A model generated the notes under the pieces. That model had not been told where the DNA came from. It was given only the letters and a program-made list of their open reading frames with translations, and did not search any database. 64,000 bases of DNA, from the NCBI RefSeq assembly GCF_000949385.2, contig NZ_JYKO02000001.1, forward strand, positions 1 to 64,000, given 5' to 3'. How positions within the stretch are numbered: the first letter of the stretch is position 1; every line of letters starts with the position of its first letter. Below, piece after piece: positions 1-64,000 of the stretch. The position numbers and the translations under genes are program-made. This stretch comes from Pseudomonas sp. LFM046. Its GTDB lineage: Bacteria; Pseudomonadota; Gammaproteobacteria; Pseudomonadales; Pseudomonadaceae.

Positions 1-56
1 AAACTTGTCACATACCTGATTCGGGGTCGCGTCCTGCGACGAGGCCCCTACCGAAT

Positions 57-176
57 TGCTTGACGACTATAGAGCGTTGGAACCACCTGATCCCATCCCG
101 AACTCAGCAGTGAAACGACGCATCGCCGATGGTAGTGTGGAGCTTCTCCATGTGAGAGTAGGTCATCGTCAAGCTT
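57..176 (+). rRNA. rrf: 5S ribosomal RNA
   Basis: A 120-nt stretch matching the pseudomonad 5S rRNA: it begins TGCTTGACGA, carries the conserved GAACCACCTGATCCCATC and GTGAAACGACGCATCGCC blocks, and ends GGTCATCGTCAAGC, which pairs with the 5' end. It is probably the last gene of an rRNA operon whose 16S and 23S lie left of the window. A short ORF can be read through it but is spurious. Confidence 0.97.
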
Positions 177-183
177 CTATCCC

Positions 184-217
184 AAACCCCCGATACGCCC
201 CGGCGTGTCGGGGGTTT
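184..217 (+). terminator. rRNA operon terminator
   Basis: The arms AAACCCCCGATACGCC and GGCGTGTCGGGGGTTT form a near-perfect hairpin followed by GTCTTT, a few bases after the 5S gene. Position and shape fit a Rho-independent terminator of the rRNA operon. Confidence 0.85.
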
Positions 218-330
218 GTCTTTGCGCGCGGGAAATGCTGGTTCGCGAAATGCCACCAAAAGCCCGTAGGCCAAGGCCTTGAGCGGGTTTAGGATGGCTG
301 GGACTGCGGTACAACAATAACGGAGAAGCT

Positions 331-1323
331 ATGTCCCCCTCCCGCAAGCTCCTGGTGCTCTATACCGGCGGCACCATCGGCATGCAGATGACCGATGCCG
401 GCCTCGCTCCAGCCTCCGGCTTCGAAGCCAGGCTGTGCGCTGAGCAGGCAGCCCACCCGCAGCGCCCAGCGCCGCCCTGGGTGTTCCGCGAAATGCTGCC
501 GCTGCTGGACAGCGCCAACATGACCCAGGCCAATTGGCTGGCCATGCGCGATGCCATAGTCGACGGTGTGGAGAAGGACGGCTGCGATGCCGTGCTGCTG
601 CTGCATGGCACCGACACCCTGGCCTATAGCGCCGCCGCGCTCTCCTTCCTGCTTCTGGGTCTGCCGGTGCCGGTGGTGCTCACTGGCTCCATGCAGCCCG
701 CAGGCGTCGAAGGCGGCGATGCCTGGCCCAATCTCTTCGGCGCCCTGGCGCTGCTCGCCGCAGGCGTCGCCCCTGGCGTGCACCTCTACTTCAACGGCAA
801 GTTGCTCAATGGCGTGTGCGTCACGAAGCGGAGGAGCGATACGTTCGATGCCTTCGCCGAGGCCGGTCGGCCGCGCCATGGCCAGCGCGTGCAAGGCGTA
901 CCCGCAGAGCTCGACTACCGCAGGCCTCGCCAGCCGGTGCGCCTCGCCGTGCAACCCCTGTTCCCCGGGCTCTCCGCCGCGCAGTTGCGTGCTGTGCTCG
1001 ACAGCGGCGTCCAGGGCGTGCTGCTGGAGTGCTACGGTAGCGGCACCGGCCCTTCGGACAACGCCGACTTTCTCGCCGCCCTCAAGGAGGCCCGCGCTCG
1101 CGGCGTAGTGCTGGCCGCCATCAGCCAGTGCCCGGAAGGCGCGGTGAAGTTCGGCGTCTATGCCGCTGCCAGCCACCTGGCCCGTACAGGCTTGGTGTCG
1201 TGCGCCGGCATGACCCGCGAAGCAGCGCTGGCCAAACTCTTCAGCCTTCTCGGCGTGGGCCTGCCCCAGGCTGAAGTGGAGCGCTGGCTGACGCTGGATC
1301 TCTGCGGCGAGATGGCCCTCTGA
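331..1323 (+). CDS. ansA: Cytoplasmic (type I) L-asparaginase
   Basis: The product is 330 residues, normal for the family. It should hydrolyse L-asparagine to aspartate and ammonia. It shows both family signatures: TGGTIG at residues 12-17, with the candidate nucleophile Thr15, and HGTDT at 92-96. There is no signal peptide (the start is MSPSRKLLVLY), which favours a cytoplasmic type I-like enzyme over the periplasmic high-affinity type. The ATG at 331 has GGAG about 7 bases upstream. It stands alone between the rRNA terminator and a 331-bp gap. The family is clear; the assignment to type I is inference. Confidence 0.9.
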   Translation: MSPSRKLLVLYTGGTIGMQMTDAGLAPASGFEARLCAEQAAHPQRPAPPWVFREMLPLLDSANMTQANWLAMRDAIVDGVEKDGCDAVLLLHGTDTLAYSAAALSFLLLGLPVPVVLTGSMQPAGVEGGDAWPNLFGALALLAAGVAPGVHLYFNGKLLNGVCVTKRRSDTFDAFAEAGRPRHGQRVQGVPAELDYRRPRQPVRLAVQPLFPGLSAAQLRAVLDSGVQGVLLECYGSGTGPSDNADFLAALKEARARGVVLAAISQCPEGAVKFGVYAAASHLARTGLVSCAGMTREAALAKLFSLLGVGLPQAEVERWLTLDLCGEMAL

Positions 1324-1654
1324 GCCGAGCATGATGACAAGGCCCCGGCAGCGAGCCGGGGTTGTCGCGGCACACTCACAACGCCTGGCGCGAACCCTCG
1401 GCCAGTGCGCGCAAGCAACGCACGCCCAGCAGCCCCTCTCTCCCCTCCGCCCACTTTAGCGGGCCGTCCACGTCTCCCCGCCCTCACTCATTCCGCTACC
1501 CAGAACGAGCTACCCGGTTCGCGCTAGCGCGCCCGGACTACCGCGAACCGGCGATTGTTGCCCTCCACCCCCGCGACTAGAACTGACACAGCGGCCGCAC
1601 AAGGTCCGGCGCTCGCAGCCAGGCGGCATCCGCCGCAGCTACAGGAGGTTTTCC
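1324..1654 (+). promoter_or_regulatory. Upstream region of the unknown cassette, with nested inverted repeats
   Basis: No gene is supported in these 331 bases. At 1514-1551 the 10-bp arms CCGGTTCGCG and CGCGAACCGG form a perfect inverted repeat with an 18-bp spacer. The left arm overlaps a separate perfect 12-bp palindrome, CGCGCTAGCGCG, at 1520-1531. This lies about 104 bp before the first cassette gene, a plausible place for a regulator site or an mRNA 5' structure. Which protein binds is unknown; the LuxR-type protein at the far end of the cassette is one possibility. Confidence 0.5.
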
Positions 1655-2806
1655 ATGAGCCAACAGTTTGATGAGGACGTGATGGACGAACTCACCGCGG
1701 ACGTCCCGGCCGCCGCCGACGAATTGGACGAAGGCCTGGATATGGAGGGATTCGAAGACGGCGAGGCCTACGACGAGGCAATGGGCGATGCGATGGAAGA
1801 CGAAGCCGATTTTGCCGACGAAGCCATCGACGAAGCCTTTGCCCTGGACGAGTACGACGCCGGCGACGGGTTCGACGAAGGCGCCGACGAATACGACGAA
1901 ACCGAGTTGCTCGACGCCTTCGAGGACGTGATGGCCGATGCCCTGGATGCCGGTGATGCCGATGAATTCTTCGGCCGCCTGCTGGGTGGAGTCAGCCGGC
2001 TGGCCGGTCTGGTCGGGCGTGGCGCCCGCGGTGCAGGCCAGCTAGCGCACAATGTGCGTGGTGGGGCCCGCCAGGTGGGCGGCATCGCCCGTACGGTCGG
2101 CCGTGCTGCCGGTCAGGTCGGCCGGGTGGCCGGGCGGGTCGGCCATGTCGCCAACCGCGTTGGGGGGATCGCCGGACGTGTCGGCAACGTTGCCGGGCGT
2201 GCCAGCAGCATCGCCAACCAGGTGGGCGGGATCGCCGGCAGTGTCGGACGGATCACTGGCCGCGCCGCGCAGTCGGCCGATCCTCTCGGCAGCCTGCTGC
2301 AGCAACTGGTGCCGATCCTGCAGCAATACCAGGCGCAGGGGCTCGATGAACTGGATGCGTTCGAGGACATGGCCGACTGGCTGGCCGAAGAGGACTTCGA
2401 CGGCGCCTTGCCGGTGCTCGGCGGCCTTGCCGCACGCGTGTTGGTACGGCCAGTGCTGCAGCGCGCGGCCGGTGCCGGAATCGCCCAGCCGCTGCGTCGG
2501 CAATTGGTACGCAGCGCTACCCAGGCGGCGCGGACCCTGGCCCAACGTCGCGGTCCACAGGCGGTGCGGGCATTGCCGCGCCTGGCACAGGGCGTCGCGC
2601 GCACGGCGCAGCGCCGCCAGACACCGGCACGAGCCCTGCCCCGTGCGATCCGCCGCACCGCCAGCCAGGTTGCGGCGCGGCCGCAACTGATTCGCCGCCT
2701 CGCGCAAATAGGGATCACCGGTGGGCCCGCAGTGGGCGGCGCTACCGCTCCTGTGCAACGGATAAGGCTGAACGGGCCGGTCGAGCTCGTCATACATCGT
2801 CGATGA
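1655..2806 (+). CDS. Unknown charge-polarised protein with nine Gly/Val heptads (paralog A)
   Basis: I do not recognise this 383-residue protein. Four zones are visible. Residues 1-105 are strongly acidic and end in a block with DALDAGDADEFFGRL. Residues 140-202 are nine tandem heptads of the form x-V-G-x-I/V-A-G/N. Residues 210-260 form a helical, partly acidic segment. Residues 265-350 are very basic and Arg/Ala-rich, including RRQLVRSATQAARTL. The C-terminus is RLNGPVELVIHRR. There is no signal peptide. The start is fixed by AGGAGG seven bases before the ATG. The next gene encodes a shorter paralog with the same order of zones. A glycine-zipper-like membrane or self-assembly segment and a polyanion-binding tail are possible readings, not evidence of function. 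Confidence 0.85.
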   Translation: MSQQFDEDVMDELTADVPAAADELDEGLDMEGFEDGEAYDEAMGDAMEDEADFADEAIDEAFALDEYDAGDGFDEGADEYDETELLDAFEDVMADALDAGDADEFFGRLLGGVSRLAGLVGRGARGAGQLAHNVRGGARQVGGIARTVGRAAGQVGRVAGRVGHVANRVGGIAGRVGNVAGRASSIANQVGGIAGSVGRITGRAAQSADPLGSLLQQLVPILQQYQAQGLDELDAFEDMADWLAEEDFDGALPVLGGLAARVLVRPVLQRAAGAGIAQPLRRQLVRSATQAARTLAQRRGPQAVRALPRLAQGVARTAQRRQTPARALPRAIRRTASQVAARPQLIRRLAQIGITGGPAVGGATAPVQRIRLNGPVELVIHRR

Positions 2807-2863
2807 ACGCAATCCACGGCACGTTCGCGTGCTGAAACAGCAGCGCAAGCGAAGGAGAACGCC

Positions 2864-3751
2864 ATGAGCGACTTTGATACCGATGTGATGGAGGACCTGA
2901 TGGATGCCGTGGAAGGTCCGGCGCGGCAGGCCTACGACGCATTCGATGAATACGACGAGGGCGATGAGTTCGACGAATACGACGAAGGCGATGAGTTTCT
3001 CGGCGGGATCGCCGGCCGGGGGCAGGCGGCCGACGATTTCGACGAGTTCGCCGACAGTTACGCCGAGGCGGGCTTCGACTCGCTGGAAGATGCCGTGGCC
3101 GATGCCCTGGAGGCCGGCGACGGAGATGAGTTCTTCAGGCGGCTGGGCAATATCGCGCGTACTGTCGGTCGCGGCATCGGCCGGGTTGCGCGCGTCGTCG
3201 CGCCCATCGCCAGTGCGATTCCGCTGCCCCAGGCGCAACTGGTCGGGCGCATCGCCGGCATGGCCGGACGCCTGCTGGCCGATGGCGCCGACGAGTTTGA
3301 GGCGATCGACGAACTGGTGGACAGCTATGACGACGACGCCATCGATGCCGCCGCGCCGATAGTCGCCGGGCTCGCGGTACGCCGCGCGGTGCCCAACGTC
3401 GCGCGCCTGCCGCAACAGCAGCGCCGGCAACTGGTACGCAGCGCGACCCAGGCCACGCGCACCCTCGTGCGCCGCCAGGGCGCCCCGGCCGCACGCGCGG
3501 TGCCGCGCATCGTCACCACGGCGCAACGGGCCGTGCGCGCTCGGCGCGTGCCGGCGCGGGCGATGCCGCAGGTGGTCCGTCGCGTAACCCAACAGGTGCT
3601 CCGGCGCCCGGCACAGGTTCGCCAGTTGGCCCGGCCGCTGACCCGCGCCACCACGCGAGTGACTCCGCGCGCTGCGGGCGGTGTTTGTCCGCATTGCGCG
3701 CATCGGCACCTGCGGATTCGTGGCCCGGTGACCATCCATATCGGGCGTTGA
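2864..3751 (+). CDS. Unknown charge-polarised protein with C-terminal Cys/His knuckle (paralog B)
   Basis: This 295-residue protein is a paralog of the upstream product. It shares the N-terminal FDxDVMxxL motif, the ALEAGDGDEFFRRL block, the basic RRQLVRSATQATRTL block and a C-terminal RGPVTIHIGR ending. It lacks the nine heptads and has a short Val/Arg/Gly-rich stretch instead. Residues 28-45 are a perfect tandem repeat of DEYDEGDEF. Near the end, Cys275, Cys278, His280 and His282 (CPHCAHRH) could bind a metal; paralog A has no equivalent. It starts 57 bp after A with GAAGGAGA upstream. Function unknown. Confidence 0.85.
   Translation: MSDFDTDVMEDLMDAVEGPARQAYDAFDEYDEGDEFDEYDEGDEFLGGIAGRGQAADDFDEFADSYAEAGFDSLEDAVADALEAGDGDEFFRRLGNIARTVGRGIGRVARVVAPIASAIPLPQAQLVGRIAGMAGRLLADGADEFEAIDELVDSYDDDAIDAAAPIVAGLAVRRAVPNVARLPQQQRRQLVRSATQATRTLVRRQGAPAARAVPRIVTTAQRAVRARRVPARAMPQVVRRVTQQVLRRPAQVRQLARPLTRATTRVTPRAAGGVCPHCAHRHLRIRGPVTIHIGR
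2945..2998 (+). repeat. 27-bp tandem duplication in paralog B
   Basis: Two adjacent in-frame 27-bp units encode DEYDEGDEF twice, with a few synonymous differences between copies. This points to a local duplication within the acidic N-terminal zone. Confidence 0.8.
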
Positions 3752-3778
3752 ACGCGGCATGGCAAGGAGGCGACGGTC

Positions 3779-5080
3779 ATGGACATACGGAAATTCCTGC
3801 GCACCAAGGTCCTGGGTCTGTCGGCGCGCCTGTCACGGCTGGCGCGCATCGACAATGCCTTCGTCGGCCTGCGCGCGCAGGATCTGCCCTATGCACCGTC
3901 GCCTGCCCATATCCAGGTCGCGAACCAGCGTCTGGCCGGTATCGAGGCGAACATCAAGCGACGCTACCGGCACCTGGCCAATACCTGGGAACAGGCACCG
4001 GCCAATCGCGTGCTGATCGACATCGCGCTGGTGGAGCGTGAGCTGGACCGGGCACGCCGCGCCTTTGGCATGTTCTTCGAAGTGTTCGCCCAGCGCGGTA
4101 CCAGCTTCGGTCCGGCGTTGTCGGCCCATGACGCCATCGCAGCCGACTGCTACGACGCGATTCGCCTGCATGCGCCCCGCATTTTCGACGGCCCGCTGCT
4201 CAAACCCGTTTGCTACATGGAGCACGGCTATTCACCGGCGACCATGCGCCGTGGCGTGCAGCTCTCGCGCCTCCTGGGCGAGGCCAACCCGTTCCCGCTG
4301 ATCCGTATCCCGTGGGATCGCGACCAGCCCTGGCAGGCCGTGTTCCTGCACGAGGTCGCGCATAACCTGCAGGCAGACCTGGGCATCTGGCAGGAGAATC
4401 GCCAGGCGGTAATCCGCCGGTTGCTCGGGCAACTGCGCGACCCGGCCATCACCTCGGTCTACGCCCGCTGGCACAAGGAAATCTTCGCCGACCTGGCGGC
4501 GATCCTGCTCGGCGGGCCGGCCGCGGCCTGGGGCATGGCGGAGTTTCTCGCCCATCCGGCGCCGCGGGTCCTGACCTACAGGCCCGGGGCCCACCCCACC
4601 GGCTACCTGCGCATCCTGATCCTGGCGGAGATGTTGCGTCGGCTGGGCTTCCAACGCGACGCCAGCCAGCTGACACAGCTGTGGAACACCTTCTACGACC
4701 CGAAGCGCTTCCACCGGCTGCCGCCCCGCCTGCTCGGCAGCGCCGAGCGCACCATCCCGCTGGTGGTCGACGAAATCGCCTTCCAGACGCGGCGCAACCT
4801 GGCCCAGCGCGCCCTGGTGGACATCCTGCCATTCGGCCCTGCCGACCAGGCGCGCATCACCGAAGGCGCGCGCCTGTTGACGCAGGGCCGGGCATCGCAA
4901 CTGACGCTGCCGCCGCGCCATGTCGTCAGTGCGGCGGCCTATGCGCTGGCGTCGGGCCGCATTGCCCCACGCGTCCTCGCCGACCAGGTCACCGCGTACC
5001 TGAATGGCGAACCCGTTCCGCGAACCGAGAAGTCACGTCCACGCGTGGCGGCGCGACGTGAGCCCGTGTCTGTCGCCTAA
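3779..5080 (+). CDS. Putative zinc metallopeptidase of the unknown cassette
   Basis: The product is 433 residues. HEVAH at residues 191-195 is a classic HExxH zinc site within VFLHEVAHNLQADL. Glu234 in WHKEIFADLAA, 39 residues downstream, is a good third ligand in the gluzincin style. No signal peptide or clear membrane segment is seen, so it probably acts in the cytosol unless exported by a non-classical route. It starts 27 bp after paralog B with AAGGAGG, so it is surely co-transcribed. Processing of the two paralogs upstream is a reasonable guess. I cannot assign a peptidase family. Confidence 0.75.
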   Translation: MDIRKFLRTKVLGLSARLSRLARIDNAFVGLRAQDLPYAPSPAHIQVANQRLAGIEANIKRRYRHLANTWEQAPANRVLIDIALVERELDRARRAFGMFFEVFAQRGTSFGPALSAHDAIAADCYDAIRLHAPRIFDGPLLKPVCYMEHGYSPATMRRGVQLSRLLGEANPFPLIRIPWDRDQPWQAVFLHEVAHNLQADLGIWQENRQAVIRRLLGQLRDPAITSVYARWHKEIFADLAAILLGGPAAAWGMAEFLAHPAPRVLTYRPGAHPTGYLRILILAEMLRRLGFQRDASQLTQLWNTFYDPKRFHRLPPRLLGSAERTIPLVVDEIAFQTRRNLAQRALVDILPFGPADQARITEGARLLTQGRASQLTLPPRHVVSAAAYALASGRIAPRVLADQVTAYLNGEPVPRTEKSRPRVAARREPVSVA

Positions 5081-5105
5081 CGCTGCAATGGAGATGAGGT
5101 AGACC

Positions 5106-7502
5106 ATGGTCACTTATTCGAGCACCACCGCTTCCCCTGCCGGCAGCGGCAGCAACGCCGGGACACTGGAAAACCAGCAACGCACCCTGGCACTGGACAA
5201 CCTGATCCGCCGCGAGCTGAAGGTGGGCGATCCGAGCGACCCGCGGCAGATCGCCACGGCGTTGCTCGACCGCTACAAGGCCGACCCGCGCGCCCATTCG
5301 ATCGCCACCGAGGCCAAGGGACTGCCCACCCAGGCCAACGGTTACACGCCCGCCATTGCGGTGCCGGTCACCACCTCCACCGATGCCGAATGGCAGCAGG
5401 CGCTCGACGACATCGAACTCGACCTGCGCGAGCTGACCAGCAACGTCCTGGTCAAGGACATCGTGCCGGAGCTTCGGGGCTGGGCGCAGGCCATCCGCTC
5501 GGCGCTGAAGGAGGGTCACCAGGCCGCCCGCTTCGCCCTCGATGCCCGCCAGCGTGACAAGGTCTTCGGCATCCGCAGGCAATTGAACGACTATGCGCGG
5601 CTGGCTCGGCTCATCGGCGTGCTGACGCCGTCCATTGCGCAGAACTACCGCAAGTTCGCCCAGAGCCTGGATGAAGCAGCGGCCGTGCTGCTGGTGATGA
5701 TGGGCGAAGTGCTCGCCCAGATCGGCTTCGGCGGTGGCCGCTTCCTGCTGCAGGCGCCTTATTCCGAGCTGCAGGGACGTCGCGACGCGGTGATCTACGC
5801 GCTGCGTAACCTGATCGGCTCGGCCCAGGAAGCGTATCGGCAGAGCGAGTGGCCGCGTGGCGTGGATGCCTACCGGCGCCTGTTCAAGGCCCTGGAGGAT
5901 CGTGGCCATGGCGACCTGCGCGCCCTGCTGGTGGAAAACGAACTGGCGCGGGTGATGGACGAACTGCTGCAACGTGCATCGCAAGGCGAAAGCGAAGGGC
6001 TGCGCGCCCTGGGCTCGACCGCGCAGATCGACCTGGCGCGCTTCCGCCACCTGGTCGCGGTCAGCCGCAGCTTGGTGTCGCCTGAGTCGCCCTCGCTGAC
6101 GGCCTTCCTCGAAGCCCTGCTGCTGTTCGCCGAAGCCTTCGACTCGGCAGGCGGCTTCCGCCTGCTGCGCATCGCCCGGCCACCGATCCTGCTCTACGGC
6201 CTGTATGGTGCCCATGGCGACAACCAGCGTGCCGAAAGCCGCCTGCTGGAGCTTATCCATCAGCGCGCGCTGCTCGCCCATCGTCTGGATTGCCTGGCCA
6301 ATTGCGCCTGCGAGGGCGACGGGGTGAGTCGCCAGATCGTGCTCGACAAGGTGCTGTACGACATCGACCGCGCCATCGACCTGTACGCGCTCGGCCGTCC
6401 GGAGGCCGACTTCGGCCTGCATGAGCAACGGGCTTCCGCGTACAGCTACATCATCGACGCGGCATTGCTGGAGTGCGGCGTGTATGGCGGCGGCTCGCTC
6501 AAGCCGCGCGCGGAGCTGTTCATTTCGAGCAACGAGAAAGGGCAGTCCTTTATCGAAGTGCAGTGCGGCAAGCGCGCGGACCTCAATACGACGGTCACGC
6601 CGATAGAGGCCGGGTTGGAGCGCCTGAGGGGCCTGCTGCGTCCAACCTTCTACAGCGACGACAGCTGGTCCACCGATGCCAGCGTGCTGGCCGAGGCGGG
6701 GCCACAGTCCGCACGTCTCCAGGAGCTGCGCGTTGCCGGCCACCTGGAGTCGAGATGGAGTGAAATGGTGGCGACGATGGCGCCCGGCTGCATCAGCCAC
6801 CTGCGCATCTTCAATGGCGATGGCGTGCTGGTGCGTCTGATCAGGCGCGGCATCGTGCTCAGCAACAACGACTGGATGATGCACGTGAAAAAACATGGAA
6901 AGTCGGCAGTACGGCTGCACGTCGGCAATAGCCTGAATACCCGGTCCGCCGAACTGGGCAAGGTCATCGAGGCGCTGGATTCCGCCGTCGAAGGCGCCGC
7001 CGATTACGACGTGCTGGACATCGGCATGCCGCCGACCCTGGAAACCACGGCGGAGATGTTTGTCAGGGGTATCGAGCGCAGCGGGCTCAAGCGCGACGAG
7101 GTGGCCGAAGGCCCGAACATCGTCATACAGACGGAGGATCTCTCGCCCGAACCAGGCTCCTATCTGTCGGGCACCGCCACGGACCCGGAAGCCGCCGTCG
7201 CCCTCGTCCAGCAGCTTGGCATGGCGCTGATGGAGGGTGCGCGGTACGAGCAGTTCCTGGCCAGCGCGCAGGCGCTGGAAGCGCAGCAAGACGTCCTGCT
7301 CGCCAGCGTGCCAAACATCAACGAGGCGGAAGCGCAGCGCATCGTCGGCGAACTCGTCGGCTATGCCAGGAGCCTGCAGGGCAAGGACGCGGACGCGTAC
7401 ATCAAGCGCAACCGCAACAAGCTGCAGGGCCAGGTCTACCGCCTGTTCGAACTGGCCAGCGGCGACTCCAGGCTGGCCGAACAGGAGCCCGCTGATGCCT
7501 AG
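5106..7502 (+). CDS. Large unknown cassette protein, 798 aa
   Basis: The protein is not recognised. Residues 1-25 are Ser/Thr/Gly-rich and look disordered. Residues of about 30-430 look mostly helical, with many heptad-like Leu/Ala/Arg stretches (for example DDIELDLRELTSNVLVKDIV). The remainder is mixed, with a patch containing FISSNEKGQSFIEVQCGK and a final helical segment ending in acidic residues. There is no transmembrane segment or signal peptide. The ATG has GAGG upstream and follows the metallopeptidase gene by 25 bp. It is the largest product of the cassette and may be a scaffold or a multidomain effector; nothing in the sequence decides. Confidence 0.8.
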   Translation: MVTYSSTTASPAGSGSNAGTLENQQRTLALDNLIRRELKVGDPSDPRQIATALLDRYKADPRAHSIATEAKGLPTQANGYTPAIAVPVTTSTDAEWQQALDDIELDLRELTSNVLVKDIVPELRGWAQAIRSALKEGHQAARFALDARQRDKVFGIRRQLNDYARLARLIGVLTPSIAQNYRKFAQSLDEAAAVLLVMMGEVLAQIGFGGGRFLLQAPYSELQGRRDAVIYALRNLIGSAQEAYRQSEWPRGVDAYRRLFKALEDRGHGDLRALLVENELARVMDELLQRASQGESEGLRALGSTAQIDLARFRHLVAVSRSLVSPESPSLTAFLEALLLFAEAFDSAGGFRLLRIARPPILLYGLYGAHGDNQRAESRLLELIHQRALLAHRLDCLANCACEGDGVSRQIVLDKVLYDIDRAIDLYALGRPEADFGLHEQRASAYSYIIDAALLECGVYGGGSLKPRAELFISSNEKGQSFIEVQCGKRADLNTTVTPIEAGLERLRGLLRPTFYSDDSWSTDASVLAEAGPQSARLQELRVAGHLESRWSEMVATMAPGCISHLRIFNGDGVLVRLIRRGIVLSNNDWMMHVKKHGKSAVRLHVGNSLNTRSAELGKVIEALDSAVEGAADYDVLDIGMPPTLETTAEMFVRGIERSGLKRDEVAEGPNIVIQTEDLSPEPGSYLSGTATDPEAAVALVQQLGMALMEGARYEQFLASAQALEAQQDVLLASVPNINEAEAQRIVGELVGYARSLQGKDADAYIKRNRNKLQGQVYRLFELASGDSRLAEQEPADA

Positions 7503-7563
7503 GCGGCGATGAACGCAAGAGCAGCACCAACCAAGTCCAGGTGAACCTGCCGGGAGAGCGGCC

Positions 7564-8664
7564 ATGAGTTTTCAAACGACGGAAGTCATTCAGCGCCTGT
7601 GGGAAACCTTTCTGCGCGACCAACTGGCCAATTTGGCCCCCGAACAGCGACAGCAGTTCGAGGTGCAGTTCGAACAGCGCTTCGAACAACTGCTCAAGGG
7701 GGCCGCCAATGGCAACGGGCGCGACGGCTTTCTCGACCTGATCGGGTTCGGCAGCGAGGGCCCGGTCGATTTCGAGGACATCAGCTACCCCTACGTGCAG
7801 CCGGATTTCGACGATTCGGTGGTGCCGAGCCAGCTGCATGCTGCCGCCGAGCTGTACTTCATCTACCAGCACGAGCGCATGAAAGTGTTCCAGGTGGTGG
7901 ACGTGCTGCAACGGCTGTTCCGCCTCGGCAAGATGCGCATCCAGCGCGGGCCGGGCGCGCGCGGGCTGTACCTGCTGGAGAAATGGAAGCCGCTGCGCTA
8001 CTCGGCGCGGGACCGCATGGTCGCCTACCGGCGTGCGTTCAACTACGGCAACGCGCAGGCGCCGGCCGGGGCCATCGTCAACAAGAACTTCCATCGCCAG
8101 ATGGTCGGCTTCATGGTCGCGGTCTCGCATTACTTCCGCGACCTGCTCATCGGCGAAGTGATTCGCGGCGGCCAATTGATCGACCAGCGCCCCTTCGGCT
8201 CAGTGGCGACCATCCAGCGCCTGGGCATCGACCTGCGCTACGCGCTGGATCGCTCCACCTACGGCAACATCTTCTCGCTGTCGATGGAGGTCGGGCATTA
8301 CCTGCGCACCGTATTGCAGTTGCTCGACTCGCCCGACATCAAGAAGTCCTTCGACGCCAATACCAAGTGGGATGTCATCGAGATCGTCTCCAACCGCTAC
8401 CTGGGTGGCATCGCCGAACCCTCGCAGCGCGCCAAGATGGCCGAGTCGGGACGGCGGCTGCTGCAGTTCATCGCTGACAACGACTTCAAGACGGCGATCG
8501 ATCCGATCCTCTTCCAGTCGACCATACGGCCGCTGGGCCCGCACGCCGAAGCCTGGATCGCGGCGTACCGGATGACGCCGGATGGCCGCAGTTTCGCCGG
8601 CGTCACGCCTGCCCTCAAGGACGCCGTTGGCCAGCGGCCGCAGACATTGCGGGTCGTCGCCTGA
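7564..8664 (+). CDS. Unknown cassette protein, 366 aa
   Basis: The protein is not recognised. It is predominantly helical by eye. A Gln/Phe/Glu-rich N-terminal region (residues 15-45) is followed by an acidic linker with VDFEDISYPYVQPDFDD, then a long region without repeats. There is no signal peptide and no catalytic motif I can name. GGGAG precedes the ATG by about 8 bases, and the gap to the previous gene is 61 bp, so it belongs to the same unit. The normal amino-acid composition argues for a folded protein, unlike paralogs A and B. Confidence 0.8.
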   Translation: MSFQTTEVIQRLWETFLRDQLANLAPEQRQQFEVQFEQRFEQLLKGAANGNGRDGFLDLIGFGSEGPVDFEDISYPYVQPDFDDSVVPSQLHAAAELYFIYQHERMKVFQVVDVLQRLFRLGKMRIQRGPGARGLYLLEKWKPLRYSARDRMVAYRRAFNYGNAQAPAGAIVNKNFHRQMVGFMVAVSHYFRDLLIGEVIRGGQLIDQRPFGSVATIQRLGIDLRYALDRSTYGNIFSLSMEVGHYLRTVLQLLDSPDIKKSFDANTKWDVIEIVSNRYLGGIAEPSQRAKMAESGRRLLQFIADNDFKTAIDPILFQSTIRPLGPHAEAWIAAYRMTPDGRSFAGVTPALKDAVGQRPQTLRVVA

Positions 8665-8737
8665 CGACCCGCAATGACAGGGAAGTTGTTGCGGCACCGG
8701 TAGTTCGGACGGCCGACAGCGGCAGGGAGTAAGCACC

Positions 8738-9622
8738 ATGCTACAGCCCGATCTTTCCGTCACCCTGAGCCAGCGCCGCCGCAGCTGCGTCCTGGACCCC
8801 GCGCTGGCGCTGGCCACACCGTTCGGCCCGCAACTGGTCGAGCGGTTGGCGCCGTGGCTGGAGCTGTGGATGGCGCGTGCCTTCTGGCACATCCTCGACA
8901 GCAGCGAGTTTTTCCTGAGCCGCCCCGAGCAACTGTTCGCGGACCTGCATGCGGACTCGGCACAGCAGGTGAATGCCACCCAGTCGCTGCGCCTGTGGGA
9001 GCAGCGGCGCACGCAGACCGATTGCGCCAACCTGCCGTTCCACTGGATCGGCGACTGCACCAGCGAGTCGAGCCTGCCGAGCGCGTGGCAGAACGGCGCC
9101 GGCAGTGCCCTTATCCAGCGCTTTGAAACCCTGCACATCAGCCTGGTCGAGCGGGAATGGCAACGCGACGGCGGCGGGCGCTCTGAGCTGCGGCTGGCGC
9201 GTCTCGACGCACTCGCGCTGGCAGCGGCGCTGGGGCAGGCATTCGTGCTGACGACCCGAACGGAACATGGCCCGCAACTCTGCGGCGATATCGCCGCGCT
9301 GAAACTGGCCGACGGTGTCGAGGCGCTGTCGCGCGGCACATCCGGCGCCGCCCTGGCCAGCACCGAGCGTGAGTGGTTGTGCCAGTTGCTGGCGCAGGCC
9401 GGTGCGGCGCCGTTGGTCCTGGCCGGGCTGCCGCTGGCGGTGGTGCATGTGCTGGCGCCGGCTGCCAGCCTGCTCGCGGTCCAGCCGGTAGAAGAGCCGC
9501 TGCCGGCGATTGCCGAGCCGGACCCGGAGCTGGACGCACTGCTGGAGAGCGAACTGTCGACGGCGCATGAGGCCGCGCTCGACCCCTGGGGTGATGCGCG
9601 GATTTTCTGGTACCCGCTTTAA
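8738..9622 (+). CDS. Unknown cassette protein, 294 aa
   Basis: I do not recognise a family. The body is Leu/Ala-rich and probably helical, with a Trp-rich stretch near residues 30-50 (APWLELWMARAFWHIL). The C-terminus is acidic and proline-containing and ends in WGDARIFWYPL. No signal peptide is seen. GGGAG precedes the ATG. A small hairpin (TCTCCC / GGGAGA) occupies 9626-9642, and its right arm supplies the ribosome-binding site of the next gene, so it could couple or tune translation. Confidence 0.78.
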   Translation: MLQPDLSVTLSQRRRSCVLDPALALATPFGPQLVERLAPWLELWMARAFWHILDSSEFFLSRPEQLFADLHADSAQQVNATQSLRLWEQRRTQTDCANLPFHWIGDCTSESSLPSAWQNGAGSALIQRFETLHISLVEREWQRDGGGRSELRLARLDALALAAALGQAFVLTTRTEHGPQLCGDIAALKLADGVEALSRGTSGAALASTEREWLCQLLAQAGAAPLVLAGLPLAVVHVLAPAASLLAVQPVEEPLPAIAEPDPELDALLESELSTAHEAALDPWGDARIFWYPL

Positions 9623-9651
9623 GTCTCTCCCCGTGCGGGAGAAGGGAGCCA

Positions 9652-10674
9652 ATGGATATGTCAGAGACCTTGCAGGAGTACCGGGAACCCAGGACCCTCG
9701 ACCGTGCCGCCGATTCCGGGCGCCGGCCGCGGCTGAACGAACGCGCGCTGGTCATGGTCAGCGTGGCGGGCCAGATCGCCCACCCGGTCGGCCGCGCAAA
9801 CCCCTACCGCATCGGCTACGACGGCGTGCCGCGGGTGCTGCCGGCCACCGGCGGCATCGTCCTCAATCACCGGATCGGCGACCCGTGCATCGGCCTCGCT
9901 GGCGATCACATCGAGCCTGGCGTGGCGCTGCACAACAACGGCCGCGAAGTGGTCGGCCCGCGCGATGGCCCGAACACCGCGCTGATGACCTATGCCTGCG
10001 TCGGCAACCACGCACGGGTGATCAGCGGCCCCTGCGCGGGGCAGGCGGGCGTCGTCACCGGCAAGCACGGTGGCATCAACCACGTCCTGGTGGACTTCCC
10101 GACCAAGGTGCTCAGCCGCCTGCAGATCGGCGATCGCATCCAGATCGTCAGCCACGGCCTCGGCGCGCGGCTGCTCGACTATCCCGATATCGAGCTGCTC
10201 AATTGCGCGCCACGGCTGCTCTGGCGCTGGGGCATCCAGGAGCGCGACGGCCGGCTGCTGGTGCCGGTCAGCCACCGGGTGCCCTCGGTGCTGATGGGCT
10301 CTGGCCTGGGCAAGAACAGCACCTGGCGCGGCGACTACGACATCCAGCTCGCCGATCGTGGCCTGCGTGAGCGCTATCGGCTCGGCAGCCTGCGCTTCGG
10401 CGACCTGGTGGCCATCGTCGATGCCGACAACCGGCGCGGCCCGTTGTACCGGCCGGGGCGGGTCACCATTGGCGTCATCGTGCATGGCGACAGCACCGTC
10501 AGCGGCCACGGACCCGGTGTGACGCCCCTGCTGACCGGGCCCAGCGCCCGCCTTGTGCCGCACCTGAGCCCCAGGGCCAACCTCGCCGCGGTGCTGGATA
10601 TTCGCGAGCCGGCGCCCTTGCGTGACTACCGGACCCTGATCGAGGCCAGCACGACCCGAGGGCGGACGAGATGA
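9652..10674 (+). CDS. DUF4438-family protein
   Basis: The 340-residue product resembles what I know as the DUF4438 family. It has the family-like segments SVAGQIAHPVGR, PATGGIVLNHRIGDP and LHNNGREVVGPRDGP, and a C-terminal GVIVHGDSTVSGHGPG motif. As far as I know the family has structural representatives but no established reaction. It looks like a soluble beta-rich protein without a signal peptide. Another in-frame ATG at 9658 is possible; 9652 is kept because GGGAG lies close upstream. It is the last structural gene of the cassette and the only one I can tie to a named family apart from the peptidase and the regulator. Confidence 0.7.
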   Translation: MDMSETLQEYREPRTLDRAADSGRRPRLNERALVMVSVAGQIAHPVGRANPYRIGYDGVPRVLPATGGIVLNHRIGDPCIGLAGDHIEPGVALHNNGREVVGPRDGPNTALMTYACVGNHARVISGPCAGQAGVVTGKHGGINHVLVDFPTKVLSRLQIGDRIQIVSHGLGARLLDYPDIELLNCAPRLLWRWGIQERDGRLLVPVSHRVPSVLMGSGLGKNSTWRGDYDIQLADRGLRERYRLGSLRFGDLVAIVDADNRRGPLYRPGRVTIGVIVHGDSTVSGHGPGVTPLLTGPSARLVPHLSPRANLAAVLDIREPAPLRDYRTLIEASTTRGRTR

Positions 10675-10902
10675 CCGCAAGATGAAATTTCTTCAGCGGC
10701 CGGCACGGCGGTAGGGGGTCAACTATGCTTGCACTCCCTGTTTTGGAACTGTCCGCGCTGGTCGGATGGCACGGCGAGCCGCCGGGGTGGGAGTGTGGGC
10801 GCTCAAAACCCGCCCGACATCCCCGTGGTACGGAACGCATGCGCTCGCCGGGGAAGGCTGCGGGTAGTGGTGTCGGCGCAACTGAGGCCAGGGAATGTCA
10901 AT

Positions 10903-11274
10903 ATGGAAGACAAACGGGAATGGCGCGCGGCCGATCTGACCGCGCTCGCCGAGAGGTTGAACCTACCCCACCAACCGACGCGGTCGGGCATGGAACCGGC
11001 GATTCTCGCCACAGGCGTCGACTCGTCGGACAGGCTGCTGATGCTGCTCACTGCACGCGAACTGCAGATCGCCACGCTGGTATGCCTCGGCCGACTCAAC
11101 AAGCAGATCGCGGCTCAACTGAAAATCAGCGAACACACCGTCAACACCCACCTGCGCCGCGTCTACTCCAAGCTGGGCGTGAACAACCGGGCGGCGATGG
11201 TCTTTCGGTGTGCGCCCTATCTTGAGCATGACTGCCAACTGGGGCTGCAACGTACGTCCGACCGCGCCGGCTGA
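10903..11274 (+). CDS. Stand-alone LuxR-type HTH regulator
   Basis: Starting at the ATG at 10903 the product is 123 residues. The C-terminal half is a LuxR/GerE DNA-binding domain: LLTARELQIATLVCLG, then NKQIAAQLKISEHTVNTHLR, then VYSKLGV and NRAAMVF. The first 40 residues are too short for a receiver or autoinducer domain. The reading frame is open further upstream, to 10729, but that part lacks convincing coding character. It lies 228 bp after the DUF4438 gene in the same direction and may be separately transcribed. It is the obvious candidate regulator of the cassette. Confidence 0.8.
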   Translation: MEDKREWRAADLTALAERLNLPHQPTRSGMEPAILATGVDSSDRLLMLLTARELQIATLVCLGRLNKQIAAQLKISEHTVNTHLRRVYSKLGVNNRAAMVFRCAPYLEHDCQLGLQRTSDRAG

Positions 11275-11375
11275 GTGCAGGCTTCACGACCCTTTCGTCG
11301 CCAACGGTCGCGGAGCCTGGCAGGGGCAGGGCAGTGTGTGACAGGAGGGTGACGCTGCAACCGCGCGGGGAGGGC

Positions 11376-11672
11376 TCAGCCGTCCGCTTCCCGCCGCATC
11401 GCCGTGCGCGCGGCCAGCAGCAGGTCGCAGGCGTCCGTCAGCAGCAGTTCCGCCGCCTGGGCGAAATGCACCAGGTCGCGCTCGTCGGCGTAGCCCGGTT
11501 CTATCGACGCCAGGCTTTGCAACAGGCCCCTGGCCGCGTTCAGACGCAGGTCGGCGCATTCTTGCAGGTCGAGAGAGGAACAGCTGCCGTCGAGCAACAG
11601 GACAGGCGTCCTCCTGGCATTGCCGGTGAGGGGAATCAGTTCGGCGGAGGGGGTTGGGAAATCCGTGTGCAT
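11376..11672 (-). CDS. Small Pseudomonas-type hypothetical protein (DUF3077/DUF6124-like)
   Basis: From the ATG at 11672 the product is 98 residues. The C-terminal two thirds are a helical hairpin-like segment (LQECADLRLNAARGLLQSLA, then FAQAAELLLTDACDLLLAA). That layout recalls the short pseudomonad proteins filed under DUF3077/DUF6124, but the match is by impression only. The frame stays open upstream to 11975; the shorter start is preferred because the upstream part is Arg/Ser-rich and lacks coding character. It converges on the LuxR-type gene. Confidence 0.5.
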   Translation of the reverse strand: MHTDFPTPSAELIPLTGNARRTPVLLLDGSCSSLDLQECADLRLNAARGLLQSLASIEPGYADERDLVHFAQAAELLLTDACDLLLAARTAMRREADG

Positions 11673-12202
11673 ATGAAGCTCCAACTTGAAGTGAGAGCTG
11701 CCACGCTTCGCGGCCAAGCGAAGTAGGGTGGCAACTGTACGCGGGTTGGCCGACCGGAAAGTTGGCATCCGGCACACCCGAAGGTGTCCCACGTACAGCT
11801 GCCATGACACGACATCGCATACGCGGAAGCGCTGCGATGGGGATGGGCGGCTGTACGCCAACTTGAACGACCGGCCAAGGTCGGCCACGGGATTGACCGT
11901 GGCGGGCCGGACTATAGGCGGGGAAAGAGGGATAAGGCAACGGCCGCTGCCGTGCCGTTCCGCTGACATTGACACAGTCGGCGGGAAGTCAGCCCTGAAA
12001 CTGCGTCTTTGGTTAAGATGCCTGGCTCATGCCGCCAGACCGGGGGCGTATCAAATCCCCCTGGCTGGTCAGCCTTTCGAGACGAAGCATCTGCAGTGAA
12101 CCACGCGGTCCACAACAAACTGGTTTCCTTCATCTGGTCCCTTGCCGATGATTGTCTGCGTGTGGTGGAGCCTGGCGACATAAAGGAATGGGGGATCGCC
12201 TG
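11673..12202. other. 530-bp gap without a supported gene
   Basis: Weak overlapping reading frames occur on both strands but none has a good start site or recognisable product. The stretch should contain the divergent promoters of the small gene on the left and of the broken ATP-binding gene on the right. No tRNA, clear terminator or long repeat was seen. Confidence 0.4.
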
Positions 12203-13671
12203 ATGACGGTGGAGCGTGACCTTGGCTATCTGCAATCCCTGCTCAGGGAGTTGTGCGCGCTGCCACAGGAAACCGAGTGGGTGGAGTTCAAGCAGGACAA
12301 CGACGATGCGCCAATGATCGGCGAATATATCTCGGCGCTGGCCAATGCCGCTGCCCTGCTCGGTAAGCAATATGGCTATCTGGTTTGGGGCGTTGAGGAT
12401 GTCAGCCATAGCGTGATCGGCACGACCTTCAAGCCCTCTACCACTCGCTACAGGCAGCAGGAGCTGGAAAGCTGGCTGTTGCAGAAGACCGCGCCGAAGA
12501 TCCATTTCCGCTTTTTCGAATTTGCCGCCGCCGACGGCCAGCCGGTGGTGATACTAGAAGTCCAGGCGGCTAGCCATACCCGGTGCAGTTCGATGGCATC
12601 GAATATATCCGCGTCGGTTCCTACAAGAAGAAGCTGCGCGACTTTCCGGAAAAGGAACGGGCGCTCTGGCGGGTGTTCGACCGTGTGCCCTTCGAGCAGC
12701 AACTGGCCGCGCAAAATCTTGGCGTCGACCAGGTGCTCAAGCTGCTCGACTACCCGGCCTACTTCGACCTGACCCACCAGCCGCTACCGGAAGGGCGCGA
12801 GGCAATTCTCGCCGCGCTGGCGGCCGACCGGATGATCCAGCGTAGCGATAGCGGTCAATGGCATATCAGCAACCTGGGCGCCATTCTCTTCGCCAAGCGC
12901 CTACAAGATTTCCCGGCCTTGGGGCGCAAGGCCGTGCGCCTTATTCACTACAAGGGCAACGGCAAGCTTGAAACCCTGCGCGAACTCACGGGTAACAAGG
13001 GCTACGCCCTGGGCTTCGAAGGGTTGATCGACACCCTGAAGACGCTGCTCCCGTCCAACGAGGAAATCGGCAAGGCCTTTCGCCAGGACGTGCCCATGTA
13101 TCCGGAGCTGGCCCTGCGTGAGCTGGTGGCCAATGCCATCATCCACCAGGACTTCAATCTGAGTGGCACCGGGCCGATGATCGAACTGTTCGAGCGGCGC
13201 ATGGAAATTACCAACCCGGGCGTGCCGCTTGTGGACCCGCAGCGCTTTCTCGACAGCCCACCACGCAGCCGCAACGAGGTGCTGGCCTCGTTCATGCGCC
13301 GCATCGGCATTTGCGAAGAACGTGGCAGCGGTATAGACAAGGTCATTGCCCAGACGGAGCTGTACCAGCTCCCCGCGCCCATCTTCGAACAGACGGACGA
13401 GCACACTCGCGTGGTGCTGTTCGCGCACAAAGACTACAGAGATATGGAGCAGGAGGATCGTATTCGCGCCTGTTACCAGCATTGCTGCCTGAAGTACGTG
13501 AACCGTGAGCCAATGAATAACACTTCGCTGCGTGAGCGCTTCCAGATCGACGAGGGCAATAGCGCCATGGTTAGCCGGATCATCAAACAGACCATTGAGG
13601 CGGGTTTGATTCGCTTGTATGACCCCAAGGCCAATCGCAAGGCCTATCGCTATGTGCCGAGCTGGGCTTGA
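12203..13671 (+). pseudogene. Frameshifted AlbA_2/Schlafen-type ATP-binding protein
   Basis: Two overlapping frames together encode one protein of about 489 residues. The first frame (from ATG 12203) carries an AlbA_2/Schlafen-like N-terminal domain: EWVEFKQDN, then ISALANAAALL, then GYLVWGVED. The second frame, from about 12583, continues with QFDGIEYIRVGSYKKKLRD and contains the HATPase_c_4-like ALRELVANAIIHQDF and EERGSGIDKV segments. The break is at 12578-12582, where ACC CGG TGC reads on wrongly. One extra C would give ACC CCG GTG CAG and restore the frame, so a base was lost in a C run. It could be a real inactivation or a sequencing error. These proteins are common in accessory regions. 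Confidence 0.8.
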
Positions 13672-13672
13672 A

Positions 13673-13856
13673 CTCATTTGACGGTCATTTGATTGGACGG
13701 GCCGCCGCCAGCGCGCAGGCATGGGGAACCGCGCGATTTCAGCCGCTTCCACTCGCGTCGCTCATTTGCCGGCCATTTGACTGCGGCGGCCAATGCCGCC
13801 GGGAAAATACCCTTACGCGTCGTAGATTCAAGGCGTTGGAAAAGGCGCTCATTTGA
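13673..13856 (+). repeat. Spaced CTCATTTG/CATTTGA repeats after the broken gene
   Basis: The unit CTCATTTGACGG-TCATTTGA at 13673-13692 recurs as CTCATTTGCCGG-CCATTTGA at 13761-13780, 88 bp further on. A third half-copy, CTCATTTGA, lies at 13848-13856. They start immediately after the stop codon of the broken gene. They could be degraded coding repeats of its former 3' end or a small non-coding repeat. Confidence 0.5.
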
Positions 13857-13860
13857 CTGA

Positions 13861-14052
13861 ACAGATATCTATAGACGAATTGGCCGAGCTGCCAGAGCCG
13901 CCGCAGCGCAGTACTTCGATAATGTCGATGCGAGGCAGTTGGCTGTGCTGATCGAAACCGCCGTAGAACGATTCGATGCAGATGTGCTGAAGCCAGGATC
14001 TGGAGCTGTACTGCTTGGCGGCCAGCGACGCGGTACTCAAGTCGACATTTGA
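13861..14052 (+). pseudogene. Start-less gene fragment of about 63 codons
   Basis: An open frame preceded directly by a stop codon, with no good start, reads IGRAARAAAQYF, DNVDARQLAVLIETA and VERFDADVLKPGSGAVLLGG before its stop. The composition looks like real protein, not antisense noise. I cannot name the family. It lies between the broken ATP-binding gene and the tRNA and is best seen as a decayed remnant of an accessory gene. Confidence 0.4.
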
Positions 14053-14118
14053 GCAGAGTTTGCTGGGATTGCTGGAATAAGGATTGCCGCCCCACTGGCC
14101 GGCAGGCGCAGGAAAAAC

Positions 14119-14149
14119 AAAGGCCCCAGGACTGCTCCTGGGGCCTTTT
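14119..14149 (-). terminator. Terminator downstream of tRNA-Arg
   Basis: AAAGGCCCCAGGA and TCCTGGGGCCTTTT pair as a strong hairpin with A and U tracts on both sides. It lies just 3' of the minus-strand tRNA and could also stop transcription from the left. Confidence 0.85.
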
Positions 14150-14156
14150 CTGTAGA

Positions 14157-14233
14157 TGGCGCATCCGGCGGGATTCGAACCCACGACCCCTGCCTTCGGA
14201 GGGCAGTACTCTATCCAGCTGAGCTACGGATGC
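14157..14233 (-). tRNA. tRNA-Arg(CCG)
   Basis: Read on the minus strand, the gene begins GCATCCG and ends CGGATGC-G-CCA, with the CCA encoded. The D arm has AGCTCAGCTGGATAGAG and the T arm GGTTCGAATCC. The anticodon stem CTGCC/GGCAG encloses the loop CTCCGAA, giving anticodon CCG for Arg codon CGG. The 3' end faces the accessory remnants at 12203-14052, consistent with use as an integration site, but no second att copy was seen in the window. Confidence 0.95.
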
Positions 14234-14555
14234 GTATGGGGCCGCAATCATACCCATCTCGCGGGCGTGCGTCCACGCGAGATGCCTTGTTCGCGATGTT
14301 GAACGATGGTGCCGCTTCTGGTCATCTTTGATCAGGATTTCGACAAACTGCACTGACTTTTTGTTGATTTTATCGAACGGGCTATTGCCCTCGAGTTTCC
14401 CGCACCCTAGGATTCCGTTTGAGATTTCAAACGCCCCATTGCCCCTCCATGAACCGGGCCGTTCCAATCGACTCCGTCATGGCGGATCCCGCATTGGCCG
14501 TAGAACAACAACCTGCCCCGGCGCCCCGTACTGCGCTGGCGTGAAGGAGACAGAG
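14234..14555 (+). promoter_or_regulatory. gabDT upstream region with an inverted repeat
   Basis: No gene is supported in these 322 bases. The inverted repeat CGTTTGA-gatt-TCAAACG lies at 14416-14433, about 120 bp before gabD, and the stretch before it is locally AT-rich (TTTTTGTTGATTTTATC). It is a candidate operator for the gabDT regulator. No regulator gene lies next to it. Confidence 0.45.
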
Positions 14556-16007
14556 ATGCAACTGAATGACGCCAAGCTGTTCCGCCAGCAAGCCTATATC
14601 GATGGCACCTGGCTGGACGCCGACAGCGGCCAGACCATCAAGGTCAACAACCCGGCCACTGGCGAAATCATCGGCACCGTGCCGAAGATGGGCACCGCCG
14701 AGACCCGCCGCGCCATCGAGGCTGCCGAGCGTGCTCTGCCGGCCTGGCGTGCGCTGACCGCCAAGGAACGCGCCAACAAGATGCGTCGCTGGTTCGAGCT
14801 GATGATGGAGAACCAGGACGACCTGGGCCGCCTGATGACCATCGAGCAGGGCAAGCCGCTGGCCGAAGCCAAGGGCGAGATCGCCTACGCTGCCTCCTTC
14901 ATCGAGTGGTTCGCCGAAGAAGCCAAGCGCGTCTACGGTGACGTGATCCCCGGCCACCAGCCGGACAAGCGCCTGATCGTGATCAAGCAGCCGATCGGCG
15001 TGACCGCCGCCATCACCCCGTGGAACTTCCCCTCCGCGATGATCACCCGCAAGGCCGGCCCTGCTCTGGCCGCCGGTTGCACCATGGTGATCAAACCTGC
15101 CTCGCAGACCCCGTTTTCCGCCCTGGCCCTGGTTGAACTGGCCGAGCGCGCCGGCATCCCGAAAGGCGTGCTGAGCGTGGTCACCGGCAGCGCCGGCGAA
15201 GTGGGTGGCGAGCTGACCAGCAACCCCATCGTGCGCAAGCTGTCCTTCACCGGTTCCACCGAGATCGGCCGCCAGCTGATGGCCGAGTGCGCCAAGGACA
15301 TCAAGAAGGTGTCCCTGGAACTGGGCGGCAACGCTCCGTTCATCGTGTTCGATGACGCCGATTTGGACGCCGCCGTGGAAGGCGCGCTGATCTCCAAGTA
15401 CCGCAACAACGGCCAGACCTGCGTCTGCGCCAACCGCCTGTACGTGCAGGACGGCATCTACGACGCCTTCGCCGAGAAGCTGAAGGCCGCCGTGGCCAAG
15501 CTGAACATCGGCAACGGCCTGGAAGCTGGCGTCACCACTGGCCCGCTGATCGACGAGAAGGCCGTGGCCAAGGTCCAGGAGCACATCGCCGACGCCGTTT
15601 CCAAGGGCGCCAAGCTGCTCGCCGGCGGCAAGCCGCACAGCCTGGGCGGCACCTTCTTCGAGCCGACCATCCTGGTCGACGTACCGAAGAACGCTGCTGT
15701 CGCGAAGGAAGAAACCTTCGGCCCGCTGGCGCCGCTGTTCCGCTTCAAGGACGAGGCCGATGTGATCGCCATGGCGAACGACACCGAGTTCGGCCTGGCT
15801 TCCTATTTCTACGCCCGTGACCTGGGCCGCGTGTTCCGCGTGGCCGAGGCCCTGGAGTACGGCATGGTGGGTATCAACACCGGCCTGATCTCCAACGAAG
15901 TGGCGCCCTTCGGCGGCGTGAAGGCCTCGGGCCTGGGTCGCGAAGGCTCCAAATACGGCATCGAGGATTACCTGGAGATCAAGTATCTCTGCCTCGGCGG
16001 TATCTGA
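14556..16007 (+). CDS. gabD: NADP-dependent succinate-semialdehyde dehydrogenase
   Basis: The product is 483 residues, the family's usual length. It should oxidise succinic semialdehyde to succinate as the last step of GABA breakdown. The aldehyde dehydrogenase signature Glu255 (KVSLELGGNAP) and the catalytic Cys289 (NNGQTCVCANR) are present, along with the cofactor-binding TPWNFPSAM segment. The ATG at 14556 has AAGGAGA upstream; an earlier in-frame start would add a poor leader. gabT follows 169 bp later in the same direction, as in other pseudomonads. Confidence 0.96.
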   Translation: MQLNDAKLFRQQAYIDGTWLDADSGQTIKVNNPATGEIIGTVPKMGTAETRRAIEAAERALPAWRALTAKERANKMRRWFELMMENQDDLGRLMTIEQGKPLAEAKGEIAYAASFIEWFAEEAKRVYGDVIPGHQPDKRLIVIKQPIGVTAAITPWNFPSAMITRKAGPALAAGCTMVIKPASQTPFSALALVELAERAGIPKGVLSVVTGSAGEVGGELTSNPIVRKLSFTGSTEIGRQLMAECAKDIKKVSLELGGNAPFIVFDDADLDAAVEGALISKYRNNGQTCVCANRLYVQDGIYDAFAEKLKAAVAKLNIGNGLEAGVTTGPLIDEKAVAKVQEHIADAVSKGAKLLAGGKPHSLGGTFFEPTILVDVPKNAAVAKEETFGPLAPLFRFKDEADVIAMANDTEFGLASYFYARDLGRVFRVAEALEYGMVGINTGLISNEVAPFGGVKASGLGREGSKYGIEDYLEIKYLCLGGI

Positions 16008-16176
16008 TCCAAAGACGGGGCAAGGCGCGAAAGAGCGCGCGGCGCCCCAGCTCCACCTTTAAAGCAAACGGGCCTCCGGCAAGCCTTCGCAGTCGATCAT
16101 CGTATGCTGCGACGGCCCCTACCGGGGGCATTCATCCTTGAGACTGCGCCGCCCGATGAGCGGCCGTGAGGAACTT

Positions 16177-17454
16177 ATGAGCAAAAACGAATCCCTGCTG
16201 AAACGCCGTGCCGCTGCTGTTGCCCGCGGTGTCAGCCAGATCCACCCGATCGTCGCCGAGCGCGCCGAGAACGCCACTGTCTGGGACGTCGACGGCCGCG
16301 AGTACATCGACTTCGCCGGCGGTATCGCTGTACTGAACACCGGCCACCTGCACCCGAAAGTGGTCGAGGCCGTTCAGGAGCAGCTGACCAAGCTGTCCCA
16401 CACCTGCTTCCAGGTGCTGGCGTACGAGCCCTACATCGAGCTCTGCGAAGAGATCGCCAAGCGTGTTCCGGGTGACTTCGCCAAGAAGACCCTGCTGGTG
16501 ACCTCCGGCTCCGAAGCCGTCGAGAACGCCGTGAAGATCGCCCGTGCCGCCACCGGCCGCGCTGGCGTGATCGCCTTCACCGGCGCCTACCACGGCCGCA
16601 CCATGATGACTCTGTCCCTGACCGGCAAGGTGGTTCCGTACTCCGCCGGCATGGGCCTGATGCCGGGCGGCGTGTTCCGTGCCCTGGCTCCGTGCGAACT
16701 GCACGGCATCAGCGAAGACGACTCCATCGCCAGCATCGAGCGCATCTTCAAGAACGATGCCCAGCCCCAGGACATCGCCGCGATCATCATCGAGCCGGTT
16801 CAGGGCGAGGGTGGCTTCTACGTCAACTCCAAGCCGTTCATGCAGCGCCTGCGCGCCCTGTGCGACCAGCACGGCATCCTGCTGATCGCCGACGAAGTGC
16901 AGACCGGCGCTGGCCGTACCGGCACCTTCTTCGCCACCGAGCAACTGGGCGTAGTGCCTGACCTGACCACCTTCGCCAAGTCCGTTGGCGGTGGCTTCCC
17001 GATCTCCGGCGTAGTTGGCAAGGCCGAAGTCATGGACAGCATCGCTCCCGGCGGCCTGGGCGGTACCTACGCCGGCAGCCCGATCGCCTGCGCCGCGGCC
17101 CTGGCCGTGCTGAAGGTATTCGACGAAGAGAAACTGCTGGAGCGCAGCCAGGCCGTGGGCGAGCGCCTGAAGGCCGGTCTGCGTGACATCGCAGCCAAGC
17201 ACAAGGTCATCGGCGACGTCCGTGGCCTGGGTTCGATGGTCGCCATCGAGCTGTTCGAAGGCGGCGACGAAAGCAAGCCGGCTGCCGAACTGGTTGGCAA
17301 GATCGTGGCCAAGGCTCGCGACAAGGGCCTGATCCTGCTGTCTTGCGGTACCTACTACAACGTCATCCGCTTCCTGATGCCGGTCACCATTCCCGACGCA
17401 CAACTGGACAAGGGCATCGCCATTGTCGCCGAGTGCTTCGACGAACTGGCCTGA
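16177..17454 (+). CDS. gabT: 4-aminobutyrate aminotransferase
   Basis: The 425-residue class III aminotransferase transfers the amino group of GABA to 2-oxoglutarate, giving succinic semialdehyde for GabD. The PLP lysine is Lys268 in TFAKSVGGGFP. The LIADEVQTGAGRTGTFF segment supplies the Asp that contacts the pyridine ring. The start at 16177 is preferred to the upstream in-frame GTG/ATG codons because GAGGA lies just before it and the N-terminus MSKNESLLKRR is typical. A strong terminator follows directly. Confidence 0.96.
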   Translation: MSKNESLLKRRAAAVARGVSQIHPIVAERAENATVWDVDGREYIDFAGGIAVLNTGHLHPKVVEAVQEQLTKLSHTCFQVLAYEPYIELCEEIAKRVPGDFAKKTLLVTSGSEAVENAVKIARAATGRAGVIAFTGAYHGRTMMTLSLTGKVVPYSAGMGLMPGGVFRALAPCELHGISEDDSIASIERIFKNDAQPQDIAAIIIEPVQGEGGFYVNSKPFMQRLRALCDQHGILLIADEVQTGAGRTGTFFATEQLGVVPDLTTFAKSVGGGFPISGVVGKAEVMDSIAPGGLGGTYAGSPIACAAALAVLKVFDEEKLLERSQAVGERLKAGLRDIAAKHKVIGDVRGLGSMVAIELFEGGDESKPAAELVGKIVAKARDKGLILLSCGTYYNVIRFLMPVTIPDAQLDKGIAIVAECFDELA

Positions 17455-17467
17455 TCCCTCAGGTGGT

Positions 17468-17499
17468 GAAAAAAGACCCGCTTCGGCGGGTCTTTTTTT
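17468..17499 (+). terminator. gabT terminator
   Basis: AAAAAAGACCCG, a CTTCG-type loop and CGGGTCTTTTTTT form a classic Rho-independent terminator 14 bp after the gabT stop. Confidence 0.93.
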
Positions 17500-17695
17500 G
17501 CCCGCAGAACGGGGCGCTCGGCTCCCGCCTGCCGCAAGCCACATCCCACCTTGGTCTATACCACTACCCACCGCACAAGGCCGGGTTTAGACTGCGCGCC
17601 TTCAATTCTGACGATACATACGACTTTCCCTTCGGCCGTTTCCCGGCCCAGCGTGGAAGCCGTCAGGGACGACTCTTCCGCCAGCCGAGGTATCC

Positions 17696-18907
17696 ATGCC
17701 CGCCGCCCCCCAGGCCCCGGAAATCCTGATTGCCGAGGCCGACCCCTGGACGTCCGACCTGCTCGTCCAACTGGTGCTGGACGTCCGCGCCGACGCCAAG
17801 GTGGTGCAGGTGGCGGATGGCAGCGAGGCCCTGGCGCGCTGCAAGCGCCGCCTGCCGGATCTGGTGATCGCCGACGGCGAATTGGCCGGGATCGACGGCG
17901 TCGAGCTGCTGCGTCAGCTGCGCCGCCACCCGCGCACGCCGGCGCTGCCTTTCGTCCTGATCAGCGCCCGCGTGGATGCCGCCAGCGTGCGCGCCGTGCG
18001 GCCCCTGGCGCCGTCCGCCTACCTGGGCAAGCCCTTCAACGCGGCCAAGCTGCGCAAGCGCCTGGTGGCCCTGCTGCCGGCGGGGGAAAGTGCCGTGGGC
18101 CACAAGGCACCGGCGCTGCTGGTGGACACCCTGAAGGAATACCTGGACAGCGTGCGCGAGGAAGGCCAGGGCGCGCCCCTGCTGGACGACGTGCGCGATG
18201 CCGTCAGCCAGTGCCTGCAAGCCGACCAGGTGGACCTGCGCGACCTGGACGCCATCTTCTCCCGCGATCCCCAGATCACTGCCCGGCTGATCGCCGCCGC
18301 CAACAGCGCGGCCCAGCACCACGGCATGCCCTGCCAGACACTGGGGCAAGCCATGCAGCGCCTGGGCGTTACCCGCGCGCTCAACCTGGTGCTCGGCATG
18401 GCCCTGGAGCGCAATGCACGGCTTCGCGACCCGCGCCTGGCGGAGCTGGCCGAACTGGTCTGGCAGGCCGCCCAGCGCAGTGCCGAACTGGGCTACTGGC
18501 TCGCCAGTGAACTGGAGCTGGATGCGGAGCTTTGCTATACCGCCGGACTCTTGCACAACATGGGTGAACTGGCCCTGCTGCGCAGCCTGCAGGACTGGCA
18601 GGATGCCGGCGGCCACCTGAGCAACGAAGAATTGCTGGACGTGATGCAGCACCGCGCCGCCGGCTTCGGCTCGGCCCTGCGCATCCGTTGGCGATTGCCC
18701 TTCGGCCTGCGCGAGCTGGTGGCCGCCTTCCACGGCCTGGGGGCTGGCGTGTTCTCCCGCGAGGCGCTGGTGCTCAACCTCTGCGCCGCCCTGCTGCGCC
18801 TGCCGCGAGGGCAGGCACCGGCCAGCCTGCTGGACGAACGCTCGGCGCGCCTGCTGCGGCTTGACCCCGTTGTGCTGGAACGCCTGCCGGAGCGCCTGCT
18901 GACCTGA
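17696..18907 (+). CDS. Receiver-HDOD response regulator (copy 1)
   Basis: The product is 403 residues. Residues 8-125 are a CheY-like receiver with phospho-acceptor Asp60 (DLVIADGELAG) and conserved Lys112 (YLGKPFN). Residues of about 145-350 match an HDOD domain: DPQITARLIAAANSAAQHH is the hallmark start and AGLLHNMGELALL follows. HDOD lacks the metal site of true HD hydrolases and usually works as a signalling or scaffold module. It is followed after 130 bp by a paralog of the same architecture. No histidine kinase is adjacent, so the input is unknown. Confidence 0.88.
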   Translation: MPAAPQAPEILIAEADPWTSDLLVQLVLDVRADAKVVQVADGSEALARCKRRLPDLVIADGELAGIDGVELLRQLRRHPRTPALPFVLISARVDAASVRAVRPLAPSAYLGKPFNAAKLRKRLVALLPAGESAVGHKAPALLVDTLKEYLDSVREEGQGAPLLDDVRDAVSQCLQADQVDLRDLDAIFSRDPQITARLIAAANSAAQHHGMPCQTLGQAMQRLGVTRALNLVLGMALERNARLRDPRLAELAELVWQAAQRSAELGYWLASELELDAELCYTAGLLHNMGELALLRSLQDWQDAGGHLSNEELLDVMQHRAAGFGSALRIRWRLPFGLRELVAAFHGLGAGVFSREALVLNLCAALLRLPRGQAPASLLDERSARLLRLDPVVLERLPERLLT

Positions 18908-19037
18908 CGTCGTGTAGCAGGCGTCGGAATGGCTCCGGGCGCCGGCATTGTCTAGTCTGCTGGTGTGCTTGTTTGTTGTACGAGCCGTACAGGAATCGTC
19001 CGGGAGTTACAGCGGAACAGGACTACCGAGGCCACGC

Positions 19038-20255
19038 ATGGCGGAAATCGAACGAGAGCCCAGGGTGTTGATTGCCGATCCTGATCGCTGGAGTGCCGAA
19101 CTGCTCACCGAACTGGTGCGCAAGGCGCGTTGCGACGCGCAGCTCGTGATTCTCCAGGACAGCGAGAGCGTGCTCGAACATTGCCGCGCCGACTGGCCCG
19201 AACTGCTGATCGTCGACTACGGCCTGCCCGGCATTGGCGGCCTGGAGCTGCTACGGGAAGTTCGCCGCCAGCGTCGCCATCCGCCCGTGCCCTTCTTCCT
19301 CATCACCGACCGGGTGGACGCCGCCAGCGTGCGTGCCGCCCTGCCGCTGGCGCCCACCGCCTACCTGGCCAAGCCCTTCAATGCGGAAGACCTGCTCCAG
19401 CGCCTGCGCAACCTGCTGCTGGAGCCGGGCGAGGAAGTGGCCTGCCCGATGCCGACCCTGCCGCCCACGCAGGGCCTGGACACCTACCTGGCGGAAGCCC
19501 GGGACTCCTCAGCGGGTGCGCCGCTGCTGCCCGTGGTGCGGGACGAGTTGGAACTTGCCATGAAGGTCTACACGCGCGATCTCGCCGAACTGGAGCCGCT
19601 GTTCCGCCAGGACCCGCAGATCACCGGCCAACTGATTGCCGCAGCCAACAGTGCTGCCCAGCACCTGGGCGACAGTTGTCAGACCCTCTCCCAGGCGCTG
19701 GCGCGGCTGGGTGCGAAGCACAGCCTCAACCTCGCCCTGGGCCTGGCCCTGCAGCGCAGCGTCGGCCTGAGCGACCCCGTGTTGCTGCCGTTCGGCGAAC
19801 GCCTCTGGAGCCAGTCCCGGCGCACCGCCGAGCTGGCGCACTGGCTGGCCCAGCGTCTGGAGGGCGACGACGAGCGCTGCTTCACGGCGGGGCTTCTGCA
19901 CCTGCTGGGGGATTTGGCGGTGCTGCGCAGCATCCAGAGCTGGCGTGACCTGGGGGGCGCGGAGTTGACGGCCGAGCAGGTGGCGGACGCCCTTCGCGAA
20001 CATGCCGCTCCCTTTGGCTCCGCGCTGCGTACCCGCTGGCGCCTGCCGCTGGAACTGCGCCAACTGATCGCAGCGGCGTACCAGCTGGGCGGTGGCGTCT
20101 ATTCCAGGGAAGCCCTCATCGTTCACATGGCCAAGCTCGCGGCCGAGCTTCCCGAGGGCGAAGACGCCAGCAGTCTCGCCCGGCACAAGGCGGCACGGAT
20201 GCTCGGCCTCGACGCCACGCTGCTGGCGTCGCTGCCGAAACCGGCGACCACCTAG
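19038..20255 (+). CDS. Receiver-HDOD response regulator (copy 2)
   Basis: The product is 405 residues with the same architecture as the gene before it: receiver with Asp60 (ELLIVDYGLPG) and Lys112 (YLAKPFN), then HDOD with DPQITGQLIAAANSAAQHL and AGLLHLLGDLAVL. Similarity along the whole length implies tandem duplication. The reading frame is open to 18948; the ATG at 19038 fits better because the receiver begins at once. Its TAG stop overlaps the stop of the convergent isomerase gene in the palindrome CTAG (20252-20255). Confidence 0.87.
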   Translation: MAEIEREPRVLIADPDRWSAELLTELVRKARCDAQLVILQDSESVLEHCRADWPELLIVDYGLPGIGGLELLREVRRQRRHPPVPFFLITDRVDAASVRAALPLAPTAYLAKPFNAEDLLQRLRNLLLEPGEEVACPMPTLPPTQGLDTYLAEARDSSAGAPLLPVVRDELELAMKVYTRDLAELEPLFRQDPQITGQLIAAANSAAQHLGDSCQTLSQALARLGAKHSLNLALGLALQRSVGLSDPVLLPFGERLWSQSRRTAELAHWLAQRLEGDDERCFTAGLLHLLGDLAVLRSIQSWRDLGGAELTAEQVADALREHAAPFGSALRTRWRLPLELRQLIAAAYQLGGGVYSREALIVHMAKLAAELPEGEDASSLARHKAARMLGLDATLLASLPKPATT

Positions 20256-20842
20256 GCCAGCGCCTCCTCGACGAAATCCAGGCGGTCCTGGCCGAAGTAC
20301 ATCTCGTTGCCGACGAAGAAGGTGGGCGCGCCAAACGCGCCGCGCTTCACGGCTTCCTCGGTGGCCGCCTTGAGGGCGTCCTTCACCTCCTGGTCACTCG
20401 TCAGGGCAAGGATCGCCTGTGGGTCGAAGCCGGCGGCATCCAGGGTGGCGGCCAGCACCGCCGGGTCGCCGAGATTGCGCTTGTCCTGCCAGAACGCCGT
20501 GAACACAGCCGCCAGATAGGCCTCGAAGCGTTCCGGCTGGCGCATCTGGATGCCGATGGCACCACGCATCAGCAGCAGGGTGTTGATCGGGAAGTGCGGG
20601 TTGAACTCGAGCGGGACACCATAGCGCCGGGCGAAGCGCTGGAAGTCGATCATGGTGTAGCGGCCCTTGGCGGGAATCTCGATGGGCGAGGCGTTGCCGG
20701 TGGCCTGGAACACACCACCGAGCAGCATGGGGCGATACACCAGGCGCGCGCCTGCCTTGGCGCAAATGGCGGGCAGCTGGGTCCAGGCCAGGTAGGTGCT
20801 GGGGCTGCCGAAGTCGAAGAAGAATTCGACGGTCTTGGTCAT
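20252..20842 (-). CDS. 2-hydroxychromene-2-carboxylate isomerase / DsbA-like (kappa GST) protein
   Basis: The product is 196 residues, normal for the family. It starts TVEFFFDFGSPSTYLAW, in which Ser13 is the expected glutathione-contacting residue. GAFGAPTFFV and MYFGQDRLDFV near the end are typical of the DsbA-fold HCCA isomerase group. The group uses glutathione to isomerise aromatic degradation intermediates, but many members act on unknown substrates. No aromatic-degradation gene is nearby. It is transcribed convergently with the HDOD gene and in the same direction as the SDR gene upstream. Confidence 0.87.
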   Translation of the reverse strand: MTKTVEFFFDFGSPSTYLAWTQLPAICAKAGARLVYRPMLLGGVFQATGNASPIEIPAKGRYTMIDFQRFARRYGVPLEFNPHFPINTLLLMRGAIGIQMRQPERFEAYLAAVFTAFWQDKRNLGDPAVLAATLDAAGFDPQAILALTSDQEVKDALKAATEEAVKRGAFGAPTFFVGNEMYFGQDRLDFVEEALA

Positions 20843-20936
20843 TTTTTGTCCTTGCCGAAAGTGTTGGCACGAGATCGAGGCCGAGCGAGCCGCGCCAACG
20901 CCGCATGGGCGTGGCGCAGCCGGCCGTTAGTAACTT

Positions 20937-21677
20937 CTACCAGCGTTCCATCCAGGGGCGCAGATCCAGCTCAAACGTCCAGGCATCCCGAGGCTGACTG
21001 TGCAGATACCAGTAATTCTCGGCAATGTGCTCGGGATCGAGGATGCCGTCCTGGTCCTTCAGCGCGTAGCGCTCGGGGAAGGACTCGCGGATGAACTCGG
21101 TGTCGATGGCGCCATCCACCACCACGTGGGCCACGTGGATATTCCGCGGCCCCAGCTCGCGGGCCATGCTCTGGGCCAGGGCGCGGATGCCGTGCTTGGC
21201 TCCGGCGAAGGCGGCGAACCCGGCGGCGCCTCGCAGGCCGGCGGTGGCGCCGGTGAACAGGAGGGTGCCGCGCTCGCGGGTGACCATGCGCTTGGCCACC
21301 GCCTGGCTGGTGAGGAAGCCCGAGAAGCAGGCCATCTCCCAGATCTTGAAGTATTTGCGCGGGGTTTCTTCGAGGATGCTGCAGGGTACGTTGGCGCCGA
21401 TGTTGAAGACGAAGGCTTCGATCGGGCCGATGTCCCGCTCGATGGTTTCCACCAGTTCGGCAACGTCCTCTTCCTTGCGCGCGTCGGAGCCGAACCCGTG
21501 GGCCTCGAAGCCCTCGGCGCGGATGGCATCCACCAGGGGCTGCAGCTTGTCGGCGCTGCGCCGGGTCACGCAGGCCACATAGCCCTCGCGGGCGAAGCGC
21601 CGGGCGATGGCGCCGCCGGTGGCGTCGCCCGCACCAATTACCAGTACGACTTTCTTGTTTTCGGTCTCGCTAGCCAT
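20937..21677 (-). CDS. SDR-family oxidoreductase with altered catalytic residues
   Basis: The product is 246 residues from the ATG at 21677, which has AAGGTGA seven bases upstream; a GTG at 21686 is the alternative. The Rossmann motif is present as GAGDATGG (15-22). At the active site the expected YxxxK reads FxxxK (Phe157, Lys161 in FAAFAGAKHG), and the usual catalytic Ser is missing from FTGATAGLRG. It is therefore either non-catalytic or belongs to an atypical SDR branch; the conserved-looking context favours a branch over decay. It is divergent from a TetR-family gene with paired operator-like sites between them. Confidence 0.85.
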   Translation of the reverse strand: MASETENKKVVLVIGAGDATGGAIARRFAREGYVACVTRRSADKLQPLVDAIRAEGFEAHGFGSDARKEEDVAELVETIERDIGPIEAFVFNIGANVPCSILEETPRKYFKIWEMACFSGFLTSQAVAKRMVTRERGTLLFTGATAGLRGAAGFAAFAGAKHGIRALAQSMARELGPRNIHVAHVVVDGAIDTEFIRESFPERYALKDQDGILDPEHIAENYWYLHSQPRDAWTFELDLRPWMERW

Positions 21678-21694
21678 GCTGTTCACCTTTACTG

Positions 21695-21719
21695 AACGAT
21701 CGTTAGCTGAACGGACGTT
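21695..21719. promoter_or_regulatory. Paired AACGNNCGTT operators in the SDR/TetR divergent promoter
   Basis: AACGATCGTT at 21695-21704 is a perfect palindrome. AACGGACGTT at 21710-21719 is the same AACG-N2-CGTT dyad 15 bp on. Both lie in the 87-bp gap between the divergent SDR and TetR-family genes. Two like dyads in this position fit autoregulation by the TetR-family protein. Confidence 0.72.
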
Positions 21720-21764
21720 ATGCTATGCTCGCCAACGCGTCAAGCCAGTCCACCGGAGGTCGTC

Positions 21765-22337
21765 GTGCGTTACTCAGCCACCCACAAGGAAGAAACCCGC
21801 CAGAAACTGCTGGAAAGCAGCGGTGCGATCGCCAAGCGTGGCGGTTTTTCCACCACGGGCGTCGACGGCCTGATGAAAGCCATCGGCCTGACCGGCGGGG
21901 CCTTCTACAGCCACTTCCCATCGAAGGACGATCTCTTCACCGCCATCGTCCAGCGCGAGCTGTCCCGCAGCCTGATCGGCCAGGTGGCCCGTGGCGAAGG
22001 CTTCTGCCGCGACAAGCTGGAACGCTGCCTCGACCGTTACCTGAGCATGGCCCATCTGCAGAACCCCGACACGGGCTGCGCCATCCCGGCTCTTGGCGCG
22101 GAAATCGCCCGTGCCGACCTCCCGGTACGCGAGGAAGCCGAGCACTGGATGCTGGAGTTGCAGCGGGCCTGGGCGGAAATCCTCGAAGACGGCGAGCTGG
22201 CCTGGGCACTGATTTCCCAGTGCGTCGGTGCATTGGTCGTCGCGCGAATGCTGGCCAGTGAAGAGACCCAGGCCGAAGTGCTGAGTGCGAGCCGGGGTTT
22301 CCTCGGCCGGGTGGTGGACGACCTGCTAGAGCATTGA
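21765..22337 (+). CDS. TetR/AcrR-family repressor
   Basis: The product is 190 residues from a GTG start at 21765; GGAGGT five bases upstream decides this start. The N-terminal HTH is clear: TRQKLLESSGAIAKRGGFST, GVDGLMKAIG, GGAFYSHFPSKDDLF. The remaining residues would form the ligand-binding helical domain. It is divergent from the SDR gene with two dyads between, so it probably controls that gene and itself. Its last 12 bases overlap the 3' end of the convergent LysR gene. Confidence 0.9.
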   Translation: MRYSATHKEETRQKLLESSGAIAKRGGFSTTGVDGLMKAIGLTGGAFYSHFPSKDDLFTAIVQRELSRSLIGQVARGEGFCRDKLERCLDRYLSMAHLQNPDTGCAIPALGAEIARADLPVREEAEHWMLELQRAWAEILEDGELAWALISQCVGALVVARMLASEETQAEVLSASRGFLGRVVDDLLEH

Positions 22338-23306
22338 ATGCTCGGCGCAGACGCTCAGGATTTGCTCCCGCAGCCAGATATTCGCCGGGTCCTGGTCGAA
22401 GGGTTGGGCCCAGAGCATTTCCAGGGAAAAGCTCGGCAGACTGGGCAGCGGATTGGCGACGGTGCGGGCGTCGGCCAGGCGTTCGTGGACTCGCGCCGGC
22501 AGCACCAGCAGCAGGTCGCTGGCGGGAATCAGTTGCAGCGCGGCGAGGTAGTTGTTGGTGCGCGCGGCGATCTGCCGCGAGCGGCCCTGCTGCTGCAACC
22601 AGCCATCGATCATGTTGCGGTCCGAATCCCAGGGCGTGGGGAACACCTGGCGCCGCGCGCAGAAGGCGTCCAGGTCGTGGACCGCTGCGCTGCCGGCATC
22701 GCGGACGCAGATCAAGTCGTCCTTCAGCAACGCCAGGCTGACCAGCTCCGGGTGGGCGCGATGCTGGTGCGGGCCGAAGCCCAACGCCAGGTCCAGCTCG
22801 CCGTGCATCAGTGCTTCGGCGGGAATCTCCCGGCCGAGACGCCGCACGTCCAGGCTGACCGGGTACCCCGCATCGCTCAGCCGGCGCAGCAGCGGCGGCA
22901 GGATCAGCAGTTCGAAATACTCCGGCGCGCAGAGTCGGAACGTACGCGGCGCCTGGCTGGGGTCGAAGGCGCTGGATTCGCTGAAACAGGCGTTCATCAA
23001 CTCCACCATGGCCCGCGCGTGGGGCCGGATGGCCAGGGCCTTGCGGGTGGGCTGCATGCCGCTGCGGGTGGCGATGAAGAGCTCGTCGGCGAGGGTGCCG
23101 CGCAGCTTCTTCAAGCTGTAGCTGACGCTGGAGGCGCTCAGGTTCAGCACCTCCGCCACCTCGCCCAGGTGCTGGCGCTCATGGATTTCGAGGAAGACCA
23201 GCAGGTCCTGGATATCGATCTTGCGCAGTCCGTTGGCGAGCAGCATGTCCGGGTTCCATTGGGCAGGAGCGCCATCAGAACCCGCGCCAGTCGACATGGC
23301 AAGCAC
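22326..23306 (-). CDS. LysR-family transcriptional regulator
   Basis: The product is 326 residues. After about 28 leader residues the HTH follows: DIQDLLVFLEIHERQHLGEVAEVLNLS is split by the usual ASSVSYSLKKLR recognition helix. An effector-binding domain with FRLCAPEYFELLILPPLLRR follows. A shorter start inside the leader is possible. It directly follows the EamA-family transporter gene (same strand, adjacent ends), so the two are probably one unit; regulation of that transporter is likely but not shown. Confidence 0.88.
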   Translation of the reverse strand: MLAMSTGAGSDGAPAQWNPDMLLANGLRKIDIQDLLVFLEIHERQHLGEVAEVLNLSASSVSYSLKKLRGTLADELFIATRSGMQPTRKALAIRPHARAMVELMNACFSESSAFDPSQAPRTFRLCAPEYFELLILPPLLRRLSDAGYPVSLDVRRLGREIPAEALMHGELDLALGFGPHQHRAHPELVSLALLKDDLICVRDAGSAAVHDLDAFCARRQVFPTPWDSDRNMIDGWLQQQGRSRQIAARTNNYLAALQLIPASDLLLVLPARVHERLADARTVANPLPSLPSFSLEMLWAQPFDQDPANIWLREQILSVCAEHSML

Positions 23307-24209
23307 TCAGGCGGTCACCGTGCGCGCCGGGCTCAGTCGCGCCAGCCAGACCATGCCAAGCACGATCAGCGCCGCACCGGCCCAGGCCAGCGGCGCCGGC
23401 GCCTGGTGGAGCGAGAAGCTCTGCAGCAGCAGCGCGAACAGGCCGCTCAGGTAGCTGTACGCGATCACGGTGGCGGGCGGCAGCCAGTGGATGGCGCGGT
23501 GCAGCAGCCAGAAGGTGGCGAGGGTGGCGGTCAGCGCCAGGTAGATCAGCCAGGCCATGTCACGCAGGGCGAGTTCCTGCAAACCGTTCCAGCGTTGCCC
23601 CAGGGTGCAAGCCAGGGCCAGCAGCAGCCCACCGGCCAGCAGGTTGCCGCAGGCCAGGGACGCAGCGCTGCGTTGGGCGCCGAGCCAGGGCTTGAGGCGC
23701 TGGCTGAGTGGCCCATAGAGCGCCATGGCCAGGCAGCCGACGCCGTACAGGCTGTAGGCGTAGGCATCGAAGTGGGCGTTGTCGAGACCGAGCAGGGCCA
23801 GGGCGCCGAGGGCGGCAATCAGGGTCGGCCACAGGCGCTGCAACACCGGCTTGCCCAGCAGCAGGCGCTCGCCGCCGAGGGTCAGCAGCGGCACGCTGAC
23901 GTAGAGCAGCGCGGTGTCCAGCGCCTTGGTGTGCTTCAGCGCCTCGAACAGGCTGCCGAAATAAAGGGCCAGCAGGCCGCCGAGCATGGCATGGGCCAGG
24001 AGTGCCCGTCCGCTGGTACGGCCGGGCCGGCGCAGCAACAGGAGGGGCAGGAACAGGCTGCCCGAGAGCAGCAGGCGCAGTGCGGTCAGGGGCAGGGCGT
24101 CGAGCGTCGGGTTCACCTCGGCGGCGGCGAAGAACGACAGCGCCACCAGCAGCGCCCAGAGCAGCATCGAGGCGTGGGCGTTGAGGCCGGGGGAAAGGGG
24201 CTGGCGCAT
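23307..24209 (-). CDS. EamA/DMT-family transporter
   Basis: From the ATG at 24209 (GGAGCC upstream) the product is 300 residues with about ten hydrophobic segments in two repeats, the usual drug/metabolite transporter layout. It begins SMLLWALLVALSFFAAAEVN and ends with AGAALIVLGMVWLARL. Substrate unknown. The longer frame up to 24377 would add a polar leader without coding character. Confidence 0.9.
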   Translation of the reverse strand: MRQPLSPGLNAHASMLLWALLVALSFFAAAEVNPTLDALPLTALRLLLSGSLFLPLLLLRRPGRTSGRALLAHAMLGGLLALYFGSLFEALKHTKALDTALLYVSVPLLTLGGERLLLGKPVLQRLWPTLIAALGALALLGLDNAHFDAYAYSLYGVGCLAMALYGPLSQRLKPWLGAQRSAASLACGNLLAGGLLLALACTLGQRWNGLQELALRDMAWLIYLALTATLATFWLLHRAIHWLPPATVIAYSYLSGLFALLLQSFSLHQAPAPLAWAGAALIVLGMVWLARLSPARTVTA

Positions 24210-24355
24210 GGTGTGGCTCCTTGTGTATGCAGGTGGCCATTGCGCCAGCGCGGCGAATCTCCGGCAAATCAAAAAGCCAGGGGGAGATTCGGGAAATTGA
24301 ATTGCCCACCGTGCGGCTAGAGTTATCCACATTCTCCGATTCGAAGGTGTCCGCC

Positions 24356-25279
24356 ATGGCTCAGGAACATTCGCCACGCATTACCCTGGCTGGTCTGTGC
24401 GCACTGTTGGCCGCCAGCCCGGCGCTGGCCGATTCACTGGCCGCCAGCAGTCGCGCCTTCTTGCTGGAAGACAGCCATTTCCTCCGCGACGCCGCCTCCG
24501 AGCGCATTCAGCAGGTCCGCTTCTCCTTTCGCGAGCCGCCCCTGGAAGAGGGCCAGGTGCCGGCCTGGGCCCGTGCTTACGGGAGCCACGGCTCGGTGGA
24601 TGCCGACCATCGCGCGCCACGCCGGAAGCGCGACATCGGCGGCGGGCTGCTGGGCAGCGAGCGCCAGCTGGGGACGTGGTTGGCGGGCGTCATGGGGGGC
24701 TACTCGGCGACTTCGGTCGAGGTGGATGGTGCCGATGCGGATATCCACAGCCTGCACCTGGGTGCCTACGCCGGCACCAAGATCTACAACCAGATCGGTG
24801 TGAAGCTGGGGGCGGCCTGGAGCGGCCATGACGGCGACCAGCGCGCCGCCGACGCGGACAGCGGGCAGCTGTTCGGCGAACTCAGTTACTCCCTGGATTA
24901 CCGCGACTTCAGCGCCGAGGGCTTCGGCGAACTGGCCTACGTGCGACTGGACAGCGATTCCCATGGCGCCCTGGATAGCCAGCGCGACGAGATCGGCTAC
25001 AGCACTTTCGGCCTGCGGGGCACCACGCGCTTCGACCTGGAATCGGGCCGGCGTCTGACGGCGCGTATCAGCTCGGGCTGGCGCCACGCCTTCAGCGACA
25101 GTCGCCTGGAGGACGAAAGCGGCGCCGCCGTGGCCCTCACCGAAGACGCCATCCGCCTCGACATGGGGCTGGACTACCAGCTCACCGAACAGGCCTATGC
25201 CGGGCTCTTCTACAACGGCACCTACGCCGAGGATGCGCGGGATAACGGGATGACGGCGCGGCTGAGCTTGAGGTTCTGA
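24356..25279 (+). CDS. Autotransporter-type beta-barrel protein lacking a passenger
   Basis: The product is 307 residues. Residues 1-23 are a signal peptide (LAGLCALLAASPALA then DS). Residues of about 90-307 look like an autotransporter beta-barrel: alternating strands such as WLAGVMGGYSATSVEVD, GAYAGTKIYNQIGVKLGAAW, GLFYNGTYAED and the C-terminal MTARLSLRF with its terminal Phe. A full autotransporter would have a long passenger before the barrel; here only about 60 residues separate them. It may be a stand-alone outer-membrane barrel or a truncated autotransporter. Confidence 0.82.
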   Translation: MAQEHSPRITLAGLCALLAASPALADSLAASSRAFLLEDSHFLRDAASERIQQVRFSFREPPLEEGQVPAWARAYGSHGSVDADHRAPRRKRDIGGGLLGSERQLGTWLAGVMGGYSATSVEVDGADADIHSLHLGAYAGTKIYNQIGVKLGAAWSGHDGDQRAADADSGQLFGELSYSLDYRDFSAEGFGELAYVRLDSDSHGALDSQRDEIGYSTFGLRGTTRFDLESGRRLTARISSGWRHAFSDSRLEDESGAAVALTEDAIRLDMGLDYQLTEQAYAGLFYNGTYAEDARDNGMTARLSLRF

Positions 25280-25302
25280 GTAGTTCGGACGGTCACGGCA
25301 TC

Positions 25303-25385
25303 TGTAGGGGCGATTTCAATCGCCAAGCGGACCTTTTGAGGGGCAGCTCTGTAGGATGGGTTTTGCTCCGCTCTACCCATCCTAC
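25303..25385. repeat. REP-type elements between barrel and rubredoxin genes
   Basis: TGTAGGGGCGATTTCAATCGCC at 25303-25324 belongs to a dispersed family in this window. GTAGGATGGGT...ACCCATCCTAC at 25351-25385 is a separate long palindrome of a second family. Confidence 0.8.
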
Positions 25386-25411
25386 GAAAGAGCACCGAAG
25401 CGCGCCGGTAT

Positions 25412-25576
25412 TCAGATTTCCTGCATGTCGAAATCGTTCTTGCCCACACCGCAATCCGGGCAGATCCAGTCGTCCGGCACATCGACCCAGCGGGTGCCGG
25501 CCGGAATGCCCTCTTCGGGCCAGCCCTTGGCTTCGTCGTAGATCAGGCCGCAGACCACACAAATCCAGGTTTTCAT
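25412..25576 (-). CDS. Rubredoxin
   Basis: The product is 54 residues. Two CxxC pairs, in [12 protein letters not shown] and [13 protein letters not shown], are the four cysteine ligands of the single iron. This is the normal size and spacing of a bacterial rubredoxin, a one-electron carrier. It lies 96 bp downstream of a membrane fatty-acid-desaturase-type gene on the same strand. Such di-iron membrane enzymes can take electrons from rubredoxin, so it is likely the electron donor for that enzyme. Confidence 0.95.
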
Positions 25577-25672
25577 GCCGCTACCTCTTGCTTGCAGCTG
25601 TGCTCGGGGAAGGCGCGCGCCCAGGGGCGCGCGTTGTCGCGATCATAGGGGCGGCGCGTTGCCGCCCGTGCC

Positions 25673-26746
25673 CTATCCAAGGGTGGGTTGGGCGGGTTGC
25701 GTCGCCGGCTTGTCCTTCGGGTGCCAGCGGTTGGCGCGGGCGAAGGTGCCGAAATCGTTGAAGCGCACACCCATCTCACGCATCACCCGGTGGGCCACCG
25801 GCGCGGTGAGCTGGCGGATGTAGAAGGGTTCCTTGACCACGAAATGGTGGATGGCGTGGGTGCTGCCGAAGTTGAAGCAGAAGGCCTGCAGCGGCCACAG
25901 CCACCAGGGGTTGAGCACCTGGGTCTGCTGGATCACGTTGCCCGCCTCGATATCGCCGTAGTAGTGCATGTTGGAACTGACGAAGTGCAGGCAGAAGGTG
26001 CGCAGGACGTTCGGCCCCACCAGCACCACCACCGCGATATCGACGACCGTCATCGCCTCCAGGGTGCCGGCGGACCAGGCGACGGGCGCGCCGAAGGCCG
26101 AGGCCAGCGCATCGATGGCATGGAAGCCGAGGAAGACATACCAGGTGCCCCAGTTCAGCAGCGCCAGGGGCGCGTAGACCTTCAGGGTGCGCGCCAGGAT
26201 GCTGCGCTTCTGCGCCCAGGTCTTCGCCCGCAGCATGCGGATCAGCGAGGACATCACGTTGTCCCCTACCATCAGCAGCCGCGCCAGTCCCCACGGTTCG
26301 CCGTTGGTGATGGCGCGCTCCTCCATGTCGGCCTCGGAGCCGGACACCTTGTGGTGATTCAGGTGCAGGTGGCGGCGGATCCAGGGGTTGATTGTGCTGG
26401 GCCGCGCCATCCACACCAGCGCCATCATCAGGTTGTGGGGCACCTTGCGCTTGCGGAAGTACATGCTGTGGATCAGGTCGTGCTCCAGCTCATGGGTCAG
26501 CGACGCGAAGAAGGCGTTGAGGAGCAGGCAGGCCCACCAGGCGATCTGCTCATTGAGGTAGAGCAGGGCGGAGCCGACCATGCCGGCCAGCGCGAAGGCG
26601 AGGATGCCGGCGCCGAGGGTGTCCTGATGGTTCAGCACGGGGTAACGCTGGCGCAGCGCGTTGCCATGGGCCATCACCACTTCACGAATATGGGCCGATC
26701 GCTGCTGGTCATTCAGCATCCGGGGACTTGCGGGTGTGCGGGACAT
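25673..26746 (-). CDS. Membrane fatty-acid-desaturase/hydroxylase-type di-iron protein
   Basis: The product is 357 residues. It has the three histidine clusters of the membrane desaturase/hydroxylase superfamily: HELEHDLIH (85-93), HLHLNHH (126-132) and HAIHH (297-301). Hydrophobic segments around 45-80 and 190-250 fit membrane insertion. The reaction could be desaturation or hydroxylation of a lipid chain; the sequence does not decide. It sits between its likely rubredoxin partner and a divergent AraC-family regulator, which gives a compact regulator-oxygenase-electron carrier group. Confidence 0.87.
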   Translation of the reverse strand: MSRTPASPRMLNDQQRSAHIREVVMAHGNALRQRYPVLNHQDTLGAGILAFALAGMVGSALLYLNEQIAWWACLLLNAFFASLTHELEHDLIHSMYFRKRKVPHNLMMALVWMARPSTINPWIRRHLHLNHHKVSGSEADMEERAITNGEPWGLARLLMVGDNVMSSLIRMLRAKTWAQKRSILARTLKVYAPLALLNWGTWYVFLGFHAIDALASAFGAPVAWSAGTLEAMTVVDIAVVVLVGPNVLRTFCLHFVSSNMHYYGDIEAGNVIQQTQVLNPWWLWPLQAFCFNFGSTHAIHHFVVKEPFYIRQLTAPVAHRVMREMGVRFNDFGTFARANRWHPKDKPATQPAQPTLG

Positions 26747-26846
26747 GCTTCCATCCTCTTGTTGACGATGGTCTTACTCTGCCGGCGCAAGCCGGTGCCG
26801 CGCCCGACCGAGCACGCCAACCTGTTGACCGGAAACGCCAACCTGC

Positions 26847-27863
26847 ATGAGTGAACCCACCACCCTCGCCAGCTGGACCCGCGCCCTGCGCAAGCAGCTG
26901 GACGCGCTCGGCCTCGACAGCGCCGCCCTGTGCCGCCAGGCAGGACTGGACCCGGCGCTGATGGACGACCCCAACGCCCGCTACCCGCTGTCCGCCACCA
27001 CGCGCCTGTGGGAGCTGGCGGTGGCAGCCAGCCGTGACCCGGCGCTGGGCCTGAAGATTTCCGCCTACGTCAGCCCCACCACCTTCCACGCCCTGGGCTA
27101 CGCCCTGGTGGCCAGCGCCACGTTGCGGGAAGTCTTCGAGCGCATCGTGCGCTACCACCAGGTGGTGAGCGATGCAGTGGAGCTGGAACTCACCCGCCAG
27201 GGCGAGCGCTACCTGTTCCACCTGCGGGTGCCCGCCGACGGCGTCCAGCCCGCTCCCGAGGCGGTGGATGCCTTCGCCGCCATTTACGTGCGCACCTGCC
27301 GCAATCGCATCGGCCGTGATTACGCGCCGCTCGCCGTGCATCTGCGCCGGCCAACCCCGGCGGACCCGCAGCCCTGGCAGCAGGTGTTCCGCGCGCCACT
27401 GGTCTTCGAGGCACAGGAAGACATGCTGGAGTTCGCGGTGGAGGATTTCGAGCGGCCCCTGGACGACGCCAATTCCGAACTGGCCGAACACAACGAAGCG
27501 GTGCTCAGGCGCACCCTGGAACAGCTCCAGCAGCCCACCTGGGCCCGCAAGGTGCGTGCCTGCCTGGAGGCCCAGCTGCCCAATGGCGAGCCGTCCGCCG
27601 AGCGGATTGCCCAGTCCCTGCACCTCAGCCTGCGCAGCCTGCAGCGGCATCTGGCGGACGAGGGCTGCAGCTACGAGCAGTTGCTGGGCGATACGCGCCA
27701 GGCGCTGGCGCTGGCCCACATGCGTGACCCGCGCTGCTCCATCAGCGAGATCGCCTACCTGCTCGGCTTCGCCGACACCAGCAGCTTCAGCCGCGCCTTC
27801 AAGCGCTGGACCGGGCAGAGCCCGAGCCAGTATCGGGAAAACCTCACCGCAGGTTATCGCTGA
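26847..27863 (+). CDS. AraC-family regulator (Arabinose_bd type)
   Basis: The product is 338 residues. The N-terminal two thirds match the ligand-sensing domain of OruR/ArgR-like AraC proteins (YALVASATLREVFERIVRYH). The C-terminal HTH_18 domain is complete: IAQSLHLSLRSLQRHLADEG, then ISEIAYLLGFADTSSFSRAF and KRWTGQSPSQYR. It is divergent from the desaturase-type gene across about 100 bp and is its likely activator, perhaps responding to a fatty acid or related compound (inference from context). Confidence 0.9.
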   Translation: MSEPTTLASWTRALRKQLDALGLDSAALCRQAGLDPALMDDPNARYPLSATTRLWELAVAASRDPALGLKISAYVSPTTFHALGYALVASATLREVFERIVRYHQVVSDAVELELTRQGERYLFHLRVPADGVQPAPEAVDAFAAIYVRTCRNRIGRDYAPLAVHLRRPTPADPQPWQQVFRAPLVFEAQEDMLEFAVEDFERPLDDANSELAEHNEAVLRRTLEQLQQPTWARKVRACLEAQLPNGEPSAERIAQSLHLSLRSLQRHLADEGCSYEQLLGDTRQALALAHMRDPRCSISEIAYLLGFADTSSFSRAFKRWTGQSPSQYRENLTAGYR

Positions 27864-27883
27864 GCGCGGCGAAGCGGTTTTCC

Positions 27884-27905
27884 TGTAGGGGCGATTTCAA
27901 TCGCC
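27884..27905. repeat. REP-type element
   Basis: A copy of TGTAGGGGCGATTTCAATCGCC, followed by the same AAGCGGACC as the copy at 25303, placed just after the AraC gene. Confidence 0.75.
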
Positions 27906-27982
27906 AAGCGGACCGCAGGTTCGCCATGAGCAATCGCAGGGGGCGGCTGCGCCACCCTTGGCGAATGAATTCCACAGAAGGG

Positions 27983-28678
27983 CTACGGTTTGCCATTGGC
28001 CGCTCGCTGCAACAGCTCGATATCGAGAATCTCGATTTCCCCGTAGGTCAGGCGCAGGACGCCCTGGGCTTCCAGGTCCTTGAGGATCTGGTTGGTGGTC
28101 TGGCGCGACACCGACAGCATCGAGGCCAGCTGTTCCTGGGCCAGCTGGATCGACCGCCGCCGACCGGAGAGCCCGCCATACCCTTCGGCGATCATCAGCA
28201 GCCGCCGGGCCAGGCGCTGGGGCGCCGGGAGCAGGCTCATCTCCTCCAGGGAGATGAAGGCCAGGCGCAGCTTCTGGGACATCAGCAAGGCGAGATCGCG
28301 CCAGTAGCCGGGCTGTCGGGCCAGCAGGGCCAGCAGCGCCGCCTGGGGCAGATTGAGGAGGGTTACCGGGCCTTCGGCGAAGGCATCGTGGGTGCGTGCC
28401 TGGCCGTCGAACAGGGCGATCTCGCCGAACCAGTAGGGCGGTTCCACCAGCATCAGCAGCGCTTCCTTGCCGCTTTCGCTGACGTACCCGATGCGCATCG
28501 CGCCTTCCAGCACCGCATAGAGCCCGCAGGGCGGATCGCCACGGCGGAACAGGCGTTGCCCGGGCTCCAGCCGGCGCAACTGGGCGATGGCCAGGAGTTC
28601 GTCCTGCAGCGCAGCGGGAAGCTGGCTGAACCATTGGCCGGTGAGCAGCAGGTCGCGGTGGTGCTTGAATTCAGTCAT
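27983..28678 (-). CDS. Crp/Fnr-family transcriptional regulator
   Basis: The product is 231 residues. An N-terminal cyclic-nucleotide-binding-type barrel (LEPGQRLFRRGDPPCGLYAVLEG split across strands, then WFGEIALFDGQ) is followed by a winged HTH with QEQLASMLSVSRQTTNQILK. No N-terminal cysteine cluster is present, so it is not an oxygen-sensing Fnr. It is divergent from the Mpo1-like gene. In P. aeruginosa a similar gene lies in the same neighbourhood (memory, not checked). Confidence 0.9.
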   Translation of the reverse strand: MTEFKHHRDLLLTGQWFSQLPAALQDELLAIAQLRRLEPGQRLFRRGDPPCGLYAVLEGAMRIGYVSESGKEALLMLVEPPYWFGEIALFDGQARTHDAFAEGPVTLLNLPQAALLALLARQPGYWRDLALLMSQKLRLAFISLEEMSLLPAPQRLARRLLMIAEGYGGLSGRRRSIQLAQEQLASMLSVSRQTTNQILKDLEAQGVLRLTYGEIEILDIELLQRAANGKP

Positions 28679-28763
28679 GGGCTTTGTCGGCTAGCTGACA
28701 GAGGTTTTCCTGGGTATGGCGCGATTATCGGCGCAACTGCCTGCAAACCCGAGGAGCAGAACA

Positions 28764-29288
28764 ATGAAAACCCTCATCGATCAACTTGGCCAGTACGCCG
28801 AATACCACCGCGACCGGCGCAATATCGCCACCCACTTCGTCGGTATCCCGCTGATCGTAGTGGCGGTGGCCGTGCTGCTGTCGCGTCCGGGCACCGAGGC
28901 CTTCGGCCTCTGGCTGTCGCCGGCAGCGCTGGTGGGCCTGCTTTCGGCGCTCTACTACGTCCGCCTCGACCTGCGCTACGGCGTGGTGATGGCGGGGCTG
29001 CTCGCCATCAGCCTGTGGATCGGCGCCACCCTCGCCGTGCAGGGCACCGCTACCTGGCTCGGCACGGGGCTGGCGCTGTTCGTGGTGGGCTGGGTGATCC
29101 AGTTCGTCGGCCACTACTACGAGGGGCGCAAGCCGGCCTTCGTCGACGACCTCACCGGGCTGATCATCGGGCCGCTGTTCGTGGTGGCGGAGCTGGGCTT
29201 CCTGCTGGGGCTGCGCAAGGGCGTGGAGCGCGCCGTGGAAGAGCGCGCAGGGCCGACCTGTATTCGGGAGAAGAAGGCTGCGGTCTGA
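28764..29288 (+). CDS. Mpo1-like (DUF962) membrane protein
   Basis: The product is 174 residues from the ATG at 28764 (GAGGAGC upstream). It carries the DUF962 hallmarks: YAEYHRDRRNIATHFVGIPL near the N-terminus and QFVGHYYEGRKPAF in the middle, with four to five hydrophobic segments. The histidines in NxxTHFxG and GHxxxEGRxPA are the expected iron ligands. Yeast Mpo1 oxidises 2-hydroxy fatty acids; a role in lipid alpha-oxidation is plausible here but unproven. Confidence 0.87.
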   Translation: MKTLIDQLGQYAEYHRDRRNIATHFVGIPLIVVAVAVLLSRPGTEAFGLWLSPAALVGLLSALYYVRLDLRYGVVMAGLLAISLWIGATLAVQGTATWLGTGLALFVVGWVIQFVGHYYEGRKPAFVDDLTGLIIGPLFVVAELGFLLGLRKGVERAVEERAGPTCIREKKAAV

Positions 29289-29301
29289 CTTGTCTTTGTG
29301 A

Positions 29302-29342
29302 CCCTCCCCCCAGCCCCTCCGGGGAGGGGGCTGGGGGGAGGG
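29302..29342. terminator. Strong C/G-rich hairpin between convergent genes
   Basis: CCCTCCCCCCAGCCCC and its complement flank a short TCCGG loop region between the Mpo1-like gene and the convergent unknown gene. It lacks a clear U tract, so it is a possible bidirectional terminator or a dispersed intergenic hairpin. Confidence 0.5.
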
Positions 29343-29364
29343 TACTTTCCGCCGTGCCGAGCCA

Positions 29365-30102
29365 TCACTTGCCCAGCGCCAGCAACTGCCCACTCATCGA
29401 CCGCGCATGGCGGTCCACCACCACAGGCGCGTAAGGTCGGCCGGAGGCGCTGACCAGGGCATTGCTCTGGCTGTTCAGGTCACTCAAGGCCGCCCTCAGG
29501 AAACTCCAGCGGGTCTTCAGCTTGGCCACTGCCGGGTCGGCCTTGTCGTCCAGCGGCGCCAGTTGCTGGTCGATGTCCGGCAGCAGGAGGCGTTCGTCCT
29601 GGCCGACGTAGCTGTCGCCGTTCTCCCGGGAAATCTCGAAGGTGCCGATATAGGCGCGGCTCAGGTACTGCACGTTGAGGTATTCCACCTTGGCCGGCAG
29701 CTCCTCGGCCCCGGCATTGCCCAAGTGGGTGCGGGCGGCAATCAGGAAGTCGCGCAGGGCCTTGGCCAGCTCCTGGGGATAGCGCCAGGGCACGTCCTCT
29801 TCCTTGTGGCCGAAGGAAACGCCCCGGTTGAGCTGGGTAACAAGGTTGTCACGGGCCTTGCGCAGTGTTTCGCCGGGTTGGTCGATGCGCTGGAAGGCGG
29901 CGTCCAGTGCCTTGAGGTCCGCCTGCAGGCGGGCCGAATGAACCTCCTGGAATCCTTCGCCACGGAACAGCAGCAAACTGCTGGTGGCACGGCAGGCGTG
30001 TACCTGCGCCAGTTCCAGCGGTGGCAGGTCGTTGGCGCCGGCCAGGTAGGGGAAGCCGAGGAGAAAGCAGAACAGCGGGTACAGCAGGACCTTGCGAATC
30101 AT
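29365..30102 (-). CDS. Unknown exported protein, 245 aa
   Basis: The product is not recognised. A signal peptide is clear (VLLYPLFCFLLGFPYLAGA then ND). The mature part is helical and polar, with ARDNLVTQLNRGVSFGHKEE and a C-terminal DRHARSMSGQLLALGK. No lipobox and no catalytic motif were seen. It is probably periplasmic. It shares the strand with the TauE-like gene, but a CCGGCACAG/CTGTGCCGG hairpin at 30148-30169 lies between them. Confidence 0.75.
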   Translation of the reverse strand: MIRKVLLYPLFCFLLGFPYLAGANDLPPLELAQVHACRATSSLLLFRGEGFQEVHSARLQADLKALDAAFQRIDQPGETLRKARDNLVTQLNRGVSFGHKEEDVPWRYPQELAKALRDFLIAARTHLGNAGAEELPAKVEYLNVQYLSRAYIGTFEISRENGDSYVGQDERLLLPDIDQQLAPLDDKADPAVAKLKTRWSFLRAALSDLNSQSNALVSASGRPYAPVVVDRHARSMSGQLLALGK

Positions 30103-30225
30103 CTCGGGTGCTCCTGTTGTTGTTTTTCTGAGGAGTCGCGGAGGGGGCCGGCACAGCCTACTGTGCCGGGATCTCCAGGCTATTACCCGAAAGAGTGATT
30201 TGTTGCGGGACGGGGCACCCCCGGT

Positions 30226-30978
30226 TCAGACCAGGCCGCGCAGGGCCAGGTCGGTGCCGAGCAGCAGCAGGCCGATGAAGAACCACCGGCGGAAGCGCTC
30301 GGCGCTGATGCGCTTGCGCAGCCACTGGCCGCCGGCCATGCCGAGCAGGGCCGGCAGCAGGGCCAGCAAGGAAGCGCCGAATACCGCCGGTTGCAGCAGT
30401 TCTCCGCTGTGGCCAAGGCTCGCCGCCAGGGCGAGGGTGGAGGCGGTGAACGACAGGCCGAGGGCCTGCACCAGTTCGTCCTTCTCCAGGCCGATGGCTT
30501 GCAGGTACGGCACTGCGGGGATCACGAAGACGCCAGTCAGCGCCGTCAGGGCGCCGGTGACGGCACCGATCACCGGGCCCAGCCAGCCTTCATTGGCCGG
30601 TGCCACGCTGAAGCGCACCGAGGCCAGCCCGAGCAGGGAGTAGGCCACCAGGGCGACGCCCAGCAGGGTCGTGGCTTCGGGCAGTTCAGCAGCATTCACC
30701 ACCCAGGTCATGGCCCAGGTGCCGACGCAGATCCCCGCCATCATCGGCCACAGGCGCCGCAGCATGGCCAGTGGGCTGCTGCCGGCGGCGAGCTGCCAGA
30801 TATTGGTGACCATCGACGGCACGATGAGCAGGGCGGCGGCCTGCATCGGTGGCATCACCAGGCCCAGCAGGCCGACGGAGATGGTCGGCAGGCCCAGGCC
30901 GACGACGCCCTTCACGGTGCCGGCGAGCAGGAAGGTGGCGGTGATCAGGGGCAGGTAGGTAATCAGTTGTTCGGCCAC
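30226..30978 (-). CDS. TauE/SafE-family exporter
   Basis: The product is 250 residues from a GTG start at 30978; AAGGAGTG six bases upstream supports it. Eight or so hydrophobic segments with the family's GTVKGVVGLGLPTISVGLL motif near the N-terminus and a second half-repeat around VTGALTALTGVFVIPA. The family moves sulfite, sulfoacetate or related organosulfur anions. It lies about 160 bp downstream of cysA on the same strand, which fits a sulfur role, but it may be a separate unit. Confidence 0.88.
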   Translation of the reverse strand: MAEQLITYLPLITATFLLAGTVKGVVGLGLPTISVGLLGLVMPPMQAAALLIVPSMVTNIWQLAAGSSPLAMLRRLWPMMAGICVGTWAMTWVVNAAELPEATTLLGVALVAYSLLGLASVRFSVAPANEGWLGPVIGAVTGALTALTGVFVIPAVPYLQAIGLEKDELVQALGLSFTASTLALAASLGHSGELLQPAVFGASLLALLPALLGMAGGQWLRKRISAERFRRWFFIGLLLLGTDLALRGLV

Positions 30979-31099
30979 GGTTTCACTCCTTGTGTGGGGC
31001 GCACGTTGATGCGCCGGTGGGGTCGTGGCCATTGTTGCCGCGCGGACGGCGGGATGATTCGGGGTGGAGTGAAGTGTGGAATGCAGGAGGGGGCGGGCT

Positions 31100-31124
31100 G
31101 CCCTCTCCCTGAAGGGGAGAGGGC
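31100..31124. repeat. GCCCTCTCCC hairpin downstream of cysA
   Basis: GCCCTCTCCC-TGAAG-GGGAGAGGGC is a near-perfect hairpin 16 bp after the cysA stop. A related CCCTCTCCCC/GGGGAGAGGG hairpin lies at 60277-60299. They may act in transcript ending or stability. Confidence 0.6.
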
Positions 31125-31140
31125 GGCTTGGCAGGGAAGC

Positions 31141-32130
<990 letters not shown>

Positions 32131-32133
32131 CAG

Positions 32134-33006
32134 TTACTCCTCATCAGCATTCGACTTGAGACGGGACAGGCGCGACTCGCTCCACTGCTTGAGCAGCAGG
32201 ATGAACAGCGCGAGCACCAGCAGCAGGCTGGCGACGCTGAAGGCGGCGACGTGGTTGTACTCGTTGTAGAGAATCTCGACATGCAGCGGCAGGGTGTTGG
32301 TGACGCCACGGATATGGCCGGAAACCACCGACACCGCGCCGAACTCGCCCATGGCCCGCGCGGTGCAGAGCACCACGCCGTAGATCAGGCCCCATTTGAT
32401 GTTCGGCAGGGTCACGTGCCAGAACATCTGCCAGCCGTTGGCGCCCAGCAGGCGTGCGGCTTCTTCTTCCTGGGTGCCCTGTTCCTGCATCAGCGGGATC
32501 AATTCGCGGGCGACGAAGGGGAAGGTGACGAAGATGGTGGCCAGGACGATGCCGGGCACGGCGAAGATGATCTGGATGTCGCGGTCGCTCAGCCATTGCC
32601 CGAAGTAGCCCTGGGCGCCGAACAGCAGCACATAGATCAGGCCGGCGATCACCGGCGAGACCGAGAACGGCAGGTCGATCAGGGTCACCAGCAGGCTCTT
32701 GCCGCGGAACTCGTACTTGCTCACGCACCAGGCGGCGGCCACGCCGAACACCAGGTTGAGCGGCACCGAGATGAACACGGCGATCAGGGTCAGCTTCAGC
32801 GCGGAAAGGGCATCCGGCTCGAAGATGGCGGCGAAGAAGGTGCCCAGGCCGTCCTTCAACGCCTCGCCCAGGACCACCAGCAACGGCAGCAGGAGGAACA
32901 GGGCGAAGGCCAGCCAGGCAGCGGCGATCAGGATGCGGCGACCCCAGGCGCTGCCCCGGCGGGCGGCGTTGGCGGAGGACGCGGCGGTCAGGCTTGCAGA
33001 ACTCAT
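32134..33006 (-). CDS. cysW: Sulfate/thiosulfate ABC permease CysW
   Basis: The product is 290 residues with about six membrane segments and the permease EAA-type loop around [20 protein letters not shown] 30-residue Ala/Ser-rich leader precedes the first membrane segment. It pairs with CysT to form the channel. It sits 10 bp after cysT and 3 bp before cysA. Confidence 0.94.
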
Positions 33007-33016
33007 GGCGCTCTCC

Positions 33017-33835
33017 TCACGGGGTCTCGATACGGCGTTGCAGCAGGTTGATCAGCAGCAACAGGACGAAGGCCACCACCAGCATCAGCACGCCGATGGC
33101 GGTGGCGCCGGTGTAGTCGTACTGGTCCAGCTTGACCATGATCAGCAGCGGCAGGATCTCGGTCTTCATCGGCATGTTGCCGGCGATGAAGATCACCGAG
33201 CCGTACTCACCCACACCCCGGGCGAAGGCCAGTGCGAAGCCGGTCAGCCAGGCCGGCAGCAGGGCCGGCAGCAGCACGTGGCGGAAGACCTGCACCGGTT
33301 GGGCGCCCAGGCAGGCGGCGGCCTCTTCCACTTCGCGGGGGATGTCCGCCAGCACCGGCTGCACGGTCCGCACCACGAAGGGCAGGGTGACGAAGGTCAG
33401 GGCCAGGGTGATACCCAGCGGGGTGTAGGCGATCTTGAAGCCGAGGTCGGTGGCGAACTGGCCCACCGGGCCGGCCGGCGCATAGAGGGCGGTGAGGGCG
33501 ATACCGGCCACCGCCGTCGGCAGCGCGAAGGGCAGGTCGACCATGGCGTCGATCACCTTGCGGCCGAAGAAGTCGTAGCGCACCAGCACCCAGGCCAGCA
33601 GCGTGCCGATGATGCCGTTGATCACGGCGGAGGCCAGGGCGGTGCCGAAACTGAGCTTGAGGGCGGCGAGTACGCGGGGGGCGCTGATGATGGCCCAGAA
33701 TTGCTCCCAGGAGAGCTGCGTGGTCTTGAGGAACAGGGCACCCAGGGGGATCAGGACCAGCAGGCTGAGATACACCAGGGTGTATCCCAGGGTCAGCCCG
33801 AAGCCGGGTATGACCGGTGAAATGCGTCGCGACAT
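33017..33835 (-). CDS. cysT: Sulfate/thiosulfate ABC permease CysT (CysU)
   Basis: The product is 272 residues with six or so membrane segments and the EAA-type loop [20 protein letters not shown]. The N-terminus [20 protein letters not shown] is typical of CysT. It lies 236 bp downstream of sbp with an inverted repeat pair between them, so some transcription may be reduced there, as often seen after binding-protein genes. Confidence 0.95.
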
Positions 33836-33959
33836 GTTCTGTCCTTACTCTGCGTTGGAACGCTTGGTTTCTCTGGGGCCGGCCCCGTCGAGCCGTTTCC
33901 AGCAAACAGGCCCGATCCGTGGATCAGGCCTGGTTTTCGCTCCTTCCGTGGAGCCCGTT

Positions 33960-34052
33960 CGATGGGTATCGCTCCGCTCGCGGAGCGCCGCCCGACCCAT
34001 CCTACGAGGAAGCCGTAGTTACGTAGGATGGGTGGAGCTTGCGATACCCATC
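33960..34052. repeat. Inverted pair of repeats in the sbp-cysT gap
   Basis: The outer ends GATGGGTATCGC (33961) and GCGATACCCATC (to 34052) are inverted, with inner CCCATCCTACG and CGTAGGATGGG also inverted. The left half nearly matches 46528-46575. It is a REPIN-like mobile palindrome inside the operon. Confidence 0.75.
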
Positions 34053-34071
34053 ATCCCGGTCGGCACATTGG

Positions 34072-35070
34072 TTACTGCGCCTGGTAGATCTGGTCGAAGA
34101 TGCCGCCGTCGTTGAAGAACTTGGGTTGGGCTTCCTTCCAGCCGTTGAAGTCCTTGTCCACGGTCACCAGGTCGAGTTTCGGGAACTGCTTGGCGTACTC
34201 GGCCGCAATCTTCTCGTTACGCGGGCGGTAGAAGTTCTTCGCCGCGATGCGCTGGCCTTCCTCGCTGTAGAGGTACTGCAGGTAGGCTTCGGCGACCTTG
34301 CGGGTGCCCTTCTTGTCGACGTTCTTGTCCACCACCGACACCGGCGGCTCGGCCAGGATCGACAGGCTCGGCGCGACGATCTCGAAGTTCTCGCCGCCCT
34401 GTTCCTTCAGGGCCAGGAAGGCTTCGTTTTCCCAGGCCAGCAGCACGTCGCCGATCTGGTTGTTGACGAAGGTGATGGTCGAGCCACGGGCGCCGGTATC
34501 CAGCACCGGTACGTGCTTGTACAGCGCCTTCACGTATTCCTGGGCCTTGGCGTCGCTGCCGTACTCCTTCTTGGCCCAGGCCCAGGCGGCCAGGAAGTTC
34601 CAGCGGGCGCCGCCGGAGGTTTTCGGGTTCGGGGTGATGACTTCGACACCGTCCTTGGTCAGGTCGCCCCAGTCCTTGATGCCCTTGGGGTTGCCCTTGC
34701 GCACCAGGAACACGATGGTCGAGGTGTAGGGGGTGCTGTTCTGCGGCAGGCGCGTCTGCCAGTTTTCCGGGATCAGTTTGCCGAGCTTCTGCAGCTCGTC
34801 GATATCGCCGGCGAGGGCGAGGGTCACCACGTCGGCCTTCAGGCCGTCGATCACGGCGCGGGCCTGCTTGCCGGAGCCGCCGTGGGATTGCTGGATCTTC
34901 ACATCGTCGCCACCTTCGGCCTTCCAGTGCTTGGCGAAGGCGGCGTTGTATTCCTGGTAGAGCTCACGGGTCGGGTCGTAGGACACGTTGAGCAGTTCGG
35001 TGGCGGCGGCAGCCGGGCCGGCGATCAGGGCACTGGCGAGGGCGGCGAGGGCGAAACGGCGAATCGACAT
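34072..35070 (-). CDS. sbp: Periplasmic sulfate-binding protein
   Basis: The product is 332 residues. The signal peptide is [17 protein letters not shown] then AT. The mature start [19 protein letters not shown] is the Sbp hallmark, and [16 protein letters not shown] and [17 protein letters not shown] are conserved sulfate-site segments. It delivers sulfate (and probably thiosulfate) to CysTWA. The ATG at 35070 is chosen because the signal peptide begins there; upstream in-frame codons lack sense. Confidence 0.96.
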
Positions 35071-35198
35071 CTTCAAGCTCCTGGAAATTGGAATTAGGTG
35101 TTGGCTAGGGCTGGTTGTTGTGTGTTTGTCGAAACGCCCTCCGGCTGTCCGGTCGGGCCTCAAGCCTGCTGCGCAGGCCTCAAAAGAAAATCGGTGAA

Positions 35199-35381
35199 TC
35201 AGTTGCTGCGTGGGTTCGGTTGCTGCAGGCGGAATTTTTCCTTGCGTTCGATCTGCACCACCTGGCCGTTGTGCACGGTGATCTCCACCGAGCCGAAACG
35301 CAGGCCGTGCAGGGCACTCTGGATTTCGCGCAGGATGCTGGCTTCGTCCTGGCCTTCCAGGCTACGGAGGGTTGCGCTCAT
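35199..35381 (-). CDS. oscA: Small sulfur-starvation protein OscA (DUF2292)
   Basis: The product is 60 residues with the DUF2292/YezD-like core [20 protein letters not shown] and [16 protein letters not shown]. OscA-type genes precede sbp in pseudomonads and are needed for growth on some organosulfur sources in the presence of stress (recalled from the literature). AAGGAGC precedes the ATG. It is the first gene of the sulfate unit, 128 bp before sbp. Confidence 0.9.
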
Positions 35382-35411
35382 GGTCGTGCTCCTTGAATGC
35401 GCCTGCGGCAA

Positions 35412-35580
35412 TGTGTGGGACGGGAGTTTCGCGAGGCGTGGAGCGCATATTAAGCAAGCAGCTAATATTCTTAAAAATACTGTTTAAGAATTTTTATATA
35501 ACTATTTTGATTGGCTCGGGTGGCCTGGGGGCGCTGCCGGAGGTGCCCAGGGTTTCGCAGGGGCCGCTTCTGGGCCGTGA
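35412..35580 (-). promoter_or_regulatory. AT-rich promoter region of the oscA-sbp-cys unit
   Basis: In an otherwise GC-rich window this stretch is strikingly AT-rich around 35445-35512. It contains a perfect 9-bp inverted repeat, ATTCTTAAA-aatactg-TTTAAGAAT, at 35467-35491, about 86 bp upstream of the oscA start. CysB-controlled sulfur genes commonly have AT-rich upstream sites, so a CysB region is likely, but the binding protein is inferred. Confidence 0.65.
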
Positions 35581-37485
35581 TCAGGCGGCGACCCAGAGGC
35601 GTTCCACGTCAGCCGCCGGCAGCGGGCGGCTGAACAGGTAGCCCTGGCCGTAGTCGCAACCCAGTTCGCGGAGGAAGTCGGCCTGGGCATCGCCCTCGAT
35701 GCCCTCGGCCAGCACGCTGAGCCCAAGGCTGTGGCCCAGGGCGGTAACGGCGTGGGCAATGGCGATGTCGTTCTGGTCGGCCGGCAGGCCGCGCACGAAG
35801 CTCTGGTCGATCTTCAGCTTGTGCACGGGCAGGCGCTTGAGGCGCTGGAGGGAGGAGTAGCCCGTGCCGAAATCGTCGATGGCCAGGCGGACGCCCAGGT
35901 CGCGCAGGCGTGTGAGCAGGCCTTCGGCGGAGTCCGGATCTTCCATCACCGCGCTCTCGGTGATTTCCAGTTCCAGGTAGTGCGGCGCGAGACCGGTGTC
36001 GGCCAGCACCCGGGCCACTTCGGCATCCAGCTCGGCGCGGCGGAACTGTCGGCACGACAGGTTGACCGCCACGAAGACCAGGTCCCGTCCCTGCTCCAGC
36101 CAGCGCTGCATCTGGCGGCAGGCCTGCTCCAGGACCCAGGCGTCGATATGGCCGATCAGTCCGCTTTCCTCGGCCACCGGAATGAACTCGCCCGGGGGCA
36201 CCAGGCCGCGCTCGGGGTGCTCCCAGCGCACCAGGGCCTCGAAGCCGATCAGGCGGCTGTCGGCCAGGCGCTGGATGGGCTGGTAGTGAACCCGCAGCTG
36301 GCCCTGCTCCAGGGCGCGGCGCAGGGCGCCGACCAGCTCGACGCGCTGGTGCGCCTGCTCGGTCAGTTCCTGGCTGTAGAAGGCATAGGAATCGCGACCG
36401 GTACTCTTCGCCTTGAAGAGCGCCGAGTCGGCATTGCGCATCACCTGCTCGACGCTGTCGTCGCCGTCCGGGAAGAGGCTGATGCCCAGGCTGGTGCTGA
36501 TGAACAGGTCGTGCCCGCCCAGGCGGAATGGGGTGCAGAGTTCGGCGCGGATGCGTTCGGCCAGGGCCGCTGCCTGGTCGGGGTGGGGGCAGTTGTCCCA
36601 GAGCAGGCCGAATTCGTCGCCGCCCAGACGCGCCAGGGTCATGCCGCCTTCCAGCAGCGCCTGCAGGCGTGTGCCGACCATTTTCAGCAGCAGGTCGCCC
36701 TGGGACGGGCCGAGGCTTTCATTGATGTGCTTGAAGTGGTCCAGGTCGAGCAGCAGGACCGCGCCGTGCTGCCGTTCGCGACGCGTGCGCTCCAGCACCT
36801 GCTCGACACGCTCGGTGAAGAGCAGGCGGTTGGGCAGGTTGGTCAGCGGGTCGTGGTGGGCGAGGAAGTCCAGCTCGCGCTGGGAACGCTTGATCGCGCT
36901 GATATCGGAGAACACCGCCACGTAGTGGGTGAGCTGGCCGTCGTCGTCGTGGATGGCGCGGAGGTTCTGCCAGAGCGGGTAGATCTCGCCATTCTTGCGC
37001 CGGTTCCACACTTCGCCGCTCCATTCCCGGCGGTTGTTCAGCGCGTGCCACATGGCCTGGTAGAAGTCCGGAGCGTGGCGGCCGGAACTGAAGATGCGCG
37101 GGTTCTCGCCCAGGACCTCGGCTTCCTCGAAGCCGGTGATGCGGGCGAAGGCGCGGTTGACGTGAACGATGCGGCACTCGGCATCGGTGACCAGCACGCC
37201 TTCCTGGGTGCTGTCGAACACCGCCGCCGCCTGGCGCAGGCTGCTTTCATGGGCGCGACGGGCGTCCAGGTAATGCTTCAGATGGCGCAGGTGCAGGCAG
37301 ACCAGGGAGAACAGCAGGACGCTGGTGACCAGGACGAAGAACAGGCCCTTGGCGGTCTGCAGCTCGTCCAGCAACTCGCGATCACCCACCAGGGCAATCA
37401 GCAGGCGATCGCTGAACAGCACCCAGAGGCTGGCGAGTATGAAATAGGGCAGCACCAGTCGCAGGGCGCTGAACTTGGAACGCAT
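35581..37485 (-). CDS. Membrane PAS-GGDEF-EAL protein (c-di-GMP turnover)
   Basis: The product is 634 residues from the ATG at 37485 (GGAGG eight bases upstream). Two membrane segments occur at about 10-30 and 47-66 with a short periplasmic loop. A PAS domain covers about 85-200. The GGDEF motif is intact at 288-292 (ARLGGDEFGLL) and the EAL motif at 416-418 (IGFEALVRWEHP). Both domains look complete; no RxxD inhibitory site precedes GGDEF. Which activity dominates cannot be read from the sequence. The P. aeruginosa gene in the equivalent place (PA0285, from memory) is a phosphodiesterase. Confidence 0.9.
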   Translation of the reverse strand: MRSKFSALRLVLPYFILASLWVLFSDRLLIALVGDRELLDELQTAKGLFFVLVTSVLLFSLVCLHLRHLKHYLDARRAHESSLRQAAAVFDSTQEGVLVTDAECRIVHVNRAFARITGFEEAEVLGENPRIFSSGRHAPDFYQAMWHALNNRREWSGEVWNRRKNGEIYPLWQNLRAIHDDDGQLTHYVAVFSDISAIKRSQRELDFLAHHDPLTNLPNRLLFTERVEQVLERTRRERQHGAVLLLDLDHFKHINESLGPSQGDLLLKMVGTRLQALLEGGMTLARLGGDEFGLLWDNCPHPDQAAALAERIRAELCTPFRLGGHDLFISTSLGISLFPDGDDSVEQVMRNADSALFKAKSTGRDSYAFYSQELTEQAHQRVELVGALRRALEQGQLRVHYQPIQRLADSRLIGFEALVRWEHPERGLVPPGEFIPVAEESGLIGHIDAWVLEQACRQMQRWLEQGRDLVFVAVNLSCRQFRRAELDAEVARVLADTGLAPHYLELEITESAVMEDPDSAEGLLTRLRDLGVRLAIDDFGTGYSSLQRLKRLPVHKLKIDQSFVRGLPADQNDIAIAHAVTALGHSLGLSVLAEGIEGDAQADFLRELGCDYGQGYLFSRPLPAADVERLWVAA

Positions 37486-37657
37486 GGGCGCAGCCTCCCT
37501 GGCCTGGGTCACACGTGGAGGCGCGCATTATACGGGCAACCGACGATCGGGGGAGTTCTATCTAAAAGACAGGATGGTTTTCTCCGGGGGCAATGTGATA
37601 ATCCGTCGCAGGTTTGTCCTGCAAGCCCCGTTCACATTTCCCGAGGCAACACCATCC

Positions 37658-38842
37658 ATGTGGTACAACGGATTTCTCGACCTGTCGCTGTGGCAACTGG
37701 TGGCGGTCACCCTGGTGCTGACCCACATCACCATCGTCAGCGTCACCGTCTATCTGCACCGCTATTCGGCGCACCGCTCCCTGGAGCTGCATCCGGCGCT
37801 CAAGCATTTCTTCCGCTTCTGGCTGTGGATGACCACCGCCATGAACACCCGCGAGTGGACCGCCATCCACCGCAAGCACCACGCCAAGTGCGAAACCGTC
37901 GACGACCCGCACAGCCCGGTCATCAAGGGCCTGTGGACCGTCCTGCGCAAGGGCGCCGAGCTCTACCAGGAAGAGGCGAAGAACGAGGACACCCTGCGCA
38001 TCTATGGCAAGAACTGCCCGGATGACTGGATGGAGCGCAACGTCTACAGCCGCTTCCCCATTGGTGGCGTGGTACTGATGGCGCTGATCGACCTGGCCCT
38101 GTTCGGTGCCGCTGGCATCACCATCTGGGCCGTGCAGATGGCCTGGATTCCCGTCTGGGCCGCCGGCGTGATCAATGGCCTGGGCCACGCCATCGGTTAC
38201 CGCAACTTCGAATGCCGCGACGCCGCCACCAACCTGGTGCCCTGGGGCATCCTCATCGGCGGCGAAGAGCTGCACAACAACCATCACACCTACCCCAACT
38301 CCGCCAAGCTCTCGGTGAAGAAGTGGGAGTTCGACATGGGCTGGGCGTGGATCAAGCTGTTCAGCTGCTTTGGCCTGGCCAAGGTGCAGCGCGTGGCGCC
38401 CATCGCCCACCGCGTCGAAGGCAAGGGCAACCTGGACATGGACACCGCCATGGCCATCCTCAACAACCGTTTCCAGATCATGGCCCAGTACCGCAAGCTG
38501 GTGATCGGCCCGCTGGTGAAGCAGGAACTGGCCAAGGCCGACGAGTCGGTGCGTCACCTGTTCCGCCGCGCCAAGCGCCTGCTGTCCCGCGAGACCAGCC
38601 TGCTCGACGAAGGCCACCAGGCGCGCATCGCCGCCATGCTGGAGCAGAGCCAGGCCCTCAAGGTGATCTACGAGAAGCGCCTGGCGCTGCAGCAGATCTG
38701 GGTCAAGACCAGCGCCAATGGCCACGACATGCTCGAAGCCATGAAGCAATGGGTGCACGAGGCCGAGGCCAGTGGAATCCAGTCCCTGCGCGACTTCGCC
38801 GAACAGCTGAAGACCTACTCCCTGCGTCCGGCTTCTGCCTGA
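37658..38842 (+). CDS. desA: Delta-9 acyl-lipid desaturase DesA
   Basis: The product is 394 residues. Three His boxes of the acyl desaturase family are present: HRYSAH (34-39), HRKHH (71-75) and HNNHH (206-210). Membrane segments flank them. A C-terminal helical extension of about 120 residues follows, as in pseudomonad DesA. It should introduce a double bond into phospholipid acyl chains. It is transcribed divergently from the GGDEF-EAL gene and closed by a strong terminator. Confidence 0.9.
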   Translation: MWYNGFLDLSLWQLVAVTLVLTHITIVSVTVYLHRYSAHRSLELHPALKHFFRFWLWMTTAMNTREWTAIHRKHHAKCETVDDPHSPVIKGLWTVLRKGAELYQEEAKNEDTLRIYGKNCPDDWMERNVYSRFPIGGVVLMALIDLALFGAAGITIWAVQMAWIPVWAAGVINGLGHAIGYRNFECRDAATNLVPWGILIGGEELHNNHHTYPNSAKLSVKKWEFDMGWAWIKLFSCFGLAKVQRVAPIAHRVEGKGNLDMDTAMAILNNRFQIMAQYRKLVIGPLVKQELAKADESVRHLFRRAKRLLSRETSLLDEGHQARIAAMLEQSQALKVIYEKRLALQQIWVKTSANGHDMLEAMKQWVHEAEASGIQSLRDFAEQLKTYSLRPASA

Positions 38843-38858
38843 CACTGGAAGTGCCCAT

Positions 38859-38889
38859 GAAAAGGCCGGCAGAGATGCCGGCCTTTTTT
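38859..38889 (+). terminator. desA terminator
   Basis: AAAGGCCGGCA-GAGA-TGCCGGCCTTTTTTT is a clear Rho-independent terminator 17 bp after the desA stop. Confidence 0.92.
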
Positions 38890-38956
38890 TGTTCAAGCGA
38901 AGGATTCATCCGTCGATTCGGCGGGGTTTCTCGGGGGCAGCCTGCGCTGCCCTTCG

Positions 38957-39022
38957 CGATTGAAATCGCTCCTACAGGTCGAGAAGGGATGTCGGCTCTT
39001 GGAGGAGCGAATTAATTCGCGA
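38957..39022. repeat. REP-type elements between desA and the porin gene
   Basis: GCGATTGAAATCGCTCCTACA at 38957-38977 and GGAGGAGCGAATTAATTCGCG at 39001-39021 are two diverged members of the dispersed family, in inverted orientation. Confidence 0.7.
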
Positions 39023-39041
39023 AAGCGGAGCGAGCCGAGCC

Positions 39042-40370
39042 TCAGAACACCTCGATCGGGTAGTCCACGATCAGGCGCAGTTCGTCCACGTCGTTATCCA
39101 CGGCGCTGTAACCGTTGCCGCCGCGATGGTTGGCCCAGCGGGCGCGCAGGGCGAGGTCCTTGGCCGCGCCTTCCTGCACCACATAGCGAATGTCCAGATC
39201 GCGTTCCCAATGCTTGGCGTGCTTGCCGTCTGCGCTGAACAGATAGCCGTAGCCGGGGCTGTTCGGATCGACCTTGGTCAGGTCCAGTTCGCCGCGGGAG
39301 TAGGCCGCCAGGGCGCTCAGGCCGGGAATACCGAGGCCGGCGAAGTCGTAGGCGTATTGCAGCTTCCAGGATTCCTCGTTGGGACCGTTGAAGTCCGAGT
39401 ACTGCTGCGAGTTGTCCAGGTAGATGCTGTCGCCCTGGTTGATGTAGTCGAACGGCGTGTTGCCATTGACCTTCTGGTACACCGTCGTGAGCGTGTGGTG
39501 GCCGATACCCACGGCGAAGTGCGCGCTGTAGGTGTTGTTGTCGATCTCGCCAAGCAGTGCGCTGCCGGTGTCCTGGGTGCGGTAGTAGTTGATGCCGGGG
39601 TTCAGGCTGACCAGGTCGTTGAGCTGCCAGGTGTAGTCCAGGTTGGCGTAGTACTGCTTCCATACGTCCTGCAGTTCGGCGGCGTAGAGGCTGCTGGACA
39701 GACCTTCCACGCCGGTCCAGGTGCCGCCCAGCCAGCTGATGTGGTGGCTCTTGCGATCATCCGGGAAGACGCCGTAGGAGCTGTCGATGCGCCGGTGACC
39801 GCTCTGGTTGTAGAGCTTGGTGAAGCTCACCTGGCCGCCTTCCAGACGCAGGTCCCGGACGCTCTGGTTGACCAGGCTCACGCCACGGAAGGTCTGCGGC
39901 AGCATGCGGGTGGTGCCGCCGGCGATCACCGGGTTGTTGATGAACTGGTCGCCGAGCTTCAGCTCGCTATCGAAGCCGCGCAGCTTGAGCGCCGCCCCGC
40001 CGCTGGAGAAGTCGTCCGGAGCCTTGCCGAATTTCAGGCCGGGTTTGTCCGGCGCGGTGGTCGGGAGAATCGAGGAGCCGCCGGTACCACCGCCGCCATC
40101 CAGCTTCAGGCCGAGCATGCCGTAGGCGTCCACGCCGACGCCGATGGGGCCCTGGGTGTAGCCCGAGTTGAACAGCCCAATGAAGCCCTGCCCCCATTCC
40201 TGGCTGTTCTGGGTGCCGGCGTCGCGACGGTCGCGGTTGAAGTAGTAGTTGCGGGTCTGGAGGGTCAGGTGGGAACCCTCGACGAAGCCTTCGTCGGCGG
40301 CTTCTTCGGCGTGCGCGCTGGCGGCCAGCAGCGCCAGCGCCAGAGGGGTCATCAGGTACTTGGCGTTCAC
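39042..40370 (-). CDS. OprD-family outer-membrane porin
   Basis: The product is 442 residues. A signal peptide ([16 protein letters not shown]) is followed by the OprD-family start [20 protein letters not shown] and [25 protein letters not shown]. Many alternating strands follow to a terminal Phe (YPIEVF). The family forms substrate-specific channels for amino acids or carboxylates. By position relative to desA it could be the OprE-like member, but the sequence alone does not settle this. Confidence 0.9.
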
Positions 40371-40483
40371 GTGGTGTTCCTTGTCGTTATGGCAGTGCGA
40401 AGAGCGGAAAGCGGCACGGCGGCCTCGGCTGGGCGGCTTGGCCGGTGGAGCCTCAGTCTCCTGGTGTTTGCTGGGGACAGCGC

Positions 40484-40512
40484 AAAAAAAGGCCGCTCAT
40501 CGTGAGCGGCCT
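40484..40512 (-). terminator. Terminator of the small exported-protein gene
   Basis: On the minus strand AGGCCGCTCA-CGA-TGAGCGGCCT is followed by TTTTT. It lies 70 bp after the small gene at 40583 and before the porin gene. Confidence 0.88.
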
Positions 40513-40582
40513 GAACAGGACGTCGATATAGGAGCTGTCACGCATCAACGTCAGGAGGTGGAGAAAACGAGGGGGGGAGGAC

Positions 40583-40789
40583 TCAGCTGTCCTGGGCGTC
40601 GTCGGCCTGCTGCTGTCGCTGCGCGGCGCGCTGCTCGGCAGCGGCCTTCTGCTGGGCGGCCTCGGCGCGCTGCTCGGCCAGAGCTGCGTTACGCGCAACA
40701 AAGGTGCCGGATTCGCTGGCCAGGGTCAGTTGCGAGAAAAACAGGGAAAATACGGCGAAAACAGCGGTAAAAATCAGATTACGTTGCAT
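40583..40789 (-). CDS. Small exported coiled-coil protein, 68 aa
   Basis: The product has a signal peptide (LIFTAVFAVFSLFFSQLTLA then SE) and a mature part of about 44 residues dominated by Ala, Gln, Glu and Arg (AALAEQRAEAAQQKAAAEQR), a probable short coiled coil. No lipobox is present. It has its own terminator. Function unknown; a periplasmic structural or chaperone-like role would be a guess. Confidence 0.75.
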   Translation of the reverse strand: MQRNLIFTAVFAVFSLFFSQLTLASESGTFVARNAALAEQRAEAAQQKAAAEQRAAQRQQQADDAQDS

Positions 40790-40878
40790 ATCTTGAACCT
40801 CTCAGATGGTTTCTTGCGAAACATGGCGCCATCTTAGGGAGGTCAGGAAAGGCGAAAAATAGCGGTTTGAGTGAAGAA

Positions 40879-41844
40879 CTATTTCTCTCTGCGCAACAAT
40901 TTGGAATTGATTGCCCAGTGCTTCGGATCTTCCAGCTGGGTCTCGTCCTGGTTCAGCAGCGGCGGCAGCTCGGCCTTGAGGAACTCCACCCAGGTCTTGA
41001 TCTTGGCGTCGAGGAAGCGCCGCGAAGGGTAGATCGCGTAGATGTTGCGCTCGCGCAGGCGGTACTCGGGCAGCAGCCGCAGCAGCTTGCCGTCGCGCAC
41101 GGGCGGGCAGGCGACGAAGGAGGGGAGCAGGCAGACGCCCATGCCGGCCTGGGCCGCCTTGGCCAGGGATTCGGCGACGTTCACCTGGAAGCTTTCGGCG
41201 GGCAGCACGTTGAATTCGCCGTGCTCGCCGTTGAACACCCAGCTGTCCTCGTAGAGCGGGTCCAGCAAGCGCAGGTAGCGATGCTGCTGGAGGTCCGCCG
41301 GCCCCAGGGGCACGCCATGCTTCTTCAGGTAGCCGGGGGCGGCGCAGAGCACGCTGAACATCGGGCCCAGCACCTGGGCCACCATCTGCGAGTCGGGCAG
41401 TTCGCGGGCGAAGGTGATGATGACGTCGTGGCCGTCTTCCAGCAGGTCGGGGGTGCGCTGGGACAGGGTCAGCTCCACCACCACTTCCGGGTACAGCTCG
41501 GTGTAGCGCGCCACCAGGGGGGTGAGGTGCTGCAGGCCGAGGCCGGTCATGGTGTGCACGCGCAGGCGGCCGTGGGGCTTGAGGTGGGCGCCGCGGGCCT
41601 CGGCGGCGGCTTCGTCCACTTCGCCGAGGATCTGCCGGCAACGCTGCAAGTAGCGCTCGCCCACTTCGGTCAGTGCCAGACGGCGGGTGGTGCGATGCAG
41701 CAGGCGGGCCTGGAGCTGCTGCTCCAGTTCCGACACCAGGCGTGACACCTGGGCGGTGGACAGGTCCATGGCCTGGGCGGCGGCGGTGAAACTTCCGGTG
41801 TCTATCACCCGCACGAATACCCGCATGCTGTGGAGCGTGTCCAT
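40879..41844 (-). CDS. LysR-family regulator
   Basis: The product is 321 residues from the ATG at 41844 (AAGGGGT upstream). The HTH is typical: MRVFVRVIDTGSFTAAAQAM, LSTAQVSRLVSELEQQLQAR. The effector domain begins at GRLRVHTMTGLGLQHL. It is divergent from the HlyD-DUF2955 efflux pair across about 150 bp and probably regulates it, in the manner of AaeR-type regulators of aromatic-acid efflux. Confidence 0.9.
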   Translation of the reverse strand: MDTLHSMRVFVRVIDTGSFTAAAQAMDLSTAQVSRLVSELEQQLQARLLHRTTRRLALTEVGERYLQRCRQILGEVDEAAAEARGAHLKPHGRLRVHTMTGLGLQHLTPLVARYTELYPEVVVELTLSQRTPDLLEDGHDVIITFARELPDSQMVAQVLGPMFSVLCAAPGYLKKHGVPLGPADLQQHRYLRLLDPLYEDSWVFNGEHGEFNVLPAESFQVNVAESLAKAAQAGMGVCLLPSFVACPPVRDGKLLRLLPEYRLRERNIYAIYPSRRFLDAKIKTWVEFLKAELPPLLNQDETQLEDPKHWAINSKLLRREK

Positions 41845-41995
41845 TGTTACCCCTTGTGTAAGGCTGATTCTCGATTTCAGCAGATTATCGACGAAATTTC
41901 CGAAAATATACTTTCCCCCATGAGCGGCATTGGCCGAGGGCTGGCCGTTCACGTCTTTCCCGCCCGCGTTTTCAGCGGGCCCCTTCGAGGTTCGC

Positions 41996-43057
41996 ATGAC
42001 TCCGGATCAGAGATTCGCCCGCCGGGTCCAGGTGGCCGTCGCCCTGTTCGTCCTGCTGTTCGCCTATTTCCTTGCGGCGGACCTGTGGATGCCCATCACG
42101 CCCCAGGCGCAGCTGACCCGCCCGGTGCTGCGCATCGCCCCGCGGGTGGATGGCCAGGTGCTGGAGGTGGCCGTGGCCAACAACCAGCACGTCGAGGCTG
42201 GCCAGTTGTTGTTCCGCCTCGATCCGCAACCCTTCCGCCTCGCCGTCAGCGCCGCTGAGCTGGCGCTGGAACAGGCCGGGCAGGACAACCGCCAGCTCGA
42301 CGCCGCGATTGCCGCCGCCCGTGCCGACCAGACAGCCGCCCAGGCCTCGGCCAGCGAGTTGCAACGCGAGGCTGCGCGCCTCGGCCGCCTGGTGCAGAGC
42401 CAGCATGTGTCGCGCCAGCTCTTCGAGCAGACCGAGGCCCAGCGCCAGGCCGCCGAGGCCAAGCTGGCCGCCGCGGGTGCGCGCATTCGTGAACTGAGCG
42501 CCCAGCGTGGTGCTGCCGGCGAGCACAACCTGCGCTTGCGCCAGGCCCGCAATGCCCTGGAGCAGGCCCGCCTGCAACTGGCATACAGCGAAGTGCGGGC
42601 CGAGCGCGCTGGCGTCCTGAGCAACCTGCAGCTGTCCCCCGGCGCCTTCCTGCACGCCGGCAGCCCGGTGGCGGCGCTGGTGGCGGACGAAGCGGACATC
42701 AGCGCCGATTTCCGCGAGAAGGCCCTGCGCTATGTGCGCCTGGAGGACAGCGCCTCGGTGGTGTTCGACGCCCTGCCCGGACACATCTTCGACGCGACAG
42801 TGACCGCCATCGACGCCGGCGTGAAGGAAGGCCAACTGGACGCCAATGGCGACCTGGCCGCGCCGGCGGTGTCCGACCGCTGGGTGCGCGACGCCCAGCG
42901 CCAGCGCCTGCACGTGAGCCTGACCGAAGCCCTGCCCCACGCACTGCCCAGCGGCGCCAAGGCCACCGTCCAGCTCTACCCGCGCGACTCGCACCTGGCG
43001 GACCTCTGCGGTCGCCTGCAGATCGCGCTGATCAGCCTGCTGCACTATGTCTATTGA
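41996..43057 (+). CDS. HlyD/EmrA-type membrane-fusion protein
   Basis: The product is 353 residues. One N-terminal membrane segment (VAVALFVLLFAYFLAADLW) is followed by the biotinyl-lipoyl-like half VLRIAPRVDGQVLEVAV, a long Ala/Gln/Arg-rich coiled-coil hairpin (about 85-195), and the second lipoyl half. It should bridge the inner-membrane pump to the periplasm. The pump gene follows 15 bp later. Confidence 0.9.
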   Translation: MTPDQRFARRVQVAVALFVLLFAYFLAADLWMPITPQAQLTRPVLRIAPRVDGQVLEVAVANNQHVEAGQLLFRLDPQPFRLAVSAAELALEQAGQDNRQLDAAIAAARADQTAAQASASELQREAARLGRLVQSQHVSRQLFEQTEAQRQAAEAKLAAAGARIRELSAQRGAAGEHNLRLRQARNALEQARLQLAYSEVRAERAGVLSNLQLSPGAFLHAGSPVAALVADEADISADFREKALRYVRLEDSASVVFDALPGHIFDATVTAIDAGVKEGQLDANGDLAAPAVSDRWVRDAQRQRLHVSLTEALPHALPSGAKATVQLYPRDSHLADLCGRLQIALISLLHYVY

Positions 43058-43072
43058 GGGCTGGGTGTACTG

Positions 43073-44101
43073 ATGAGCCGCAGGACAGCGCTGACGGAAA
43101 ACGACCTGCGCCAGTGCCTGCGCCTGGCCGGCGGCGGCACCCTCGGGCTGTTTCTCTGCAAGCTGATGGGCTGGGACAACGGCTCCTTCTTCTGCGTTTA
43201 CCCCATGCTCCTGCTGGGCCTCTCGCCCACCATCAACGCCCATGTGGTGCGGCAGTTCCTGCTGCAGTCGGTGGTGGTCAGTCTTGAAGTGCTGCTGATC
43301 TACGGCCTGTTCGGCGACCGGCCACAGCTGATGGTGCCCCTGGCCTTCCTAGCCTTCCTCTGGCGCTTCCGCCTCATGGCCCAGGGACCGCTGTTCATGT
43401 TCGGCGCCCTCGGCAGCGTGTTCCTCTCCATGCAGCTGCACTTCGCCAGCTACCCGGATACCCACCTCTACGACCTGGTCACCAGCAATCTGGTAGCCGC
43501 CGGGCTGACCGTGCTGATCGCCTGGCTGATGTTCTGGCTGTTCCCCGATGCCGAAGCGCGTCCACCTCGGCCGATGCCGGCCAAGGACCTGCCCAGCCAG
43601 CGTCATGAGGCGGTGCTCGGGGCGACCATCGCGACCCTGTCGTTCATGCTGTTCCAGAGCTTCGACCTGCGGGACTCGCTGTCCGCCCAGGTGGCGTCAA
43701 TCCTGGTGCTGTTCCCCATGCACTGGAACGGCATCCGCTTCGCCGGCCGCATCCGCGCCCTCGGCACGCTGCTCGGCTGCGCCATCGGCCTGGCCTTGCA
43801 ACTGGTGCTCTACAGCCACTACGACGTGCTGCCGCTGGTGACCCTGATGTACTGGACCGCCGCCTTCTGCTGCGCCCGCCTGCACGTGCTGGAGGGCGCC
43901 CAGGGCGTCGGCTTCGGCGCGCTGACCACCCTGGCGATCGTCTTCGGCCAATACCTCACGCCACAGCACGACGTGGTCTACTCCATCGCCTACCGTCTCT
44001 CTTCGGTCTGCGTGGCGGTATTCCTGACCCTGGTGGCGGTCTTTGTCCTGCATCGACTGCTCAACCGCTTCGCTGCCTTCCGTCATGTCAGCCACGCCTG
44101 A
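43073..44101 (+). CDS. DUF2955/FUSC-like inner-membrane efflux protein
   Basis: The product is 342 residues with about ten hydrophobic segments in two blocks separated by a polar loop (ARPPRPMPAKDLPSQRHE). This is the layout of DUF2955 proteins, which accompany HlyD-type partners like the AaeB group. It is probably an export pump for aromatic or other organic acids. It has no ATP-binding motif. No outer-membrane channel gene is adjacent. Confidence 0.87.
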   Translation: MSRRTALTENDLRQCLRLAGGGTLGLFLCKLMGWDNGSFFCVYPMLLLGLSPTINAHVVRQFLLQSVVVSLEVLLIYGLFGDRPQLMVPLAFLAFLWRFRLMAQGPLFMFGALGSVFLSMQLHFASYPDTHLYDLVTSNLVAAGLTVLIAWLMFWLFPDAEARPPRPMPAKDLPSQRHEAVLGATIATLSFMLFQSFDLRDSLSAQVASILVLFPMHWNGIRFAGRIRALGTLLGCAIGLALQLVLYSHYDVLPLVTLMYWTAAFCCARLHVLEGAQGVGFGALTTLAIVFGQYLTPQHDVVYSIAYRLSSVCVAVFLTLVAVFVLHRLLNRFAAFRHVSHA

Positions 44102-44176
44102 CCGTCGGTTCGACGCCACGCTGCACTTTTACCCGCCTAATCTGTCGAAGGCAGGTCCTGTCAAGGTAGTGGCCGA

Positions 44177-45148
44177 ATGGAAACGTCCCTGGAATCCCCG
44201 AGCGAACTGGAAAAACTCACCCTCGCCCTGCTCCACAGCCGCGGCGAGGTGGAACGGCTGCGCGAGCGCGAAGCGATCTACAGCAGCCTGCTGGGCAGCG
44301 TGAATGCTGTGCTCTGGGCCTTCGACTGGGAGGCCCAGGGGGTCATCTATGTCAGCCCCGCCTACGAGACATTGTTCGGCCGCTCCGCCGCCCTGCTGCT
44401 GGCGGACTACAGCGAGTGGCGCAATTGCATCTACCCGGACGACGTGGACTACGCCGCACAGAGCTTCGCCGATGTGCTGGAGAAGGGCGCCATCGAGGCC
44501 CGCGAGTACCGCATCATTCGCGCCGACGGCCAACTGCGCTGGATCAGCGACAAGTGCTTCATCAGCCAGCGCGGTGGGGAGGGGCAGCCGACCATCGTGG
44601 TCGGCATCGCCGAAGACATCACCGAGAAGAAACAGCTGGAAGGCGAGCTGCACCGCCTGGCCACCACCGATGTGCTGACCAAGAGCAGCAACCGCCGGCA
44701 CTTCTTCGAATGCGCCCAGCACGAGTTCGACCTCGCCGTGCAGTACGGCACTCCGCTGGCCTTCATCCTGCTGGACATCGATGACTTCAAGCAGATCAAC
44801 GACACCCACGGCCACCAGGTCGGCGACCAGGTGCTGCAACGCATCGCCCAGTGCGGCGCCAATGCCCTGCGCCGGGGCGATCACTTCGGCCGCATAGGCG
44901 GCGAGGAATTCGCCGCCCTGCTGCCCGGCTGCACACCGGAACTGGCCCGGCAGATCGCCGAGCGCCTGCAACGAGAGGTGCAGCGTCTGAGCGTCACCAT
45001 CGAAGGCCGCACGTTCGGCGTCACCGTCAGCCAGGGCCTGGCGAACCTGCGCGACGACGGCAGCCTCGACAGCCTCTACGCCCGCGCCGATGCGGCCATG
45101 TACAAGGCCAAGCGTGGCGGCAAGAACCAGATTGTCCTGGCGGACTGA
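44177..45148 (+). CDS. PAS-GGDEF diguanylate cyclase
   Basis: The product is 323 residues and soluble. A PAS domain covers about 35-150 (VNAVLWAFDWEAQGVIYVS, then PAC-like VVGIAEDITEKK). The GGDEF domain is intact with GGEEF at 241-245. An inhibitory site RRGD (232-235) sits five residues before it, so product feedback is expected. In P. aeruginosa a cyclase of the same size lies between gpuR and oprE (memory). A short coiled coil at 5-35 may drive dimerisation. Confidence 0.92.
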   Translation: METSLESPSELEKLTLALLHSRGEVERLREREAIYSSLLGSVNAVLWAFDWEAQGVIYVSPAYETLFGRSAALLLADYSEWRNCIYPDDVDYAAQSFADVLEKGAIEAREYRIIRADGQLRWISDKCFISQRGGEGQPTIVVGIAEDITEKKQLEGELHRLATTDVLTKSSNRRHFFECAQHEFDLAVQYGTPLAFILLDIDDFKQINDTHGHQVGDQVLQRIAQCGANALRRGDHFGRIGGEEFAALLPGCTPELARQIAERLQREVQRLSVTIEGRTFGVTVSQGLANLRDDGSLDSLYARADAAMYKAKRGGKNQIVLAD

Positions 45149-45177
45149 GCCGACCGCCGGTTCGGCCGCTATTGAAA

Positions 45178-45525
45178 CTACCAGAAGGTCAGTTCTATCT
45201 GGTTTCTGTATGCCGAGAAGGTCGTGACCATGCAGGCCAACCCTTTGAGTTTGATTGTGCTGCCTGAGAGTTTACCGGCCAGATCCCCAAGTGCTTCTCT
45301 CAGCCACTTTTGATGGGCCCCGATGGCCAGACCGGACGTCACTCCACCGAGTAGACTCAACATATCGCTATTACAGCGGCGATCACTCTCAATGGCCTGT
45401 TGCACTATGTCGACAGTCGCCCCGTTGAACATGCTCTTTTTGGATGAGAAGACTTGCGCATATTTTCCCCAAAGAAGCTCCATGATCAGGTAAAGACTTT
45501 CTTGTTCTGCAGGTGAAAGATGCAT
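45178..45525 (-). CDS. Unknown protein, 115 aa, in a low-GC islet
   Basis: The product is not recognised. It is mostly helical, starting with SPAEQESLYLIMELLWGKYA and ending LACMVTTFSAYRNQIELTFW. No signal peptide is present. Base composition is clearly lower in GC than the neighbours, suggesting transfer. It lies one base after the lipoprotein gene on the same strand, so the two are one transcription unit. An immunity-type or partner role to the lipoprotein is possible but unsupported. Confidence 0.7.
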   Translation of the reverse strand: MHLSPAEQESLYLIMELLWGKYAQVFSSKKSMFNGATVDIVQQAIESDRRCNSDMLSLLGGVTSGLAIGAHQKWLREALGDLAGKLSGSTIKLKGLACMVTTFSAYRNQIELTFW

Positions 45526-45526
45526 G

Positions 45527-46120
45527 TCAGTTCCCCAGTATTCCTCTATCTAGATAAACGTTGTCAAAAATTATTCTTTTTAGTTCTTTCTCGCTAATTC
45601 CTTTTGCAGAAATAAAGTTGAGTGCCTGGGGGTTGTCGTCGGCTGTCAGGTAGCCATCCACATATCCATCCTGTTCGTCTATTAACAGATAGGCGATTCC
45701 ACCTGGGATTTTCATGACGTTCGCTCGACGCCCCTGTGCGATAGCGCGTGACGTGTTACGGATATCTTCTTGGGCAATTTCACTCAGCCCCAGCTCCGAC
45801 GTAAGCTCATCCAGCCCTAATACGAGTCGGGGGAACTTCCGCATATCGATGTCGTAACCAAAAATGGGGTTATAGAAAGCGAATATGGAGAGCATCCTCT
45901 GCCGACCTGTCTTGTTCCGTCTGTCGAAGATCACACCCAAGCCATTGTTTTCAGACCCCATGATCGTTACGCCGTCCAATGCGCCGACGGGGATCTTGAA
46001 CGAATAGGGCCTGACCATCAGGTCGATATATCCAAGTTCCCTCGGTTCTGTCGGATTTGAATTGCATCCGCTCAGTAAAAGAAATAGCCCAACGAAAAGC
46101 AGAGTCCGCCAGAAGATCAT
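45527..46120 (-). CDS. Unknown lipoprotein, 197 aa
   Basis: From the ATG at 46120 (GGAG seven bases upstream) the product begins with a lipoprotein signal: TLLFVGLFLLL then LSGC with Cys19. Asn follows the Cys, so outer-membrane sorting is expected. The mature part is not recognised; it contains MVRPYSFKIPVGALDGVTI and GGIAYLLIDEQDGYVDGYL. Low GC and AT-rich codons set it and its downstream partner apart from the flanking genes. The frame is open to 46171, but the later ATG gives the better signal. Confidence 0.78.
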   Translation of the reverse strand: MIFWRTLLFVGLFLLLSGCNSNPTEPRELGYIDLMVRPYSFKIPVGALDGVTIMGSENNGLGVIFDRRNKTGRQRMLSIFAFYNPIFGYDIDMRKFPRLVLGLDELTSELGLSEIAQEDIRNTSRAIAQGRRANVMKIPGGIAYLLIDEQDGYVDGYLTADDNPQALNFISAKGISEKELKRIIFDNVYLDRGILGN

Positions 46121-46309
46121 GCGTTTACTCCAGGTAAAGAATGCGGAAAAGAGCCTAGCAGCGGAGATCATGATTAACTCGCTGAAAGTTTCAGCGAGTC
46201 ATGTAAGAAATTTCGAATTACGGGCCGGATGTAACCTTGGTGCAGTCAGGTTCCACTCTTCTAGGGCACCTCGTATCTAGTGCTCCACCATCACGCGGCA
46301 ATGCCCTGC

Positions 46310-46487
46310 TCAGCCCTCGTTGCGCAGGCGGTACAGGCGGCACTCGGTGACCAGCGCCTGCTGGTTTGGGTCGCGTTTGCGAGCCTTCAGGAAGCCCGCG
46401 CGTCGTAGCCTGCGACAGGTTGCCGTTGCGCATGAGGGCGAGGAAGGTATCCAGCTCCTTCCGGCTCAGTCCATCGTCGAATTGCAT
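46310..46487 (-). pseudogene. Frameshifted small unknown gene
   Basis: On the minus strand one frame reads MQFDDGLSRKELDTFLALM then RNGNLSQ. A one-base shift then gives LRRAGFLKARKRDPNQQALV, TECRLYRLRNEG and a stop at 46310. Joined, this is a plausible basic protein of about 59 residues; a single extra base in the CAGGCTACG region breaks it. Family unknown. It borders the low-GC islet and a REP-type repeat. Confidence 0.55.
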
Positions 46488-46527
46488 GGCGGCCATTTGG
46501 CGCGTTGCTGGTTGGTGCATAGCAACG

Positions 46528-46575
46528 CGATGGGTATCGCTCTGCTCGCGGAGCGCCGCCCTGCCCATCCTGTAG
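46528..46575. repeat. GATGGGTATCGC-type repeat
   Basis: CGATGGGTATCGCTCTGCTC through CCCATCCTGTAG nearly matches the left half of the element at 33960-34005. Confidence 0.75.
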
Positions 46576-46620
46576 ACCTGCTCCGTCGCGACGGAGATGA
46601 CGTTGTGCGAATAAGCCAAC

Positions 46621-46650
46621 AAGGAATAAGCAAATAAATTCTTATTCCTT
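46621..46650. promoter_or_regulatory. Perfect 10-bp inverted repeat before the hydrolase gene
   Basis: AAGGAATAAG and CTTATTCCTT are perfect inverted arms with a 10-bp AT-rich spacer, about 60 bp before the hydrolase start. Its length and symmetry fit an operator for a dimeric regulator. The AATAAG/CTTATT core echoes AT-rich dyads at other sulfur-gene promoters in the window. Confidence 0.65.
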
Positions 46651-46711
46651 AACAGATATATGAAGAGCGCCTAGACTGCCCAGCATCGAACTTCAGCAAG
46701 GAGGGCTCGCC

Positions 46712-47293
46712 ATGCGCAGCCAGGCCATTCGCTACTTGATTCTGCCGGGATGGCAGGGCTCGTCCGACGAGCATTGGCAGAGCCATTGGCAACGCACCCT
46801 GCCCAATGCCAGCCGGGTCGAGCAGGCCGACTGGGACAACCCGGAGCGCGATGCCTGGGTGGCAGCGGTGGAGCGCGCCATCGATGCCGAGCGCACACCG
46901 GCCATCCTGATCGCCCACAGCCTGGGTTGCGTGACGGTCGCCCACTGGGCCGCGCAGTCCGACCCGGATGTGCTGCGTCGCGTGCGTGGCGCGCTGCTGG
47001 TGGCGCCGGCGGATGTGCAGCGCCCCGGTTGTCCGGAGCCGCTCAAGGGCTTCGCCCCCGTACCCCGTAATCTGCTGCCCTTCCCCAGCCTGCTGGTGGG
47101 GTCGGACAACGACCACGCCGCCAGCCCTCAGCGGGCATTGGAAATGGCCCGTGACTGGGGCGCGGAAGCCGCCATTCTCACCGGTGCCGGCCATATCAAC
47201 GTGAAGTCCGGGCACCACACCTGGGAGCAGGGCTTCGCTCACCTGTATCGCCTGCAGGGTCGCGTCGAGCAACTGGCTCGCAAGCACGCCTGA
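46712..47293 (+). CDS. RBBP9/YdeN-family serine hydrolase
   Basis: The product is 193 residues. It starts IRYLILPGWQGSSDEHWQSH, the hallmark of the family. The nucleophile Ser lies in LIAHSLGC, the Asp in LVGSDNDHAAS and the catalytic His in GAGHINVKSG. It is a small cytosolic alpha/beta hydrolase of unknown substrate. It precedes the sigma54-activator-like gene by 70 bp and may form a unit with it. Pseudomonad sulfur-regulated loci often carry such a gene next to sfnR-like genes (memory). Confidence 0.88.
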   Translation: MRSQAIRYLILPGWQGSSDEHWQSHWQRTLPNASRVEQADWDNPERDAWVAAVERAIDAERTPAILIAHSLGCVTVAHWAAQSDPDVLRRVRGALLVAPADVQRPGCPEPLKGFAPVPRNLLPFPSLLVGSDNDHAASPQRALEMARDWGAEAAILTGAGHINVKSGHHTWEQGFAHLYRLQGRVEQLARKHA

Positions 47294-47363
47294 TCCTCCT
47301 CCGCATTCAGCAATACGCCAGGGTCCGCTGCTTTGCAGCCTGGGCCCGGCGGGAGATTTCGTC

Positions 47364-48284
47364 ATGTACAAGGAAACCCCCGGTCAGCCGTTGCTGACCT
47401 TCGCCGACGCCGACCGCAGCCCCCTGAGCATCCGCGCCCGCGCGCTGGTCTTCGTCGATGAGCGCTCGCGCCGCCTGCGGGAAGACGTGGACCAATTGGC
47501 CCCCAGTGCGCTGCCGGTGCTGATCCAGGGCGAGACGGGAACCGGCAAGGAGCTGCTGGCGCGCCAGATCCACCGTTCCAGCGATCGGCCCGGCCTGTTC
47601 GTGGCGGTGAGCTGCAGCGCCATCAGCAGGAGCTACGCCGAGGCCGAGCTGTTCGGCCACGCCGCCGGTGCCCACAGTGGATCGGCCAGCAGCCGTGCCG
47701 GCTGGTTCGGTTCGGCCAATGGCGGAACCCTCTACCTGGATGAAATCGGCGACCTGCCGCTACCGCTACAGGCCAAGCTGCTGGCGGCACTGGAGAGCCG
47801 TGAGGTGATTCGCGTCGGCGCCCAGCAGCCGACGCCTGTGGACGTGCGCCTGGTGGCCGCCACCAGCATCGACCTGGCCAAGGCGGTGCGCGTGGGCAAG
47901 TTCAATGCACGGCTCTATCAGTACCTGGATGAGGGGCGGGTGGAGTTGCCGCCGCTGCGCGAGCGCCCCGCCGATATCCTGCCGCTGGCGGAGTACTTCC
48001 TCGGCATCTACGCCCAACGCCTGGACCTGCCACTGCCGCTGATCGGCCCGGCCGCCCAGGCGGCCCTGGAGGCCTATCCCTGGCCGGGCAATACCCGCGA
48101 GCTGGAGAACAGCGTGCACTTCGCCCTGCTGGTGAGCGAGGGGGACGAGATCCAGCCGCAACACCTCAACCTGCCGCCCCTGCCGGGCTATGCCCAGCTT
48201 GCCGTGCAGTTGCGCCGGCTGGCGGCCAATGACGAGGAACGCGACCACCTGCGCCAGTTGTTCGCCGAAGTGTTGGCAGGGTAG
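47364..48284 (+). CDS. Sigma54-activator-like AAA+ protein with atypical GAFTGA loop
   Basis: The product is 306 residues. The AAA+ core is intact: Walker A GETGTGKE (56-63), Walker B GGTLYLDEIGD (120-130), and WPGNTRELEN near 238-247. The sigma54-contact loop, normally GAFTGA, reads GAHSGS (102-107, in ELFGHAAGAHSGSASS). The C-terminus ends soon after the AAA+ domain and has no obvious Fis-type HTH, though LRRLAANDEERDHLRQLFAE could be a residual helix. It resembles SfnR-like regulators. It may not activate sigma54 in the normal way. Confidence 0.82.
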   Translation: MYKETPGQPLLTFADADRSPLSIRARALVFVDERSRRLREDVDQLAPSALPVLIQGETGTGKELLARQIHRSSDRPGLFVAVSCSAISRSYAEAELFGHAAGAHSGSASSRAGWFGSANGGTLYLDEIGDLPLPLQAKLLAALESREVIRVGAQQPTPVDVRLVAATSIDLAKAVRVGKFNARLYQYLDEGRVELPPLRERPADILPLAEYFLGIYAQRLDLPLPLIGPAAQAALEAYPWPGNTRELENSVHFALLVSEGDEIQPQHLNLPPLPGYAQLAVQLRRLAANDEERDHLRQLFAEVLAG

Positions 48285-48296
48285 GCGAGCTGCGGA

Positions 48297-48382
48297 CGTA
48301 GGGTGGACCACGCCTCATCGGTCCACCATTCGAGGTTCGGCCAGGCTCCGTCGGTGGATGTAAAAAGCGACATCCACCCTAC
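48297..48382. repeat. GTAGGGTGGA...TCCACCCTAC inverted repeat
   Basis: The two ends, GTAGGGTGGACCACG and CATCCACCCTAC, are inverted about 60 bp apart between the convergent regulator and MFS genes; GGTCCACC occurs inside. It is a third REP-like family in the window. Confidence 0.7.
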
Positions 48383-48400
48383 GGTCCTGTTCTCCGCCGA

Positions 48401-49591
48401 TCAGTGAATCTGTCCAGTGGCCTTCAGGTGGTCCTTCACCGACCGCAGGCGCGGCAGCGGCAGGCAAACGAGGATGCTCAGGACCAGCACGCCCGCGCCC
48501 ATCAACGGCAGGTTGGCCAGGCCCATGCTGGTGCTCAGCCACAGACCGCCGACGAAGGCGCCGCTGGCGTTGCCCAGGTTGAACGCGGCGTGGCTCAGCG
48601 TGGCGGCCAGGCTCGCGGATTCGCCGGCCTGCTCCACCAGCAGCAGTTGCAGCGGCGAGGAGATGGCGAAACTGGCCACGCCCCAGAGGAACAGGCAGCC
48701 CAGGGCCAGGGCCGGAATCTGCGCGAAGACGAACAATCCCAGCAGGCACAGCGTGCTCACCCCGAAGGCCAGGGGCAGGGCGTGGCGGAAGCCCTTGTCG
48801 GCCAGGCGCCCACCCAGCAGGTTGCCCACGGTCAGGCCGATGCCGAACAGCAGCAGGGCGAAGTTGGCGTGCTCCGGGCTGAAGCCGGAGACGTCGCGCA
48901 GCAGCGGGCTGATGTAGGTGAACACGCCGAACAGCGCCACCGACGACAGGCTGCAGACGAACAGCGCATGCAGTACCGGGCGACGCAGGATGCCGCTCCA
49001 GGCCCCGGCGGTATTGGATTGCGGCTTGGGCGCGGCCGGCAGCCAGAGGGCCTGGGCGAGCAAGGTGAGGAAGCCCAGACCCGCCACCACCATGAATGTC
49101 ACCCGCCAGCTGGTGGCCTGGCCCAGCCAGGCGCCCGCCGGCACGCCGAGCACGTTGGCGATGGTCAGGCCGCTGAGCACCAGGGCCATGGCCGAGGCAC
49201 GACGATGCGGCGGGGCCAGTTCGGCGGCCAGCAGGGTGGCGCAGCCGAAGAAGCCGGCGTGGCTGAAGGCGGTGAACATACGCATCGCCAGCAGCCATTC
49301 GTAGGTCGGCGCGAGGGCGCAGCCGAGGTTGCCCAGGGCATAGGCGCCCATCAGCCAGAGCAGGGCCTGGCGTCGCGGCAGGCGTCCGAGCAGCGGACCC
49401 AGCAGCGGCGCGCCGATTACCACGCCCATGGCGTAGGCGCTGACCAGCAGGCCGGCGTCGGAGAGGCTGACCTGGAGGTCTTTGGCGACCTCGGGCAACA
49501 GGCCCATGATGATGAATTCGCTGCTGCCGACGACGAAGCCGCCCAGGGCGAGGGCCAGCAATGGCAGGGAGAGGAGGGTGCTCGGGTTCAT
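48401..49591 (-). CDS. MFS efflux transporter (AraJ/DHA1 type)
   Basis: The product is 396 residues with 12 membrane segments. It starts LLALALGGFVVGSSEFIIMGLLPEVA and has the MFS loop signature LLGPLLGRLPRRQALL, as in sugar-efflux/AraJ-type DHA1 exporters. Substrate unknown. It is transcribed convergently with the AAA+ gene and flanked by repeats on both sides. Confidence 0.9.
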   Translation of the reverse strand: MNPSTLLSLPLLALALGGFVVGSSEFIIMGLLPEVAKDLQVSLSDAGLLVSAYAMGVVIGAPLLGPLLGRLPRRQALLWLMGAYALGNLGCALAPTYEWLLAMRMFTAFSHAGFFGCATLLAAELAPPHRRASAMALVLSGLTIANVLGVPAGAWLGQATSWRVTFMVVAGLGFLTLLAQALWLPAAPKPQSNTAGAWSGILRRPVLHALFVCSLSSVALFGVFTYISPLLRDVSGFSPEHANFALLLFGIGLTVGNLLGGRLADKGFRHALPLAFGVSTLCLLGLFVFAQIPALALGCLFLWGVASFAISSPLQLLLVEQAGESASLAATLSHAAFNLGNASGAFVGGLWLSTSMGLANLPLMGAGVLVLSILVCLPLPRLRSVKDHLKATGQIH

Positions 49592-49690
49592 GCGGGTTCC
49601 GGTGGCGGGGCGGTATTGCGAGGGGCGCGGATTCTACGCGCAATTCCTTGCAGGGAGCTTGCCGGAAGGAACAAGCGGCGGAGGACAATC

Positions 49691-49788
49691 TGTAGGAGCG
49701 AATTCATTCGCCGAGGGCAGCGCAGCTGCCCCCTGGAAGCCCAAGTGGCAGACCTGCGGCCTACTTGGCGAATGAATTCGCCCCTACA
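49691..49788. repeat. REPIN: inverted pair of GAATTCATTCGCC repeats
   Basis: TGTAGGAGCGAATTCATTCG opens and CGAATGAATTCGCCCCTACA closes a 98-bp element that can fold into one long hairpin, with inner GGCAGCGCAGCTGCC also palindromic. Confidence 0.88.
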
Positions 49789-49808
49789 AGGAAATGCCTC
49801 GGAAACTC

Positions 49809-50555
49809 TCAGCCGTTAAGGAACTTGCTCAGGAACTGCTTGGTGCGCTCTTCCTTCGGCGTACTGAACAGGGCCTTGGCGTCGCCCTGTTCGACGATCA
49901 CGCCCTTGTCGATGAAGATCGCGCGGTTGGCCACGTCGCGGGCGAAGCTCATCTCGTGGGTGACGATGACCATGGTGCGCTTCTCCTCGGCCAGGCCGCG
50001 GATGGTGGCGAGCACTTCGCCCACCAGCTCCGGGTCCAGCGCCGAGGTGGGTTCGTCGAAGAGGATCACGTCAGGCTCCATGGCCAGGGCACGGGCGATG
50101 GCCACCCGCTGTTGCTGGCCGCCGGACAGGCGCTTGGGGTAGGCGTCTTCCTTGCCCGCCAGGCCGACCTTGGCCAGCAGCTTGCGGGCCCGCTCGATGG
50201 CTTGCTCACGGGGCTGTTTCTTCACCACCACCGGGCCTTCGATGACGTTCTCCAGCGCAGTGCGATGGGGGAAGAGATTGAAGTTCTGGAACACGAAGCC
50301 GACGTGCTGGCGCAGCTTGCGAATCAGCGTCTGCTGGTGCTTCAGTGGCTTGCTGGCGTCGATGTCGATCTCGCCCACCCGAATATGGCCGCCGCTGGGT
50401 TCCTCCAGCAGGTTGAGGCAGCGCAGCAGGGTGGTCTTGCCGGAGCCGCTGGGGCCGATGATGGCCACCACTTCGCCCGGCTCGATGGTCAGGTCGATGC
50501 CCTTGAGCACCTCCTGGCCCTTGAAGGACTTGGTCAGGTTACGGACGGTGATCAT
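49809..50555 (-). CDS. tcyN: Cystine-type polar amino acid ABC ATPase
   Basis: The product is 248 residues with Walker [10 protein letters not shown] (34-42), signature [15 protein letters not shown] and Walker [14 protein letters not shown]. It belongs to the polar amino acid ATPases. The order dcyD - binding protein - permease - ATPase matches the enterobacterial dcyD/fliY/yecS/yecC set, so cystine is the likely substrate. Its start overlaps the permease stop by one base. Confidence 0.88.
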
Positions 50556-51223
50556 CAGGCGTCGCGCTCATGCTGGTTGACCCGTGCCTCGAGGCGGCCC
50601 TGGAAGTGCGACAGCACGGTCGCGAGCACCCAGTAGAGCAGCGCGGCGGCCAGGTACATGGTGAAGATCTCGAAGGTGCGCGCGGTGATCAGCTGCGCCT
50701 GGCGGAAGAGTTCCGGCACCTGGATGGTGGCGGCCAGGGCGGTGTCCTTCACCAGCGAGATGAAGCTGTTGCCCAAGGGCGGCAATGCGGTGCGCGCGGC
50801 TTGCGGAAGGATGGCGCGCACCAGCGTCTGGGTGCGGCTCATGCCGATGCTGGCGGCGGCTTCCCACTGGCCCCGGTCGATGGAGGCGATGGCGGCGCGG
50901 AGGATTTCCGAGGTGTAGGCGGCCATGTTCAGCGAGAAGCCGATCAGCGCGGCGGGCAGCGGCTCAAGCTGGATGCCCAGCTGCGGCAGGCCGTAATAGA
51001 TCATGAACAGCTGCACCAGCAGCGGCGTGCCACGGAAGAAGGACACGTAGATCCGCGAAAGCCACTGCAGGGCGGTGAAACCGTAGAGGCGCATCAGGGC
51101 GAGGGTGAACCCCAGCAGCAGGCCGAAGAACATGCCGCCGAGGCTCAGTACCACCGTAAAAACCGCGCCCTTCAACAGGAAGGGCGCGGAATCCAGCGCA
51201 AGTTGCAGGCTGGTGTCGATCAT
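50555..51223 (-). CDS. tcyL: Cystine-type amino acid ABC permease
   Basis: The product is 222 residues with about five membrane segments and the HisM/GlnP-type signature [20 protein letters not shown]. Its start overlaps the binding-protein stop by four bases and its end touches the ATPase gene, showing tight coupling. It should form the channel for the neighbouring binding protein. Confidence 0.88.
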
Positions 51224-52017
51224 TGGGTAACGTCAGCCTTGAACCATTTCTCGGAGAGCTTCTTCAGGGTGCCGTCGGCCTTCAGCTTGGCCAGGGCCTT
51301 GTCGAGGGCGGCCAGCAGTTCCGGGTTGCCCTTGCGCAGGGCGATGCCGGCTTCCTGGCGGGAGAAGGGTTCGCCGGTCACGGCCAGCTTGCCATTGGTC
51401 TTCTCGACCATTTCGAAGGCGGCCAGGCGGTCCACCAGGATGGCGTCGATGCGGCCGACGTTGAGGTCCTGGAACTTGGTGGGGTCGTCGTCGTAGGTGC
51501 GGATGTCGGCCTGCGGGACGTTGTCCTTCAGCCACTGCTCGTAGTTGGTGCCCAGGCCCACACCGACCTTCTTGCCAGCCAGGTCAGCGGCGGACTTGAT
51601 GCCGCCCTCGTCACCCTTGCGCACCAGCGCCTGGATGCCGGAGACGGTGTAGGGGGTGGAGAAGTCGTACTTCTTCTTGCGCTCGTCGGAGATGGTCACC
51701 TGGTTGATCACCACGTCCAGGCGCTTGGATTCCAGGGCCGCGAGGATGCCGTCCCACTTGGTGGGCTGGAACTCGGCCTTCACACCCAGCTCCTTGGCCA
51801 GGGCCTCGGCCAGTTCGACTTCGAAGCCGGTCAGCTTGCCGCTCTCGTCCTGGTAGTTGAAGGGCGGGTAAGTGCCTTCCAGGCCGACCTTGATGGCGCC
51901 TTTCTGCTGGATGTCCTGGAGCAGGTCGGCGGCGAAGCTGGTGCCGACAAAGCCGGCGCCGAGCACCAGGCTCAGGCTGCCGAGGATGAACTGGCGACGC
52001 AGGGTTGCGAATGTCAT
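51220..52017 (-). CDS. tcyJ: Cystine-type periplasmic binding protein
   Basis: The product is 265 residues. A signal peptide (FILGSLSLVLGAGFVGTSFA) precedes the mature start DLLQDIQQKGAIKVGLEGTYPPF, typical of family 3 binding proteins. GFEVELAEALAKELGVKAEF and RLDVVINQVTISDERKKKYDF are hallmark segments of the FliY/cystine group. It is the first gene of the transporter unit, which has an AT-rich dyad upstream. Confidence 0.9.
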   Translation of the reverse strand: MTFATLRRQFILGSLSLVLGAGFVGTSFAADLLQDIQQKGAIKVGLEGTYPPFNYQDESGKLTGFEVELAEALAKELGVKAEFQPTKWDGILAALESKRLDVVINQVTISDERKKKYDFSTPYTVSGIQALVRKGDEGGIKSAADLAGKKVGVGLGTNYEQWLKDNVPQADIRTYDDDPTKFQDLNVGRIDAILVDRLAAFEMVEKTNGKLAVTGEPFSRQEAGIALRKGNPELLAALDKALAKLKADGTLKKLSEKWFKADVTQ

Positions 52018-52071
52018 ATGAGCCTCACGGGGGCAGGTTGCTAAAGGTGTGGCAACTCTAGGGTTTTGGTT

Positions 52072-52109
52072 ATATGCAATAAAATAATCAAAAATTATTT
52101 ACTGCATAT
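52072..52109 (-). promoter_or_regulatory. AT-rich 38-bp near-palindrome upstream of the cystine transporter
   Basis: The arms ATATGCAATAAAATAAT and ATTATTTACTGCATAT are inverted with one extra base and one mismatch, about 55 bp upstream of the binding-protein start. It lies between that gene and the dcyD gene. A CysB or other sulfur-regulator site is likely from context. Confidence 0.6.
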
Positions 52110-52128
52110 TTTTTGGAATAAGCGCATT

Positions 52129-53130
52129 TCACACGACACCCGCTGGATGATAGGCGAAGAGTGCCGGAGAGCCACCGGTGTGGAGGAAGAGCACCGGCCC
52201 GTTGCCTTCGAAGGCGCCCTTGGCGACCCCATCGAGCAGGCCGGCGAAGGCCTTGCCGGTGTACACCGGGTCCAGCAGCAGGCCCTCGTGGCTGGCCACC
52301 TGGCGCACCGCGTCGAGAGTGCCGGCATTGGGCTCGCCGTAGCGCGGGGCGAAATACTGGTCCCACAGCTCCACCTTGAGTCCGGCCGGAACCGGGACGC
52401 CGAGCAAATCAGCCGTGCGTTGCAGCAGGCCCTCCACCTTGGGTCGCTGGGTGGCGTCCGGGCGGGAGACGGTGACGCCCACCACGCGGGTGCCGGGCAG
52501 GGCGTGCTCCAGGGCCAGCGCGAGGCCCGCGTGGGTGCCGGCGCTGCCGGAGGCCAGCACCACGGCGGAGAAGGTCTCGCCACTGGCCTTGATCTGCTCG
52601 GCCAGTTCCAGGCCGGCGCGCACATAACCCAGGGCCCCCAGGGCATTGGAGCCGCCGATGGGCACCAGGTACGGGCGCTTGCCGGCGGCGCGCAGGCGCT
52701 CGCCGGTGGCGGCGAGGAGCTCGTCGGCGGTGTCCAGGTTGGGCACCAGCTCGACCTCGGTACCGAACAGGTCCAGCAGCAGGCGGTTGCCATTGCTGAG
52801 GTAGTTGCTGTCGGTGGTGCCGATGGGGTTTTCCAGCAGGGCGACGCAGCCAAGACCCAGGCGCGCGGCCAGGGCGGCGGTCTGGCGGACGTGGTTGGAC
52901 TGGATGGCACCGGCGGTGACCAGGGTATCGGCCCCCTGGGCCAGGGCGTCGGCGGCGAGGAATTCCAGCTTGCGCACCTTGTTGCCGCCGAGGGCGAAGG
53001 GGGTGATGTCGTCGCGCTTAACAAAGACGTCACGCCCCAGCTTGCTCGACAGCCGCTCCAGCTTCTCCAGCGGGGTGGGCGAGGGGACCAGTTCCAGACG
53101 GGGGAAGCGGGAAAGGGCGGCATTGAGCAT
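52129..53130 (-). CDS. dcyD: D-cysteine desulfhydrase
   Basis: The product is 333 residues from the ATG at 53130. The PLP lysine is Lys51 in [12 protein letters not shown], followed by [20 protein letters not shown] and NRLLLDLFG, typical of the ACC deaminase/D-cysteine desulfhydrase family. [10 protein letters not shown] lies near the end. It should release sulfide, ammonia and pyruvate from D-cysteine. ACC deaminase is the alternative, but linkage to a cystine-type transporter favours DcyD. Confidence 0.87.
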
Positions 53131-53249
53131 GGCGGTGGCTCGGTGGGCAGTTGCGAAGGCTGCCACTCTAGTGAGCCGGGGCGTTGCAGGCAATTCGCAG
53201 ACGCGACATGGAAATACTGGTCAGTCAGGGCGCGAACGTTATCAAGTGC

Positions 53250-53330
53250 GCTGTTTTTATATCCATTTTGGAATATAAAAATAAAAAATCGATATTTGTT
53301 CGTTATAAGAATTCACCGTAGTGTCGCCCT
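53250..53330. promoter_or_regulatory. AT-rich divergent promoter region (dcyD / MetQ-like gene)
   Basis: TTTTTATATCCATTTTGG, AATATAAAAATAAAAAATCG and GTTATAAGAATTC make this a pronounced AT-rich island between divergent sulfur genes. No long perfect dyad was found, but TATAT...ATATA flanks CCATTTTGG at 53258-53277. Confidence 0.5.
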
Positions 53331-53399
53331 TAACCCGGCACACCCAGACCGGGCACTCCAACACCCGCTCGCGGCTGACGATCCAGCCGGAGCCACAGA

Positions 53400-54197
53400 A
53401 TGAGACGGACCATCATGAAGAAGACCCTGCTGCTGACCGCCCTGGCCGCTGCCCTTTCCGCCACCTTCGCCCAGGCTGGCGAAAAGCTCGTCGTCGCCGC
53501 TACGCCGGTCCCCCACGCAGAAATCCTCGAGCTGGTGAAACCCCAGCTGGCCAAGGAAGGCGTGGATCTGGAAGTGAAGGTCTTCACCGACTACGTGCAG
53601 CCCAACCTGCAGGTGGACCAGAAGCGCCTGGACGCCAACTACTTCCAGACCAAGCCCTACCTGGACAACTTCAACAGCGGCAAAGGCACCCACCTGGTAA
53701 TCGTCAAAGGCGTTCACGTCGAGCCCTTCGGCGGCTACTCCAGCAAGTACAAATCCCTGAAGGAACTGCCGGACGGCGCCACCATCGCCATCCCCAACGA
53801 AGGCAGCAACAGCGGCCGCGCCCTGCTCCTGCTGCAGAAGTCCGGCCTGCTGAAACTGAAAGATCCGAAGAACGCCCTGGCCACCCCCAAGGACATCGCC
53901 GAGAACCCGCACAACTTCAAGTTCAAGGAGCTGGAAGCGGCCCTGCTGCCGCGCGTGCTGGACCAGGTCGACCTGGCCCTGATCAACACCAACTACGCGC
54001 TGGAAGCCAAGCTGAACCCGTCCAAGGACGCCCTGGTGCTGGAAGACCGCACCTCGCCCTACGTGAACTACCTGGTGGCCCGTCCGGACAACAAGGACAG
54101 CGACGCCATCAAGAAACTCTCCGCCGCGCTGACCAGCCCGGAAGTGAAAACCTTCATCGAGCAGAAGTACTCCGGCGCGGTTGTGCCGGCGTTCTGA
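53400..54197 (+). CDS. MetQ/NlpA-type substrate-binding protein without lipobox
   Basis: The product is 265 residues. GGAG seven bases before the ATG at 53400 supports this start; ATG 53415 is an alternative. The signal peptide (LLLTALAAALSATFAQA then GE) has no cysteine, so the protein is soluble in the periplasm, unlike most MetQ lipoproteins. The core KLVVAATPVPHAEILELVKP, NYFQTKPYLDNFN and IPNEGSNSGRALLLLQ is typical. No metN/metI genes are adjacent, so it must use a transporter encoded elsewhere. Methionine or a related sulfur compound is the likely ligand. Confidence 0.88.
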   Translation: MRRTIMKKTLLLTALAAALSATFAQAGEKLVVAATPVPHAEILELVKPQLAKEGVDLEVKVFTDYVQPNLQVDQKRLDANYFQTKPYLDNFNSGKGTHLVIVKGVHVEPFGGYSSKYKSLKELPDGATIAIPNEGSNSGRALLLLQKSGLLKLKDPKNALATPKDIAENPHNFKFKELEAALLPRVLDQVDLALINTNYALEAKLNPSKDALVLEDRTSPYVNYLVARPDNKDSDAIKKLSAALTSPEVKTFIEQKYSGAVVPAF

Positions 54198-54243
54198 TCC
54201 CCCGCTAGCCACGGTGGTGCAGGCCCGGCCTGCGCCTCTCCTC

Positions 54244-54281
54244 ACGCCGACGAGGCTGTACTATCGTCGGCGTTCTTTTTT
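54244..54281 (+). terminator. Terminator after the MetQ-like gene
   Basis: ACGCCGACGA and TCGTCGGCGT form a perfect 10-bp stem followed by TCTTTTTTC. Confidence 0.92.
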
Positions 54282-54310
54282 CTGCTGCCGTCCCGTGGGG
54301 CAAGGAATGG

Positions 54311-54405
54311 TGTAGGGGCGAATTCATTCGCCAAGCAGTCCGCAGGACTGCCCTGCAGAGTCCGGGCCCGCTTCGCGGTCCTTGGCGAATGAATTCGCCC
54401 CTACA
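54311..54405. repeat. REPIN: inverted pair of GAATTCATTCGCC repeats
   Basis: TGTAGGGGCGAATTCATTCG opens and CGAATGAATTCGCCCCTACA closes a 95-bp element, with inner GCAGTCCGCAGGACTGC also palindromic. It lies only 31 bp before the PLP-enzyme start. Confidence 0.9.
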
Positions 54406-54435
54406 GGGAAAGCGGCTCTCCACCCGGAGCCCACC

Positions 54436-55626
54436 ATGTCCGAATCCAAACCCGGCCTCTCCACCCTCTCCGTCCACAGCGGCAATGACATCGACCAGAA
54501 GATGGTCACCCGCCCGAAGAGCCTGCCCATCTACGAATCCTCGGTGTTCGTCTACGACTCCCTGGAACAGGTGGACGATTTCCTCGCCGGCAATCCCGAC
54601 AACTACATGTACACCCGCATCGCCAACCCCAATCAGGCGGCGTTGGAGCAACTGATCAAGGACCTGGAAGGCGGCGCAGCGGCGCTGTTCTCCGCCTCCG
54701 GCATGGCCTCGGTGAGCGCCGCGCTGCTGGGGCGGTTGAATGCCGGCGACCACCTGATCGCCAGCCGCGAGCTGTACGGCACCACCCAGAGCCTGATCGA
54801 GAAGGAACTGGTGCGTTTCGGCATCACCGCGACCCTGGTGGAGATCAACGACCTGGCGGCGGTGGAAGCGGCCATCACCCCGGCGACCAAGCTCATCTAC
54901 ACCGAAACCGCCTCCAATCCGCTGGTGCGGGTCAGCGACGTGCCGGCCCTGGCGAAGCTGGCCAAGTCCCGTGGCCTGAAGCTGCTGGTGGACAACACCT
55001 TTCTCTCGCCGGCGCTCTACAACCCGCTGGCCGAAGGCGCAGACCTGGTGCTGCACAGCACCACCAAGTACCTCAACGGCCACAGCGACGCCACCGGCGG
55101 CATCCTGGTGGGCGAGGCGGAGTGGATCGGGGAGGCGCGGCGCTTCCAGATCAACGCCGGCGGCAGTGCCAGCCCGTTCGAGTCCTGGCTGACCTTCCGT
55201 GGCGCCAAGACCCTGGCCCTGCGCATGAAGGCCCATTCGGCCAACGCCCAGGCCCTGGCCGAAGCCCTCGAAGCCCACCCGAAGGTGGCGCGGGTGTTCT
55301 ACCCCGGCCTGCCGTCCCATCCGGACCACGCCCTGGCCCAGCGGCTGTTCCCCAAAGGCGCTTCGGGGATGCTCAGCTTCACCCTGCACGGCGGCCTGGC
55401 CGAGGTGGACCGGCTGATGCGCGGCCTGAAGAACACCGCCTTCGCGCCGTCCCTGGCGGGGGTCGCCAGCAGCATCACCCACCCCGGCAAGACCTCCCAT
55501 CGCGCCCTGTCGGCCGAGGCCCTGGCGGAGCTGGATATCCACGACGGCACCATCCGCGTGTCGGTGGGCATCGAGGATGCGGACGACATCGTCGCCGACT
55601 TCGTGCAGGCGCTGGATAGGCTCTGA
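54436..55626 (+). CDS. Trans-sulfuration-family PLP enzyme (gamma-lyase-like)
   Basis: The product is 396 residues. The PLP lysine is Lys211 in LHSTTKYLNGHSD; YTRIANPN (59-66) and DNTFLSPAL are family hallmarks. It could be a cystathionine or methionine gamma-lyase, or a cystathionine gamma-synthase. The position equal to the special Cys116 of P. putida methionine gamma-lyase is Thr116 here (LYGTTQSL), which argues against a standard methionine gamma-lyase. The position beside a MetQ-like protein suggests a role in using methionine-related sulfur. Confidence 0.87.
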   Translation: MSESKPGLSTLSVHSGNDIDQKMVTRPKSLPIYESSVFVYDSLEQVDDFLAGNPDNYMYTRIANPNQAALEQLIKDLEGGAAALFSASGMASVSAALLGRLNAGDHLIASRELYGTTQSLIEKELVRFGITATLVEINDLAAVEAAITPATKLIYTETASNPLVRVSDVPALAKLAKSRGLKLLVDNTFLSPALYNPLAEGADLVLHSTTKYLNGHSDATGGILVGEAEWIGEARRFQINAGGSASPFESWLTFRGAKTLALRMKAHSANAQALAEALEAHPKVARVFYPGLPSHPDHALAQRLFPKGASGMLSFTLHGGLAEVDRLMRGLKNTAFAPSLAGVASSITHPGKTSHRALSAEALAELDIHDGTIRVSVGIEDADDIVADFVQALDRL

Positions 55627-55657
55627 TCCAGGTTCGACCTGAGGCGGGTCTCATTTC

Positions 55658-55756
55658 TGTAGGGGCGAATTCATTCGCCAAGGGCAGCGCAGCTGCCCCT
55701 AGCGGGCCTTGCAGGGCAGACCTTCGGCCTGCTTGGCGAATGAATTCGCCCCTACA
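55658..55756. repeat. REPIN: inverted pair of GAATTCATTCGCC repeats
   Basis: TGTAGGGGCGAATTCATTCG and CGAATGAATTCGCCCCTACA bound a 99-bp element with inner GGGCAGCGCAGCTGCCC palindrome. It flanks the PLP-enzyme gene together with the similar element at 54311. Confidence 0.9.
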
Positions 55757-55850
55757 GGAAAAGCACCGCCCGACGCGGGCGCCCGCTTCTATTCTTATTC
55801 AATAACGGTATTTCACCAGTCATTCTTATATCCGTTAATCTCGCGCCATA

Positions 55851-55866
55851 ACTTGTTATAACAAGT
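55851..55866. promoter_or_regulatory. GntR-type operator
   Basis: ACTTGTTATAACAAGT is a perfect 16-bp palindrome 23 bp before the GntR-family start. Its CTTGT-N6-ACAAG form resembles operators of HutC-type GntR regulators, so autoregulation is likely. An AT-rich island with TTATTCAATAA (55795-55805) lies just upstream. Confidence 0.75.
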
Positions 55867-55889
55867 AAGGAATTCAAGCGAAGGACACT

Positions 55890-56639
55890 ATGGCCGAACT
55901 GCTCCCCCTCTCCCCGGTACCGCTCTACAGCCAGCTCAAGGAGCTGCTGCGCGGGCGCATCCTCGACGGCACCTACCCGCCCCACAGCCGCATGCCTTCG
56001 GAAAGCGAGCTGGGCAAGGCCTTCAACGTCAGCCGCATCACCGTGCGCCAGGCGCTGGGCGATCTGCAGAAGGAAGGGCTGATCTTCAAGATCCACGGCA
56101 AGGGCACCTTCGTTGCCAAACCCAAGGCCTTCCAGAACGTCACCACCCTGCAGGGCCTGGCCGAGTCCATGACCCAGATGGGCTACGAAGTGCTCAACCG
56201 CCTGCGCAGTTTCCGCCATGTACCCGCCAGTCCGTTGGTGGCGGCGCGCCTGCAGGTGGGGGAAGGCAGCCCGGTGACCGAGATTCGCCGCGTGCGCCTG
56301 ATCAACCGGGAGCCGGTGTCGCTGGAAATCACCTGGCTGCCCAAGGCCGTGGGCGAGAAGCTGGAAAAGGCAGACCTCGCCACCCGCGACATCTTCCTGA
56401 TCCTGGAAAACGACTGCGGCATTCCCTTGGGCCACGCCGATCTGGCCATCGACGCCGTGCTCGCCGACGGCGACCTGACCCAGGCGCTGGAGGTGGAGGA
56501 GGGCGCGCCGATCATGCGCATCGAGCGCCTGACCCACACCGCCGATGGCACGCCGCTGGACTTCGAACACCTCTACTACCGTGGCGATGCCTTCCAGTAC
56601 CGCCTGCGCATCGACCGTCAGAAGGGACCCCAGGCATGA
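55890..56639 (+). CDS. GntR/HutC-family regulator
   Basis: The product is 249 residues. The winged HTH is YSQLKELLRGRILDGTYPPH, MPSESELGKAFNVSRITVRQ, ALGDLQKEGLI with the HGKGTFVAKP wing. A UTRA-type ligand domain follows (EIRRVRLINREPVSLEITWL). Its stop overlaps the flavoprotein start by four bases, so it is the first gene of the sulfonate-type cluster and its probable regulator. Confidence 0.93.
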   Translation: MAELLPLSPVPLYSQLKELLRGRILDGTYPPHSRMPSESELGKAFNVSRITVRQALGDLQKEGLIFKIHGKGTFVAKPKAFQNVTTLQGLAESMTQMGYEVLNRLRSFRHVPASPLVAARLQVGEGSPVTEIRRVRLINREPVSLEITWLPKAVGEKLEKADLATRDIFLILENDCGIPLGHADLAIDAVLADGDLTQALEVEEGAPIMRIERLTHTADGTPLDFEHLYYRGDAFQYRLRIDRQKGPQA

Positions 56640-58363
56640 GCACCCAGCACCAGGATTACGACATCGTTGTCATCGGCGGCGGCACCGCCGGCCCCATGGC
56701 CGCGATCAAGGCCAAGGAGCACAACCGCGAGTTGCGCGTGCTGCTGCTGGACAAGGCCAACGTCAAGCGCAGTGGCGCCATCAGCATGGGCATGGACGGC
56801 CTGAACAACGCCATCATTCCCGGCCACGCGACGCCCGAGCAGTACACCAAGGAAATCACCGTCGCCAACGACGGCATCGTCAACCAGGCCACCGTCTACG
56901 CCTACGCCACCCACAGCTTCGAGACTATCCAGCAGCTCGACCGCTGGGGCGTGAAGTTCGAGAAGGACGAAACCGGCGACTACGCGGTGAAGAAGGTCCA
57001 CCACATGGGCGCCTACGTGTTGCCCATGCCCGAGGGGCACGACATCAAGAAGGTGCTCTACCGCCAGCTCAAGCGTGCGCGGGTGGAGATCAGCAACCGC
57101 GTGGTCTGCACCCGCCTGCTGCTGGACGGCGACGGGGCCGCGTGTGGCGTCATGGGCTTCGACTGCCGCAGCGGCGAGTTCCGGGTGATCCGCGCCAAGG
57201 CGGTGATCCTCGCCTGCGGCGCGGCCGGTCGCCTCGGCCTGCCATCTTCGGGCTACCTGATGGGCACCTACGAGAACCCGACCAACGCCGGCGACGGCTA
57301 CGCCATGGCCTATCACGCCGGGGCGGAGCTGGCGAACCTGGAGTGCTTCCAGATCAACCCGCTGATCAAGGACTACAACGGCCCGGCCTGCGCCTACGTC
57401 ACCGGACCGCTGGGCGGCTACACCGCCAACAGCAAGGGCGAGCGCTTCATCGAGTGTGACTACTGGAGCGGCCAGATGATGTGGGAGTTCCACCAGGAGC
57501 TGGAGGGCGGAAACGGTCCGGTGTTCCTCAAGCTGGACCACCTGGCCGAGGAAACCATCCAGACCATCGAGGACATCCTGCACAGCAACGAGCGCCCCAG
57601 CCGTGGCCAGTTCCACGCCAATCGCGGCACCGACTACCGCCAGCAGATGGTGGAAATGCACATCTCCGAAATCGGCTTCTGCTCCGGCCATTCGGCCTCG
57701 GGCGTGTGGGTCAACGAGAAGGCCGAGACCAGCGTGAAGGGCCTGTACGCGGCGGGCGACATGGCCGCCGTGCCACACAACTACATGCTCGGCGCCTTCA
57801 CCTACGGCTGGTTCGCCGGGGTCAACGCGGCGGATTACGTCGCCGGGCGTGCCTTCGCCGACATCGATTCCGACCAGGTGGAGCGCGAGCGGGCACGGGT
57901 CTTCGCGCCGCTCAACCGGGAACACGGCCTGCCGCCGGCCCAGGTCGAGTACAAGCTGCGGCGCATGGTCAACGACTACCTGCAGCCGCCCAAGGTGACG
58001 AAGAAGATGGAGATCGGCCTCGCACGCTTCGCCGAGATCGAGCGGGACCTGGCGCAGATGAAGGCCAGCAACCCCCACGAGCTGATGCGCGCGATGGAAG
58101 TGGCGGTGATCCGCGACTGCGCCGAAATGGCTGCCCGCGCCTCCCTGTATCGCGCCGAAAGCCGCTGGGGCCTGTACCACCATCGCGTGGACTTCCCCGA
58201 GCGCAACGACGCCGACTGGTTCTGCCATTGCCACCTGAAGAAGGGCGAGGACGGCTGCATGACCAGCTTCACGAAGCCGGTGGAGCCCTACCTGATTCCG
58301 CTGGATGCGGAGGAGCAGCAGGCCTACGACCGGCTGCGTGTGAAGACCGAAGCCGCCGCGTGA
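56636..58363 (+). CDS. AprA/FrdA-like FAD flavoprotein
   Basis: The product is 575 residues. The FAD-binding start is YDIVVIGGGTAGPMAAIKAK, with GGGTAG at 12-17. Segments such as KRSGAISMGMDGLNNAIIPG, NPTNAGDGYAMAYHAGAEL and GLYAAGDMAAVPHNYMLGAF fit the fumarate reductase/adenylylsulfate reductase alpha family, and the first segment is closest to AprA. A ferredoxin gene follows, so the pair looks like an AprAB-type redox unit. No sulfate-adenylation or dissimilatory genes are nearby. In this sulfonate-type context it may reduce or oxidise an organosulfur substrate; the substrate is unknown. Confidence 0.85.
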   Translation: MSTQHQDYDIVVIGGGTAGPMAAIKAKEHNRELRVLLLDKANVKRSGAISMGMDGLNNAIIPGHATPEQYTKEITVANDGIVNQATVYAYATHSFETIQQLDRWGVKFEKDETGDYAVKKVHHMGAYVLPMPEGHDIKKVLYRQLKRARVEISNRVVCTRLLLDGDGAACGVMGFDCRSGEFRVIRAKAVILACGAAGRLGLPSSGYLMGTYENPTNAGDGYAMAYHAGAELANLECFQINPLIKDYNGPACAYVTGPLGGYTANSKGERFIECDYWSGQMMWEFHQELEGGNGPVFLKLDHLAEETIQTIEDILHSNERPSRGQFHANRGTDYRQQMVEMHISEIGFCSGHSASGVWVNEKAETSVKGLYAAGDMAAVPHNYMLGAFTYGWFAGVNAADYVAGRAFADIDSDQVERERARVFAPLNREHGLPPAQVEYKLRRMVNDYLQPPKVTKKMEIGLARFAEIERDLAQMKASNPHELMRAMEVAVIRDCAEMAARASLYRAESRWGLYHHRVDFPERNDADWFCHCHLKKGEDGCMTSFTKPVEPYLIPLDAEEQQAYDRLRVKTEAAA

Positions 58364-58471
58364 ACGGGGACGCCCCGTAGGTTGGGTAGAGCGGAGCGAA
58401 ACCCGACATGGAGCGCAACGCGCTCCTCGCCAGACCCATAACGAGAGCCCCAGACTCCAAGGAATCGTGAA

Positions 58472-58717
58472 ATGGCCCATCAGCCCCAGGAAATCTTCTT
58501 CCGCAGCAGCGCGCCGGTGACCATCGATGAAGACAAGTGCATCGCTCACAAGGGCTGCACCGTCTGCGTCGAGGTCTGCCCCATGGACCTGCTGGCCATC
58601 AACCCGGCCACCCAGAAGGCCTACATGGCCTTCGACGAGTGCTGGTACTGCATGCCCTGCGAGAAGGATTGCCCGACCGGCGCGGTGACGGTGGAGATTC
58701 CCTACCTCCTGCGCTGA
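58472..58717 (+). CDS. 2x[4Fe-4S] ferredoxin (AprB-like)
   Basis: The product is 81 residues. Cys23, 29, 32 and 36 and Cys57, 60, 63 and 67 supply two [4Fe-4S] clusters; the first set has a CxxxxxC spacing (CIAHKGCTVCVEVC) as in AprB-type proteins. It lies 108 bp after the flavoprotein gene and probably carries its electrons. A short palindromic repeat occupies part of the gap. Confidence 0.92.
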   Translation: MAHQPQEIFFRSSAPVTIDEDKCIAHKGCTVCVEVCPMDLLAINPATQKAYMAFDECWYCMPCEKDCPTGAVTVEIPYLLR

Positions 58718-58860
58718 CGATACCCATCAAAGCCCGACATCAGAAAGCAAACAGCCATCCGGCCCACCCCCGGACGCCTCACCTGAAAGCCCCTCGTTTC
58801 CCACCACCCAGCCATGTGGCGGAGACGATTCCAATACTCATGATTCGAGGGGAATTACCC

Positions 58861-60267
58861 ATGCGTCTTCGTGCAACCGTCGCCAGCCTCGCGCTGGCCG
58901 TTTCCAGTCTGTCCGCCTCCGCCGAGACTATCCGCATCGCCATCGGCACCCAGGACACCACCATCAACTGCGCCACCGGCGGCCTGCTCATCCGCGAGCT
59001 GGGTCTGCTGGACAAGTACCTGCCCCATGACGGCAAGTACAAGGACGCCGACTACCAGGTGGAGTGGAAGAACTTCACCAGCGGCGCGCCGCTGACCAAT
59101 GAAATGGTCGCCGGCAAGCTGGACTTCGGCGCCATGGCCGACTTCCCCGGCTCCTTCAACGGCGTGGCGCACCTCGACGCCGGCAAGCGCAGCCTGTTCA
59201 TCAGCGTGCTGTCGGGCAGCACCCGAGGCAGTGGCAACGGCATCGTGGTGCCGGCATCGTCCAGCGTGCAGTCCCTGGCCGAACTCAAGGGCAAGACCAT
59301 CTCCGTGCCCTTCGCCTCCACCGCCCACGGCATGCTGCTGCGCGCTGTCGCCGCCCAGGGCTGGGACCCGGAGAAGGACGTGCGCATCATCGCCCAGCCG
59401 CCGGAGATCGCCGGCTCCGCCCTGCGCAGCAACCGCATCGAGGCCCACGCCGATTTCGTGCCCTTCGCCGAGCTGTTCCCCAACCGTGGCTTCGCACGGA
59501 AGATCTACGACGGTTCCCAGGCCCAGGCGCCGACCTTCCACGGTGCCCTGGTGGACGCGGCCTATGCGAAGAAGTACCCGGAGATCGTCACCGCCTACCT
59601 GCGCGCCAGCCTGGAGGCCGACCGCCTGTTCGCCGAGTCGCCCGAGAAGTACAGCGAGCTGATCGAGAAGGTCACCGGCATCGAGGCCGAAGTGAACTAC
59701 CTGTTCCACGGCCCCCTCGGCCTGCAGACCCGCGACCTCACCTGGAAGCCCGAGTACCGCAAGGCAGTGGCCACCTCCATCGACACCCTCAAACTCTTGA
59801 AGAAGACCGATCGTGGCCTGGACACCGACCGGTTCATCGACGACCAGTACATCCGCGCGGCCTTCAAGGCGTCCGGGCAGGACTACGACCAGGCGCTGAA
59901 GAACTACGCCCCGTTGCCGCTCAAGGCCAACGACGCGCTGACCGGCAAGCCGATCACCGACTTCAAGCGCCTGGCGCAGATCTGGGTGCGCGGCGAAGAC
60001 AAGGTCCGTCACTACGCCTCGCCGGAAGCCGCACTGACCGCGTTGGCCCAGCTGGAAAAGGAAGGCAAGGACATCCGCGCCATCTACGCCCAGGCTGCCG
60101 ACAGCGGGATCAAGTTGCTGGCCAACCAGGCCTGGTTCGTGCGCAACGACCAGGGTGAGCTGAGCGCCTTCCTGCTCAAGGAGCAGGCCGAGCAATACGC
60201 TCAGCGCAACGGTGGCACCGCGCTGGATTTCGTCAGCGCCAACCAGAAGCAGGTGGCCCAGCGCTGA
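58861..60267 (+). CDS. Sulfonate/nitrate-type ABC substrate-binding protein, long form
   Basis: From the ATG at 58861 the product is 468 residues; GGGGAA lies upstream. The signal peptide is VASLALAVSSLSASA then ET. The binding core (ETIRIAIGTQDTTINCATGG, NFTSGAPLTNEMVAGKLDFG) fits the SsuA/TauA/NMT1 group, which are usually about 320-340 residues. The additional C-terminal 120 or so residues (after about 340) are unusual. It is followed by its permease and ATPase. Sulfonate is inferred from context. Confidence 0.87.
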   Translation: MRLRATVASLALAVSSLSASAETIRIAIGTQDTTINCATGGLLIRELGLLDKYLPHDGKYKDADYQVEWKNFTSGAPLTNEMVAGKLDFGAMADFPGSFNGVAHLDAGKRSLFISVLSGSTRGSGNGIVVPASSSVQSLAELKGKTISVPFASTAHGMLLRAVAAQGWDPEKDVRIIAQPPEIAGSALRSNRIEAHADFVPFAELFPNRGFARKIYDGSQAQAPTFHGALVDAAYAKKYPEIVTAYLRASLEADRLFAESPEKYSELIEKVTGIEAEVNYLFHGPLGLQTRDLTWKPEYRKAVATSIDTLKLLKKTDRGLDTDRFIDDQYIRAAFKASGQDYDQALKNYAPLPLKANDALTGKPITDFKRLAQIWVRGEDKVRHYASPEAALTALAQLEKEGKDIRAIYAQAADSGIKLLANQAWFVRNDQGELSAFLLKEQAEQYAQRNGGTALDFVSANQKQVAQR

Positions 60268-60276
60268 CGGCCCTAG

Positions 60277-60299
60277 CCCTCTCCCCTCGGGGAGAGGGG
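60277..60299. repeat. CCCTCTCCCC hairpin
   Basis: CCCTCTCCCC-TC-GGGGAGAGGG lies between the binding-protein and permease genes, like 31100-31124. It may limit read-through after the abundant binding-protein mRNA. Confidence 0.6.
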
Positions 60300-60318
60300 G
60301 ACAGCCAGGAGAAGATCG

Positions 60319-61098
60319 ATGACGAACCTTTACCGCTGGCCCCTGCGCCTCGCCTCGCTGGCTGCCTGCCTGCTGTTCTGGCAGCTGGCCGCCACCGCGC
60401 GGCTGGACCTGGGCCTGTTCACCTTCACCTATGTGCCCACGCCCGCTGCCGTGCTGGAGGCCGCCTGGCAGCTGGCGCACTCGAGCAAGCTGCTGCCGCA
60501 CCTCACCAGCAGCCTGGCGCGGGTGTTCGCTGGCTACCTGGCCGCCGCGCTGCTGGGCGTACTGCTGGGCCTGGCCATCGGCCGCTCGAAATGGGCCGAA
60601 GACAGCCTGTTGCCACCGCTGGAAGTGCTGCGGCCGATTCCCGCCGTGGCCTGGATTCCCCTGGCCATCCTGATGTTCCCCTCGTCGGAGCTGTCGATGG
60701 TGTTCATCACTTTTACCGGCGCGCTGTTTCCCATCCTGCTCAACACCGTGCACGGCGTCGAAGGCGTCGACCCGCGCCTGATCGCTTCGGCGCGCAGCCT
60801 CGGCGCCGGGCGCGTGGCGATCCTGCGGGAGGTGATCCTGCCGGGCGCGACGCCGAGCATCGTCACGGGGCTGGCCATCGGCATGGGCACGTCGTGGTTC
60901 TGCCTGGTCACCGCCGAAATGATCTCCGGCCAGTTCGGCATCGGTTACTACACCTGGGAGTCCTACGTCGTGCAGAACTACCCCGACATCGTGGTCGGCA
61001 TGTTGCTGATCGGTCTGCTCGGCATGGGCAGCAGCGGCCTGGTGAAACGTTTTGGTGCCCTGGCCACGCCCTGGTACCGCGCGCGGAGGACTGCCTGA
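60319..61098 (+). CDS. Sulfonate-type ABC permease
   Basis: The product is 259 residues with six or so membrane segments and the permease loop GVDPRLIASARSLGAGRVAI, LREVILPGATPSIVTG. It belongs to the SsuC/TauC group. Its TGA overlaps the ATPase ATG by one base (TGATG), showing translational coupling. Confidence 0.92.
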   Translation: MTNLYRWPLRLASLAACLLFWQLAATARLDLGLFTFTYVPTPAAVLEAAWQLAHSSKLLPHLTSSLARVFAGYLAAALLGVLLGLAIGRSKWAEDSLLPPLEVLRPIPAVAWIPLAILMFPSSELSMVFITFTGALFPILLNTVHGVEGVDPRLIASARSLGAGRVAILREVILPGATPSIVTGLAIGMGTSWFCLVTAEMISGQFGIGYYTWESYVVQNYPDIVVGMLLIGLLGMGSSGLVKRFGALATPWYRARRTA

Positions 61099-61952
61099 TG
61101 AGCGCCCTCGAGCAATCCGTGGAGCCCGGCCGCATCGAGGCCCGTGGCATTTCCATCCGCCTGGGGCAGGGCAGCGATGCCTTCGAGGCGGTGCAGGCGC
61201 TGGACTTCGCCATCGCGCCGGGAGAGTTCGTCTGCATCCTCGGTCCGTCCGGTTGTGGCAAGTCCACCCTGCTCGGCGCGTTGGCCGGCCACCTGCGCCC
61301 CAGCGCCGGCAGGCTGGAAGTGGACGGCCGGCCAATCAGCGGGCCATCGCCCGAGCGCGGCATGGTGTTCCAGCACCATACGCTGCTGCCTTGGCGCAGC
61401 GTGCTGGACAACGTCGCCTTCGGCCTGAAGATGCAGGGCCTGGGCAAGTCCGAGCGCCGCCGCCAGGCCGCCGAGTTCCTGCGTCTGGTGGGCCTGGAAG
61501 ATTTCGCCGGCCGCTGGCCGAGTCAGCTGTCCGGGGGCATGCAGCAGCGTGCTGAAATCGCCCGGGTGCTGATCAACCGTCCGCGCCTCTTGCTGATGGA
61601 CGAACCGTTCGGGGCCCTCGACGCGCAGACCCGCTCGCGGATGCAGGAACTGCTGCTGGATATCTGGACGCGCATCCGCACCACCGTGGTGTTCGTCACC
61701 CATGACATCGACGAAGCGCTGTTCCTCGCCGACCGCATCCTGGTGATGAGCCCGCGTCCCGGCCGCTTCATCGAAAACCTGCGCCTGGACTTCCCACGTC
61801 CGCGCCGCGCCAGCCTGCTCACCAGTCCTGGCTTCTCCCACCTCAAGCGCCACTGCCTGGAACTGCTGCGCCATGAAGAAGGCCGCGAGTTGCCACGCCT
61901 GACCCCGCTGGGCCTGCCCACCGACCACCCGCCACTGCGAATTGCCCTATGA
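61098..61952 (+). CDS. Sulfonate-type ABC ATPase
   Basis: The product is 284 residues with Walker A GPSGCGKST (49-57), signature LSGGMQQRAEIARVL and Walker [13 protein letters not shown], typical of SsuB/TauB. Residues past about 230 contain a short extension with HPPLRIAL at the end. Its stop overlaps the HEAT-repeat gene by four bases. Confidence 0.93.
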   Translation: MSALEQSVEPGRIEARGISIRLGQGSDAFEAVQALDFAIAPGEFVCILGPSGCGKSTLLGALAGHLRPSAGRLEVDGRPISGPSPERGMVFQHHTLLPWRSVLDNVAFGLKMQGLGKSERRRQAAEFLRLVGLEDFAGRWPSQLSGGMQQRAEIARVLINRPRLLLMDEPFGALDAQTRSRMQELLLDIWTRIRTTVVFVTHDIDEALFLADRILVMSPRPGRFIENLRLDFPRPRRASLLTSPGFSHLKRHCLELLRHEEGRELPRLTPLGLPTDHPPLRIAL

Positions 61953-62914
61953 CCGAGCGTACTAGCGACAACCCCGACATCCTCGACCTGCTGCCGCGTC
62001 TCACCGATGACGACGCCGGCGTACGTCGCATCGCCCTGATCGAACTGGCCGACCTGGAAGACCCCGAAGGCTTGCCCTGGCTCACCGACGCCCTGGTGGT
62101 GGACCCGGCGGCCGAGGTGCGCGCCGAAGCCGCCCGCCTGCTGGAAGCCTGGGAAGAACCCGACGTGGTGCAAGCGCTCTGCGCCGCCCTGGCGGATGCC
62201 GCCGAGCCTGTGCGCCTGGCCGCCGCCCAGAGCCTCAGCGAACTGAAGACCCTGGAGGCCGGACGCGTGATCCTGCCCTGGGTGGCCCATGCCGATGCCT
62301 TCGTGCGTAGCAGCGCCCTGCGTGCACTGCGTGAGCTGCGTCTGGAGGAGGCTGCCGGCCCGGCCCTGCTGGCGCTGGAGGATGCCGAAGCTGTGGTGCG
62401 CCGCGAGGCGGTGGGCATCCTCGGCTGGCTCAAGCATGACGCTGCGTTGCCGGAACTGGCGCGATTGGCCAGCGACGACGCCGATACCGAAGTACGCCGC
62501 GCCGCCACCGGCGCCCTCGGCCTGGCCCGCGACGCCAGCGTATTGGCCGCGCTGTATGCGGCCTTGCGCGATACCACCTGGCAGGTACGCGAGGAAGCCG
62601 CCACCACCCTGGGCAAGGTCGGCCTGGCAGAAGCCGGTCCCGCACTCGTGCAGGCCCTGAGCGACGATTACTGGCAGGTACGCCTGCGTGCCGCCCGTGC
62701 GCTGGGTCGCCTGCGTTATCGCGAGGCAGGTGTGCAGTTGGCCGCACTCCTCGGCCACGGCATCGCCAACCTGCGCAAGGAGGCGGCGCTGGCCCTCGGT
62801 GAGTTGGGCGACGCCGCCGCATTGCCGGCCCTGCGCCAGGCCGCCGCCGACGGCGATCCGGAAGTGCGCAAGGCGGTACGCATTGCCCTGGCGCAACTGC
62901 AAGGGGCGGCCTGA
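61949..62914 (+). CDS. HEAT-repeat (PBS lyase-like) protein
   Basis: The product is 321 residues made almost entirely of about nine HEAT-like repeats of roughly 31 residues (LLPRLTDDDAGVRRIALIEL, LVVDPAAEVRAEAARLLEAW, ALRDTTWQVREEAATTLGKV). No catalytic residues are evident. Such proteins are scaffolds or assist cofactor attachment or enzyme maturation. Gene overlaps on both sides show that it is an integral part of the cluster. It may serve the flavoprotein-ferredoxin pair. Confidence 0.9.
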   Translation: MTERTSDNPDILDLLPRLTDDDAGVRRIALIELADLEDPEGLPWLTDALVVDPAAEVRAEAARLLEAWEEPDVVQALCAALADAAEPVRLAAAQSLSELKTLEAGRVILPWVAHADAFVRSSALRALRELRLEEAAGPALLALEDAEAVVRREAVGILGWLKHDAALPELARLASDDADTEVRRAATGALGLARDASVLAALYAALRDTTWQVREEAATTLGKVGLAEAGPALVQALSDDYWQVRLRAARALGRLRYREAGVQLAALLGHGIANLRKEAALALGELGDAAALPALRQAAADGDPEVRKAVRIALAQLQGAA

Positions 62915-63210
62915 TGGACGCCCCCAGCGCACTGCGCAATTCACGTAGCCAGACGTCGCTGATGCTGGAGTGGGCGGATGGCGAACGCCAGACGATCAGC
63001 CACGCCCGCCTGCGCGGCGCCTGCCCCTGCTCGCAATGCAAGGCGGCGCGGTTGCGCGGGGTGATTGCGCTGGTGGATGAGGACGTGCGCCTGGAGCGCA
63101 TTGCGCTCCAGGGCTATGGCGTGCAACTGGTGTTCAGTGATGGGCACGAACGGGGGATTTATCCCTGGGGGTATTTGCGGGAGTTGGGCCACGCAGGATC
63201 AGCCCGGTAG
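62914..63210 (+). CDS. DUF971-family protein
   Basis: The product is 98 residues, normal for DUF971. LEWADGERQTISHARLRGAC, CPCSQC and GYGVQLVFSDGHERGIYPWGYLRE are hallmark segments; the CPCSQC cysteines may bind metal or an iron-sulfur centre. Family members are often linked to Fe-S or cofactor metabolism. Its ATG overlaps the HEAT-gene stop by one base, so it closes the cluster. Confidence 0.9.
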   Translation: MDAPSALRNSRSQTSLMLEWADGERQTISHARLRGACPCSQCKAARLRGVIALVDEDVRLERIALQGYGVQLVFSDGHERGIYPWGYLRELGHAGSAR

Positions 63211-63270
63211 GGTGCGCTGCGCGCACTGGAATCTCCGCGCGGGACTTCTGGTGCGCACGGCGCACCCTAC
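63207..63270. repeat. GTAGGGTGCGC...GCGCACCCTAC inverted repeat
   Basis: GTAGGGTGCGCTGCGCGCAC and GTGCGCACGGCGCACCCTAC are inverted across a short gap between the convergent DUF971 and dioxygenase genes. It could also end transcription from both sides. Confidence 0.75.
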
Positions 63271-63304
63271 GAGGCAGGCTGCGCCGACGCACGCTCTCGG
63301 TTCT

Positions 63305-64000
63305 TCAGAACGGCCTGTCCCCCAGAATGGTCGCCCGATGCATTACCCGCCGTTGCGGCCGGTAGTCGTCCACCGCGAAGTGCTGGGTGATGCGGTTGTC
63401 CCAGAAGGCCACGTCGTTTTCCTGCCAGCGCCAGCGGATGGTGAACTCGGGGCGGGTGGCGTGGGCGAAGAGGAAGCGCAGCAGCGCGTCGCTTTCCGCT
63501 GCCGTCAGTTCGTTGATGCGGGTGGTGAAGCCTTCATTGACGAACAGCCCCTTGCGCCCGGTGACCGGATGGGTGCGTACCACCGGGTGGCTGCGGGGCG
63601 GGTGCTTGCGCTTGGCGTCTTCCAGGCGCTCCTGTTCTTCGGGCGTGAGGCTGAAGCGTTCCTCGGGGAAGGAGCGGCTCAGGTCGTGGTTGGCGGTGAG
63701 GTCTTCCAACAGTTGCTGAATGGGTTTCGACAGCGCGTCGTAGGCGGCGCTGCTGCTGGCCCAGAGCGTGTCGCCGCCAAAGGGCGGCAGTTGCTTGGCG
63801 GCCAGCACCGCGCCCAATGCCGGGGTTTCCAGGAAGGTCACGTCGGTGTGCCAGAGGGCGTTGTCGCGCACATCGGTGACGGCGGTATCCAGCACCAGCA
63901 CTTCCGGTTGTTCGGGGATGTTCGGGTAGATCGGATGGATATGCAGGTCGCCGAAGTGGCGGGCGAAGGCGGCTTGCTGTTGCGGGTTGAGCGGCTGGCC
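63305..64000 (-). CDS. TauD-family 2-oxoglutarate dioxygenase (partial, 5' end off the window)
   Basis: The visible 231 codons stay open to the right edge, so the N-terminus is missing. The facial-triad motif starts at LWHTDVTF (HxD), and [17 protein letters not shown] contains the distal His region followed by RVMHRATI with the 2-oxoglutarate Arg. TauD-type enzymes release sulfite from taurine or alkyl sulfonates/sulfates. It is convergent with the sulfonate-type cluster and fits its theme; taurine itself is not proven. Confidence 0.9.

Follow-up and report, generated by a model that had tools for sequence, protein, structure and literature searches.

Among the described systems closest to the present locus are the zincin/FxSxx-COOH systems (Haft and Basu 2011, via PMC7159879), in which, according to the part of that source available to us, a zincin-like protease is encoded beside a fast-diverging precursor whose C-terminus is its more conserved portion; the C-terminal types named there are FxSxx, RxD, contiguous acidic and FtsH-associated. 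The operon analysed here resembles these systems, as far as the available part of the source describes them, in that the gene for a zincin-like protein (P3) adjoins those of two fast-diverging putative precursors (P1 and P2) within a larger operon. It differs from the same partial description in several respects: the present loci have no constant partner of the radical-SAM, vWA, MoxR or AP-ATPase kind, P1 and P2 are charge-polarised proteins of about 300-400 aa, and P4 to P6 match no family searched. Comparison of gene families across loci gave no VMAP/FtsH ternary system or AP-ATPase association. Homologs of the sheath, tube, baseplate and spike of phage tails or contractile injection systems were absent by sequence (PHROGs, Pfam), and the PADLOC anti-phage systems gave nothing beyond the generic HTH of P8 and a weak P1-ZorA match. 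Among the families and open literature searched there was no described system to which the set belongs; that literature held no account of the operon and nothing relevant on a link to glutamyl endopeptidases.

The operon lies in the window, the whole stretch of 64,000 nucleotides of Pseudomonas sp. LFM046 DNA that was analysed, with the following features.

1655..2806, + strand: P1, 383 aa, N-part acidic, followed by a basic, Arg-rich part
2864..3751, + strand: P2, 295 aa, paralogue of P1
3779..5080, + strand: P3, 433 aa, predicted zinc metalloprotease (HExxH ... E..AD)
5106..7502, + strand: P4, 798 aa
7564..8664, + strand: P5, 366 aa, predicted all-helical
8738..9622, + strand: P6, 294 aa
9652..10674, + strand: P7, 340 aa, DUF4438 protein
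10729..11274, + strand: P8, LuxR/GerE-type HTH regulator, start uncertain
14157..14233, - strand: tRNA-Arg (CCG), edge of an insertion hot spot
1311..14146, strand not given: block absent from relative G016, by comparison with G016

The eight ORFs lie where the initial annotation had placed them, and its description of seven co-directional genes with short gaps is borne out: P1 to P7 span 1655-10674, with intergenic gaps, from ORF coordinates, of 57, 27, 25, 61, 73 and 29 bp (25-73 bp). Purine-rich, Shine-Dalgarno-like stretches stand 5' to P1-P7, as had also been claimed. Purifying selection acts on the measured genes of the set (P3-P8): codon changes between the window and Pseudomonas sp. 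BN417, whose contig stops short of P1 and P2, give dN/dS values of 0.027-0.17 for P3-P7 and 0.21 for P8, counted from 10903. At E<=0.001, searches of Pfam, NCBIfam, PADLOC and PHROGs gave no match for any of P1-P6; the three proteins of 798, 366 and 294 residues (P4, P5 and P6) are indeed without a recognised family in these libraries. A Pfam-type domain scan of the operon picked out no NTPase or nuclease and no known sensor domain.

The set was found on at least 36 contigs, which come from cyanobacteria, Kuenenia and the gamma, beta and alpha classes of proteobacteria; the homolog searches scored up to 8000 candidates. These 36 loci were collected by P4 patterns, so P4 is present in them by construction; L003 is the same contig as L004 and stands outside the 36. 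Gene order is colinear in 35 of the 36 loci scored, and P1/P2 precede P3 in 30 of the 31 with room; Crenalkalicoccus misses both, its P4 ORF being over-extended upstream. Independent searches for P1/P2 and for P5 led to the same three of 398 genomes (best five candidates per genome scored); P3 was found in these three, and two further genomes gave weak P3-like matches without P5. The proposal of the initial annotation that the genes occur as a unit is upheld by this co-occurrence; its corollary, that single homologs should not be scattered, holds for the most part, as seen for P1/P2 and P5, with DUF4438, the two weak P3-like matches and some remote P5-like proteins as exceptions. The cassette is rare and sporadic in occurrence, being found in 2 of 18 genomes at the genus level and 3 of 398 at the phylum level, its own genome included in each count. 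As had been supposed, the genes form a dedicated unit, which travels together across phyla and has a regulator of its own, small components that are paralogues, and a protease; the scaffold role suggested for its large proteins is a possibility. Five families unannotated in the libraries searched (P1/P2, P3, P4, P5 and P6) move as a unit among Proteobacteria, Cyanobacteria and a Planctomycete.

Two divergent forms, G151 and the Paraburkholderia PGU19 megaplasmid, keep P1/2, P3, P5 and LuxR, while P4, P6 and P7 were not found in either by profile; from these two forms, the constant core is P1/2, the HExxH protease P3, P5 and the LuxR gene. When neighbours were compared as families, no gene family beyond P1-P8 was present in more than 6 loci except F0, which consists of antisense shadow ORFs, a gene-calling artefact of GC-rich loci; no exporter, immunity, modification or metabolic family is constant across loci. 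Plasmids of Tolypothrix and Burkholderia pyrrocinia encode very remote P5-like proteins beside annotated S8 peptidases, and no P1- or P3-like ORF was detected near these proteins by profile. A few plasmids and megaplasmids carry remote P5 and P3 relatives. A phage or plasmid origin of the cassette was considered and set aside, P4 having no match in plasmids or phages.

P1 and P2 are, as first described, paralogous (34% over 389 columns) and charge-polarised: P1 is -45/+28, split at residue 104, and P2 is -35/+29, split at 161. One half is rich in Asp and Glu and the other is strongly basic and nearly Glu-free. Polarity, taken as at most -10 in one part and at least +10 in the other, was found in 47 of 50 P1/P2-family ORFs of at least 200 aa (4 of 54 were shorter and were dropped), as against 30 of 376 other called ORFs from the same loci, controls that contain antisense shadow ORFs; it is not due to chance. 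The family diverges fast (36% mean pairwise identity). Its usual ending is GP[VAI]x[ILVF]x[ILVF], kept in 42 of 54 ORFs compared with 0.07% of shuffled tails; P1 has a GPVxLxI-type motif and P2 has CPxC followed by GPVxIxI. The remaining 12 ORFs, some broken or short, do not have it. This usual ending may set P1/P2 apart from the zincin/FxSxx-COOH precursors; their tails were compared by eye with the motif types that the available part of PMC7159879 spells out, the FtsH-associated motif not being among these. Glycine/alanine-rich segments accompany the cationic C-halves, whose median length is about 210 residues, and no signal peptides were seen by eye in the proteins of the set. P1 also carries a repeated segment of 21 nt (7 residues). 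Its match to the ZorA coil in PADLOC is weak (E 0.0024), and its resemblance to a tape-measure family is weak and insignificant (E 0.017).

The HExxH protein of the initial annotation, P3, has HEVAHN and, downstream, KE..AD; all 25 aligned sequences share H191, E192, H195, E234 and D238 without exception, and P3 is a predicted zinc metalloprotease. An extra trypsin-fold protease is encoded in 9 of the 36 loci, as well as in G222, and is absent from the window's copy of the operon. Its gene sits downstream of P6/P7 and precedes P8 in all 8 of the 9 loci that have P8 on the contig. When the L033 protein was compared with solved structures by phmmer, 9 of the 10 best matches were glutamyl endopeptidases or V8 protease, the best being 1p3c (E 4e-19); the remaining one was 7uxg, 'Serine protease', and exfoliative toxin A and other serine proteases followed below the ten best. 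All 9 aligned sequences, which come from eight loci and G222 and leave aside L034 with its split ORFs, share H65, D117, S194, T189 and H212. Of these residues, H65, D117 and S194 are catalytic, and the Thr/His pair (T189/H212) presumably sets Glu specificity. Judged by its sequence, this accessory protease is akin to Glu-specific endopeptidases. It shares an S1B-like Ser motif and the Thr/His pair with the S1B glutamyl endopeptidases (V8 and Bacillus type); however, known members of that group are secreted, whereas the accessory protease has no evident signal peptide and is encoded in an operon with a possible acidic substrate. Where the serine protease is present, Glu per 100 residues is 18.1 in the acidic half of P1/P2 and 2.4 in the basic half (9 ORFs); where it is missing, the values are 11.8 and 1.6 (41 ORFs) and Asp exceeds Glu in the acidic halves, a contrast confounded by kinship (9 versus 41 related sequences). 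A Glu-type protease together with Glu-rich acidic halves offers a direct biochemical test.

P5 is the best conserved protein of the set, with 71% mean pairwise identity (37 sequences), 57-84% identity to the window copy across 62 aligned relatives and a dN/dS of 0.027 between the window and BN417. Movement as a unit and this level of identity call for a strong function common to the carriers, one that is unnamed in the open literature searched. Structure prediction gives an all-helical protein, for which no solved relative or convincing fold match was found. The N-terminal ~450 residues of P4 are strongly conserved (including LDC...C.C), and its C-terminal part is variable. P6 is weakly conserved (33% mean pairwise, 35 sequences), yet every one of the 33 loci with room has it. 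At most loci a gene, X, intervenes between P4 and P5; a search for X fused into the longer window P4 gave no full-length P4 by X profile at E<=10 and an hhalign value of 0.32, the X sequences having been chosen by position and including two P4 fragments (L023 and L034), which makes the test weak and a fusion merely unproven. Homology between P4 and P5 was rejected, the hhalign P-value of 0.27 being at background level.

The reading that we prefer, at a probability of roughly three in ten, is that the set is a co-inherited, probably cytoplasmic protein-processing module in which proteolytic removal of the acidic half would set the cationic half free, helical P5 (and P4) serving as scaffold or chaperone. 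LuxR-type P8 would turn the operon on, as its position suggests. P1 and P2 would be two-sided precursors whose Asp/Glu-rich half neutralises the cationic, helix-forming half; P3 would cleave off the acidic half, joined in early-branching lineages by the Glu-specific-type serine protease. The freed cationic half might then bind something anionic, for example the membrane, the cell wall or nucleic acid, and P5, joined by P4 and P6 in loci of the window type, may hold P1/P2 or present them to the protease. Bacterial gasdermin systems, in which a pore protein of gasdermin fold is encoded beside a protease, were considered as a parallel to this logic of release. This reading is favoured because the core of P1/2, P3, P5 and LuxR is constant in both divergent forms, because the HExxH and downstream E and D of P3 are invariant, because a quarter of the loci and G222 add the Glu-endopeptidase-like protease, and because P1/P2 diverge fast yet keep a C-terminal motif beside a zincin, as in the FxSxx-COOH systems so far as the available part of PMC7159879 shows. 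The Glu-rich acidic and Glu-poor basic halves fit a substrate in the loci with the serine protease, and remote P5 relatives adjoin S8 peptidases. Against these last two points, Asp exceeds Glu where the protease is missing, kinship confounds the contrast, and the S8-associated clusters have no P1- or P3-like ORF by profile. Against the processing module, P3 alone would have to cut P1/P2 in the window, 12 ORFs are without the C-terminal motif, P7 is given no part, and the very high conservation of P5 points to a structural or multi-partner role more than to that of a mere helper. If true, this would be a new protease-release principle in bacterial biology. More tentatively, the set could be an intracellular protease-triggered system of an undescribed class, transferred across three phyla, in which the acidic half restrains P1/P2 on a near-invariant helical scaffold, the metalloprotease releases them, and the Glu-specific serine protease is an ancestral partner suited to an inhibitory half rich in Glu.

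A doubtful but serious alternative is a large assembly or compartment, which would be a new kind of protein particle, with P5, P4 and P7 as building blocks, P1/P2 as electrostatic linkers or cargo adaptors and P3 as a maturation protease as in phage heads. P7 is the DUF4438 protein that the initial annotation recognised, matching both Pfam halves over cut-off, PF14505 (E 1.9e-53, 180.2 bits) and PF20999 (3.3e-46, 156.6 bits). Its relative, Thermotoga TM1086 (PDB 3dcl and 3n99), forms crystals with >1 MDa in the asymmetric unit, according to the available part of PMC2661377, and 3n99 contains 30 chains. High conservation, as contact-rich subunits show it, marks P5 and the N-terminal core of P4, and the insignificant tape-measure resemblance of P1 (E 0.017) points the same way. 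However, no capsid, tail or shell family is matched by sequence, fold matches of P5 are unconvincing, and the divergent minimal forms have no P4, P6 or P7 by profile. P7 is present in 25 of 31 loci with room, the 6 without it all being alphaproteobacteria. In accord with the earlier claims that no phage structural gene is visible and no phage tail or secretion apparatus is matched, P1-P7 have no PHROGs match at E<=0.001 and no structural Pfam match, and sequence searches and viral scans gave no such system; P4 has no relative in phage records, and viral contigs, with 31, 18 and 12 candidate stretches for P4, P5 and P3, respectively, held no relative of any of the three.

Rather unlikely is a defence or cell-death device, in which infection or stress would act through LuxR or a sensor to activate the proteases, and the freed cationic halves of P1/P2 would harm the cell's own membrane or DNA. 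The sporadic distribution suits it, as does the genomic setting: the cassette occupies a tRNA-Arg insertion hot spot, a feature that the initial annotation had missed. In G016 the sequences that match the asparaginase end and the tRNA-Arg side are ~65 bp apart, and the hot spot also holds other variable cargo. Comparison of 1290-1700 with 13901-14260 for att-type repeats gave no common 10-mer on either strand. G012 (L084) has the asparaginase end and a C4-region match, with no tRNA-Arg match within the stretch taken. The multi-protease make-up, intracellular in look, and the CHAT, patatin and S8 genes adjoining remote relatives are also consistent with defence, and bacterial conflict systems feature protease cascades, according to the available part of PMC7159879. 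However, PADLOC gives only CARF-type models on the P8 HTH and the weak ZorA coil match, no NTPase, nuclease or known sensor domain is recognised, and P5 and P3 are near-frozen, unlike fast-evolving arms-race genes.

It is improbable that processed P1/P2 are antibacterial peptides or proteins, secreted or otherwise released, that act on competitors. The glycine/alanine-rich segments and cationic C-halves would suit such a product, as would the M74 murein endopeptidase homolog near the G151 form and the annotated amidase near the B. pyrrocinia form, but exporter, immunity and modification families are not constant, signal peptides were not seen by eye, and the C-halves are large for peptides. 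That the set is a housekeeping or metabolic operon, in which P7 would be an enzyme and its neighbours accessory proteins, is very improbable: DUF4438 has conserved polar motifs and occurs in 69 of 398 genomes of the phylum, mostly without the present operon (P5 in three), but P7 is dispensable and there is no constantly linked metabolic gene. The open literature searched held nothing on DUF4438, PF14505 or dqs_2604 and no function for the family, TM1086 included.

The LuxR-type assignment of P8 stands (GerE/LuxR, 1.4e-17), while its start is uncertain: translation may begin at TTG 10729, where the site is weak, or at ATG 10903. Two CARF3 models in PADLOC cover its HTH (best 1.3e-9). By eye, P8 is without two hairpin-like N-terminal stretches seen in most aligned homologs. 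Among 26 regions upstream of P1, no LuxR-box palindrome (perfect, arms of 7-9) recurs except between two Burkholderia loci. Kinship of P5 with the large protein encoded in the G379/G297 clusters was rejected, the hhalign P-values of 0.076 and 0.078 being at background level (P6-P4, a pair taken as unrelated, scored 0.067); the two are collinear over 234 columns, which was kept as a lead.

The eight ORFs proposed in the initial annotation at 1655-11274 (+), here called P1 to P8, are present in the order and with the lengths claimed. P1 to P7 are all on the + strand with intergenic gaps of 25-73 bp, as described, and a Shine-Dalgarno-like stretch was found ahead of every one of these seven genes. 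Family matches confirmed the assignment of P7 to DUF4438 and of P8 to the LuxR-type regulators (GerE/LuxR HTH); P8 has two candidate starts, TTG 10729 or ATG 10903. The other six are the paralogous charge-polarised proteins P1 and P2, the predicted HExxH protease P3, and P4, P5 and P6 (798, 366 and 294 residues), the last three listed as unknowns in the initial annotation; none of the six had a match at E<=0.001 in Pfam, NCBIfam, PADLOC or PHROGs, the closest being one for P1 (E 0.0024). Among the matches listed, the best named relatives of P2 were in Pseudomonas indica (87%) and Pseudomonas sp. BN417 (95% over partial P2), and those of P4 in BN417 (91.6%) and P. indica (71%). Comparison of the window with BN417 covers P3 to P8, as P1 and P2 are absent from the BN417 contig, and gave dN/dS values of 0.080, 0.166, 0.027, 0.076, 0.067 and 0.21, respectively. 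Thus, P3 to P8 are real, constrained genes.

Genome contigs were scanned with a P4 alignment, which yielded 36 loci for which P4 is therefore a selection criterion. The other genes were scored with profiles, and a locus was counted for a gene only if its contig extended far enough to include it. P3 was present in 36/36 such loci, P5 in 35/35, P6 in 33/33 and P8 in 29/29; at least one member of the P1/P2 family was found in 30 of 31 loci, and two members in 20 of 24. P7 occurred in 25 of 31, the six without it all being alphaproteobacteria. Gene order was scored as colinear in every locus except that of Crenalkalicoccus (35/36), whose P4 ORF is over-extended. Where the contig includes P8, cyanobacteria, alphaproteobacteria, Kuenenia, Nitrosomonas and most gammaproteobacteria have this gene downstream on the + strand; nine loci, from other betaproteobacteria and Pseudomonas R5, have it upstream and divergent. 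Independently of P4, we searched for P5, P1/P2, P3 and DUF4438 in 398 genomes of the phylum. With the best five candidates per genome scored, P5 was found in three genomes and P1/P2 in the same three; P3 was found in these three, with two weak, partial matches elsewhere. As judged from gene content and order, the cassette genes form one unit, as the initial annotation had anticipated. DUF4438 was found in 69 of the 398 genomes, as against three for P5, and P7 therefore represents a recruited, widespread family. Sixty-two of the 69 genomes belong to one family (f58) of small-genome relatives; one genome, G234, has two DUF4438 matches about 0.5 kb apart.

Genome G151 retains a P1-like protein, P3, P5 and the LuxR gene, with a different protein at the P4 position; P6 and P7 were looked for there and not found. 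The Paraburkholderia PGU19 megaplasmid carries two P1-like proteins, P3 (265.7 bits), P5 (221 bits) and LuxR, adjoining an M20 peptidase gene (PF01546). Because they persist in these deep relatives, P1/P2, P3, P5 and LuxR appear to constitute the minimal core. Plasmids of Tolypothrix and B. pyrrocinia carry still weaker P5 relatives next to genes annotated as S8 peptidases, in clusters where profiles detected no P1- or P3-like ORF. On a Bradyrhizobium plasmid, a P3 relative has genes for CHAT, patatin and phospholipase D as neighbours. In genome G379, a weakly P1-like protein (18 bits) and a P3-like protein are followed by a large protein whose likeness to P5, seen by eye, is statistically not significant. 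The loci of G379 and G297 (L065 and L066) contain a related-looking cassette with HExxH proteins, a large uncharacterised protein and an amidohydrolase (assigned to PF04909 in L066). Visual inspection also suggests a sigma-54 activator and a GIY-YIG-like protein. The weakly P1-like protein of L065 is Glu/Phe-rich.

Of 18 genomes from the genus, counting the window's own (5.97 Mb, four contigs), only two carry P5. Matches to the asparaginase gene end and to the tRNA-Arg side are about 65 bp apart in genome G016; in the window, the block 1311-14146 lies between them. The same gap is occupied by other DNA in G011, G006 and G008; that of G011 includes a gene for a phage-type integrase (PF00589, E 3.7e-9), and there are two copies of the tRNA end in G011. 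No flanking repeats of the block were found in the window. Two further features lie beyond P8:

11724-11809, - strand: C4 antisense RNA (RF01695, 79.4 bits, gathering 45), just downstream of P8
12152-13671, + strand: Schlafen/AlbA_2 (PF04326) and HATPase_c_4 (PF13749) parts in two overlapping frames

Since its parts fall in two frames, the gene at 12152-13671 looks frame-broken. In BN417 the cassette and C4-RNA stretch are followed by other cargo and then the tRNA. The stretch around the C4 RNA matches BN417 next to its cassette, and also genome G012 (L084) some 7 kb beyond the asparaginase gene.

In the P5 tree, cyanobacterial copies group with those of beta- and gammaproteobacteria (branch support 100/99), with alphaproteobacterial, Thiocapsa and Kuenenia copies outside this group; Pseudomonas R5 joins Aromatoleum (95/89) and not the window. 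The tree fits horizontal transfer but falls short of proof, because the cyanobacteria form a single group with support of only 84/76, the midpoint root falls on the single, very long G151 branch, and metagenome bins supply several of the 36 rows.

P1/P2 proteins are defined by an acidic half, a basic half (median charge +29) and a C-terminal motif, GP[VAI]x[ILVF]x[ILVF], found in 42 of 54 ORFs compared with 0.07% of shuffled tails. CxxC is present in the last 45 residues of 19 of the 54, chiefly P2-type. An extra small acidic-then-basic protein is encoded in the Kuenenia locus (L028, 17825-18262) immediately after the LuxR gene. The AlphaFold2 model of P5 is all-helical (mean pLDDT 73, pTM 0.64), and no solved structure was convincingly similar to P5.

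A trypsin-fold gene was found in 9 of the 36 loci (L027, L028, L029, L031-L034, L037, L039) and in genome G222, downstream of P6/P7 and, where the contig includes P8, ahead of it; in L034 it reads as two overlapping ORFs. The L033 protease, the single one searched against solved structures, matched glutamyl endopeptidases best (1p3c, E 4.1e-19), with V8 protease lower in the list. H65, D117 and S194 are invariant in the nine aligned proteases, as are T189 and H212, which we take to be the Glu-binding pair of V8-type enzymes. The Glu content of P1/P2, per 100 residues, is 18.1 for acidic halves and 2.4 for basic halves in loci with the serine protease (9 ORFs); in the other loci, where Asp is more abundant, the values are 11.8 and 1.6 (41 ORFs). 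This distribution matches what would be expected if P1/P2 were precursors whose inhibitory half can be cleaved at Glu, but relatedness among the nine could produce the same difference between the two sets.

The anatomy, co-inheritance and motif conservation are observed here; for the trigger, cleavage, target and purpose, which we infer, the reading that best accounts for the facts is that proteolysis frees a cationic protein from an acidic partner half, an explanation to which we give a tentative probability of roughly 0.3. P3 would cut P1/P2 and thereby release the cationic protein, the Glu-type serine protease would be an ancestral additional cutter beside P3, and P5 and P4 would serve as scaffold. 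That the genes encode a large protein assembly is a slightly less probable alternative. A role in defence or cell death is less probable again, and is not mutually exclusive with an assembly.

The operon was not found described in the open PubMed Central papers searched. For proteolytic release, the nearest described logic is that of a zincin with a diverging precursor (PMC7159879, section 24). The systems described there have other partners, and for this reason the operon is not filed among them; the working principle may be shared.

Many P8 homologues have two short hairpin-like stretches, a possible sensor, ahead of the HTH; in P8 of the window and of BN417, no copies were recognisable by eye. 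P3 ends in Ala-Ala in 16 of 25 proteins and in a final Ala in 23 of 25, a possible C-terminal recognition tag. Around residues 396-410 of P4 (5106-7502), LDC...C.C......CQI is found in 15 of 19 aligned homologues. The last cysteine of this motif is absent from the window's P4, from the two relatives closest to it and from one further homologue, which hints at a degenerate metal site.
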